Notes under the pieces: generated by a model
The model's input: only the letters and a program-made list of their open reading frames with translations
What the model was told of the DNA's origin: nothing
Databases searched by the model: none
Origin: Gammaproteobacteria bacterium
Lineage (GTDB): Bacteria; Pseudomonadota; Gammaproteobacteria; Ga0077536
DNA: 35,414 nucleotides
Assembly: GCA_019747795.1 (NCBI GenBank)
Contig: JAIEQK010000159.1
Location: forward strand, 1 to 35,414
Direction of reading: 5' to 3'
Shown: in pieces, positions 1 through 35,414 of the stretch
Numbering within the stretch: position 1 is the first letter of the stretch
Layout of the letters: the number at the start of each line of letters is the position of its first letter
Position numbers and translations under genes: made by a program

Positions 1-2
1 CG

Positions 3-182
3 GCGCTGCCGCTTGCCGCGGCCTGCGCGGCGCTCGCCATCGCGCTCGGGCACGCGCACGCGCCGCGGGGCGCCGCGTCGGGCCTGGACGATGTCGAACT
101 GCTGGCCGGGCATGAACCGCTCGAGTTCTACCAGGACCTCGAGTTCTATGCCTGGCTCGCGCTCGATGATCCGGCGCCTTGA
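3..182 (+). CDS. C-terminal part of a small membrane-associated hypothetical protein
   Basis: The frame is open from the window edge to a TGA at 180-182, so only the last 59 residues are visible. They begin with an Ala/Leu-rich hydrophobic stretch that looks like a transmembrane segment. An acidic tail follows with the pattern DDVELLAGHEPLEFYQDLEFYAWL. In many gammaproteobacteria, small proteins with this kind of acidic L-E-F-Y tail sit between an ECF sigma factor and a DUF3106 protein, and the two genes downstream fit that arrangement. The stop lies inside the next gene (17-base overlap), which implies translational coupling. Function unknown; the N-terminus is outside the window. Confidence 0.6.
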   Translation, partial: ALPLAAACAALAIALGHAHAPRGAASGLDDVELLAGHEPLEFYQDLEFYAWLALDDPAP

Positions 183-399
183 GCGCCCATGGGTGTGGCT
201 CGCCATGTGCGCGACGGGCGCGGCGCTGGCGCAGGACGCGCCGCCGCCCGACGTCGAGCTGCTCGAGTTCCTGGGCGAGTGGACCGACGCGAGCGGCCGC
301 TTCGTCGATCCGACGCTCGAAGGGGCGACGCCGTCCGCGAGCGACGAGATGACTGGCGACGGCGTGACCGCCGGCGAGGTGCAAGATGACGCGCCTTGA
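166..399 (+). CDS. Small exported acidic hypothetical protein
   Basis: This 77-residue protein has a signal-peptide-like start (Arg-rich n-region, WVWLAMCATGAALA hydrophobic core, likely cleavage after ALA). The mature part is short and acidic, with the pattern PDVELLEFLGEWTDASG. I chose the ATG at 166 because it places the signal peptide directly after the start and overlaps the preceding stop, as is common in tight operons. It overlaps the following gene by 14 bases. The LLEFLGEW motif echoes the acidic tail of the previous protein, so the two may be related or act together. It resembles the small periplasmic proteins encoded beside DUF3106 proteins; no biochemical role is known to me. Confidence 0.65.
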   Translation: MIRRLERPWVWLAMCATGAALAQDAPPPDVELLEFLGEWTDASGRFVDPTLEGATPSASDEMTGDGVTAGEVQDDAP

Positions 400-853
400 A
401 CTGCTCGGCGCCGCGCTGGCGATCCTCCTGTGTCACATCGCGCTGCCCGCGGGTGCGCAGAGCTTCGACCAACTGCCGCCCGAGACCCGCGCGCTGCTCG
501 CGCCCTTCGCCGCGGACTGGTCACAGTTGCCGCCGGAACGGCGCGAACGTCTGCTGCGCGGCGCCGAGCGTTGGTCGACCCTCGACGCGGAAGAGCGTGA
601 GCGCGTGCGCGGTGCGCTCGGCCGCTGGCAAGGACTGCCGGAGACGCGACGCGAGGCGATACGCGAACGCTTCCGTCGCTTCCAGGCGCTGCCCCCTGCG
701 GAGCGTGACGCGCTGCGTGAACGCTTCCAGCGTTTCAAGTCCCTGCCGCGCGCGGAACGTGAACGTCTGCGCGAGCGCTGGCGGTCTCTGCCACAGTCGC
801 GTCGCGAGGCGATACGCGAACGTCTGCGCGAACGGCGCGACGCGCCGCGTTGA
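386..853 (+). CDS. DUF3106-like exported Arg/Glu-rich repeat protein
   Basis: This is a 155-residue exported protein with a clear signal peptide (hydrophobic core LLGAALAILLCHIALPAGA). The mature protein is built from about five helical repeats of roughly 22 residues, with the pattern R-F-x-R-F-x-x-L-P-x-x-x-R-x-x-x-R-E-R. That pattern is typical of the DUF3106 family, whose members are periplasmic and of unknown function. The charged repeats suggest an extended helix or coiled coil. It is the last gene of the operon that enters from the left edge; two hairpins follow the stop. The family assignment is from the repeat pattern and context, not from a search. Confidence 0.8.
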   Translation: MTRLELLGAALAILLCHIALPAGAQSFDQLPPETRALLAPFAADWSQLPPERRERLLRGAERWSTLDAEERERVRGALGRWQGLPETRREAIRERFRRFQALPPAERDALRERFQRFKSLPRAERERLRERWRSLPQSRREAIRERLRERRDAPR

Positions 854-1237
854 ACGCGCTCATGCTGCGCACGCTCGCTCTCTTGTAGATGAGTGACCGA
901 CAGGCTGTCGGTGTGTGTCTGACGGACACACGCACGCGGTGATGCCTCGCGTGTGATTGGCGCCGTTGCCGTGTGCGTATGCACACTACGAGCGCACCGT
1001 AAGTTGTGAACTCCATTCCATTCGTACCCCTCCGCGCGAACTAGTCTTCCCCCACGGTCGCGCTCTTCCAGCAAGACGCGACCGATAAGAAAAACTGAAA
1101 AGAACGCGTCGCTGCGGAGGGTTTTCGAGTTGGCCATCGAGCCGCGCCGCGCGCGCATCTCGATAGTCTTCCGCGAACACGTCGCCGTGCGCGCATCCAC
1201 GCGGCCCTCCACACACACACCCTTGGAGGACCTGGAC
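854..1237. other. Gene-free interval upstream of the secreted-protein operon
   Basis: I see no credible coding region here. The left end holds the two hairpins at 896-931. A third inverted repeat is at 1055-1084: CGGTCGCG and CGCGACCG are 8-base arms, extended inward by TCTT/AAGA around a CCAGC loop. An A-rich run (about 1086-1110) follows. The promoter of the downstream operon must lie here, but I could not pick a convincing -35/-10 pair. The long interval leaves room for a structured 5' leader. Confidence 0.4.
896..931 (+). terminator. Two adjacent hairpins after the DUF3106 gene
   Basis: ACCGACAG at 896-903 is mirrored by CTGTCGGT at 905-912. Directly after it, GTGTGTC (913-919) pairs with GACACAC (925-931) across a 5-base loop. 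They lie 43 bases after the stop codon. There is no T-run, so this is a candidate terminator or mRNA 3' stabiliser rather than a classical intrinsic terminator. Confidence 0.4.
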
Positions 1238-2089
1238 ATGAACCCACGAAGATTCCCGCGTCGCCGCTCGGCGTTATGCGCTGCTTTGTGCCTGGCGTTC
1301 GCGGCGTCACCTGCCGGCGCGATGGAGGTGAAGAAGTTCGCCATCGGCGACTTCACCGACGAATGCGGCGGCAGCGAGCGCTCGAGCTGGCCGAACATGG
1401 TGGACGGCTGGTACGACGAGATGTCGGACCACGGCCACAGCCGCGATGGCAACTACGTCAACGGTGACATGACGCTGCGGCGCTTCTGCGATCCGGACTG
1501 GGACGCGGCCTGTCGTGACGACAGCTACGTCGACGACGCCGACGCCTTTGTCATCGCCACCCACGGCGCCGACAGCGGCGATCACTGGCAGAGCCTCATG
1601 CGCTGGAGCTGGAACGGCCATTGCCGTCTGGACGCCGGCGGCACGGCGGACGAGATGTGGGTGGGCGACATCGACGCCGAGTTCGGCATCCTCTCGTCCT
1701 GCCACAGCGGCGACGACGACAACATGCCGGGCCTGCGCCGCGCGATGGTCGATCCCGGCGATTCCGCGGTCAACGGCCGGCGCGCGCACCAGCTGCAGGT
1801 GTTCCACGGCCTCATGTACATCTCCAACGGGCGGCGCGACGACTACGAGGACTTCGCCGACGACGCCCACTCGGAGTCGATGTCCGATGCCTGGGTGTAC
1901 AACCAGATCGACAGCAAGCAGTGCCCGGTGGCCTACGCCACCAGCAGCTCGCTGAACGGTTGCCTCACGCGCCTCAACTACGAGCGCTACAACTACGTCT
2001 ACGGCGATCCCCCGGGCAACAGCTACTACTGCTGGAAAGCCTTCCTGGAATGCGACCCGGATGACGAGACGGCGTGGAATCCGCCCTGA
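1238..2089 (+). CDS. Secreted DUF6345-like protein with HG/SC dyad
   Basis: This is a 283-residue exported protein. An Arg-rich n-region and hydrophobic core end in SPAGA (about residue 28). The ATG at 1238 is fixed by the GGAGGA ribosome site at 1225-1230. The mature protein is acidic and rich in Trp, Tyr and Asp. A hydrophobic strand leads into ATHG (His109-Gly110), and a second leads into LSSCHSG (Cys155). The spacing and the strand-HG, strand-SC order are those of clan CD cysteine peptidases (caspase, gingipain, clostripain). From memory it looks like a DUF6345-type protein. That it is a peptidase is inference; other residues of the pocket cannot be judged. It is the first of three consecutive genes for exported proteins (gap of 50 bases to the next). 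Confidence 0.7.
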   Translation: MNPRRFPRRRSALCAALCLAFAASPAGAMEVKKFAIGDFTDECGGSERSSWPNMVDGWYDEMSDHGHSRDGNYVNGDMTLRRFCDPDWDAACRDDSYVDDADAFVIATHGADSGDHWQSLMRWSWNGHCRLDAGGTADEMWVGDIDAEFGILSSCHSGDDDNMPGLRRAMVDPGDSAVNGRRAHQLQVFHGLMYISNGRRDDYEDFADDAHSESMSDAWVYNQIDSKQCPVAYATSSSLNGCLTRLNYERYNYVYGDPPGNSYYCWKAFLECDPDDETAWNPP

Positions 2090-2139
2090 GCGATGCCATG
2101 CGCGCCCACGTCAGAACCCCATTCACGAGGAGAATCGCC

Positions 2140-3273
2140 ATGTTTCGAACCCACGCTCGCCGTGCGCCGCTGGGCCTCATGCTGAGCTTGCTCAGCGCCA
2201 CCGCCGCCGCCGTCCCGGACGACGGTGGCAGACCTGTGCCGCCGCCTGATCATCGCCCGTCGCTGGAGACGCTGCGTCAGCTGGTCGACGAGGCCATGCC
2301 CGTCGATGTCCAGGAAGACAACAGCAAGCTGCTCGCCGTGCTGCTTAAACCGCAGGTCGCGCCACGCGGCCCGTCCGACGGCTTCGACATCGCCAAGACC
2401 GGACGCCTGCTGCGTCTGGGACGACCGGTGCCCGGCAAGGGCTGCTTTCGACCGCCGCCGGACTTCGACTGCACCTACAGCGAGGGCTCGCCGGGCGGCG
2501 GCGGTGCCTACAAGGAACTGCGCGCCGACAGTCTCGGCAATCTGCGTTTCGTGAGTCGCCTGCCCGATCCCACCCGCGGCAATCCCGAGGGCGGCACGGC
2601 GCCGCGGTTGCCGAAGTTCTCGCTCGACGACAAGCAGGCGGTGCAGACCTTCGCCGATCTCTTCACCGGTCCGTTCCAGGTGCCGGGCAGCGAAGTGCCG
2701 CCGATCGACTCGTGGAAGGTGCGCAAGCTCGCGCTCGGCGTCGCCGACGCCGACAAGGGCACGCCGACCACCACGCAGATCATCGCGGGTCTCGTGCAGG
2801 TGCCGCGCATGGTGAAGGTCGATGGCCTGCACGTGCCGATGGTGCCGGTGATCGGTGGCGAGGTGCAGGGCGCGATGGACGATTTGGGCGTGTTTCGCGT
2901 GAAGGTCAACGACTGGACGCGCTTCACCATGCCGGAGCGTCTGCGCGGCGCGAGCGCGCCGTCGCGACGTGTGCTGGTGGACGACATCGCCGAGCAACTG
3001 AGTCGCCAGCTCGCCGACAAGCCGCAGCGCATCGCGGTCGAGATCGCCTACGCCAAGGGCGATCGCTTCAGCGAACTGGTGGTGCCAGAGGGGAGCGAGG
3101 AGCCCTCGCCGACCGCGGCGAACACCATTCCCGACGCGCACCGCTACGTGCCCGTGCTCGTGACCAGCGTGACGCCCATGCCGGCCGACAGCACGGAGGA
3201 CGAGCAGGACGCGGCCTTCATCGCCGAGGCCGGCTTCGAGATGGTCACGCCGCTCTACGAGCTTGGTGACTGA
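2140..3273 (+). CDS. Secreted hypothetical protein, possible PepSY/FTP-like partner
   Basis: This is a 377-residue protein with a signal peptide (about residues 1-25, core LGLMLSLLSATAAAV). The start is chosen by GAGGAG at 2127-2132. I do not recognise the family with certainty. The middle region reads as V-D-G-L-H-V-P-M-V-P-V-I-G-G-E-V followed by a G-V-F-R-V-K-V strand. A later stretch near the C-terminus has the pattern I-A-V-E-I-A-Y-A and P-V-L-V-T-S-V. This strand-rich G-x-x-V pattern recalls PepSY/FTP propeptide-like domains that inhibit or chaperone secreted peptidases. If the upstream protein is a peptidase, this could be its inhibitor or partner; that is inference only. Gly/Pro-rich linkers suggest at least two domains. 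Same operon as its neighbours (gap of 77 bases to the next gene). Confidence 0.65.
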   Translation: MFRTHARRAPLGLMLSLLSATAAAVPDDGGRPVPPPDHRPSLETLRQLVDEAMPVDVQEDNSKLLAVLLKPQVAPRGPSDGFDIAKTGRLLRLGRPVPGKGCFRPPPDFDCTYSEGSPGGGGAYKELRADSLGNLRFVSRLPDPTRGNPEGGTAPRLPKFSLDDKQAVQTFADLFTGPFQVPGSEVPPIDSWKVRKLALGVADADKGTPTTTQIIAGLVQVPRMVKVDGLHVPMVPVIGGEVQGAMDDLGVFRVKVNDWTRFTMPERLRGASAPSRRVLVDDIAEQLSRQLADKPQRIAVEIAYAKGDRFSELVVPEGSEEPSPTAANTIPDAHRYVPVLVTSVTPMPADSTEDEQDAAFIAEAGFEMVTPLYELGD

Positions 3274-3350
3274 GAGTGACAGGCCGAGGCGCGGCAGCTT
3301 TCGCGTCGCGCCTCGGCCGCCCATCAACCTGCAGCACGGAGAATCCCATC

Positions 3351-4151
3351 ATGCAGCGTTCATCCCTGACACATCTCGCGGCGGCGCTTGCCCTGCTCGC
3401 GACCGGCGCCGCGCGCGCCAGCGTCGAACTGCCGGGCGGCGACAGCTTTCTCAATGGCACGCTGGCCTTCACCTACGGCGCAAATGGCTCGGCGCGCATC
3501 GACCCAGCGCTCTACGTCGGCGGCAACACCGCCTTTCCGACCGGCCTGGACACGGCGTTCCTGCCGGTGGACAGCGTCACCGCCGCCACGGGCCTCGGCT
3601 ACGGGTACAGCGTGGGCGGCTTCGGCAGCGGCGCGGCGCGCGTGACCTACCGCATCGTCAACCAGACCGGCACCGGCTGGCGCAACCTGCGCTTCATCGC
3701 CGACGTGTCGGGCGATCTGTTCGACGACAAACAGGAAATCGTCACGCTGAAGGGCGCGGCCGGCGCCCCCGGCGAAGCCGCGCGCTTCGGCATCGACGAC
3801 GCGGTCAGCGGGAACCTTTTCCTGAACGATCTGATCGTCGAAGGACAGCTGGACGACACCGACCACTGCGCGGGCCCCTGCGCCGCCGAGGGCGCCCTGC
3901 AATGGGACCTGGCGGCGCTGGAGAACGGTGAGATCTGGGAGATCTCGGCGATGCTGTCCGACGATGGGAGCGCGGTCTCGCAGCGCCTGCTCGAGTTCGC
4001 GCTGACCGATGGGGCAGGCGCCCCGCTCGAACCCGGGCAGGTGCTGAGTTTCTCGGGTACGGCGGCCGTCACGGCGGTGCCGTTACCGGGGGCGGCGCTG
4101 TTGTTCGGGGCTGGGCTACTGGGACTGGTGCCGCGCAGACGGTGGCGGTGA
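3351..4151 (+). CDS. VPLPA/PEP-CTERM-type sorted extracellular protein
   Basis: This is a 266-residue secreted protein. The signal peptide core LAAALALLATGAARA ends near residue 22, and the mature part is strand-rich and rich in Gly, Asp and Thr. The C-terminus is a sorting tail: VPLPGAALLFGAGLLGLVPRRR, meaning a Pro motif, a hydrophobic helix and an Arg cluster at the extreme end. That is the tripartite layout recognised by exosortase-type transpeptidases (the VPLPA variant). The start follows CGGAGAA at 3337-3343. The protein should be exported, processed at the tail and released or anchored with exopolysaccharide. The enzyme that would process it is not in this window. It closes the three-gene operon and converges on another CTERM gene across a shared terminator. 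Confidence 0.85.
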   Translation: MQRSSLTHLAAALALLATGAARASVELPGGDSFLNGTLAFTYGANGSARIDPALYVGGNTAFPTGLDTAFLPVDSVTAATGLGYGYSVGGFGSGAARVTYRIVNQTGTGWRNLRFIADVSGDLFDDKQEIVTLKGAAGAPGEAARFGIDDAVSGNLFLNDLIVEGQLDDTDHCAGPCAAEGALQWDLAALENGEIWEISAMLSDDGSAVSQRLLEFALTDGAGAPLEPGQVLSFSGTAAVTAVPLPGAALLFGAGLLGLVPRRRWR

Positions 4152-4179
4152 GAGGCTGGCGGGCAGGCTGCTGACAAGC

Positions 4180-4213
4180 GTCTCGGGTGGGCGATGACAC
4201 GCCCACCCGAGAC
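4180..4213. terminator. Bidirectional terminator between convergent CTERM genes
   Basis: A perfect 14-bp stem (GTCTCGGGTGGGCG at 4180-4193 with its complement at 4200-4213) closes a 6-base ATGACA loop. It sits exactly between two convergent stop codons. It lacks long T-runs but is the strongest structure in the region and would serve both strands. Confidence 0.75.
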
Positions 4214-4227
4214 TTGATGAGCCCCCT

Positions 4228-4869
4228 TCAGCGGCGGCGTCGGCGCGCGCCCGCGGCGGCGAGCAGGCCCAGGCCGAGCAACGCGGGCACGGAGGGTTCC
4301 GGGGTCACGACCACGCGGTCGAAAGTCCGGCGGGCCCCCAGGAGGCCCACCGGCCTTCTCTCGCGACACGTCGTGGTGTTGTTGGTGAGGTCGAAAACGC
4401 AGTTCGCCCCGGAGAACTGGCTACCGCTAGCCCCGGTCACGCCCAGGGTCCCGTCCCAGCTGATGGACGCCCTTTGAATGCGACCTTCACGGTAGCTGTT
4501 CCCGTCCGGGTAGGCCACCAGTTGGGTCTCGTCCCTTTCGAGATTCAACTGGAAAGACAACAGTTCACCGAGCGTCGAGAATACGGCGTCGAAGAGCGTG
4601 ACCTCCGCCGGCGAGTCCCACAGGAGCCCTGGCGTCTGCCAGTTGATGGAGGTCACTGCACAGGTCGCGCAGTCCAAGCCGGTGAACTCCGCGCCGTTGC
4701 CCGCGAACTCGAAGCTGAAGCTCCCGGGCGGACTCGAATCCGCTGCCGGCGTGGAATCACTGAAATACACCGTGCGGCTTTCGATCGGCAGCGCCTGTGC
4801 CGTGAGGCTGATGCCGAGCAGGGCGAGGAGGCAGAGCAGATAGCGTAGGGATGAGTGCTTGGAGCGCAT
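4228..4869 (-). CDS. PEP-CTERM sorting domain protein
   Basis: This is a 213-residue secreted protein. The signal peptide has the core YLLCLLALLGISLTAQA (cleavage near residue 26). The central domain is strand-rich and contains two Cys pairs, including C-A-T-C, plus a C-x-F-D-L-T-N-N-T-T-T-C loop. The tail TPEPSVPALLGLGLLAAAG followed by five Arg is a canonical PEP-CTERM signal: PEP motif, hydrophobic helix, basic end. Proteins of this class are exported, cut by exosortase and found in floc or biofilm matrix. It has its own regulated promoter region (sigma-54 site at 4949-4966, inverted repeat at 5039-5100), separate from the convergent VPLPA gene. The function of the mature domain is unknown. 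Confidence 0.88.
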   Translation of the reverse strand: MRSKHSSLRYLLCLLALLGISLTAQALPIESRTVYFSDSTPAADSSPPGSFSFEFAGNGAEFTGLDCATCAVTSINWQTPGLLWDSPAEVTLFDAVFSTLGELLSFQLNLERDETQLVAYPDGNSYREGRIQRASISWDGTLGVTGASGSQFSGANCVFDLTNNTTTCRERRPVGLLGARRTFDRVVVTPEPSVPALLGLGLLAAAGARRRRR

Positions 4870-4948
4870 GTGCGTGTCCTGACTGATTGTTGTTGTTGAT
4901 GTCCTGATGCCGCGGGTGAATCCCTCCCTCCACGCTGCGCGAAGTCTT

Positions 4949-4966
4949 TAGCAAGTCTGTTGCCAA
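4949..4966 (-). promoter_or_regulatory. Sigma-54 (RpoN) -24/-12 promoter of the PEP-CTERM gene
   Basis: Read on the minus strand the site is TTGGCAACAGACTTGCTA. It matches the RpoN consensus TGGCAC-N5-TTGCW with one mismatch (A for C). The GG and GC dinucleotides are exactly 10 bases apart. Predicted transcription start is near 4939, giving a leader of about 70 bases before the ATG at 4869. PEP-CTERM systems are known to be linked to RpoN and the PrsK/PrsR two-component pair, which fits. Confidence 0.75.
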
Positions 4967-5038
4967 TCGTGTCGCTTCGCTAACAGGCGTTATTCCTCAG
5001 CGAGTTATGCATCTACGCACCCGCGCAGGGTCCGCCGG

Positions 5039-5100
5039 CTGTAAAGAATCCCAGAAAACCCACCCTATCGGGGGTGCCTGCATTCTGAAAATCTTTACAG
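5039..5100. promoter_or_regulatory. Widely spaced CTGTAAAGA inverted repeat, likely activator site
   Basis: CTGTAAAGA at 5039-5047 is mirrored by TCTTTACAG at 5092-5100, with 44 bases between them. Inside lies a small CACCC...GGGTG repeat. The element is about 85-150 bases upstream of the -12 box of the sigma-54 promoter, the usual place for an enhancer-binding protein such as a PrsR-type response regulator. It is AT-richer than its surroundings. The binding protein is inferred, not shown. Confidence 0.6.
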
Positions 5101-5277
5101 GTTCGCGTCCCGATCCGCCGAGGACTTGGCCGCGCCCATGGACGCGAGCCGTGCGCCACCCGGCAGCACCGGTAGGCGAGGTTGCCGCCAAGTAAAGCGT
5201 CCTATTCACTTCGAAGGTGGCTGTGCCCCTCGAAGGGAGACGGCTAGACTCGGGCCGCAAAAAAAAGGACTTCGATC

Positions 5278-5802
5278 ATGCGCCACATGCTGTCCGCGCT
5301 CCTTGTTTCCACCGCGCTACTCACCGGCTGCGCCGGCACCGCGCCCAAGGCCACCTTCATCGCACCGCCCGTCAAGGACACGCGCGTCCGTAACGGCGAC
5401 ACCGTGAAGGTCGCCGTCGTGGCCGGCGCCGGCGTCGAGATGCTGGAAAGCGAGCGTCTGCACCTGGGCGAGGTCATCTCGCAAAAGCTCGGGCAGTTCC
5501 AGGCCATGAACCCCGCGACGGGGACACCGGTGGCCTACGACCTGGAGGTGACGGTCTCGCGCTTCGAGAAGGGCAACGCCTTCGCCCGCGCGATGCTCGC
5601 AGGCCTGGGGCAGATCCACATCGACGCCCGCGTCCGCCTGCTGAGTGCGGCGGACCAGTCCCAGGTGAGCGCCTTCGACTTGAAGAAGACCTTCGCCTGG
5701 GGCGGCATGTATGGCGCGACCACCGGCATCGAGGACGTGGAACCGGCGTTCGCCGAAGGGGTTGCTTCCGCCTTGACCGGGCTGGAAGAAGCGAAGAAGT
5801 AG
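5278..5802 (+). CDS. DUF4410-like outer-membrane or periplasmic lipoprotein
   Basis: This is a 174-residue lipoprotein. The signal sequence ends in a lipobox LLTGC (Cys18). The mature part has an alternating strand/helix layout: VKVAVVAGAGV, a helix containing ERLHLGEVISQKLGQF, YDLEVTVSRFEKGNAFARAML, and IHIDARVRLL. This matches the general form of DUF4410 lipoproteins. AAGGA precedes the start by 8 bases. A second ATG at 5287 is possible, but the first keeps the normal n-region. It appears monocistronic. The role is unknown; such proteins are often induced with envelope stress or surface polysaccharide functions. The family name is by resemblance. Confidence 0.75.
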   Translation: MRHMLSALLVSTALLTGCAGTAPKATFIAPPVKDTRVRNGDTVKVAVVAGAGVEMLESERLHLGEVISQKLGQFQAMNPATGTPVAYDLEVTVSRFEKGNAFARAMLAGLGQIHIDARVRLLSAADQSQVSAFDLKKTFAWGGMYGATTGIEDVEPAFAEGVASALTGLEEAKK

Positions 5803-5859
5803 GGGCGGGTGCGGGCCGAACGTTCGCCGCCGAGACCCGCGACTGAATCCGGGTCTGCG

Positions 5860-6414
5860 CTATCCGCCTGGCGGCTGCGCCGCCACGGTTCCATCGGCAG
5901 GCGTCTTGGGCACGGCGTTCCGCCACAGCCCCGCGAGGTCGAGCGGCTCTGGCGCCGGGTTCGCGCGAATGTGCGCATCGATCAGCGCTTCGAATTCCGG
6001 GTCCAGGCTGCCCTTCAGGATGGCGTAGGTCGCGCGGTAGCCCGGCGAGCGCATGATCCCGAGCAAGGTCTTCAGGCTCGAGGCCCAGCGATCCTCGGCG
6101 ATGGTGCCCTCGCGGTTCTGACGGAACAGTTCCTCGAAGATGCGCAGAATGGACACGCCGAAGTAGTAGAACTGCTGGATCTGCCGGTCCGACAGGGACG
6201 CGTCGCCGTGGATGCCCGCGCTCACGAACTCGATGAACTCGGCCTCGGTCATGCGCAGGATGATGTCCTGGTACTGTTCACTACGCGCCTGGTGCATCTG
6301 CGCCATCTGACCCTTGGCGACCAGGTGGGTCTGGCGCCCGAGGTAGATGACGGAGACGAGCAGCGCCAGGGTGGAGACCAGTTGGCTGACGTAGTAGATC
6401 TGCTCCAGTGACAT
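5860..6414 (-). CDS. Membrane-anchored hypothetical protein
   Basis: This is a 184-residue protein with one N-terminal transmembrane helix (about residues 8-26, LVSTLALLVSVIYLG). A mainly helical cytoplasmic domain follows, containing Q-A-R-S-E-Q-Y-Q-D-I-I-L-R and the aromatic stretch QQFYYFGVSILRIFEELFRQN. Proteins of this form (one helix plus a region that crosses helices with R-x-x-x-x-x-W) are common in marine gammaproteobacteria without known function. It is convergent with the lipoprotein gene at 5278-5802. No good ribosome site is seen before the ATG, but the membrane helix supports this start. Confidence 0.65.
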   Translation of the reverse strand: MSLEQIYYVSQLVSTLALLVSVIYLGRQTHLVAKGQMAQMHQARSEQYQDIILRMTEAEFIEFVSAGIHGDASLSDRQIQQFYYFGVSILRIFEELFRQNREGTIAEDRWASSLKTLLGIMRSPGYRATYAILKGSLDPEFEALIDAHIRANPAPEPLDLAGLWRNAVPKTPADGTVAAQPPGG

Positions 6415-6507
6415 GGCTCGAGTCCCAGTGGCGCGGCAGGTCGCAGATTATCGCGCGGAATGGTCGCCTACATGGCCGCGCGGGATGTCGAGACCAAAGC
6501 GCGCAGG

Positions 6508-6750
6508 TCATCGCTTCAGCCTCTCGGCGGTTGTGCGCAATATCGCCTGGGCCTCGGCGCCGAACCAGGCGTCCAGCAAGTTATCGATCATCGGCGCGAT
6601 GTTCGCGCGAATCTCGCGCCGCAGGGCAAAGCCGCGCTGGTTCTTCGAATGTGCGAATGCCAGGCGGGGCAGCGCCGCCAGCGAGACGGCCTTGGCCAGG
6701 GCGGTCTCTTCCACTTCGGAGGGCGCCGTCACCGCGGTGAACAGGCCCAT
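6508..6750 (-). pseudogene. C-terminal relic of an enoyl-CoA hydratase/isomerase
   Basis: About 80 residues starting at GLFTAVTAPSEVEETALAK and ending in AERLKR align residue for residue with the last 80 residues of the intact protein at 10154-10906 (for example REIRAN, PMID, LLDAWFGAEAQ). The upstream two-thirds of the gene, including the oxyanion-hole region, is missing. Sequence upstream of about 6750 no longer resembles a crotonase. Codon use is more GC-rich than in the intact paralogue, so this is a separate, older copy and not a recent duplicate. Non-functional as it stands. Confidence 0.75.
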
Positions 6751-6846
6751 GGTGGCCGCCTGATTGTCGTGCCGATATACGCCTCCCTCGACAGCGAAAC
6801 ATCTTCCCAAGGACCTTTCGCCGGACTGGTTCGCGGAGGCTTGGAC

Positions 6847-7206
6847 CTAGGAATCGAGGAAATCGAACACCGACCAATCGATGTCAGGCAGCTCGAGCCA
6901 CGAGAGGTCGAAATCGAAGAACGCGGAATCGCCTGGGGTAGAGACGGACTCGGCCATTTCCCTTTTCATGGCCGAATAATCGCAAGCCTCGCCGACCTGG
7001 GCGTGGAGCCGGTCAAAGTCGGCATGCGAGTTGAAGAAGGCATGGGACCAGCAGGCGAAATCGAAGGTGACGCCCTGCCGTTTGTTGGCGTTCTGCACCT
7101 GCTGAATGGAATAGAACTTCCGCTTGCCATAGTGCTGGACGAGGTCGTTGCCGACCCGCTTGAGTTGCGCGCGGCGGTCGGCGGGTTGCATGGCGCAGGC
7201 GCGCAT
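6847..7206 (-). CDS. Small hypothetical protein, 119 residues
   Basis: The start is well supported by GGAAAGGA 7 bases upstream. The N-terminal half is basic and contains HYGKRKFYSIQQVQNANKRQG, which looks like a conserved core. The middle has DFACWSHAFFNSHADFD. The C-terminus is very acidic and aromatic (FFDFDLSWLELPDIDWSVFDFLD), with a low-complexity D/F/W pattern. No signal peptide or membrane helix is present. The KRKFYS-x-QQV core resembles a family of short uncharacterised gammaproteobacterial proteins (possibly DUF6559; not certain). It is an intact gene in an otherwise decayed region. Confidence 0.6.
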   Translation of the reverse strand: MRACAMQPADRRAQLKRVGNDLVQHYGKRKFYSIQQVQNANKRQGVTFDFACWSHAFFNSHADFDRLHAQVGEACDYSAMKREMAESVSTPGDSAFFDFDLSWLELPDIDWSVFDFLDS

Positions 7207-7319
7207 TTCGACTTCCTTTCCTGATCCTGACTAACGTGCGGGCGAGGGGCATCGACGCGCCCGGCGCGGAGAAGGCTGCGCCAAGGTGAGGTCAGCGCCG
7301 ACCTCGACCGAGGTTCTGC

Positions 7320-7799
7320 TCAAGCGTACGGCGTACCATCCCTGTGGACGAACACCCAGCTTCCGTCGACCCGAAGCGCCTTGATGTCGTCGTCGGGGTA
7401 GGCGCCTTCATCACCCCGTGAGCGATCTCCGACCTCCAGGTACACAGCGTCTTCGTTCGTAGCATTCAGCAATCTGTGTCCATTGCCGGCGCCTGCCCTG
7501 AACCCCGCACACATGCCGGGTTCAAGCTGGGTCAGTCCCTCATCGGTGTGGAGTGTCGGATGACCACTCAGCACATAGATGAACTCGTCCTGCAGGGTAT
7601 GGTAGTGGCGCAGGGATGAGACCGCGCCCGGCTGGAGCGTGACCAGATTGACACCGAAGTTCTGCAGGCCGAACAAGTCGCCCAGCACGCGCTTCAATCG
7701 GCCGGCCATCTGCGTGGCGAAGGGCTCGGGATAAACCGAAGGACGGGTTCTGACGGGCACGTCCATGGCCGCGACCGCGACGAGCTTACATGGCTCCAT
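7320..7799 (-). CDS. Single-domain cupin protein
   Basis: This is a 159-residue protein with one cupin barrel. Motif 1 is H-Y-H-T-L-Q-D-E-F-I-Y-V-L-S-G (two His and a Glu as metal ligands). Motif 2 lies around P-G-M-C-A-G-F-R-A-G-A-G-N-G-H-R-L-L-N with its His. It ends in a short W-V-F-V-H-R-D-G-T-P-Y tail typical of small cupins with RPSVYPEPFA near the start. The true start may be ATG at 7766 or GTG at 7760, because homologous proteins usually begin just before R-T-R-P-S-V-Y-P-E-P. It probably binds a divalent metal; the substrate is unknown. It lies between a small hypothetical gene and a cold-shock/Excalibur gene. Confidence 0.8.
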   Translation of the reverse strand: MEPCKLVAVAAMDVPVRTRPSVYPEPFATQMAGRLKRVLGDLFGLQNFGVNLVTLQPGAVSSLRHYHTLQDEFIYVLSGHPTLHTDEGLTQLEPGMCAGFRAGAGNGHRLLNATNEDAVYLEVGDRSRGDEGAYPDDDIKALRVDGSWVFVHRDGTPYA

Positions 7800-7952
7800 C
7801 AGGTGTACCTCATTGTCCTGGTATCGGCGGATGTGCGCTCACCGCGGACTGGTCCGCCCCAACGGCAGGTAGGAGGTGCACGCCCTCGGTCGACCTGCCC
7901 AGATTCATGGTGACCGCTGCTACTTCGACGATGACTTGGCCAAGGAGGCGCA

Positions 7953-8495
7953 TCAGTTGTTGCACCACTGGCTTTCGCAGGGAACGCCATCTCCATCGCC
8001 GTCCATCTTCATCGTAGGACAGTGCTTCAAATAGTACTTCGCCTCGGCGCAGGAGCTCATCTCCGAGCAGTAGGCCTTGCCTGCGCACCTGTATTGCTCG
8101 TCCGGGCTATCGGCCGTCTGGTGCACAACTGTTGTGGCGTGCGCCGAGCGCGGCGCGGGCTTCAAGCTCGAGTAGGCGGCCAATACGAGGACAACCGTCA
8201 AGAGGACACCGATGGACTTCGACAAAGTACCGACAGCAGGCCGGCTGCCATGGTCGGCACGGACCCTTGCTTTCGGCTTAGGTAGGCGTGGCAGTCCCGG
8301 GATATGGGCGTCCGCGGCCCGCAACCGCCCGTCTTCGCCCTTCATCGGCTGATAGGTAACGGTATCTCCAACCTGCGGCGGTCGAGAGATGTTGCCAAAG
8401 TCGCGAATGTGAACGAAGACATCCGCGCTCCCATCCTCAGGCCGGATGAAGCCGAAGCCCTTGTCGGACTTCCACGTGACGATGGTTCCCTTCAT
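7953..8495 (-). CDS. Cold-shock domain / transmembrane / Excalibur fusion protein
   Basis: This 180-residue protein has three parts. Residues 1-68 form a cold-shock domain with the RNA-binding motifs KGFGFI (12-17) and DVFVHI. Residues about 90-108 form a transmembrane helix ([17 protein letters not shown]). Residues about 133-178 are an Excalibur calcium-binding domain: C-A-G-K[12 protein letters not shown], then [10 protein letters not shown]. The layout puts a nucleic-acid-binding domain inside and a calcium-binding, Cys-rich domain outside. Excalibur domains usually follow secreted nuclease or membrane proteins. The role is unknown. It is an intact gene within the mosaic region. Confidence 0.88.
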
Positions 8496-8617
8496 GGTGA
8501 TGGAACTCGAATCCTGTCGAGCGAGCCAGGCGGCCGTTCAGCGGCGTCGGAGCGCGCAGCGCGGACCGCCGAATATTCCCAAGTCATGTTCTCGATCCTG
8601 ACCAATTTGGTCGACCC

Positions 8618-8731
8618 GGACCAGCAGATGACCGTCGCGCCCTCGCGCGTCAGCATGCGCGCGATCGCTTCGCCGAGCCCGCGACCCGCGCCGGTCACGA
8701 GCGCCACGGATCCGTGAAACGCGCCGCTCAT
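8618..8731 (-). pseudogene. N-terminal relic of a short-chain dehydrogenase
   Basis: The first 36 or so residues are a clear SDR nucleotide-binding start: VALVTGAGRGLGEAIARML with the T-G-x-x-x-G-x-G motif, then EGATVI. After about 8620 the frame continues but all resemblance stops, so the catalytic S-Y-K region is lost. The ATG overlaps the stop of the glycosyltransferase relic (ATGA at 8728-8731), showing that both once formed a coupled pair. Confidence 0.75.
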
Positions 8732-8958
8732 GGCGTGCTGGGTTCCGCGTGGCGCCGCGCGGCGTGTCGCATGAAGGGCACCACCTTGGACGAGGCCGGC
8801 GCCACTAAGCGCCCGGCCTTGGCCACGGGCAGCGCCTCGGCATAGATGCGCAGCAGCGCGTCCACCACGTGGTTCCAGGTGAACTCGGCCGCGCGCTGTC
8901 GCCCGGCCTCGCCAAGCGCGCGGCGCCGCACGGGATCGTGATACAGCGCCGGAGGCAT
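8728..8958 (-). pseudogene. C-terminal relic of a family 4-type glycosyltransferase
   Basis: About 76 residues resemble the end of GT-B glycosyltransferases: L-x-D-P-V-R-R-R-A-L-G-E-A-G-R-Q-R-A-A-E-F-T-W, then VVDALLRIYAEAL. The donor-binding E-x7-E region and the N-domain are absent. Homology ends near 8950, where an unrelated gene remnant begins on the other strand. The 3' end overlaps the SDR relic by ATGA. Confidence 0.7.
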
Positions 8959-9614
8959 TCTACCCAGGCCGGTTCGTCACAGGCTTGGGGGTCTCGCATC
9001 CCACCCTCGTAAGTGACATTCGTGGTCACGCCTACGGCCAGCCGTTGACGACCATGCGGCGCTACCTGGACGCCATGGAGGCCTCCAGACCTCATGTCAC
9101 TGGAAAAGACACCCCCATAGTTCTTGGTGCGCTCGGGCCCAAGATGTCCGCGCTCGGCGCGGAGCGCTGCGCGGGTGTCCACCCGTTCAACGCCCCTGTC
9201 TCGCATACCCGACGCACCCGTTCTGAAATTGGCCCGCGGCCCTGGATTTGTACTGCCCAGCACATCTGTTTGGAGTCAGATCCGGCCGTCGTTCGAGCGG
9301 CGGCGAGACAGGCTTTAGGGTTTTACTTCATTACGCCAAATTACCAGCGCCATTGGCTTTCTCTCGGATTCGCCGAACACGATTTCAAGAATGGTGGAAG
9401 CGACCGACTGATTGATGCGTTGGTAGCGTGGGGCTCTGAGACAGATATACGAGAAAGAATCGCCGAACACTTCGACGCCGGTGCGACCCAAGTCATAATC
9501 AATACCATCAACCCCAGCGCCGCTTCGGCGTCTGAGTTGCCGAATGCGATCGCTGGCCGGAACTTTCAGTCGGCACCGCACTGGGAAGCATTTGAGCGCC
9601 TCCGTCCATCCTAG
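8952..9614 (+). pseudogene. 5'-truncated LLM-class F420-type oxidoreductase
   Basis: The frame opens with E-A-F-Y-P-G-R-F-V-T-G-L-G-V-S-H, an internal motif of luciferase-like flavin/F420 oxidoreductases that normally lies about 80-100 residues from the start. It then runs uninterrupted to the C-terminus. Recognisable blocks are RGHAYGQPL..MRRYLDAM, PIVLGALGPKM, and GGSDRLIDALVAWGS..DIRERIAEHFDAGATQV. The N-terminal beta-alpha units are missing, and the only nearby start is a TTG at 8985 without a ribosome site. I call it a truncated gene; an expressed fragment cannot be excluded. Base composition is lower in GC than the flanks. Confidence 0.75.
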
Positions 9615-9853
9615 CGCTACAGGGCCAACCCCGAAGCCGCACACACCGAACGAGCGGTTACAGAGGAGTGTTCGACGCGGCGCGCTCCACAGCCGTGGAG
9701 CAGGGGCTCCAGTCTTATTCCACGGCCAAGGGCGCTTCGATGCCTGTGCCATGACGTCCAGCGAGCCTTTGAGCGGCACCCACCGTTCCGTTGCTCGGTT
9801 CATGAGAGCCCGACGAACCACATTTGCTTCCGCCCACGTCACCGCGATATGCC

Positions 9854-10078
9854 TCACGCTGCGTCAATCGCCTTGGCGATGCCCCAAAAGTCCTCGTCCC
9901 TGGGCCTCTCAACTACCAGGCCGCACTCTACCTGAAGTGTCGTAATGCCTGTAAACCGCACCGTTTTGCCGCTCAGGGGAACATTGAGCATTGACCCGAC
10001 GTGTCGAACTGTCTGGGTCCTTCGGGCGACCACATGGCTGTCGTCTTCGATGGTTTGTTCGATCTGCGGTGAGTTCAT
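9854..10078 (-). pseudogene. C-terminal half of a SnoaL-like/ester-cyclase fold protein
   Basis: About 75 residues resemble the second half of SnoaL-like proteins: IEDDSHVVARRTQTVRHVG, NVPLSGKTVRFTGITTLQVECGLVV. The usual helical first half is missing, and sequence upstream of 10078 does not resemble it. An ATG at 10078 could start a short product, but no ribosome site is seen. The call rests on pattern alone. The 239 bases between this fragment and the LLM fragment (9615-9853) hold nothing I can identify. Confidence 0.5.
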
Positions 10079-10153
10079 TTCGAATACGGCGCGCTGACCG
10101 GCTGAGGGGGAATCACAGTCGCTGGTTAGGGCCCGCTCCACAGGTTTTCATTG

Positions 10154-10906
10154 CTACCTTTTTAGCTTCTCAGCCGTAGCCCGCAAAATGCCTTGTGCCT
10201 CGGCGCCAAACCAAGCATCTAACAGGCAATCGATCATCGGCTCGACATTCGCGCGGATCTCTCGCCTGAGCGTCAGGGTGCGCTGTTGCTTTGATTGCGC
10301 GAAGGCCAATCGTGGAAGTCCACCAAGCACTGCCGCTTTGGCGAGGGCGGTAGACTCGACTTCCTCGGGCGCTGTGACCGCATTGATGAGGCCAGTTGCA
10401 GATGCTTCGTCCGCGGTAATCAATTTGCCACTGTAAATTAGCTCGGACGCGACGGATTCCGTGGTTAGGAAGCGTAGCAATAGCTCTGCAAAGTATGGGT
10501 TCGGGACGCCGAGCTTAACTTCTGGCATTCCGATGAGCACCCGTCCAGTTGCGCCGACTCGGTAATCAGCCGCGACGAGCAGCGTTTTCCCGGCTCCGAT
10601 GGCGTGCCCCTTCATAGCACCCACTACAGGAATGGGTGTCTCCAGAATCTTTAGAACGAGCCCGCACAACGAAAGGAACATTTGCCGCATGGTGGAGCGG
10701 TCCTGCAGCACGGCCCACTGAAGATCTAGGCCGTTACAGAAGAATTTTTCTCCACCCATAAGCACCGCGGCGGTGCTCGTCGCTAACGTTTGATCAATCG
10801 CCGAAGCGAGGTCCGCAACTACGCCAGGAGTCAAAACGTTTGCCGCAGTATTCTCCAAACGAATTCCTACGATGCCGGGGGCGAGGTCTATGACTTTTAC
10901 GGACAC
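10154..10906 (-). CDS. Enoyl-CoA hydratase/isomerase (crotonase) family protein
   Basis: This is a 250-residue protein of normal length for the family. The start is a GTG with GGAG 8 bases upstream. Crotonase features: a short N-terminal strand region, the first oxyanion block AVLMGGEKFFCNGLDL, and the second PIPVVGAMKGHAIGAGKTLLVAADYRVG. MPEVKLGVPNPYFAELL and a C-terminal helical domain follow. The usual catalytic Glu pair is not obvious; the position after IGMPEV retains one Glu. Such divergent members may be isomerases or hydrolases. It is intact, with clearly lower GC than the truncated paralogue at 6508-6750, suggesting acquisition from another source. It fits acyl-CoA catabolism. Confidence 0.85.
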   Translation of the reverse strand: MSVKVIDLAPGIVGIRLENTAANVLTPGVVADLASAIDQTLATSTAAVLMGGEKFFCNGLDLQWAVLQDRSTMRQMFLSLCGLVLKILETPIPVVGAMKGHAIGAGKTLLVAADYRVGATGRVLIGMPEVKLGVPNPYFAELLLRFLTTESVASELIYSGKLITADEASATGLINAVTAPEEVESTALAKAAVLGGLPRLAFAQSKQQRTLTLRREIRANVEPMIDCLLDAWFGAEAQGILRATAEKLKR

Positions 10907-11199
10907 TAGATGTCTCCAGTTATTTGGTCAGCGAGGCCTGACAGTTGAATACTCCGAAACACCCATCCATCCAAGCCTCACCTGCCGCCAATCCCGGAAT
11001 AGTTTCTTCCGCATTTCCCGCCCGGACCGGTAATCCACCTAATCCGTCATCAACCTCGCCAACGAGGCAAGCGTCTGTTCTGCAGAAAATTACAACGCGG
11101 ATCAGTAACCCACGCCAGTCCCACACCGGCCGATAGAAGAGTGGATAAGACACACCTGAGATTCTCGTCGGTCGGTCTTCACGTGGCTTCCTCGTGGCT
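10907..11199. other. Intergenic stretch without a supportable gene
   Basis: A 77-residue open frame on the minus strand (10920-11153) has no recognisable motif, no ribosome site and atypical composition. I treat the interval as decayed or intergenic. It forms the right border of the mosaic region; the regular high-GC gene order resumes at 11200. Confidence 0.4.
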
Positions 11200-11805
11200 T
11201 CAAGTCGCCCGCTGGGCGATCAGGACCAGGTGCTTCTCCGGCCACTGGTCGAACTCGAGGTGCCGGCAGACGCAAGCAGCCTCGGTAATGGTGGCGAGCA
11301 ACGCAGGGATCCCGAGAGATGCGTAGTAGAGGGACGGTCCCATGCGGTCTTCGTGGTGCTCGGCTGGAGCGTCCAGGCCGCCGGCCGTGAAGATCAGCAC
11401 GCCGCCAGGGGCCAGCATTGCCATCAGCTTCAAGTACAGTGCGCGCTGCGACTCCAGTGGCACGTGCCACACGCTGTCCCAGGCGGTGATGAAGCGGTAA
11501 GGGTGGGGTGGCTGCCAGGTGCAGATGTCGGCGTGGTGGACGGTGATGGTCGGGTCCGCTTCGCGGGCGAATGCGACCATTCGGGCGGAGAGGTCCACGC
11601 CTTCCATGGTCAGGCGCAATTCGCGCAGCGGGGCGTTGAAACGCGTGCTCGCGCCGCAGCCGACGTTGAGGGCATGGCCGCCGGGCCCGTCGAGAAAGGC
11701 CAGTGCGCGCCGGTGCTGGGCGAGGCCGTTGTCGGGGTTGAAGCGGCTGTCCTGCCAGCTTTCGGCGAGCTGGTCGTAGGCAGCGGCGATGTCGGCCTGC
11801 GACAT
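11200..11805 (-). CDS. Class I SAM-dependent methyltransferase
   Basis: This 201-residue protein has a Rossmann-type methyltransferase core. Motif I is A-L-N-V-G-C-G-A-S-T-R (about residues 45-55), the acidic ribose-binding end is M-E-G-V-D-L-S, and ADICTW is the motif for the adenine side. TAWDSVWHVPL follows, then a post-motif strand GGVLIFTAGG. It resembles Methyltransf_11/25 small-molecule enzymes; the substrate cannot be told. It begins 9 bases after the RidA stop on the same strand, so it is probably co-transcribed with it. No signal peptide. Confidence 0.85.
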   Translation of the reverse strand: MSQADIAAAYDQLAESWQDSRFNPDNGLAQHRRALAFLDGPGGHALNVGCGASTRFNAPLRELRLTMEGVDLSARMVAFAREADPTITVHHADICTWQPPHPYRFITAWDSVWHVPLESQRALYLKLMAMLAPGGVLIFTAGGLDAPAEHHEDRMGPSLYYASLGIPALLATITEAACVCRHLEFDQWPEKHLVLIAQRAT

Positions 11806-11814
11806 GGCGCGCGC

Positions 11815-12213
11815 CTAAGGGACGCGGGCGACGGCTTCGACTTCGACCAGCGTGGCGCGCGTGGCGAGCGAGGCCACGCCGATGCCGGTGATGGCGGTGC
11901 GCGACGTGCCGAGAAAGCTCGTCAGCAGCGGCGCGAGGGCGGGCATATGGTCTTCCAGCTCGCCGCGAACGTAGACGCGAAGATGCAGCAGGTCGTCGAC
12001 GCCCGCGCCCGCTTCGTCCAGCACGGTACCGAGCTTGGCGAGCGCGGCCTCGAACTGGCCGGCCACGGTGTCGTGGCCGACCTGGTGCTGTGTATCCCAG
12101 TCCACCTGGCCGGATACGAACAACAGTCCGCTCTCGCTCTCGACCACGCCCTGCGCGAGTCCGAGAGGAGAACCGTCGTACAGGCTGGTTGGATTGAGCA
12201 GGCGCTTGGACAT
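11815..12213 (-). CDS. RidA/YjgF-family protein
   Basis: This is a 132-residue protein from the ATG at 12213. That start is preferred over the upstream one at 12249 because GGAG lies 6 bases before it and family members start with M-x-K-R-x-x-N-P. Family blocks seen: GLLFVSGQVDWD, QFEAALAKLGTVLDEAGAGVDDLLHLRVYVR, SRTAITGIGVASLATRATLVEVEAVA. The Arg in the SRTAI segment and the Glu in VEVEA match the active-site region of RidA enamine/imine deaminases. It may clear reactive imines or act on a pathway intermediate. It lies upstream of the methyltransferase in the same operon. Confidence 0.88.
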   Translation of the reverse strand: MSKRLLNPTSLYDGSPLGLAQGVVESESGLLFVSGQVDWDTQHQVGHDTVAGQFEAALAKLGTVLDEAGAGVDDLLHLRVYVRGELEDHMPALAPLLTSFLGTSRTAITGIGVASLATRATLVEVEAVARVP

Positions 12214-12341
12214 GGCGGCTCCGGTCGGGTGCGGGTGGACGGACGTCAAGCGTACACCGCTACGCGCCCCGGTCTCGGCGGTCCGTTCTGGCAGTCAGCG
12301 GGCGGCGCGCTCAGCGAGCATAGAGCGCTCGTTCGCTCCGC

Positions 12342-12776
12342 TCAGTCCTTGCCTGGCTTCGCCCCGTTGGTCCACTGCACCGTCACGTGCTCCAGCGGGC
12401 AGGTCGCGCGGATCCAGATGCGGTTGTACACCTCGCCCTTGGGAAAGGCCTTGTTGGCGAGCAGCACGAGGTAGGCGTCCTCGTCCGTGGCTTCGGCAGC
12501 GACGTTCCGAAGCAGCACGTTGACATCGTCATCGGACTGCATGCGTGCGCGCACGCAGCCCCTGGGATGACGGGACTCCAGCAGCGCGACCCGCGCACCG
12601 GGCGTCGGCGGCAGGGTGGCCGCGGCGTTCATGTGAATGCTCAAGCGCGCGCCGTCGTTCAGCGCGGTCAGCGGGCCGGGGGGCGTGAGGCGCTGCCAGT
12701 CGGGGCCGAGGTCCACCGGGCCCTGGGTGACCAGCACGGCCTTGCCGAGGATGAGATATTTGAGGAATTGCCACAT
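12342..12776 (-). CDS. Hypothetical protein linked to the Rieske operon
   Basis: This 144-residue protein has a hydrophobic N-terminus (MWQFLKYLILGKAVLV), either a weak membrane anchor or an amphipathic helix. A strand-rich domain follows, containing LLESRHPRGCVRARM, YLVLLANKAFPKGEVYNRIWIRATCPLEHVTVQW. I do not recognise it. It lies 75 bases downstream of the ferredoxin gene on the same strand and may belong to the same transcript. A membrane-associated role near the oxygenase is possible but unsupported. No good ribosome site is visible. Confidence 0.55.
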   Translation of the reverse strand: MWQFLKYLILGKAVLVTQGPVDLGPDWQRLTPPGPLTALNDGARLSIHMNAAATLPPTPGARVALLESRHPRGCVRARMQSDDDVNVLLRNVAAEATDEDAYLVLLANKAFPKGEVYNRIWIRATCPLEHVTVQWTNGAKPGKD

Positions 12777-12851
12777 GACGAGTGGCGGCAGGATAACCGA
12801 GATGGGCGCGGCTGCGATCGTCGTGGACGGACGTTACGCCGTCCCGGCGCT

Positions 12852-13166
12852 TCAGCCCTCTGCGGGCGCGATGCTCAGCGCGAGGCCGTCGTGTTCCGGC
12901 CCGAGCAGCACCTGGCAGGCGAGCCGCGAGGTCTCGCGGCGTTCCAGGCTGAATTCGAGCATGGTGGTCTCTTCGAGCGTGGGCGGGCCCACGGCCTCCC
13001 ACCAGGCGGCAGCGATGTGCACGTGACAGGTGGCGCAGCTGCAGGTCCCGCCGCAGATCGCCTCCACCATGCCCTCCGCGCGGAGCGCGGCCATGAGCGT
13101 GGTGCCCGGCGCCGCAGTCAGCAGCGAACTGGTGCCGTCGCGATCGGTGACGTTGAGGACGGGCAC
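12852..13166 (-). CDS. [2Fe-2S] ferredoxin, adrenodoxin type
   Basis: This is a 104-residue ferredoxin. I place the start at GTG 13166, because MPVLNVTDRDG is the normal beginning of this family and the upstream gene stops just before it (13 bases). The cluster motif is C-G-G-T-C-S-C-A-T-C (C-x5-C-x2-C with one extra Cys inside), followed by the distant Cys in R-L-A-C-Q-V. This is the adrenodoxin/putidaredoxin layout used to feed P450s and Rieske oxygenases. It sits directly after the Rieske subunit and 3 kb from a P450, so it can be the electron donor to either or both. No reductase gene is in this cluster. Confidence 0.88.
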   Translation of the reverse strand: MPVLNVTDRDGTSSLLTAAPGTTLMAALRAEGMVEAICGGTCSCATCHVHIAAAWWEAVGPPTLEETTMLEFSLERRETSRLACQVLLGPEHDGLALSIAPAEG

Positions 13167-13179
13167 AGCGCCGGCCGGC

Positions 13180-13542
13180 TCACAGGGTCTCTTCGGAGAG
13201 GATGCGCACCGCGTCCGGCCATGGCGCGCCCGGTACCCGCGCATGCTGGTGGATCTCTATCGCGATGGAGGCCTGGGCCAGCGCCAGCACCAGGCGCATG
13301 AGCCGCGCCTCGGGGCCGGGCATGTCGCGCAGGGGAAAGGCTTCGAGATGACGCATGGCCGCCTCGGCGCGCGGCAGCATGGCGTCGTAGAAACGCTGGA
13401 TCTCGTCGTAGGTGGCGTCGCAGCGCTGGTGGCGTCGTTCGTTCTGGCCCGCCACCGCCCAGTAGGCGACAAAGGGTTCGAGATCGTCGAAACCGGCCGG
13501 CAGCGGCCGTTCGCCCTGGGGCACGGTCACGCTCAGTCTCAT
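13180..13542 (-). CDS. Unknown 120-residue protein coupled to the Rieske oxygenase
   Basis: The ATG overlaps the Rieske stop by four bases (ATGA at 13539-13542), so translation is coupled and a stoichiometric partner is likely. The protein is mainly helical: FDDLEPFVAYWAV, CDATYDEIQRFYDAMLPRAEAAMRHLEAF, and LMRLVLALAQASIAIEIHQH. It shows no Fe-S or flavin motif. It is too short and has the wrong pattern for the usual SnoaL-fold beta subunit of ring-hydroxylating oxygenases. It may be a small regulatory or structural subunit. Family unrecognised. Confidence 0.7.
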   Translation of the reverse strand: MRLSVTVPQGERPLPAGFDDLEPFVAYWAVAGQNERRHQRCDATYDEIQRFYDAMLPRAEAAMRHLEAFPLRDMPGPEARLMRLVLALAQASIAIEIHQHARVPGAPWPDAVRILSEETL

Positions 13543-14783
13543 GCGCAGGCCTCGAGCGCGCCTTCCAGGGAGTCGGCGTCGTTGAACTTGGCGATCACGT
13601 CCATCATGCGGCGAATGAGCACCTCGTTGTCCTGCAGGATCATCTCGTGCTTCGCGCCCGCGGCCACGCCCTTGTGCGTGCGCTCGACGTTGGCGAGATC
13701 CTCCAGTACCACGTCGGCCAGGCGCGCGATGTAGTGTTCCTGGTGCATGGCTTCGCGCACGTCTTCGGGCCTGGGCACGAAGAAGCGCATCTCGTAGCGA
13801 GTGGCGTCCAGCGAAATCGGCCAGATTTCGTGAGTCCAGAAGCCGCCGCCGCCGATGTCGATGTGGAAATTCGGAAAGATCTCGTTGATGTCCATCGACC
13901 AGGTCGGCGACTTGCCCGGGTTCACCGAACGATGTTCGCGCAGCGCCACCGTGTCGCCGCTCTGGTTCGCGGCCAGCACGTTCTCGGACTTCATGCCCGA
14001 ATAGGCAAGCTGTTCCACGAGATGCGCTTCGCTCGGCTTGTAGTCCGGGTTGCCGAACAGTGAAATCGAATGATGGGGGCCGAAGAAGGCCGCGTGCTGC
14101 AGGTGGGACATGGGGTTCGAGGCGTCGGAGAAGGTCGAGCCTATGGTCTTCGAGTGCAGCACCGGGATGTGGTAGGACTCGCTGAAGGCGTCGACCACGA
14201 ACTTCCAGTTGCACTTGAGATGCGCCTGGATCGTCACCGAGCGTCCGGCGTTGGGATAGGGAATGCCGGACAGGAACTCACCCATGGACCCGAGATACTC
14301 GCGCAGGCCCACGCGGTTCTCGGGATTCAGGTTGATGAAGATCCAGCCGTCCCACAGTTCGCACTGCACGCTGGTCAGCCCGCACTTCTGCTTGTCCACG
14401 CCGAAGAACATCTTCTCGTCGCTGATCGCGAGCAGGCGGCCGTCGTTGCCGTAGGTCCAGCTGTGGTAGGGACAGCGGAACATGGTCTTGCGCGAGCCCT
14501 TGGCCTCCCACACCACCTGGTTGCCGCGGTGCGAGCAGACGTTGTGAAAGGCGCGCACTTCGCCGTTGCCGAGGCGCGTCACCAGGATGGAGGCGCCGCA
14601 GATCTCCACTTCCTTGACGATGTAGTCGCCGGGTTCGGGCACATCTTCCACGCGGCCCATGATCAGCCAGGCGCGGCGAAAGACCTTTTCTCTTTCCAGA
14701 TCGAAATGGGTCTGCGAACGATAGGGCTCGAGCGACACCGGGCCGGTGTCGAGACCGGCAGCGCGGGTGAACTGGCTGGACAT
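13539..14783 (-). CDS. Rieske non-heme iron oxygenase, alpha subunit
   Basis: This 414-residue protein has a start fixed by GGAGG 7 bases before the ATG at 14783. The N-terminal Rieske domain has C83-S-H85 and C104-P-Y-H107-S-W for the [2Fe-2S] centre. The catalytic domain shows N-W-K-F-V-V-D-A-F-S-E-S-Y-H205-I-P-V-L-H210 as ligands of the mononuclear iron, with a probable third ligand in the C-terminal ILQDN segment. This is the standard plan for ring-hydroxylating oxygenases. Next to it lie a helical partner and a ferredoxin, forming a compact operon. The substrate is unknown; neighbouring acyl-CoA dehydrogenase and P450 suggest an alicyclic or isoprenoid-like compound. Confidence 0.93.
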   Translation of the reverse strand: MSSQFTRAAGLDTGPVSLEPYRSQTHFDLEREKVFRRAWLIMGRVEDVPEPGDYIVKEVEICGASILVTRLGNGEVRAFHNVCSHRGNQVVWEAKGSRKTMFRCPYHSWTYGNDGRLLAISDEKMFFGVDKQKCGLTSVQCELWDGWIFINLNPENRVGLREYLGSMGEFLSGIPYPNAGRSVTIQAHLKCNWKFVVDAFSESYHIPVLHSKTIGSTFSDASNPMSHLQHAAFFGPHHSISLFGNPDYKPSEAHLVEQLAYSGMKSENVLAANQSGDTVALREHRSVNPGKSPTWSMDINEIFPNFHIDIGGGGFWTHEIWPISLDATRYEMRFFVPRPEDVREAMHQEHYIARLADVVLEDLANVERTHKGVAAGAKHEMILQDNEVLIRRMMDVIAKFNDADSLEGALEACA

Positions 14784-14934
14784 GGAACGGCCTCCGTGGG
14801 GATGGCGCACGATGCCTGCCTGGCGGCGTGCGAAAGGGCCTGGACGCACCGTCGATTCTAGGCAGCGCGTCGTGGCGGCGGCAACGCTGTGTAAGTGGCG
14901 GATGCCGCTTCCCCAAAAGACTGTAGGACGGCGC

Positions 14935-14954
14935 GGGCGGGCCGTGGCCCGCCC
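14935..14954 (-). terminator. GC-rich hairpin after the acyl-CoA dehydrogenase
   Basis: GGGCGGG (14935-14941) pairs with CCCGCCC (14948-14954), the stem abutting the stop codon of the dehydrogenase. On the minus strand a short CTTTT stretch follows about 15-20 bases later. It separates this gene from the Rieske operon downstream. Confidence 0.55.
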
Positions 14955-16148
14955 TCAGCCGCGCGCGGCCTTCAACAACTCCCCGGCGATGATCACCTGG
15001 CGGATCTGGTTCGAACCGGCGGCGATCTCGCCCACCTTGCCGCTGCGGTAAAGCCGGTTCACTTCCATTTCGCGCATGAAGCCCATGCCGCCGTGGATCT
15101 GCACGGCCTGGTCGAGGATGCGCATGCAGCCGCGGCCGGCGGCGAGCAGCGCGGCGGCGGAGCGCTTGTGGATCTCGCCGCGGCCTTCCTCGCCGGGCCG
15201 GACTGCGAGGATTTCGCGGCCCACCTGGTAGGTGAGCGCACGCATGGCCTCGAGTTCGGTGTACATGTCGGCAAGCATGGCCTGGATCATCTGGAACTCG
15301 CCGATGGCGCGGCCGAACTGCTTGCGCTGGGTGGCGTAGTCGAGCGCGAGATCGAAGGCGCGCTGCGCGAGGCCGATGTCGAAGAAGGCGCCGATCACGC
15401 GCTCGATGTCGAGCCCGCTCATCATCACCACGTTGCCACGGTTCTCCTCGCCGACCAGGTTGCCGGCCGGCACGCGGCACTCGTCGAACACGAGCTCGCC
15501 GGTCGGGCTGCCGCGCCAGCCCATCTTGTCCAGCTTCTGCGCGACGGAGAAGCCGGGAAAGGTCTTCTCGACGATGAAGGCGGAGATGCCGTGCTGGCGC
15601 CTGGTCAGATCGGTCTTGGCATAGACCAGCAGCACGTCCGCCACCGGACCGTTGGTGATGAAGAGCTTGCGGCCGTTCAGCACGTAGTCGTCGCCGTCGC
15701 GGCGCGCGGTGGTGGCCATGGAACCCAGGGCATCGGAGCCAGCACCCGGTTCGGTCATGCCCAGCGCACCGATGATGGAGCCGTCGCAGAAGCCGGGCAG
15801 GTAGCGGCGCTTCTGATCCTCGTTCGCGTTCCGCACCAGGTTGTGCAGACAGAGGTTGTCGCTCGCCAGCATGCCGGCCGCCATGGTGTGGTTCCAGTAG
15901 GCGACCGCTTCGCTGATGAAGCACTGCGTCAGCACGTCCATCTCCGCGCCGCCGTAGGCGGCGGGCACCGTCACGCCGAGCAGCCCCTGGCCGGCCAGCT
16001 TGCGAAAGGCTTCTTCCGGAAACCAGTCCTCGTCGTCCATGCGCTTGCAGAGCGGATACAGCTCGCGCTCGGCGTAGCGGTAGGCCGTGTCGTAGGCGGC
16101 CTGGTAGTCGTCGGCGAAGCCGAAGGCGGCGAGGTTGGGGATGGTCAC
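14955..16148 (-). CDS. Acyl-CoA dehydrogenase, isovaleryl-CoA dehydrogenase-like active site
   Basis: This is a 397-residue protein of full family length. The GTG start has GGAG 8 bases upstream. FAD/substrate motifs: GALGMTEPGAGSD (about 128-140), KLFITNG and GWRGSPTGEL. The C-terminal block is DQAVQIHGGMGFMREMEVNRLYR. The position that carries Glu in medium-chain enzymes is here A-A-G-S-N-Q-I-R, without Glu. Instead Glu249 in M-S-G-L-D-I-E-R matches the catalytic Glu of isovaleryl-CoA dehydrogenase. Branched or bulky acyl-CoA substrates are therefore more likely than straight chains (inference). It lies between the P450 and the Rieske oxygenase on the same strand. Confidence 0.92.
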   Translation of the reverse strand: MTIPNLAAFGFADDYQAAYDTAYRYAERELYPLCKRMDDEDWFPEEAFRKLAGQGLLGVTVPAAYGGAEMDVLTQCFISEAVAYWNHTMAAGMLASDNLCLHNLVRNANEDQKRRYLPGFCDGSIIGALGMTEPGAGSDALGSMATTARRDGDDYVLNGRKLFITNGPVADVLLVYAKTDLTRRQHGISAFIVEKTFPGFSVAQKLDKMGWRGSPTGELVFDECRVPAGNLVGEENRGNVVMMSGLDIERVIGAFFDIGLAQRAFDLALDYATQRKQFGRAIGEFQMIQAMLADMYTELEAMRALTYQVGREILAVRPGEEGRGEIHKRSAAALLAAGRGCMRILDQAVQIHGGMGFMREMEVNRLYRSGKVGEIAAGSNQIRQVIIAGELLKAARG

Positions 16149-16211
16149 GGTGAGCTGCTCCTGCGGATTCGCCGCAGTGTAACGCCGCCGCTCTGCCGCT
16201 TGGAGTCGACT

Positions 16212-17498
16212 TCAGCCCCGCAGCCGCACCGGCAACGTCGCATATCCCGACACGTGCGCGTGTGCGATGCGCGTCGCGCCGGGCATCAGTTCCATTCGCG
16301 GCAGTATCGGCACCAGGGACTTCAGCGAGGCGCGAAGCTCCGCCCGAGCGAGATTGGTGCCCAGGCAGAAGTGCGCGCCGAAGCCGAAGCTCAGGTAGTC
16401 GTTCGGTCGGCGGGTGATGTCGAAGCGGTAGGGGGCTTCGAACACGGTCTCGTCGCGGTTCGCGGCGGGGTAGAACACGCCCACGGTCTCGCCCTTGCGG
16501 ATGGTGGTGCCGTGCATCGTGTAATCGTCAGTGGCGGTGCGCAGGAAGCTGATGACCGGTGAGGTCCAGCGGAGGATCTCGTCCGCCGCGCTCTCCAAGA
16601 GGCTCGGGTCGTCCACCAGTTTCTCGAGCTCCTCCGGGTGGGAGAGCAGCGCCTCCACGCCACCCGCGACCGCGTTGCGCGTGGTGTCGTTGCCGGCGCC
16701 GATCAGCAGGAACAGGTAGCCGTTCAGCTGCTGATCGTTCATCGGCTCACCGTCGACCTTGGCGTTCACCAGGCGGTTGATGAAGGGCGAGGGCCCGCCG
16801 CCCGGCTGGCGGTGCACATGGATGAGGTCCTCCAGGTAGGCGCGGAAGTCGTTCATGTTGCGCTCGGCGGCCTCGGCCACGGTCTCGCCGGGGTGCATGT
16901 GTTCCGGCTCGACCTCGCCCAGGATGGCGTGGGACCAGGTGAGAATCTGACGCCAGTCGTCCGGCGCGAGACCGATGAGCTGGCCGGTCGCGGCGAGCGG
17001 CAGCTTGCAAGCGCATTCGGCGACGAAGTCCACCGTGCCGCGCGCTTCGGCTGCCGCCACGAATTCCTCGGCGAAGGTTTGGGCCAGGGTCTCGAAGTGC
17101 GCCGCCATGCCGCGCATGCAGCCCTGGGTGAAGGCCCAGCTCGACGCGCGTCTGACCTGGCGATGGCGCGGGTCGTCCATGAAGGTCATGTCTGGCGCTT
17201 CGAGCGGATCCCAGCCACGCGCCTGGCCGAAGCTGTCCAGGCCGCCGCGCAGAAGCTCCGGCTCGCCGCGCCGTGTCACGCGCAGCCGCGGTCCGCCGTT
17301 GATGAAGAGATCCGGCCGGCCGGAGATCTCCTTCACGTCAGCGTGGCGGGTCACCACCCAGAAGGGCTCGATGTCGTCGCGCTCGTACCAGAACATCGGT
17401 GCCTCGCGGCGCAGCCAGTCCCAGGCGTCCCAGGGAAAACCGTGGTTGGCGTAGGCCTCGGGGGAGTGGAGATCGAAGGTGCTCGGATCGAAGCGCAT
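16212..17498 (-). CDS. Cytochrome P450
   Basis: This is a 428-residue soluble bacterial P450. The ATG at 17498 gives the usual N-terminus (MRFDPSTFDLHSPEAYANHG). The I-helix oxygen-activation motif is G-A-G-N-D-T-T (267-273). E-I-L-R (307-310) is the ExxR motif, and F-G-F-G-A-H-F-C-L-G carries the haem-ligand Cys378. F-M-D-D-P-R-H-R-Q-V-R-R marks the C-helix. The general pattern resembles the CYP families of proteobacteria and actinobacteria that hydroxylate steroid or terpenoid side chains; that is resemblance only. It may take electrons from the ferredoxin at 12852. Two operator-like palindromes lie upstream. Confidence 0.93.
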   Translation of the reverse strand: MRFDPSTFDLHSPEAYANHGFPWDAWDWLRREAPMFWYERDDIEPFWVVTRHADVKEISGRPDLFINGGPRLRVTRRGEPELLRGGLDSFGQARGWDPLEAPDMTFMDDPRHRQVRRASSWAFTQGCMRGMAAHFETLAQTFAEEFVAAAEARGTVDFVAECACKLPLAATGQLIGLAPDDWRQILTWSHAILGEVEPEHMHPGETVAEAAERNMNDFRAYLEDLIHVHRQPGGGPSPFINRLVNAKVDGEPMNDQQLNGYLFLLIGAGNDTTRNAVAGGVEALLSHPEELEKLVDDPSLLESAADEILRWTSPVISFLRTATDDYTMHGTTIRKGETVGVFYPAANRDETVFEAPYRFDITRRPNDYLSFGFGAHFCLGTNLARAELRASLKSLVPILPRMELMPGATRIAHAHVSGYATLPVRLRG

Positions 17499-17596
17499 GG
17501 CACGGGCTCGGCAGCGGGTACGGCCCCGGATCATTGCCGACCGGGCGCGCGCGGGAACATTCCCTGATGGGCGAGGCGGAACAGGCCGCGCGGCAG

Positions 17597-17628
17597 GTCC
17601 TAGGACTTCGCCGCGAGGTCTTAAGACC
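17597..17628. promoter_or_regulatory. Tandem palindromes sharing GGTCYTARGAC, candidate operator
   Basis: GTCCTAGGAC (17597-17606) and GGTCTTAAGACC (17617-17628) are both perfect palindromes sharing the core GTC-Y-TA-R-GAC. Their centres are 21 bases apart, two helical turns. They lie between the divergent starts of the P450 (17498) and the unknown gene (17720), the usual place for a shared operator. No regulator gene is adjacent, so the binding protein is unknown. Confidence 0.55.
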
Positions 17629-17656
17629 GGCGATCTTTACGCCGAATCCTGCTTAG

Positions 17657-17697
17657 ATCGGTGCCATCAGTGCCGCTCCGGCGCGCGCCGGACCGAT
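17657..17697. repeat. Nested inverted repeat upstream of the 234-residue gene
   Basis: ATCGGT (17657-17662) pairs with ACCGAT (17692-17697), and between them is a 16-bp palindrome (17677-17692, TCCGGCGCGCGCCGGA). It would form a hairpin or dyad just 23 bases before the start at 17720, so it may act in the leader or as a second operator. Confidence 0.4.
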
Positions 17698-17719
17698 TCG
17701 ACAGTGAGGTTCCAAGCAC

Positions 17720-18424
17720 ATGAAGAAAGGTGATTCTTTCAAGGTCGACTCATCGTGGTGGGAGAAGGAGGGCGCGTGGACGCTCGAGAAGGAAACCAAG
17801 GACTTTCTCGGCGCGGCCCTGAAGGACTATGAGACCAAACGGCAGAAGTTCGAACGCAGGCCGGAGCTCGCGAGCTTCGTCGCGGTGCTGAATGCCCTCG
17901 ACGAGGTCGATAGCGCGCGCGAGGGAGCCATCAAGAAGTGCAAGAAGGGCCTCCACGACGAGACCAAGGCGGCGTTGTCCAACGTCGGCAGCAGCATCAA
18001 GCAGGAGACCATGGCGGTCATGGGGCTCTACTCGGCGCCCCTGCTCGAACTGGTCGGTCAGGGCGAATCCGACGCCAAGGACTTCGACGCCGTGGCCAAG
18101 CAGATGGCGAAGGCCGTCACCCGGTTCGAGAAGGAATGGGACGCACTGTTCGAGGCCAAGGACGACAAGGGCATGCGCGAGCTGGCGAAGGAACCGGCGG
18201 ACTACCTCGGTTCGGCGAAGGGCCACCTGGTCAATCTCGGCTCGAAGAATGGAGAGCTGCCTCCCGCCAGCAAGCTCAAGGACTATCTGCCCACGGTCGC
18301 CAAGCGCATCGAGGAACTGCGCAAGGACGAGCTCGAGCGCAAGAAAGTCTGGAAGGACTGCTACGACCGTGTCATGGCAAAGAAGAACGCCAACAAGTAC
18401 ATCAAGATGCCCGACATCAACTGA
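17720..18424 (+). CDS. Helical hypothetical protein, 234 residues
   Basis: No signal peptide, membrane helix or known motif is visible. The protein is highly charged (Lys/Glu/Asp) and almost entirely helical, with long segments such as EVDSAREGAIKKCKKGLHDETKAAL and LPTVAKRIEELRKDELERKKVWKDCYDRVMAKK. Coiled-coil or helical-bundle structure is likely. GAGG stands 11 bases before the ATG. It is a monocistronic gene, divergent from the P450 and followed by a hairpin. It could be a cytosolic structural or effector-like protein; I have no basis for a function. Confidence 0.7.
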   Translation: MKKGDSFKVDSSWWEKEGAWTLEKETKDFLGAALKDYETKRQKFERRPELASFVAVLNALDEVDSAREGAIKKCKKGLHDETKAALSNVGSSIKQETMAVMGLYSAPLLELVGQGESDAKDFDAVAKQMAKAVTRFEKEWDALFEAKDDKGMRELAKEPADYLGSAKGHLVNLGSKNGELPPASKLKDYLPTVAKRIEELRKDELERKKVWKDCYDRVMAKKNANKYIKMPDIN

Positions 18425-18448
18425 GGGCCGCGTGCGTGGCGCGGGTCT

Positions 18449-18468
18449 GCCGCGGAGGCGTCCGCGGC
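18449..18468 (+). terminator. Hairpin after the helical protein gene
   Basis: GCCGCGGA (18449-18456) pairs with TCCGCGGC (18461-18468) over a GGCG loop, 25 bases after the stop. There is no T-run; a candidate terminator only. Confidence 0.45.
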
Positions 18469-18590
18469 GGTAGAGCGCCCTGGTAAGTTGTCAGGTTTGT
18501 TTGTCGACGGATGCCGTTGCCCGGGCCGATGCGCCCTCCCGACGAATAAACCTGGGGCAGGCTCAATCAGTGTTCGCAACATACCGGCGG

Positions 18591-18818
18591 GACGAAGCCA
18601 TCGTGGGCAGCACCGTGGCGCTCGCGCACAACGTCGGCTTGAGCGTCGTCGCTGAGGGCATCGAGAACGAGCAGCAGCGCGACGCGCTGGTGTCCTTCGG
18701 CAGCGACGAACTGCAGGGCTACCTGTACTCACCCCCCTTGCCGCCGGCGGCTTTCATCGACTGGCTCACCTGCTACCGCGCCGACCCGCGCAGGCCGCTG
18801 CGCATCGCTGCAGGCTGA
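18591..18818 (+). pseudogene. C-terminal relic of an EAL-domain phosphodiesterase
   Basis: About 75 residues match the end of an EAL domain: A-L-A-H-N-V-G-L-S-V-V-A-E-G-I-E-N-E-Q-Q-R-D-A-L, then L-Q-G-Y-L-Y-S-P-P-L-P. The catalytic EAL motif and the metal-binding Asp/Asn residues, which lie further upstream in the domain, are absent. The preceding bases (18501-18590) are open but not EAL-like. It is therefore a non-functional fragment of a c-di-GMP phosphodiesterase or GGDEF-EAL protein. It ends 10 bases before a palindromic element, which may have been involved in the breakage. Confidence 0.8.
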
Positions 18819-18828
18819 TCAGGCAGAC

Positions 18829-18871
18829 GGGGAGGTACAGACCCCGTTCGGGGTCTGTGTGACACCTCCCC
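18829..18871. repeat. Palindromic element / bidirectional terminator
   Basis: GGGGAGGT (18829-18836) pairs with ACCTCCCC (18864-18871). Inside, ACAGACCCC (18837-18845) pairs with GGGGTCTGT (18850-18858) over a GTTC loop, with a 5-base bulge. The inner half-site GGGGTCTGT resembles the GGTCTGTCCCC half-site of the other palindromic elements here. It lies between two convergent transcription units. Confidence 0.6.
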
Positions 18872-18879
18872 GGCACGGA

Positions 18880-19227
18880 TCAGGCCAGGCGTACCTCGCC
18901 GTGGTGGTCGCAATGGCCGTCGTGGGGATGGTGCAGGTGGTTGCCCACCAGGTAGTCCACGTGGTCGCCGTGGGGTACCGCCTCGTGGCCGCAGCCCGGT
19001 CCATGCATGTGGCCTGTGCCATGGCCGTCGCAGCTGTGGGCGGGCGTGCAGGCGACCGGGTTGGCCGCGTCGGTCGCCAGCGCATGTTCGTCGACATGGC
19101 CGTCGTGCACGTGGTGCAGGTGGCCGTCGTGCAGGAAATCGACGTGATCACCGTGGACGATGGCGGTGTGGCCGCACTGCACGCCATGGGTATGGGCGTG
19201 GTCGGCGTGGGTCTTGCAGTCACTCAT
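18880..19227 (-). CDS. His-rich metal-binding protein
   Basis: This 115-residue protein is about one quarter His, with Asp and Cys. It contains two related copies of a block, H-G-D-H-V-D-(F/Y)-L followed by L-H-H-x-H-D-G-H, preceded by C-G-H-x-A. Between them lies CTPAHSCDGHGTGHMHGPGC. There is no signal peptide or transmembrane helix. Such proteins are usually annotated as zinc-binding or zinc-transport associated; a cytosolic zinc, nickel or copper buffer is the likeliest role (inference). GGAG lies 8 bases before the ATG. An AT-rich dyad upstream (19305-19335) could be a metal-responsive operator. Confidence 0.82.
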   Translation of the reverse strand: MSDCKTHADHAHTHGVQCGHTAIVHGDHVDFLHDGHLHHVHDGHVDEHALATDAANPVACTPAHSCDGHGTGHMHGPGCGHEAVPHGDHVDYLVGNHLHHPHDGHCDHHGEVRLA

Positions 19228-19304
19228 CTAAGCAGTCTCCTGAGCCGGGAATGGGGGCTCGGACCGCTATGCTATCCGGCTTCAGAGCGGTTTTTCGGGA
19301 TTCG

Positions 19305-19335
19305 TGACAGTTTATTTTGTAATTAAAAACTGACA
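19305..19335. promoter_or_regulatory. AT-rich dyad upstream of the His-rich protein gene
   Basis: TGACAGTTT (19305-19313) is mirrored, with one mismatch, by AAACTGACA (19327-19335) around an AT-rich centre. It is an isolated AT-rich patch in very GC-rich DNA, 78 bases upstream of the start at 19227. It is a candidate promoter/operator; a metalloregulator such as Zur is possible, but the site does not match the classic Zur box closely. The rest of the 19228-19554 interval holds only the repeat at 19466-19517. Confidence 0.4.
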
Positions 19336-19465
19336 TTTCGTTCGGCGCCGGCATGACCCCGCTGAACTGCCCGGGACTGAGTTCGCTCGGGGTCTGCCCC
19401 CTCCCGCTGCTTTCGGCCGCCGCCCTGCGTATCGTCACCTCCGGCAGGCATCCCCGGAATAGAAA

Positions 19466-19517
19466 AAGGGGACATTCCCGATTTTGCGGCAGAGCCGAAA
19501 AACAGGAATGTCCCCTT
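19466..19517. repeat. Long palindromic element with GGGGACATTCC arms
   Basis: AAGGGGACATTCC (19466-19478) and its exact complement (19505-19517) are 13-base arms. An inner stem (TTTT-CGGC with GCCG-AAAA) makes one long hairpin. It lies 38 bases after the thiolase stop, so it can also end that transcript. The GGGGACA start is shared with the GGGGACAGACC palindromes at 20861 and 32364. Confidence 0.7.
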
Positions 19518-19554
19518 CCAGAGAGACTGAACGGCGCGCGCCGGTGGCGAGCCC

Positions 19555-20703
<1,149 letters not shown>

Positions 20704-20860
20704 GGGTTCTCTCCTCACTGTGCATTGATGCGGGTGGGCGCGGGGGCGCCGACGGGCAATTGGGACGGCGCGGGGCGAAGGTCTGCCGCGCCACGAGCGG
20801 GTGCGGGACCGGGGCATTCTTCCCCACGGCTGGGCGGGAAATGTAGCAGGGACAGGAAAA

Positions 20861-20910
20861 CGGGGACAGACCACGATTAGCGCGGTAGCGGTAATCGTGG
20901 TCTGTCCCCG
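20861..20910. repeat. Palindromic element, 19-bp arms with GTGGTCTGTCCCC half-site
   Basis: CGGGGACAGACCACGATTA (20861-20879) is exactly mirrored at 20892-20910 around a 12-base centre. It lies between the MFS transporter stop and the thiolase start. The half-site is shared with the element at 32364-32442. Confidence 0.8.
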
Positions 20911-20917
20911 GTTCTGC

Positions 20918-22219
20918 TCAGTCGACGATGCGCTTCGCCGTGCCCCAGGCGAGCCACACCACCGCGCCCAGCACTTCGACCGCCGCGCACAGCATGAAGG
21001 GCGCGGCGTAGCTGCCGGTCTCGGCCACCAGCCAGCCGGTGACATAGACGCCGACCACGCCCGGGATGGTGCCGGCGGTGTTGGTCATGCCCATCAGCAC
21101 GTCGGCGTAGCGCGGCGCGATCTCCAGGTGGTTGGGCATGAAGCCCGACCAGGTGAGCGAGATGAAGCCGAGCGCGCCGCACATCAGCGCCACGGCCGGC
21201 GTGGGGCTGGTGACGTTCTGCACCGAAAGCATGCAGGTCGCCGCGCCCAGCAGGCCGGCGAGCTGCATGCTCTTGCGTATCAGGGTGAGATCCACGCCAC
21301 CACGGATCAGGCGGTCGGCGAGCAGGCCCCCCAGGTTGCCGAACACGAACATCGACAGCCAGGGCGCGGCCGACATGAGCCCGGCCTTGACCAGGTCGAA
21401 GTGCAGCACGCTGTGGAAATAGCTCGGCAGCCAGGCGAGCAGCATGTACAGCACCCAGTTGCTGCAGAAGTGGTTGGTGATCAGCGCCCACACCGCCTTG
21501 TGGGTCAGAAGGAAGCGCCACGGCACGTCCACTGGGCCGCGCGGCACATCGGCCTCGACCGCATGGGCGCTCATCACCCGGCGCTCGGCGTCCGACATGC
21601 GCGGGTCGTCCTCCGGCCGGTCGTAGGCGCGCAGGAACCACCACGCGCACCACACGATGCCGACCGCGCCGAAGAGATAGAACACCGACTCCCAGCCCCA
21701 GGAACTCACCACCCAGCCGGTGCTCATGGAGCCGATCATGGTGCCGAGCGGAATGCCGCTCACGAGCAGCGCCAGCGCGCGCGAGCGCTCGTGTTTCGGC
21801 ACCCAGCGGGCGAAGAGGTTGTAGGCGGCGGGATACATCGCCGCCTCGCCGAGACCCATGGCGACGCGGGTGAGCAGCAGGATGGGCAGCGAGAGCGCGG
21901 CCGCGATCGGCGTCAGGATGGTGAAGATCGACCACCACACCACCGCCGCGCCCAGCACCAGCTTGCCGCCGATGCGGCTCGCGAGCCAGCCGCTCGGCAC
22001 CTGGAACAGCATGTAGCCCAGGAAGAACGACGACAGCACGAGACCCTTGGTCTTGTCGCTCCAGCCGAACTGCTCCTGCATGCTGATCGCGGCGACCGAG
22101 ATGTTGACCCGGTCGATGTAGCACACGAAGGACGCCGCCACGCACAGCGCGATGACCGTGTAACGGCGCGGCCAGCCGCGCGCGGCGCCCGCGGGCGCCG
22201 CGTCCTGGACGATGCTCAT
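20918..22219 (-). CDS. MFS transporter, anion:cation symporter-like
   Basis: This 433-residue protein has 12 predicted transmembrane helices in two halves with a central basic/acidic loop (about residues 205-245). Characteristic pieces: FVCYIDRVNISVA after helix 1, GYMLFQVPSGWLASRIGGK in the helix 2-3 loop, and LLLTRVAMGLGEAAMYPAAYNLFARWVPKHERSRA. These are typical of the ACS family that takes up organic anions such as hexuronates, phthalate or aromatic acids. GGGAG lies 5 bases before the ATG. It is likely the importer for a substrate of the surrounding catabolic genes. It is followed by a palindromic repeat and then the thiolase gene. Confidence 0.92.
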   Translation of the reverse strand: MSIVQDAAPAGAARGWPRRYTVIALCVAASFVCYIDRVNISVAAISMQEQFGWSDKTKGLVLSSFFLGYMLFQVPSGWLASRIGGKLVLGAAVVWWSIFTILTPIAAALSLPILLLTRVAMGLGEAAMYPAAYNLFARWVPKHERSRALALLVSGIPLGTMIGSMSTGWVVSSWGWESVFYLFGAVGIVWCAWWFLRAYDRPEDDPRMSDAERRVMSAHAVEADVPRGPVDVPWRFLLTHKAVWALITNHFCSNWVLYMLLAWLPSYFHSVLHFDLVKAGLMSAAPWLSMFVFGNLGGLLADRLIRGGVDLTLIRKSMQLAGLLGAATCMLSVQNVTSPTPAVALMCGALGFISLTWSGFMPNHLEIAPRYADVLMGMTNTAGTIPGVVGVYVTGWLVAETGSYAAPFMLCAAVEVLGAVVWLAWGTAKRIVD

Positions 22220-22250
22220 GCGTACTCCCTGGCGAGTGCCGTCGCGGGTC

Positions 22251-23105
22251 TCAGCGCTGCTGGCCGTGGGCGACCAGGGCCGCCTTGTCGTCCAGGAAGC
22301 GCAGCACCTCGTCGCGGCCCGCGACCGGCGCGAACAGCACCGTGCGGGTGATGCCCCACTCGCGGAAGCGGTCGAGCTTGGCCTGGTCGGGCGTGTCCCA
22401 GGACCACATCGAGAGCTCGATGGTCGCGGGATCGCGCCTGGCTACCTCCGCGCGGCGATGGATGTCGGCGATGGCGGTCGGGATGTCGCCGACCAGCAGA
22501 TCGAGCGGCGCCCAGCCGTCGCAGTAGTCGACCACGCGCTGGCGGCTCTGCTCGGTCGCGCTGCCGAGGATCACCGGCGGGTGCGGCTTGCGCGCCGGCT
22601 TGGGGTAGGACCACAGGGGCTCGAAGTTCACGAACTCGCTGTGGAAGGACGGCTCTTCCTCGGTCCAGATGGTCTTCATGGCCTGCACCCGCTGGCGCAT
22701 CAGCTTGAAGCGGGTCTTGAAGTCGGTGCCGTGGTTCTCCATCTCCTCGGCGTTCCAGCCGGCGCCGATGCCGAACAGGAAGCGGCCGCCGGAGAGATGG
22801 TCGAGGGTCGCTATTTCCTTGGCCAGCATGATCGGGTCGCGCTCGACCACCAGGCACACGCCCGTGGCGAGCTTGAGCTTGGTCGTCGCGCAGGCGGCGG
22901 CGGTCAGCGACACGAAGGGGTCCATCATGTGCCAGTAGTGCTTGGGCAGGTCGCCGCCGGCCGGGTAGGGCGTGCGGCGCTCGACCGGGATGTGGCTGTG
23001 CTCGCCGAACCACACCGATTCGAAGCCGCGCTCTTCGAGCGCGCGGGCGAGCTCGTCCGGTCGCATGCACCAGGACGTGTTGAAGCTGAAAACGCCGATG
23101 TCCAT
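22251..23105 (-). CDS. LLM-class F420-dependent-type oxidoreductase
   Basis: This is a 284-residue TIM-barrel protein of the luciferase-like superfamily. Blocks seen: ARALEERGFESVWFGEHSHIPVE, KLKLATGVCLVVERDPIMLAKEIATLDHLSGGRFLFGIGAGWNAEEMENHG, KPHPPVILGS. Full length and intact, with GGGGGAG before the start. Related proteins in actinobacteria use F420; in gammaproteobacteria the cofactor may be F420 or FMN and is not decided here. The gene directly precedes the MFS gene (31-base gap), so the pair is probably one operon. The broken relative at 8952-9614 belongs to a different subgroup. Confidence 0.9.
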   Translation of the reverse strand: MDIGVFSFNTSWCMRPDELARALEERGFESVWFGEHSHIPVERRTPYPAGGDLPKHYWHMMDPFVSLTAAACATTKLKLATGVCLVVERDPIMLAKEIATLDHLSGGRFLFGIGAGWNAEEMENHGTDFKTRFKLMRQRVQAMKTIWTEEEPSFHSEFVNFEPLWSYPKPARKPHPPVILGSATEQSRQRVVDYCDGWAPLDLLVGDIPTAIADIHRRAEVARRDPATIELSMWSWDTPDQAKLDRFREWGITRTVLFAPVAGRDEVLRFLDDKAALVAHGQQR

Positions 23106-23233
23106 TGCTTCTCCCCCTGTGGAACTCGAGGCGCGGCCAGTCTAGGAGGCCACGCCCGCCTAAGGAAGGGATCGGATGGGGGTGGGGCGGCCGGCCGGAA
23201 CCGGCCGCGGGCGCGGAGGGACTCAGGTCGTGC

Positions 23234-23265
23234 AGGGACTCAGACCTCGTACGGGATCTGTCCCT
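23234..23265. repeat. Degenerate palindromic element
   Basis: AGGGACTCAGACC (23234-23246) is imperfectly mirrored by GGATCTGTCCCT (23254-23265). It looks like a decayed copy of the GGGGACAGACC palindrome family. It lies in the divergent gap between the LLM and FmdB-like genes; a GC-rich inverted repeat (CGGCCGG/CCGGCCG, 23192-23207) lies just before it. Confidence 0.45.
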
Positions 23266-23312
23266 CAACCGATCACGGCTATAATCCCGCCCCCGCAAGA
23301 AGGAGTTCCGAC

Positions 23313-23591
23313 ATGCCCCTGTACGAATACCGCTGTGAAGCCGACGGCCGGGTGGTCGAGGTCGTGCACCGCATGAGCGAGAAGTTCACCACCTGGGGCC
23401 AGCTCTGCGAGCACATGGGCCGCGAGCTCGACGGCCTGCCGGCCGACGCGCCGGTCAGCAAGCTGGTCGGCGCCGGCAGCGCGCAGAACGCGCCCTGGAC
23501 GGTCGGCAAGCAGCTCAAGTCCGACGCCAAGGCCTCGACCAACGTGCGCCACGGCGCGACCGTCTCGCCGATGCGCAAGAAGAGCTTCTGA
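23313..23591 (+). CDS. FmdB-like small protein with degenerate zinc ribbon
   Basis: This is a 92-residue protein starting MPLYEYRCE, the hallmark of FmdB/CxxC-CxxC-SSSS zinc-ribbon proteins. Only two Cys remain (residues 7 and 32), and the second C-x-x-C pair is missing, so a normal zinc site cannot form. The rest (ADAPVSKLVGAGSAQN) resembles a known subgroup in which the C-terminal Cys-rich tail varies. GAAGGAG 8 bases upstream fixes the start. It is a conserved small cytosolic protein of unknown function, divergent from the LLM/MFS operon. Confidence 0.8.
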   Translation: MPLYEYRCEADGRVVEVVHRMSEKFTTWGQLCEHMGRELDGLPADAPVSKLVGAGSAQNAPWTVGKQLKSDAKASTNVRHGATVSPMRKKSF

Positions 23592-23613
23592 CCGCCCCCT
23601 GACCCGCCCGCGC

Positions 23614-23656
23614 CGGCCGACGCCTCGCGAGCCCGCGGGGCGGTCGGCCGCGAGGC
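23614..23656. repeat. Two interleaved inverted repeats
   Basis: CGGCCGAC (23614-23621) pairs with GTCGGCCG (23643-23650), while GCCTCGCG (23622-23629) pairs with CGCGAGGC (23649-23656). The order A-B-A'-B' means the stems either exclude each other or form a pseudoknot-like fold. They lie 22 bases after the FmdB-like stop and may simply end that transcript. Confidence 0.4.
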
Positions 23657-23770
23657 CTTACTCCCTCGTCATTCAAGCGTGCCGACCCACGGCCGCTAGC
23701 GCCTTCGAGCCCGCCCGCCGCGCGACCGCGCCTGCGCGGCGGGCATTGCAACCCATGCCGGCGCCCTCGC

Positions 23771-24523
23771 ATGCAGAATCGACGCAACCTGTACCGCATC
23801 CTGCACGTGCAGCCCGAGGCGCCGCTCGAGATCATCAAGGCCAGCTACCGCAGCCTGATGACCAAGCTGAAACAGCATCCCGACCTGGGCGGGGACCATG
23901 AGGCCGCGGTGCTGATCAACCAGGCCTACGCGGTGCTGGCCGACCCGGAGCGCCGCCGCCGCTATGACGATCTCCTGCGCCGCCAGGGCCCGCCGCCCGC
24001 CGGTCCGGCCGCGCGGCAGGCGCGTGCCGACAGCGCGCGCGCGGGCGGCAAGGTCAACGCTTATCGCCAGCACGCTTCGAGCGCCGCGTCCGCCGAGGCG
24101 AGCCCGGTGTGCCTGTTCTGTGGATTCGCCTGCACCCTCGGCACGCCCGTGCCGCAGCTCTGCTCCGCGTGCCGTGCGCCGCTGCATCCGCCGCGCGCCG
24201 GGCGCGGTCGGCCGCAGGCCGAACTGTTCGGCCGGCGGACCTCGCCGCGCATTGCGCGCAGCGCGGAGCTGCTGGTCTACCCGGACTGGCCGCACGCGGG
24301 CCTGCGCGCGCGCCTGCGTGACCTGTCGGTGGACGGCATCAGCTTCGCCTGCGACTTCGCGCCCGAGGTGGGCGCGCGGCTGCTGATCGCGTCTTCGCTG
24401 CTGCGGGGGGTGATGCAGGTCGCCTCGGTGCGGCACCAGCACGCGCGCCGCACCGTGCACGGTCCGCTGCTCCGCGTGCAGTTCGCGCGCAGCAGCGGGG
24501 CCTTCGTGCAGGAACGCGCCTGA
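23771..24523 (+). CDS. J-domain / zinc-ribbon / PilZ-like fusion protein
   Basis: This 250-residue protein begins with a J-domain (residues 4-68) with the H36-P37-D38 motif that stimulates Hsp70 ATPase. A basic linker follows, then a zinc ribbon (C-L-F-C ... C-S-A-C, about residues 113-136). The C-terminal domain (about 153-245) starts R-R-T-S-P-R-I and contains the L-R-D-L-S-V-D-G-I-S block, which matches the R-x-x-x-R ... (D/N)-x-S-x-x-G pattern of c-di-GMP-binding PilZ domains (with R-x-x-P-R here). It could link a DnaK-type chaperone to c-di-GMP signals. The protein has no signal peptide. No good ribosome site is visible. Confidence 0.82.
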   Translation: MQNRRNLYRILHVQPEAPLEIIKASYRSLMTKLKQHPDLGGDHEAAVLINQAYAVLADPERRRRYDDLLRRQGPPPAGPAARQARADSARAGGKVNAYRQHASSAASAEASPVCLFCGFACTLGTPVPQLCSACRAPLHPPRAGRGRPQAELFGRRTSPRIARSAELLVYPDWPHAGLRARLRDLSVDGISFACDFAPEVGARLLIASSLLRGVMQVASVRHQHARRTVHGPLLRVQFARSSGAFVQERA

Positions 24524-24556
24524 GCGCGGGCAACCTCGCGTCCGCCGGGACGCGGC

Positions 24557-24997
24557 TCAGCCGTGCTCCGTGGCCGGTGCGCCGGCGCGCTTCGCCGGGG
24601 TCAGGAGCGACACGTAGCTGACACCGTCGGCGTTGTAGCCCGTGACCGGCAGGCCGGCGGCGCGCCAGCCGGGGAGTCCCGCGCTCATCAGGCGCACGTC
24701 GACATAGCCGGCCGCCAGCAGCGCGGCTGCGGCGGCGGACGCGCGCGGACCCTCGTCCGCGCCCACCACCAGCGGGGCGTCCAGGGCGAAGTGATGGGTC
24801 ATCACCAGCACGAAGCTCGCGTTCGCATGGCTCGCGCCGGTCTTGGGGTGGTGGAACTCGATGGGCACGTTCACAGCCCGCCCACGCGGATGGCCGGCGA
24901 CGAACTCCGCCACGGTGCGCACATCCACGTAGGTCGCGCGACCCTCGTCGGCGATGGCGAGCGAGACTTCGAGCGGCGTGACGATGGGTGCGGTCAT
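24557..24997 (-). CDS. Rhodanese-fold protein lacking the catalytic Cys
   Basis: This 146-residue single rhodanese domain shows T-Y-V-D-V-R-T-V-A-E-F-V-A-G-H-P-R-G-R-A-V-N-V-P (the first conserved block) and L-M-S-A-G-L-P-G-W-R-A-A-G-L-P-V (the last). The active loop, usually V-V-x-C-x-x-G-x-R-S, reads V-V-G-A-D-E-G-P-R-A, so the sulfur-carrying Cys is Ala. It probably binds rather than transfers sulfur. It begins 5 bases after the stop of the small protein at 25003-25254, hence the same operon. The ATG at 24997 is chosen because it gives the normal domain start. Confidence 0.82.
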   Translation of the reverse strand: MTAPIVTPLEVSLAIADEGRATYVDVRTVAEFVAGHPRGRAVNVPIEFHHPKTGASHANASFVLVMTHHFALDAPLVVGADEGPRASAAAAALLAAGYVDVRLMSAGLPGWRAAGLPVTGYNADGVSYVSLLTPAKRAGAPATEHG

Positions 24998-25002
24998 GGG
25001 CG

Positions 25003-25254
25003 TCAGGCGCGGCGTTTGAATTCGGGCACGAAGGGCGGGATCACCTGGCAGTGCGCGCGCTCCGGCTGCGCGGGCCGGGCCGTCAGCACGTAGCGCAGCT
25101 CGTCGCCGCGCTGCTCGGTGTCCACCTGCTCGGCGTGGAAATGCAGCATGCGCCCGCGCGGCGGCAGCGCGAACACGCAGTCCAGCAGCCGTCGCGCCGG
25201 CAGCTCGCCGAGCTCGGGATGCACCAGGGTCTCGAAGGCCGGCTTGTCGCTCAT
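25003..25254 (-). CDS. Small hypothetical protein upstream of the rhodanese
   Basis: This 83-residue cytosolic protein has the ATG at 25254. It contains FETLVHPELGELPARRLLDCVFALPPRGRMLHFHAEQVDTEQRGDELRYVLTARPAQPE. Strand-rich, no Cys pair, no membrane segment. The family is not recognised. Its tight spacing to the rhodanese gene suggests that the two proteins work together. Confidence 0.6.
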   Translation of the reverse strand: MSDKPAFETLVHPELGELPARRLLDCVFALPPRGRMLHFHAEQVDTEQRGDELRYVLTARPAQPERAHCQVIPPFVPEFKRRA

Positions 25255-25429
25255 GGTCCGTGCTCGTCCCGCCCGTCGCGGTCTGGGGCGCAAGCCTGCA
25301 CGAGAATCCCGGGGGCGCGCCATGCCCCTTTCGGGGGCTCACCGTCCGCCCCACCCTTGTGTCGAAGCGCCCCGGGTGTGGCCGCCTATACTCAGCGAAC
25401 TGCCGCCGGCCGGCGATCGAGGCGTGTCC

Positions 25430-26639
25430 ATGTCGTCACCCGCGCTCATCCCCTTTGAAATCGCGCTGCCGCAGGCCACGCTGGACGACCTCGCCGCGCG
25501 CCTCGCCCGCACCCGCTTCGCGCCCGATCTCGCCAACGACGACTGGGAGTACGGCTTCAACGGCGGCTACCTGCGGGAGCTCACCGACTACTGGGCGCGG
25601 GACTTCGACTGGCGCGCGACCGAGCGGGCGATGAACGAATGGTCGCACTACCGCCTCGACTGGCACGGCCAGCCCATCCATCTCGTCCACCAGCGCGGCA
25701 AGGGGCCAGCGCCGATGCCGCTCCTGCTGCATCACGGCTGGCCCTGGACCTTCTGGGATCTGAAGCGCGTGATGGGACCGCTGACCGATCCGGCCGCGCA
25801 CGGCGGCGATCCGCGCGATGCCTTCGACGTGGTGCTGCTGTCCCTGCCCGGCTACGGCTTCTCCTCGCCGCTCACCCGGACCGGCTGGAATTTCCATACC
25901 ACGGCAGATCTCGAGGCCGAGCTCATGACCCGCGTGCTGGGCTACGAGCGCTTCGCGACCGCGGGCGGCGACTGGGGCGCGCTGATCGTCGGCCAGCTCG
26001 GCCACAAGCACGCCGACAAGCTCATCGGGCTCTACTGTCACCTGCCCATCCAGCTCAGCCATTACCTCGCCGAGCACCCCGACGTGCCGCCCGGCATCGC
26101 GTACCGCGACGGCCTGCCCGAACCCTCGGAGTACGGCCCCGACGAGGACGGCTGGGTGGCGCGCAACGAGGCTTTCTTCGCGAAGGAGAGCGGCTATGGC
26201 TACCTGCAGTTGAGCAAGCCGCAGACCCTCGCCGCCGGCCTGAACGACTCTCCGGCCGGCCAGCTGGCCTGGATCATCGAGAAGCGTCGCAGCTGGGCGG
26301 ATACCCACGGCGACATCGAGTCCGTCTGGGATCGTGACCACCTGTGCGCCACCGCCACGGTCTACTGGGCGACCGAGACCGGCGGCACCTCGGCGCTTCT
26401 ACAAGGAGGCGCTCTTGAATCCCTGGCGACCGTCCTTCCTGCGCTTCCCCATGGTGGAGGCGCCGACCGCGCTCGGCGTCTACCCGGCCGATGTACTGTT
26501 GATGCCGAAACGCTGGTCGGAGCGCTACTACAACCTTAAGCAGTATCGCGTGCACCCCCGGGGAGGGCACTTCGCGCCCTACGAATGTCCGGACCTCTTC
26601 GTCGACGACGTGCGCGACTTCTTCCGCGGTTTGCGGTGA
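25430..26639 (+). pseudogene. Epoxide hydrolase (alpha/beta-hydrolase) with frameshift
   Basis: The N-terminal EHN lid (from FEIALPQATLDDLAARLARTR) and the alpha/beta-hydrolase core are intact: oxyanion H-G-W-P (102-105), LPGYGFSSP, and nucleophile Asp181 in G-G-D-W-G. At about 26392-26397, after G-G-T-S, the frame is broken. The rest (RFYKEALLNPWRPSF ... catalytic His in G-G-H-F-A ... DVRDFFRGL) continues one base forward to a stop at 26637. The unshifted frame ends at 26539 without the His, so the product would be inactive. I see no slippery sequence, so a sequencing error or recent mutation is likelier than programmed shifting. The start at 25430 has GAGG 8 bases upstream. Confidence 0.85.
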
Positions 26640-26659
26640 GTAACCACACGCGCCGCGCG

Positions 26660-26689
26660 TTGACAGCCGGCCGCCCGCGCGGCTTAGAT
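26660..26689 (+). promoter_or_regulatory. Sigma-70-type promoter of the AOR operon
   Basis: A perfect TTGACA (26660-26665) is followed by 18 bases and TTAGAT (26684-26689), with transcription expected from about 26697. It is 33 bases before the ferredoxin start at 26722, directly after the epoxide hydrolase stop. This lets the three downstream genes be made independently of the frameshifted gene. Confidence 0.6.
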
Positions 26690-26721
26690 ACCCTGAACGA
26701 CCACGAGCGAGCGTCCCGCGC

Positions 26722-27375
26722 ATGGTAGGCATAGGCAAGAAAGAGATAGCCAACGGCATCGAGCGCTTCGCGCCGGGCGAGGACGTACCCAACGTCTCGA
26801 TGAAGCTCTTTGCGCTGCGCAACCAGTGCACCGAGTGCAACGTGTGCGAAATGGCCTGCGCGCTCGCGCACTCGCCGGAAGGCACGGTCAATCCGCAGTA
26901 CTCGCGTCTGCGCATCGACCACGCGCCGCACAAGCCGTCGAAGATCAATCCCGATGGCTTCGGCTTCGTCGCCGGCATCTGCCATCACTGCGGCAACCCG
27001 CCGCCCTGCGCCGAGGTCTGCCCGACCGACGCCTTCTACTACGACCCGGTGACGCGCGCGGCGGTGATCGAACAGGACAACTGCATCCAGTGCATGGAAT
27101 GCGTGCCGGGCTGTCCGTTCGACGTGGTATTCGTCGCGCCGGACGGCGAGTTGCTCAAGTGCGACCTGTGCGGCGGCGAGCCGGTCTGCGTGTCGGCCTG
27201 CGCCACGCGTCCCGAGATGGTCAACAACGGCAAGCAGTACACCCGCCTGCCGGTGCTGTTCTACGAGGAGCAGGCGGAGTTCAACCGACTCGCGAAACAG
27301 AAGGCCGAGAAGCAGGATGAGGTCGGCATGATGCAGGCCATGCTCGAGCGCGGCGAAATCAGCAGTTCGGCCTGA
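26722..27375 (+). CDS. Four-cluster 4Fe-4S ferredoxin subunit of AOR
   Basis: This 217-residue protein has sixteen Cys in four cluster motifs: C36-x2-C39-x2-C42-x3-C46, C87-x2-C90-x5-C96-x3-C100-P, C121-x2-C124-x2-C127-x3-C131-P and C147-x2-C150-x5-C156-x3-C160. This is the plan of DmsB/HycB electron-transfer subunits and of AorA, the electron-wire subunit of tungsten aldehyde oxidoreductases in Aromatoleum. It lies 36 bases before the AOR gene and surely serves it. The tail (about 195-217) is charged. There is no Tat signal, so it is cytosolic. Confidence 0.92.
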   Translation: MVGIGKKEIANGIERFAPGEDVPNVSMKLFALRNQCTECNVCEMACALAHSPEGTVNPQYSRLRIDHAPHKPSKINPDGFGFVAGICHHCGNPPPCAEVCPTDAFYYDPVTRAAVIEQDNCIQCMECVPGCPFDVVFVAPDGELLKCDLCGGEPVCVSACATRPEMVNNGKQYTRLPVLFYEEQAEFNRLAKQKAEKQDEVGMMQAMLERGEISSSA

Positions 27376-27411
27376 GCGCGAGACGCGCCGGCGGCGAACG
27401 AGGGGAGAAAT

Positions 27412-29373
27412 ATGGAAAGTCGCTTGCTGAGAGTCGATCTGACCACCGGTCAGCTCACTTCCGAAGTCATTCCGCACCAGGTCTTCGAACGCTGGATCGG
27501 CGGCTCGGGCATCAACAACTGGATCATGTGGGAACACTTCCTGACCCACGATATCCACTGCGACCCGCGCAGTCCCGACAACATCTTCGTGTTCGGTGTC
27601 GGCCCGCTCGCGGGCGCCGGCGCGGGCAGCGGCGTGAAGGGTCGCATCACCTTCAAGAGTCCCTGCTACGGCATCTTTGGCGATTCGGCGGGCGGCGGCA
27701 AGTTTCCCTACATGGTGCGCTTCACCGCCTACGAGTACATCGCCATCACCGGCCGCGCGCCGAAGCCGGTATACCTGCACATCATGAACGACGAGGTGTC
27801 GCTGCTCGACGCTTCGCACCTGTGGGGCAAGAACACCGCGGAGACCCACGAGATCCTGCAGCGCACCCACGGCGAGTGGCCGTCCAAGACCTCCACGCTC
27901 ACCATCAGCCAGGCGGGCGAGAACATGGTCGGCATGGCGGGCGTGGTGGCGGATGCGCTGCGCATCCACGCGCGCGGCGGCGGTGGCGCGGTGCTGGGCT
28001 CGAAGAACCTGAAGGCCATCGCAGTGCAGGGTAACGGCGGCATCCAGGTCACGCGGCCGCGCGAGATGCTCGACTGGCAGAAGGACTTCAAGGGCAAGAT
28101 CGACACCAACGAGGCGGTCTATGGCTTCAAGCGCCGCGGCACGCTCGGCGCGGTGGAGATGTACCAGCACATCGGCGGTCATTCCTGGCGCAACAACCAG
28201 GGCAATCGCTTCCGCGGCGAGGAAGTGCGCTCCGACAACTGGGTGAAGAAGTACCACAAGTATTCCGAGGTCTGTTCCTCGGACTGCTTCATCGCCTGCG
28301 ACGGCAAGTACAAGATCGAGGGCAACGAGACCGAGGCCGCCGCCAAGTACAAGGGCGAGAGCTTCCGCCGGCCCGAATACCTCACCACCGGCAGCGCCGC
28401 CGGCATGCTGGACGTGCGCGACTGGGCCGAGGTCGCGCACTGGGGCAAGATCACCAACGACTACGCGATCGACAACCAGGACCTCTCCTGCTCGATCAGC
28501 TTCGTGATGGAGTTGAAGCAGCGCGAGCTGCTGTCCGATCGCGATGTGGCGGAATTGTTCGGGCGGCCACAGCAGCTGCGCTGGGGCAACATGGAAGACA
28601 TCGAGGCCTGCATCGAGTCGATCGTCTTCCAGAGCAATCCCTTCGGCGTGATGTTCGGCGACGGACCCTACTTCGGCGCGCTCAAGCTCTCGGCCATGAA
28701 GGGCCAGAACTTCATGAAGTACGCCATCTACGGCAAGGGCGGCGCGAGCTTCACCGAGGAGATGCGGCCCTTCCCCACCTGGATGAACAACATGGCGGTC
28801 GCCTCGCGCGGCGCCGATCACCTGAAGGGCATCGGGCTCATCGAGAAATTCCAGCGCAAGGATCTCTCGCGGAAGTATTTCAACGGTCGCGTCGAGGCGG
28901 CGGATCTCTCCACCCCGGTGCTGAAGGGCGCGTGCACGGCGCTGGTCGAGAACCAGGTCGCGCTGTTGAATTCCTACGGCGTGTGCCTGTTCCACTGGAT
29001 GCTCGATCCCGCTGGCTACATGCCGCAGGAGTACTACGGCGAGGCCTATGCCGCGGTCACCGGCATCGAGCGCACGCCGGAGGAACTGATGCAGGACGGC
29101 GAGCGCATCTGCAATCTCGAGAAGGCGATCAACTCGCGCATCGGGCTCAGGCGCGAGCACGACACGGTGTGCGAGCGCTGGATGTGGGAGCCGAACCCGG
29201 AAGGTCCCTACGCGGGCAAGGTCGCGGCCGACATGTTCGAGCCGGTGCTGGACGAGTACTACGAGTGGCGCGGCTGGGACCGTGACACGGGCCTGCAGAC
29301 CCGCGCGCGCCTCTCCGCGCTCGGCATGGAGGACGTCGCCGAGGTGCTGGCCGCCGACGGCGCGCTGGCCTGA
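27412..29373 (+). CDS. aor: Tungsten-type aldehyde:ferredoxin oxidoreductase
   Basis: This is a 653-residue protein of full AOR length. The start follows GGGGAG. It begins with RLLRVDLTTG and the N-terminal AOR domain (GVGPLAGAGAGSGVKGRITFKSP, GDSAGGGKFPY). The [4Fe-4S] ligands are C288-x3-C292-x3-C296 and C525 in Y-G-V-C-L-F. The first spacing is C-x3-C rather than the C-x2-C of the Pyrococcus enzyme, so the cluster loop is slightly different. Such enzymes carry a tungsto-bispterin and oxidise aldehydes to acids or run in reverse with low-potential donors. It is flanked by the four-cluster ferredoxin and a MoaD-like carrier. No FAD subunit (AorC type) is nearby. Confidence 0.93.
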   Translation: MESRLLRVDLTTGQLTSEVIPHQVFERWIGGSGINNWIMWEHFLTHDIHCDPRSPDNIFVFGVGPLAGAGAGSGVKGRITFKSPCYGIFGDSAGGGKFPYMVRFTAYEYIAITGRAPKPVYLHIMNDEVSLLDASHLWGKNTAETHEILQRTHGEWPSKTSTLTISQAGENMVGMAGVVADALRIHARGGGGAVLGSKNLKAIAVQGNGGIQVTRPREMLDWQKDFKGKIDTNEAVYGFKRRGTLGAVEMYQHIGGHSWRNNQGNRFRGEEVRSDNWVKKYHKYSEVCSSDCFIACDGKYKIEGNETEAAAKYKGESFRRPEYLTTGSAAGMLDVRDWAEVAHWGKITNDYAIDNQDLSCSISFVMELKQRELLSDRDVAELFGRPQQLRWGNMEDIEACIESIVFQSNPFGVMFGDGPYFGALKLSAMKGQNFMKYAIYGKGGASFTEEMRPFPTWMNNMAVASRGADHLKGIGLIEKFQRKDLSRKYFNGRVEAADLSTPVLKGACTALVENQVALLNSYGVCLFHWMLDPAGYMPQEYYGEAYAAVTGIERTPEELMQDGERICNLEKAINSRIGLRREHDTVCERWMWEPNPEGPYAGKVAADMFEPVLDEYYEWRGWDRDTGLQTRARLSALGMEDVAEVLAADGALA

Positions 29374-29383
29374 GGCGACCGTC

Positions 29384-29665
29384 ATGATCACCGTGCACAC
29401 CGTCTTCCACGCCCACTTCAAGGAGCTCGCGGCCACCGGCCGCGACTCCTTCACCCTCGAGCAACCGGTCGTAGCTGAACTCGCCGAGCGCATCAGCGCC
29501 AAGTACGGCGAGAAGATGCGCGCCATGCTGATCGACCCCGACACCCGCGAGTTGAACGAACGCGGCACGCTGTTCCTGGACACCAAGGGTCGCCGCATCG
29601 CCCTCGACGACACGCTGGAAGACGGCGAGACCATTTCCTTCATGGTGGGCATCGCGGGCGGCTAG
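29384..29665 (+). CDS. MoaD/ThiS-family sulfur carrier protein
   Basis: This is a 93-residue protein with a beta-grasp pattern (ITVHTVFHAHFKEL ... DSFTLEQPVVAELAERISAKYG) and ending in GIAGG. The terminal Gly-Gly is the part that is adenylated and thiocarboxylated to deliver sulfur to the pterin cofactor. It lies 10 bases after the AOR stop, with GAGG upstream, so it is the third gene of that operon. It probably supplies the dithiolene sulfur for the tungsten cofactor of AOR. It is longer than usual MoaD by a short N-terminal extension. Confidence 0.9.
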   Translation: MITVHTVFHAHFKELAATGRDSFTLEQPVVAELAERISAKYGEKMRAMLIDPDTRELNERGTLFLDTKGRRIALDDTLEDGETISFMVGIAGG

Positions 29666-29696
29666 TCCGCGACAGTCGCCCACGGCGCAGGCCGCG

Positions 29697-29717
29697 CTTG
29701 CACCCCGTCGGTGCAAG
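29697..29717 (+). terminator. Hairpin ending the AOR operon
   Basis: CTTGCACC (29697-29704) pairs with GGTGCAAG (29710-29717) over a CCGTC loop, 31 bases after the carrier stop. No T-run; a moderately strong candidate. Confidence 0.55.
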
Positions 29718-29833
29718 ACACCTCAATTTCCACCTCGTTCTGCCGCTAGCACTGTCGGCTCGGCCGGGTCGTTCCGGTCGCGCGTTGCGCGCCCCAGACC
29801 CGGCGCCCGATTCATCGACAGTCAGCCGAACCC

Positions 29834-32323
29834 ATGCACGATTTGAAACTCAAGACTCTGCTCTCCCTCGCGGCCGCCCTGCTGGTGGCCATCAGCCTCG
29901 CCGCCGGCGGCTACGCCTGGCACAAGTTCGAAGACATCGCCACGGCCGGCGCGGCCCGCACTGCCGCCGCCACGGCAGTCACCGAGTTGAAGAACGCCCG
30001 CTACCACGTGGTGCAGATCCAGCAGTTCCTCACCGATGTCGGCGCGACCCATGATCCGGGCGGCTTCGACGAAGCGAGCGAGAACCTCGAGGCTGCGCGC
30101 GGTGTGCTCGCGCGACTGGTCGCGGTGGCGCCGGCGCTTGCCACCCAGCGTGACGGCGTGCTGGACAAGCTCGCCGCCGTGCACGCGGTCGGCGTGGAGA
30201 TGGCACAGGCCTATATCGACCAGGGGCGCGAGGCGGGCAATGCCATCATGAAGCGTCCCGACACCGGTCTCGACGACGCCTCGGCGGCGCTCGCCACCCT
30301 GCTGGACGGCTTTGCCGCGCGACTCGAACAGGACTTCAACGCGGCCGAGGCGGAAGCGAGCGCCGCCGCGCGCGCGGTGCGTTCGAGCGTGCTCGCAGCG
30401 CTGGCGCTGATCGCGCTGGCTGGCTTGGCGATCATGGCGACCATCTACCAGCGCGTGCTGCCGCCGCTCCGTCGCCTGCTCGCGGCGCTGGAAGCGCTGC
30501 GGGCGGGCGGCGCTACCCACACCCGGCTCGAGGGACTGCGCGCCGACTTCCGCGACGTCGCGCATGCCTTCAACGCGATCCTCGACGCGCAGGACGCGCG
30601 CCGCACGGCCGAGCAAGAGGCCGCGGCCGCGAGTCGTCGCGTGGTCGAGGCGCTCGACAACGTGCACTCACAGGTCATGCTCGTGGACGAGCGTTGCGCG
30701 GTGCTCTACCTGAACCGCACGCTGAAGCGCTGCTTCGCGCAGTTCGCGGCGAGTGCCCGAGCGGACTGGCCGGAGTTCGACGCCGAGCACCTGGTGGGCG
30801 TGGATGCGCGCCGCTTCGGCGCGGAAGTCGCGCGCGAACTGGCCGACACCGGCGCGTCGGCGGCGACGACATTGAGCTTCGCCGGCCGCCAGTTCCATGT
30901 GAGCGCGAGCCCGGTCAGGGGCGCCGATGGCGCGCGCCTCGGCACGGTGCTGGAGTGGACCGATCTCACCGAACAACTCGCCGCCGAGGCACAGATCGAA
31001 CAGATGATCGGCGCCGCCGTGGCAGGCGAGTTCGGCCAGCGCCTGACGCTCGCGAGCTTCGACGAAGGCTTCCTGCGCCGCCTGGCCGGCGGCATCAACC
31101 AGATGCTGGACAGCATGGTGCTGCCGCTGCGACGCGCGATGGACTACGTCGAGCAGCTGTCGCGAGGCGAGATCCCGCCGCCCGTCGCCGAAGCGTGGCG
31201 TGGCGAGCTGGCGAGCCTCAAGGACAACATGAACCGCTGCACGGCGGCGATCGAGCGCCTGGTGCAGGACGCCGAGACCCTGGCGCGCGCGGGCGTGGCG
31301 GGCCAACTCGACACGCGCGCCGACGCCAGCGGCCACGCCGGCGCGTTTCGCGAGGTGGTGGAGGGCGTGAATCACACGCTGGATGCCATCGTGCGCCCGA
31401 TCACCGAGTGCCGACAGGTCTTCACGCGTATGGCCGCCGGCGATCTCGGCGGCCGCATGCGCGGCGAGTATCGCGGCGACTTTGCCGTGCTGCGCGACGC
31501 GCTGCACGACAGCCTGGAGAACCTGGCGCGCACCGTGCTCTCGATTCGCGGCGCGACCGAGAGCCTGAAGAGCGCGAGCAGTGAGATCGCGACCGGCAAC
31601 TGGGACCTCTCGCAGCGCACCGAGACCCAGGGCCACGCGGTCGAACGCACCACCGCCAACGTGCGTGAACTCGCGCTCACCGTGCGCCAGAACGCCACCC
31701 ACACCGCCGCGGCGATGGAACTCGCGGCCAGCGCGCGCGACCAGGCCGACCGCGGCGGCCAGGTGGTCGAACGGGCGGTGGCGGCGATGGGTGAGATCAA
31801 TCACTCCAGTGCGCGCATCACCGACATCGTCGGCGTGATCGACGACCTGGCTTTCCAGACCAACCTGCTGGCCCTGAACGCCGCTGTCGAAGCGGCGCGC
31901 GCCGGCGAGCAGGGCCGCGGCTTCGCGGTGGTGGCGAGCGAGGTGCGCAACCTCGCGCAGCGCAGCGCCGAGGCCGCGCGCGAGATCAAGACCCTGATCG
32001 GCGACAGCGTGCAGCGCGTCACCGAGGGCGTGCGGCTGGTGAACGAATCGGGCGAGAGCCTGACCGGCATCGTCGACGCGGTGAAGCACTTCGATGAACT
32101 CATCGCGCAGATCGCCGCGGCTTCGCGTCAGCAGAGCGCCGGCATCGACGAGGTGGCCAACGCCATCGCGCGCATCGACGAAGGCACCCAGCAGAACGCC
32201 GCCCTGGTCGAACAGACCGCGGCGGCGAGCCGCATGCTGAGCGAACAGGCCATCCAGGTGCAGACCCTGGTGGAGAACCTGCGCACGGCCGATGACGGCG
32301 CCGCGAAAGCGCTGGCCGCCTGA
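29834..32323 (+). CDS. Methyl-accepting chemotaxis protein with PAS domain
   Basis: This 829-residue protein has a first transmembrane helix at about 7-27, a helical periplasmic sensor (about 30-180) and a second helix at about 183-205. A PAS-like domain follows (about 265-390; [29 protein letters not shown]), then HAMP-like repeats (about 400-540, two copies of a [24 protein letters not shown]-type pattern). The signalling hairpin is [32 protein letters not shown] (about 670-710). There is no C-terminal pentapeptide for CheR/CheB tethering. No chemotaxis genes are close by, so it is an orphan receptor. The ATG at 29834 has only a weak ribosome site. Confidence 0.92.
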
Positions 32324-32330
32324 CCTGTAG

Positions 32331-32348
32331 GGCCGATTTCAATCGGCC
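32331..32348. repeat. Short palindrome after the chemoreceptor gene
   Basis: GGCCGATT-TC-AATCGGCC is a perfect 8-base inverted repeat, 8 bases after the stop at 32323. It can act as a terminator hairpin for the chemoreceptor and leads into the palindromic element at 32364. Confidence 0.5.
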
Positions 32349-32363
32349 AGGCAGGGCGCACGG

Positions 32364-32442
32364 GAATTCGGGGACAGACCACGGTTTCTTCGAAACCGTG
32401 GTCTGTCCCCGAATTCCGAAACCGTGGTCTGTCCCCGAATTC
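32364..32442. repeat. Palindromic element plus duplicated half-site
   Basis: Two perfectly complementary 25-base arms (32364-32388 and 32392-32416) flank a 3-base centre and contain GGGGACAGACCACGG / CCGTGGTCTGTCCCC. The right arm is then repeated exactly at 32418-32442, giving a third copy in direct orientation. It lies between the stops of the chemoreceptor and the anti-sigma gene, so it also sits in a convergent terminator position. The half-site is the same as in the element at 20861-20910. Confidence 0.85.
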
Positions 32443-32444
32443 CC

Positions 32445-33017
32445 TCAGCGCGTGAACCGCTGCAACGCGAGCCGTGCGAGCCCCGCCACCAGCGCGGCGG
32501 TGAGCTTCGGCCGAAAGCCGCGCTCGCCGTGGATGAAAGCGATGCAGCCGTCGCGGCTGCGAATCTCCGCGTGATCGGCGCCGGCCGGCATCAGGTCGAA
32601 ATCCCCGGGCCCCAGCGCACGCCCGGCGATCTGCGCATCCCCTTCGAGAATGAGGCTCAGCTCCGTCTGGCTATGGGCGTGGGCCGGTAGCACCGCGCCT
32701 GGGCGCATGCGCATGAGATAGGCGCGCGCGCTCTCGCTCTCTCTCAGCATGCAGAGCTCGATGCCCGGCCAGCGCTCTTCCCAGCGCTGGTCCGCGCGAC
32801 GGGTGAGATCGCGCAGCGCCGTCGCGGCCTCGGCGAGCGCCGCGTCGCCTTCCTTGCTCGCCAGCACCGCCGACAGCACCGAGGCGCGCAGCGCGGCCGC
32901 GCGCGCCGGCGGCGGCTGCAGCGGCCGCAGGCCGCTGGCCAGCTCTTCGAGCGTCTCCGGCGAGAGTGTCGTCTCGTCCGGCATCGGCGGCGGGTCGTCC
33001 CGCGGATCGTGCGTCAT
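32445..33017 (-). CDS. ChrR-like cupin anti-sigma factor
   Basis: This 190-residue protein has a helical N-terminal part (about residues 18-60, anti-sigma-like) and a C-terminal cupin (about 85-165) with His113-x-His115-x3-Glu119 and His149 as likely metal ligands. This is the plan of ChrR, the zinc anti-sigma of RpoE. Unlike ChrR, the N-terminal part has no His-x3-Cys-x2-Cys zinc site (no Cys before residue 89). It may therefore bind sigma in another way or respond through the cupin only. The start overlaps the sigma stop by ATGA (33014-33017), so the two proteins are made together. Shares its 3' flank with the palindromic element. Confidence 0.85.
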   Translation of the reverse strand: MTHDPRDDPPPMPDETTLSPETLEELASGLRPLQPPPARAAALRASVLSAVLASKEGDAALAEAATALRDLTRRADQRWEERWPGIELCMLRESESARAYLMRMRPGAVLPAHAHSQTELSLILEGDAQIAGRALGPGDFDLMPAGADHAEIRSRDGCIAFIHGERGFRPKLTAALVAGLARLALQRFTR

Positions 33018-33586
33018 GCGTCCAACTCGGCCGCGCGCAGCGCGTCCTGCGCGCGTTTCAGATGGGATTTCACCGTGCCCAGCGGCAGACCGGTGGCTCG
33101 CGCGATCTCAGCATGGGAGAGGCCGCGAAAATAGGCCAGGCCCAAGAGCCGCTGCGCGACGGGTGACAGCGCGGCGATCGCCGCGCGCAGCCGCGTGCCG
33201 CTCTCGAGCGCCATCACCACGCTGAGCGGATCGTCCTCGTGCAGCGCTTCGTCCAGGCGTTCGTGCAGACGTTCGAGTTCGACATTGGTCTCTTCCGAGC
33301 CGCGACGACGCAACTGGTCGAGCGCGCGGCTGCGCGTCATGTTCAGCAGCCAGGCGAGCGGCGTGCCGCGCTCATCGCTGTAGCGGCCGGCCTGCTGCCA
33401 GGCTTGCAGAAAGGTATCGGCCACCACGTCCTCGGCGGCGTCCGGTTCGCGCACGATGCGCAGCGCCAGCGCGTAGACGTGGCCGAGCGTCGCGTCGTAG
33501 AGCGCCGTCACCGCCGCGGCCTCGCCCTGGGCCATGCGTGCGATCCAGCCCTGCGCGGCGGCGTTGAGAGAGTCGTTGTCGTGCAC
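33014..33586 (-). CDS. ECF-type sigma factor
   Basis: This is a 190-residue sigma factor from GTG 33586. A longer form from TTG 33649 is possible, but its extra N-terminus is Arg/Pro-rich and atypical. Region 2 is seen in VTALYDATLGHVYALALRIVREPDAAEDVVADTFLQAWQQAGRY, followed by RGTPLAWLLNMTRSRALDQLRRR. Region 4 is ALSPVAQRLLGLAYFRGLSHAEIARATGLPLGTVKSHLKRAQDALR, with its helix-turn-helix. It is the sigma partner of the downstream cupin anti-sigma. It probably directs transcription from the two matching promoters at 33691-33751, hence controlling itself and the DUF4331 gene. Confidence 0.92.
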   Translation of the reverse strand: MHDNDSLNAAAQGWIARMAQGEAAAVTALYDATLGHVYALALRIVREPDAAEDVVADTFLQAWQQAGRYSDERGTPLAWLLNMTRSRALDQLRRRGSEETNVELERLHERLDEALHEDDPLSVVMALESGTRLRAAIAALSPVAQRLLGLAYFRGLSHAEIARATGLPLGTVKSHLKRAQDALRAAELDA

Positions 33587-33690
33587 GGCGCTCGCTTGGG
33601 CTTCGGGGACGGAAGGGCGGCGCGGGGCGAGCCGTCGCCGACCGCGCAATGCATCCTGACATGAGTTCCCGTCGCCACGTACATGGTTCT

Positions 33691-33718
33691 CCTACGGCGC
33701 GCGCGCCGGGTTGGATGC
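33691..33718 (-). promoter_or_regulatory. Candidate ECF promoter for sigma/anti-sigma operon
   Basis: On the minus strand, GCATCCA (33718-33712) is followed by 15 bases and CGTAGG (33696-33691). The same two boxes occur in the opposite direction just beside it. Autoregulation by the ECF factor is the natural reading. Transcription would start near 33685, about 100 bases before the GTG start. Confidence 0.6.
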
Positions 33719-33722
33719 GCCT

Positions 33723-33751
33723 GCATCCAGTTTGCCCATGCCTTGCGTAGG
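33723..33751 (+). promoter_or_regulatory. Candidate ECF promoter for the DUF4331 gene
   Basis: GCATCCA (33723-33729), 16 bases, CGTAGG (33746-33751). The -35 boxes of this and the minus-strand promoter form a palindrome (TGGATGC-GCCT-GCATCCA). Transcription would start near 33757, about 44 bases before the ATG at 33801. The -35 box recalls the CCATCC box of SigK-type ECF factors (from memory). Confidence 0.6.
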
Positions 33752-33800
33752 GGTCTCGAACATCGCTCGTTCGAACCCAATGCACAGGGGAGTCCCACGC

Positions 33801-35348
33801 ATGAACAAAGCCCTTCCGATAGCGCTCTGCTGGCTGGCCTGCGCCGGCGGCGCGCAGGCCGCCAACCACCGCGAAGCGCCGATCACTGCGCTCGATCACA
33901 AGGCCGACATCACCGACGTCTACGCCTTCCGCAGCTACGACCCGGCGGAGTCCACGCCCAAGGTCACGCTGATCATGGGCGTCGACCCGCTGCTCGAACC
34001 GGCCAATGGCCCCAACTGGTTCCCCTTCGATCCGGGCGTGGTCTACGAGCTCAAGGTCGACAACGACAATGACGCGGTCGAGGACCTGGGCTTCGAATTT
34101 CGCTTCACCACCCAGCAGACCTTGCCGGGACTCTTCCAGGTCTACGCCGGCGTGCCGGGCGGCGCGGCGGCGCCGGCCAATTCGCCCGCGCCGGTCGCGC
34201 CCGGCACGCCCATCGTGCCCGAGCGCATCGCCGCCCAGGGTGACGCAGGACTGGGGCAGAAGCAGAGCTACACCCTGACGCTCGTGCGCTACAAGCAGGG
34301 CCGCGCGCAGTCGCGCACCGTGCTCGGCAGCGGGCTCGCCACGGTGCCGGCCAACGCCGGGCCGCGCACCATGGACTACGCCGCGCTGTTCGCGGCCGGC
34401 GTGAAGTCACTGGCGCAGGACGTGAAGTCCTTCGCCGGCACCACCGACGATGCCTTCTGGATCGACCTCGGCGGCGCCTTCGACACCTTCAACACGCACG
34501 TCTTCCCGGTGCTGTCGGCCGGCCAGGACGCGGCGCCCGACAACCTCGCGGCGGACACGGTGTCCGGCTACGCGGTCAATTCCATCGCGATCGAAGTGCC
34601 GGTGGCGCTGGTCACGCGCACCGGCCAGGTGGAGGCGGCCACCTCTACTGCCGCGACCATCGGCGTGTGGGCCACCACCTCGCGGCCGCGCGTCACGGTG
34701 CGGCGTTCGCCACTGCCGGCGGAGGACTCCGGCGATTTCCGCCAGGTGCAGCGCATGGGCAACCCGCTCATCAACGAACTCTTGGTCGGCACCGGCTTCA
34801 AGGATCGTTTCAGCATGGACGTGCCGCGCCGCGACGGGCAGTTCGCCAACTTCTTCCTCGACCCGCAGCTCGCGCGCGTGCTGAACGCGCTGACCGGCGG
34901 CGTGCTGGCCATTCCGCCGGCGCCGCGCACCGATCTGCTGCCGGTGGTGACCTACGCGCCGCCCATCGCCCCGGCCGGCACGCCCGCCGGACCCATCGCC
35001 GACCTGCTGCGGCTGAACACCGGCGTGCCGCCGACCCCACCGGCGAGCGCCAGTCGTCTCGGGCTGCTCGGCGGTGACAGCGCGGGCTTTCCCAACGGTC
35101 GGCGCGTGTTCGACGACGTCACCGACATCGCGCTCCGCATCGTTGCGGGCGGCGTGCTGGCCGCGCCGTTTCCGGGCTTCAGCGCCGACATCGGCGGGCG
35201 GCTCGGCGACGGCGTGAACAGCAACGACGCGCCCTATCGCACCGTCTTTCCCTATCTCGCCGACGCGCCCTCGGGCCGCGATCGGCGGCATCTGGATCCC
35301 GGTGAGCCCGGGTGTACGGCAGGGGGCGGCGCGCCCTGCGCGCCGTGA
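33801..35348 (+). CDS. Secreted DUF4331 family protein
   Basis: This 515-residue protein has a signal peptide (core LPIALCWLACAGGAQA, cleavage near residue 21). The mature N-terminus A-N-H-R-E-A-P-I-T-A-L-D-H-K-A-D-I-T-D-V-Y-A-F-R is the hallmark of DUF4331, followed by the family's strand-rich domain. Blocks near the C-terminus include NPLINELLVGTGFKDRF and the NGRRVFDDVTDIALRIVAGG segment, which are also typical. The start is fixed by AGGGGAG at 33786-33792. Its function is unknown; it is predicted to be periplasmic or extracellular. It is divergent from an ECF sigma gene and is probably its main target. Confidence 0.92.
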   Translation: MNKALPIALCWLACAGGAQAANHREAPITALDHKADITDVYAFRSYDPAESTPKVTLIMGVDPLLEPANGPNWFPFDPGVVYELKVDNDNDAVEDLGFEFRFTTQQTLPGLFQVYAGVPGGAAAPANSPAPVAPGTPIVPERIAAQGDAGLGQKQSYTLTLVRYKQGRAQSRTVLGSGLATVPANAGPRTMDYAALFAAGVKSLAQDVKSFAGTTDDAFWIDLGGAFDTFNTHVFPVLSAGQDAAPDNLAADTVSGYAVNSIAIEVPVALVTRTGQVEAATSTAATIGVWATTSRPRVTVRRSPLPAEDSGDFRQVQRMGNPLINELLVGTGFKDRFSMDVPRRDGQFANFFLDPQLARVLNALTGGVLAIPPAPRTDLLPVVTYAPPIAPAGTPAGPIADLLRLNTGVPPTPPASASRLGLLGGDSAGFPNGRRVFDDVTDIALRIVAGGVLAAPFPGFSADIGGRLGDGVNSNDAPYRTVFPYLADAPSGRDRRHLDPGEPGCTAGGGAPCAP

Positions 35349-35363
35349 GGCGAGGGCGGCGGC

Positions 35364-35414
35364 GTGACCTTGCGCACGCCGCCGCCGGCGCTGCTTCTGT
35401 CCGCCTGCATCTTC
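35364..35414 (+). CDS. Start of a putative lipoprotein gene (partial)
   Basis: A GTG at 35364 opens the frame M-T-L-R-T-P-P-P-A-L-L-L-S-A-C-I-F up to the window edge. LLLSAC is a lipobox and GAGGG lies upstream. It is 15 bases after the DUF4331 stop, so probably the next gene of that operon. The rest is outside the window. Confidence 0.5.
   Translation, partial: MTLRTPPPALLLSACIF

Follow-up and report, generated by a model that had tools for sequence, protein, structure and literature searches.

The closest described counterpart of the locus analysed here is the promoter type that Haft et al. predicted in 2006 in front of PEP-CTERM genes (PMC1569441). It consists of a 17-nt motif 1 that ends in TTTACA and is sometimes repeated, a spacer (mean 62.8, SD 10.6, range 32-92), and a sigma-54 element, motif 2, between whose end and the start codon there are 71 nt on average (SD 38.5). 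Of 167 proteobacterial PEP-CTERM genes, 99 had the motif in front of them, as had a few other genes, and its occurrence follows the profile of PrsK, PrsR and PrsT (PMC1569441). In Aquincola, the start of an RpoN-dependent PEP-CTERM gene has been mapped by primer extension, and a predicted enhancer was noted (PMC9850573); this is the one mapped promoter of the PrsR regulatory system that we found in the literature.

The window, by which we mean the whole stretch of 35,414 nt that was analysed (contig C289 within a draft genome of 5.94 Mb), contains a further example (Table 1), and we put at about 0.86 the probability that it is a PrsK/PrsR-controlled sigma-54 promoter of a single PEP-CTERM gene. 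The site displays the ending of motif 1, a spacer within 32-92, the -24 GG and -12 GC and a PEP-CTERM gene, and the genome encodes PrsR, PrsK and sigma-54. Because the window fits the published numbers (PMC1569441), the architecture that a sequence-only reading of this DNA had proposed is of a known kind, and it is a sound new example whose binding site had been misdrawn.

Table 1. Features of the predicted promoter region and of the related RNA loci
Feature	Position	Strand	Remarks
Sigma-54 -24/-12 element (motif 2), TTGGCAACAGACTTGCT	4950..4966	-	GG-N10-GC; 5/5 scored consensus bases
Predicted +1	4939	-	12 nt downstream of -12 C; placed from sigma-54 geometry
Putative proximal PrsR box (motif 1), TTCTGGGATTCTTTACA	5040..5056	-	centre about -109; 74 nt before TGGC
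Putative distal PrsR box, opposite orientation, TTCTGAAAATCTTTACA	5083..5099	+	centre about -152; 43 bp from proximal box
Spacer between boxes	5057..5082	.	26 long in the window, one more in the orthologue
PEP-CTERM protein gene, 213 aa	4228..4869	-	signal-peptide-like start; C-terminus PEPSVPALLGLGLLAAAGARRRRR
Start codon ATG of the 213-aa PEP-CTERM ORF	4869	-	
Divergent lipoprotein-like gene	5278-5802	+	across the intergenic stretch from the PEP-CTERM gene
Structured RNA, ~177 nt (own genome)	C204:12251-12427	-	terminator; upstream of metZ-like gene
Strong box/sigma-54 site of the RNA locus	C204:12439-12521		
RNA loci in six genomes, three genera	L081, L192; L086, L096, L191, L193, L196, L197		

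On the minus strand, TGGCAACAGACTTGCT at 4950-4965 forms a good sigma-54 element with the GG-N10-GC spacing, as had been claimed, and the sigma-54 geometry leads to the same predicted start, 4939, as the sequence-only reading. The PEP-CTERM gene would then have a leader of 70 nt, the distance from motif 2 to the ATG being 80 nt. TTTACA is exact in both boxes of the window, at 5045-5040 (minus strand) in the proximal one and at 5094-5099, in the opposite orientation, in the distal one; the comparison with motif 1 (Haft et al., 2006) covers this ending. The proximal box is separated by 73 nt from the 17-nt motif 2 and by 74 nt from its TGGC. The left halves of the two boxes, TTCTGG and TTCTGA, are of a rarer TTC type.

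The assignment of the downstream gene is based on the TIGR02595 model, which matched the 213-aa ORF with 22.3 bits in a single-protein search (cut-off 16) and 26.4 bits in the genome scan, and on Pfam PF07589 (21.8 bits, cut-off 20.7). The intergenic stretch upstream of the gene extends from 4870 to 5277. A convergent neighbour (3276-4151, plus strand) likewise has a CTERM-like tail of the VPLPGA type at its end; the TIGR02595 matches of the genome scan do not include this protein, and no promoter site was found before its gene with the site patterns used.

The sequence-only reading had invoked the known tie of RpoN and PrsK/PrsR to PEP-CTERM genes and had asked, as a test, that prsR and rpoN be present in this genome. 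Both are, together with prsK: one protein exceeds the curated PrsR cut-off (693 bits versus 502.6), PrsK reaches 673 bits (cut-off 300), and RpoN is present as a single copy (508 bits, cut-off 277). The genes prsK and epsB2, the latter encoding an XrtA/PEP-CTERM glycosyltransferase, adjoin prsR directly upstream. Downstream of prsK-prsR lies a TolC / LssB-type ABC / HlyD type I secretion set (L077:5805-10570, plus strand). Another sigma-54 activator of the NtrC family might bind the boxes instead of PrsR, in view of 12 further proteins that match the PrsR model at 239-366 bits. We consider this improbable, since these matches remain below the cut-off and are taken as other sigma-54 activators, the single protein that passes it is encoded beside prsK and epsB2, and the motif agrees with PrsR in its published phylogenetic profile (PMC1569441). 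Because of the 12 other matches, PrsR is assigned as the binding protein by association only.

The proposed enhancer was a 9-base inverted repeat, and its arms, CTGTAAAGA at 5039-5047 and TCTTTACAG at 5092-5100, are present as described, with 44 bases between them and 62 in all. The window contains 106 exact 9-bp inverted repeats with loops of up to 60 (overlapping ones counted separately), the pair in question being the sole one of the intergenic stretch 4870-5277. The inverted repeat alone is not beyond chance; the composite of box and sigma-54 site is more than chance. TTTACA-N58-84-TGGC-N8-TGC occurs five times in the 5.94-Mb genome, versus none for the reversed pattern. The starts of the 26 PEP-CTERM hits, with their surroundings, make up 16.5 kb (0.28% of the genome), and three of the five sites fall there (binomial P about 2e-7). 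The remaining two are an RNA locus, described below, and a site inside an open frame of 627 codons. It should be noted that the composite with exact TTTACA accounts for only 3 of the 26 PEP-CTERM hits of this genome and is missing from 23; one mismatch in TTTACA and a looser sigma-54 site added one more hit (C304), with weak combinations, the reversed control giving none. The stricter CTTTACA-N50-80-TGGCA-N6-TTGC retrieved two sites in the genome, namely the window and the RNA locus, and the sigma-54 pattern by itself, TGGCA-N6-TTGCW, gave 18 sites versus 7 for its reverse, of which only that of the window precedes a PEP-CTERM hit.

In the three genomes of the genus, this relaxed composite matched 18 sites, versus none when reversed, and 13 of these were read as genuine, as judged by the box, the sigma-54 site, open frames and the downstream gene. 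Among those kept, L081, L086, L096 and L097 have open frames of more than 100 codons on both strands across the site, and L091 has one of 106 codons on the other strand. Nine of the 13 stand before a PEP-CTERM gene (eight called by ORF, and L091 by reading a short ORF seen in part), three before the RNA, and one is cut by the contig end. The family search gave 26 sites in 12 of 36 genomes and none for the reversed pattern; 21 sites precede PEP-CTERM-like ORFs, called by their C-terminal pattern, three belong to the RNA locus, one is cut by a contig end and one was not assigned. The order-level sample consists of the same 36 genomes. At the class level, there were 52 sites in 28 of 369 genomes, again with none reversed. 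For 28 loci read among the 49 sites outside the family, a PEP-CTERM-like gene was present at 14 (13 by pattern, one by eye) and absent at the other 14, so that at this level the pattern also picks up other targets or false matches. Very short PEP-CTERM ORFs were seen behind a full PrsR-type promoter in L148 (60 aa, at +91 from the sigma-54 site) and in L091, with little beyond a signal peptide and the PEP-CTERM tail. In L167 and L189, from two genomes of one genus, a box/sigma-54 promoter precedes a similar 117-aa ORF, not of the PEP-CTERM type, that begins MK[ED]SL[QH]IDFTEWAELAT.... The predicted concentration of the motif at PEP-CTERM genes was therefore found for its relaxed form, in the own genome, the genus and the family. 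The exact pair is not enriched: CTGTAAAGA and TCTTTACAG at 40-50 apart occur at one place in the genome, the window itself.

The genus sites also delimit the box, and only these are free of conditioning on GTCA, which was built into the left halves of the family and class searches. Nine of the 13 carry GTC at a fixed place in the left half (GTCA in 8 of 13), giving TGTCAA-N5-TTTACA, which forms an imperfect 17-bp dyad similar to NtrC dyads. In the other four, including the window and its orthologue, the left half is of the TTC type and lies one or two bases further out. This left-half subtype was seen in the boxes of the window and in L082, L088 and L090. According to the 13-site consensus, therefore, each CTGTAAAGA is one half of a separate box of about 17 bp. 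The two inverted copies with 44 bases between them, which had been put forward as the binding site, are thus to be redrawn: instead of a single 62-bp site there are two putative boxes, and each arm is the conserved 3' part of its own box. In the window, these boxes are opposed, and their centres lie 43 bp apart, which corresponds to about four turns.

The distal copy could be idle, the inverted repeat being a chance match beside a one-box promoter. Repeats of this length are common, as the 106 in the window (overlaps counted) indicate, and 35 of 59 sites lack a second box at the threshold used. Against these points, the orthologue in G019 (59% protein identity) keeps both boxes, 44 bp apart versus 43 in the window, along with a sigma-54 site, TGGCCCCGAACTTGC. 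Furthermore, a second box within 150 bp was present at 24 of the 59 sites, some of which are orthologues of one another, versus 1.2 expected at the 2% threshold applied. At these 24, none of 100 shuffles, which keep base composition only, was as good; for the window, the distal box was equalled by 0 of 100 shuffles over the 150 bp that lie upstream of the proximal box. Of the 24 second boxes, 14 are direct and 10 inverted. Three of the inverted ones, all counted among the 24, belong to RNA loci; the second box stands at 91 bp there and seems to lie partly within the end of the gene upstream, so that its conservation may be coding. The box-to-box distances at the 24 sites appear unphased by eye. 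A scan of named genomes for inverted pairs gave 37 matches, with a PEP-CTERM-like ORF at most 400 nt downstream in four (the G019 orthologue, a Nitrospirales bin, Alteromonas and Methylobacter) and none in 33. The strict inverted pair is rare and no general rule, because 33 of the 37 matches lack such a gene, yet its presence before PEP-CTERM-like genes in Alteromonas, Methylobacter and the Nitrospirales bin, together with the conservation of both arms, leaves an idle distal copy unlikely.

Since the distal box points towards the lipoprotein-like gene, the paired arms could also serve that gene, or both genes. This appears very improbable: on the plus strand, 5101-5277 contains no usable sigma-54 site (three GG-N10-GC occurrences, each with 0-1 of the five consensus bases), and the orthologous locus retains both boxes even though the place of the divergent gene is taken there by a 330-codon open frame on the same strand.

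The distance between box and promoter follows a marked rhythm. Among the 75 distinct sites of the family and class searches, the box-to-TGGC gaps were 48-49 (3 sites), 51-53 (8), 61-66 (41) and 71-76 (23), so that 72 of the 75 fall into three clusters a helical turn apart, the outliers being 48, 48 and 49. None of the 75 sites had a gap of 54-60 or 67-70, where 26.6 would be expected under a uniform distribution, these troughs having been named after seeing the data. The best period was 11.3 bp with R 0.758 (0.728 at 10.5), and none of 2000 uniform sets reached R 0.758. With one site per genus (28 genera), the median R over 300 draws was 0.753 and the lowest 0.658, versus a null maximum of 0.619. 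All 75 sites were kept in this count, including probable false ones (gaps 48, 48). The gaps of the window (74, in the 71-76 cluster) and of its orthologue (75) are both in phase. The simplest reading of these sequence distances is that the activator must face the promoter from one side of the helix. Section 7 of PMC1569441 does not treat helical phasing of PEP-CTERM enhancers, and we found nothing else on it in the literature. From the published spacing (mean 62.8, SD 10.6), the phasing rule and the box consensus would make a sharp design rule that can be put to the test.

The same promoter type is also found before a structured RNA. At the C204 site and its counterparts in G019 and G020, conserved sequence lies downstream instead of a PEP-CTERM gene, with a terminator where the contig reaches. 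A model built from these three sequences found a fourth copy in another genus (G016, E 0.0016, 36 genomes), and the four-sequence model R2, run on 48 genomes, found copies in G017 (E 1.6e-23) and in G035, from a third genus (E 1.5e-9). R2 gave 29 matches in all, 6 strong (E 1.5e-9 or better) and 23 weak (E 0.0018 to 0.097). All weak matches were dropped, 13 of them unread; the 10 with loci (L198-L207) have no TTTACA in the 140 nt upstream and no sigma-54 site at -24 to -26, L207 having a poor GG-N10-GC at -21, and several of these 10 look like terminators or tRNAs. The promoter was outside the RNA model, and in G016, G017 and G035 TGGCARCGATMTTGC stands at -24 and TTTACA at -92/-93, with a gap of 62-63. 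The downstream gene encodes a Cys/Met-metabolism PLP enzyme (metZ-like; by Pfam in G000, G019 and G016, by eye in G020, G017 and G035), and the upstream gene an AraC-type regulator with a DJ-1-like part (G000, G020 and G016; by eye in G019).

Folding z-scores were -5.4 (G020), -5.1 (G000) and -4.7 (G016), with 0 of 200 shuffles as good in each case. In the six-sequence alignment, 89.5% of cells pair, and two-sided changes were found in 26 of 51 base pairs (shuffled mean 13.1, 0 of 500 as good; slid versions 3-7). These pairing and covariation counts lean towards structure, because the model served to fit the alignment and was itself built from four of the six sequences. No Rfam family reached its gathering threshold on the loci of G000, G020 and G016; the best matches over the RNA below that threshold were ncS54 (29.2 bits, gathering 43) and anti-hemB (25.2 bits, gathering 49.5). 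Taken together, we think it likely that PrsK/PrsR and sigma-54 also drive this conserved RNA, which is about 177 nt long and carries a terminator of its own, and that the activator can act from one fixed face of the helix only. A free small RNA is favoured over a terminated metZ leader, the less likely form, because the terminator stands before the gene. In the literature, of which broader listings were covered by title and for the top matches only, we found no small RNA tied to PEP-CTERM and sigma-54.

At the promoter in the window, we propose that PrsR, an NtrC-like activator phosphorylated upon a presumed signal, would bind the two 17-bp boxes at about -109 and -152, oligomerise cooperatively across both and contact the sigma-54 polymerase parked at -24/-12. 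ATP hydrolysis would then open the promoter, so that export of the surface protein is switched on together with exopolysaccharide. The proximal box would need a fixed helix face relative to the promoter, and the inverted distal box probably helps the activator to assemble.

With the promoter in the window, the regulatory system predicted in 2006 gains a conserved example with two boxes. What gives the analysis its value is the phasing rule, together with the conserved pair of opposed boxes and the structured RNA reached via the same motif. The RNA would be a new sort of target for PrsR. If our reading is right, the RNA extends the exosortase/exopolysaccharide regulon by a post-transcriptional arm, which possibly ties the regulon to methionine/sulfur metabolism, and it offers a direct way into roles of PrsK/PrsR beyond the making of PEP-CTERM proteins.

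Some parallels exist in better-known sigma-54 systems. At the enterobacterial glnAp2 promoter, NtrC binds paired 17-bp imperfect dyads located roughly 110 and 140-150 bp upstream, on the same helix face; the activator and the half-site differ from those proposed here, and the centres are about 32 bp apart, versus 43 in the window. The CrcZ-type small RNAs of Pseudomonas are sigma-54-dependent and controlled by the NtrC-family activator CbrB. They resemble the RNA described here in having a sigma-54 promoter under an activator of this family, and differ from it in the activator and the neighbourhood. The pepA promoter of Aquincola tertiaricarbonis RN12 is likewise an RpoN-dependent PEP-CTERM promoter, with a mapped start and a predicted enhancer, but it belongs to another gene and species, and the part of the paper concerning it describes neither the number nor the phase of boxes (PMC9850573). 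Section 7 of Haft et al. (PMC1569441) mentions the repetition of motif 1, without orientation or helical phasing. With the sites of that 2006 study, the window shares the 17-nt box ending in TTTACA, a spacer of about 60-75 nt, the sigma-54 element, the PEP-CTERM gene and PrsR/PrsK/RpoN, whereas it differs from them in having two opposed boxes with a left half of the TTC type.
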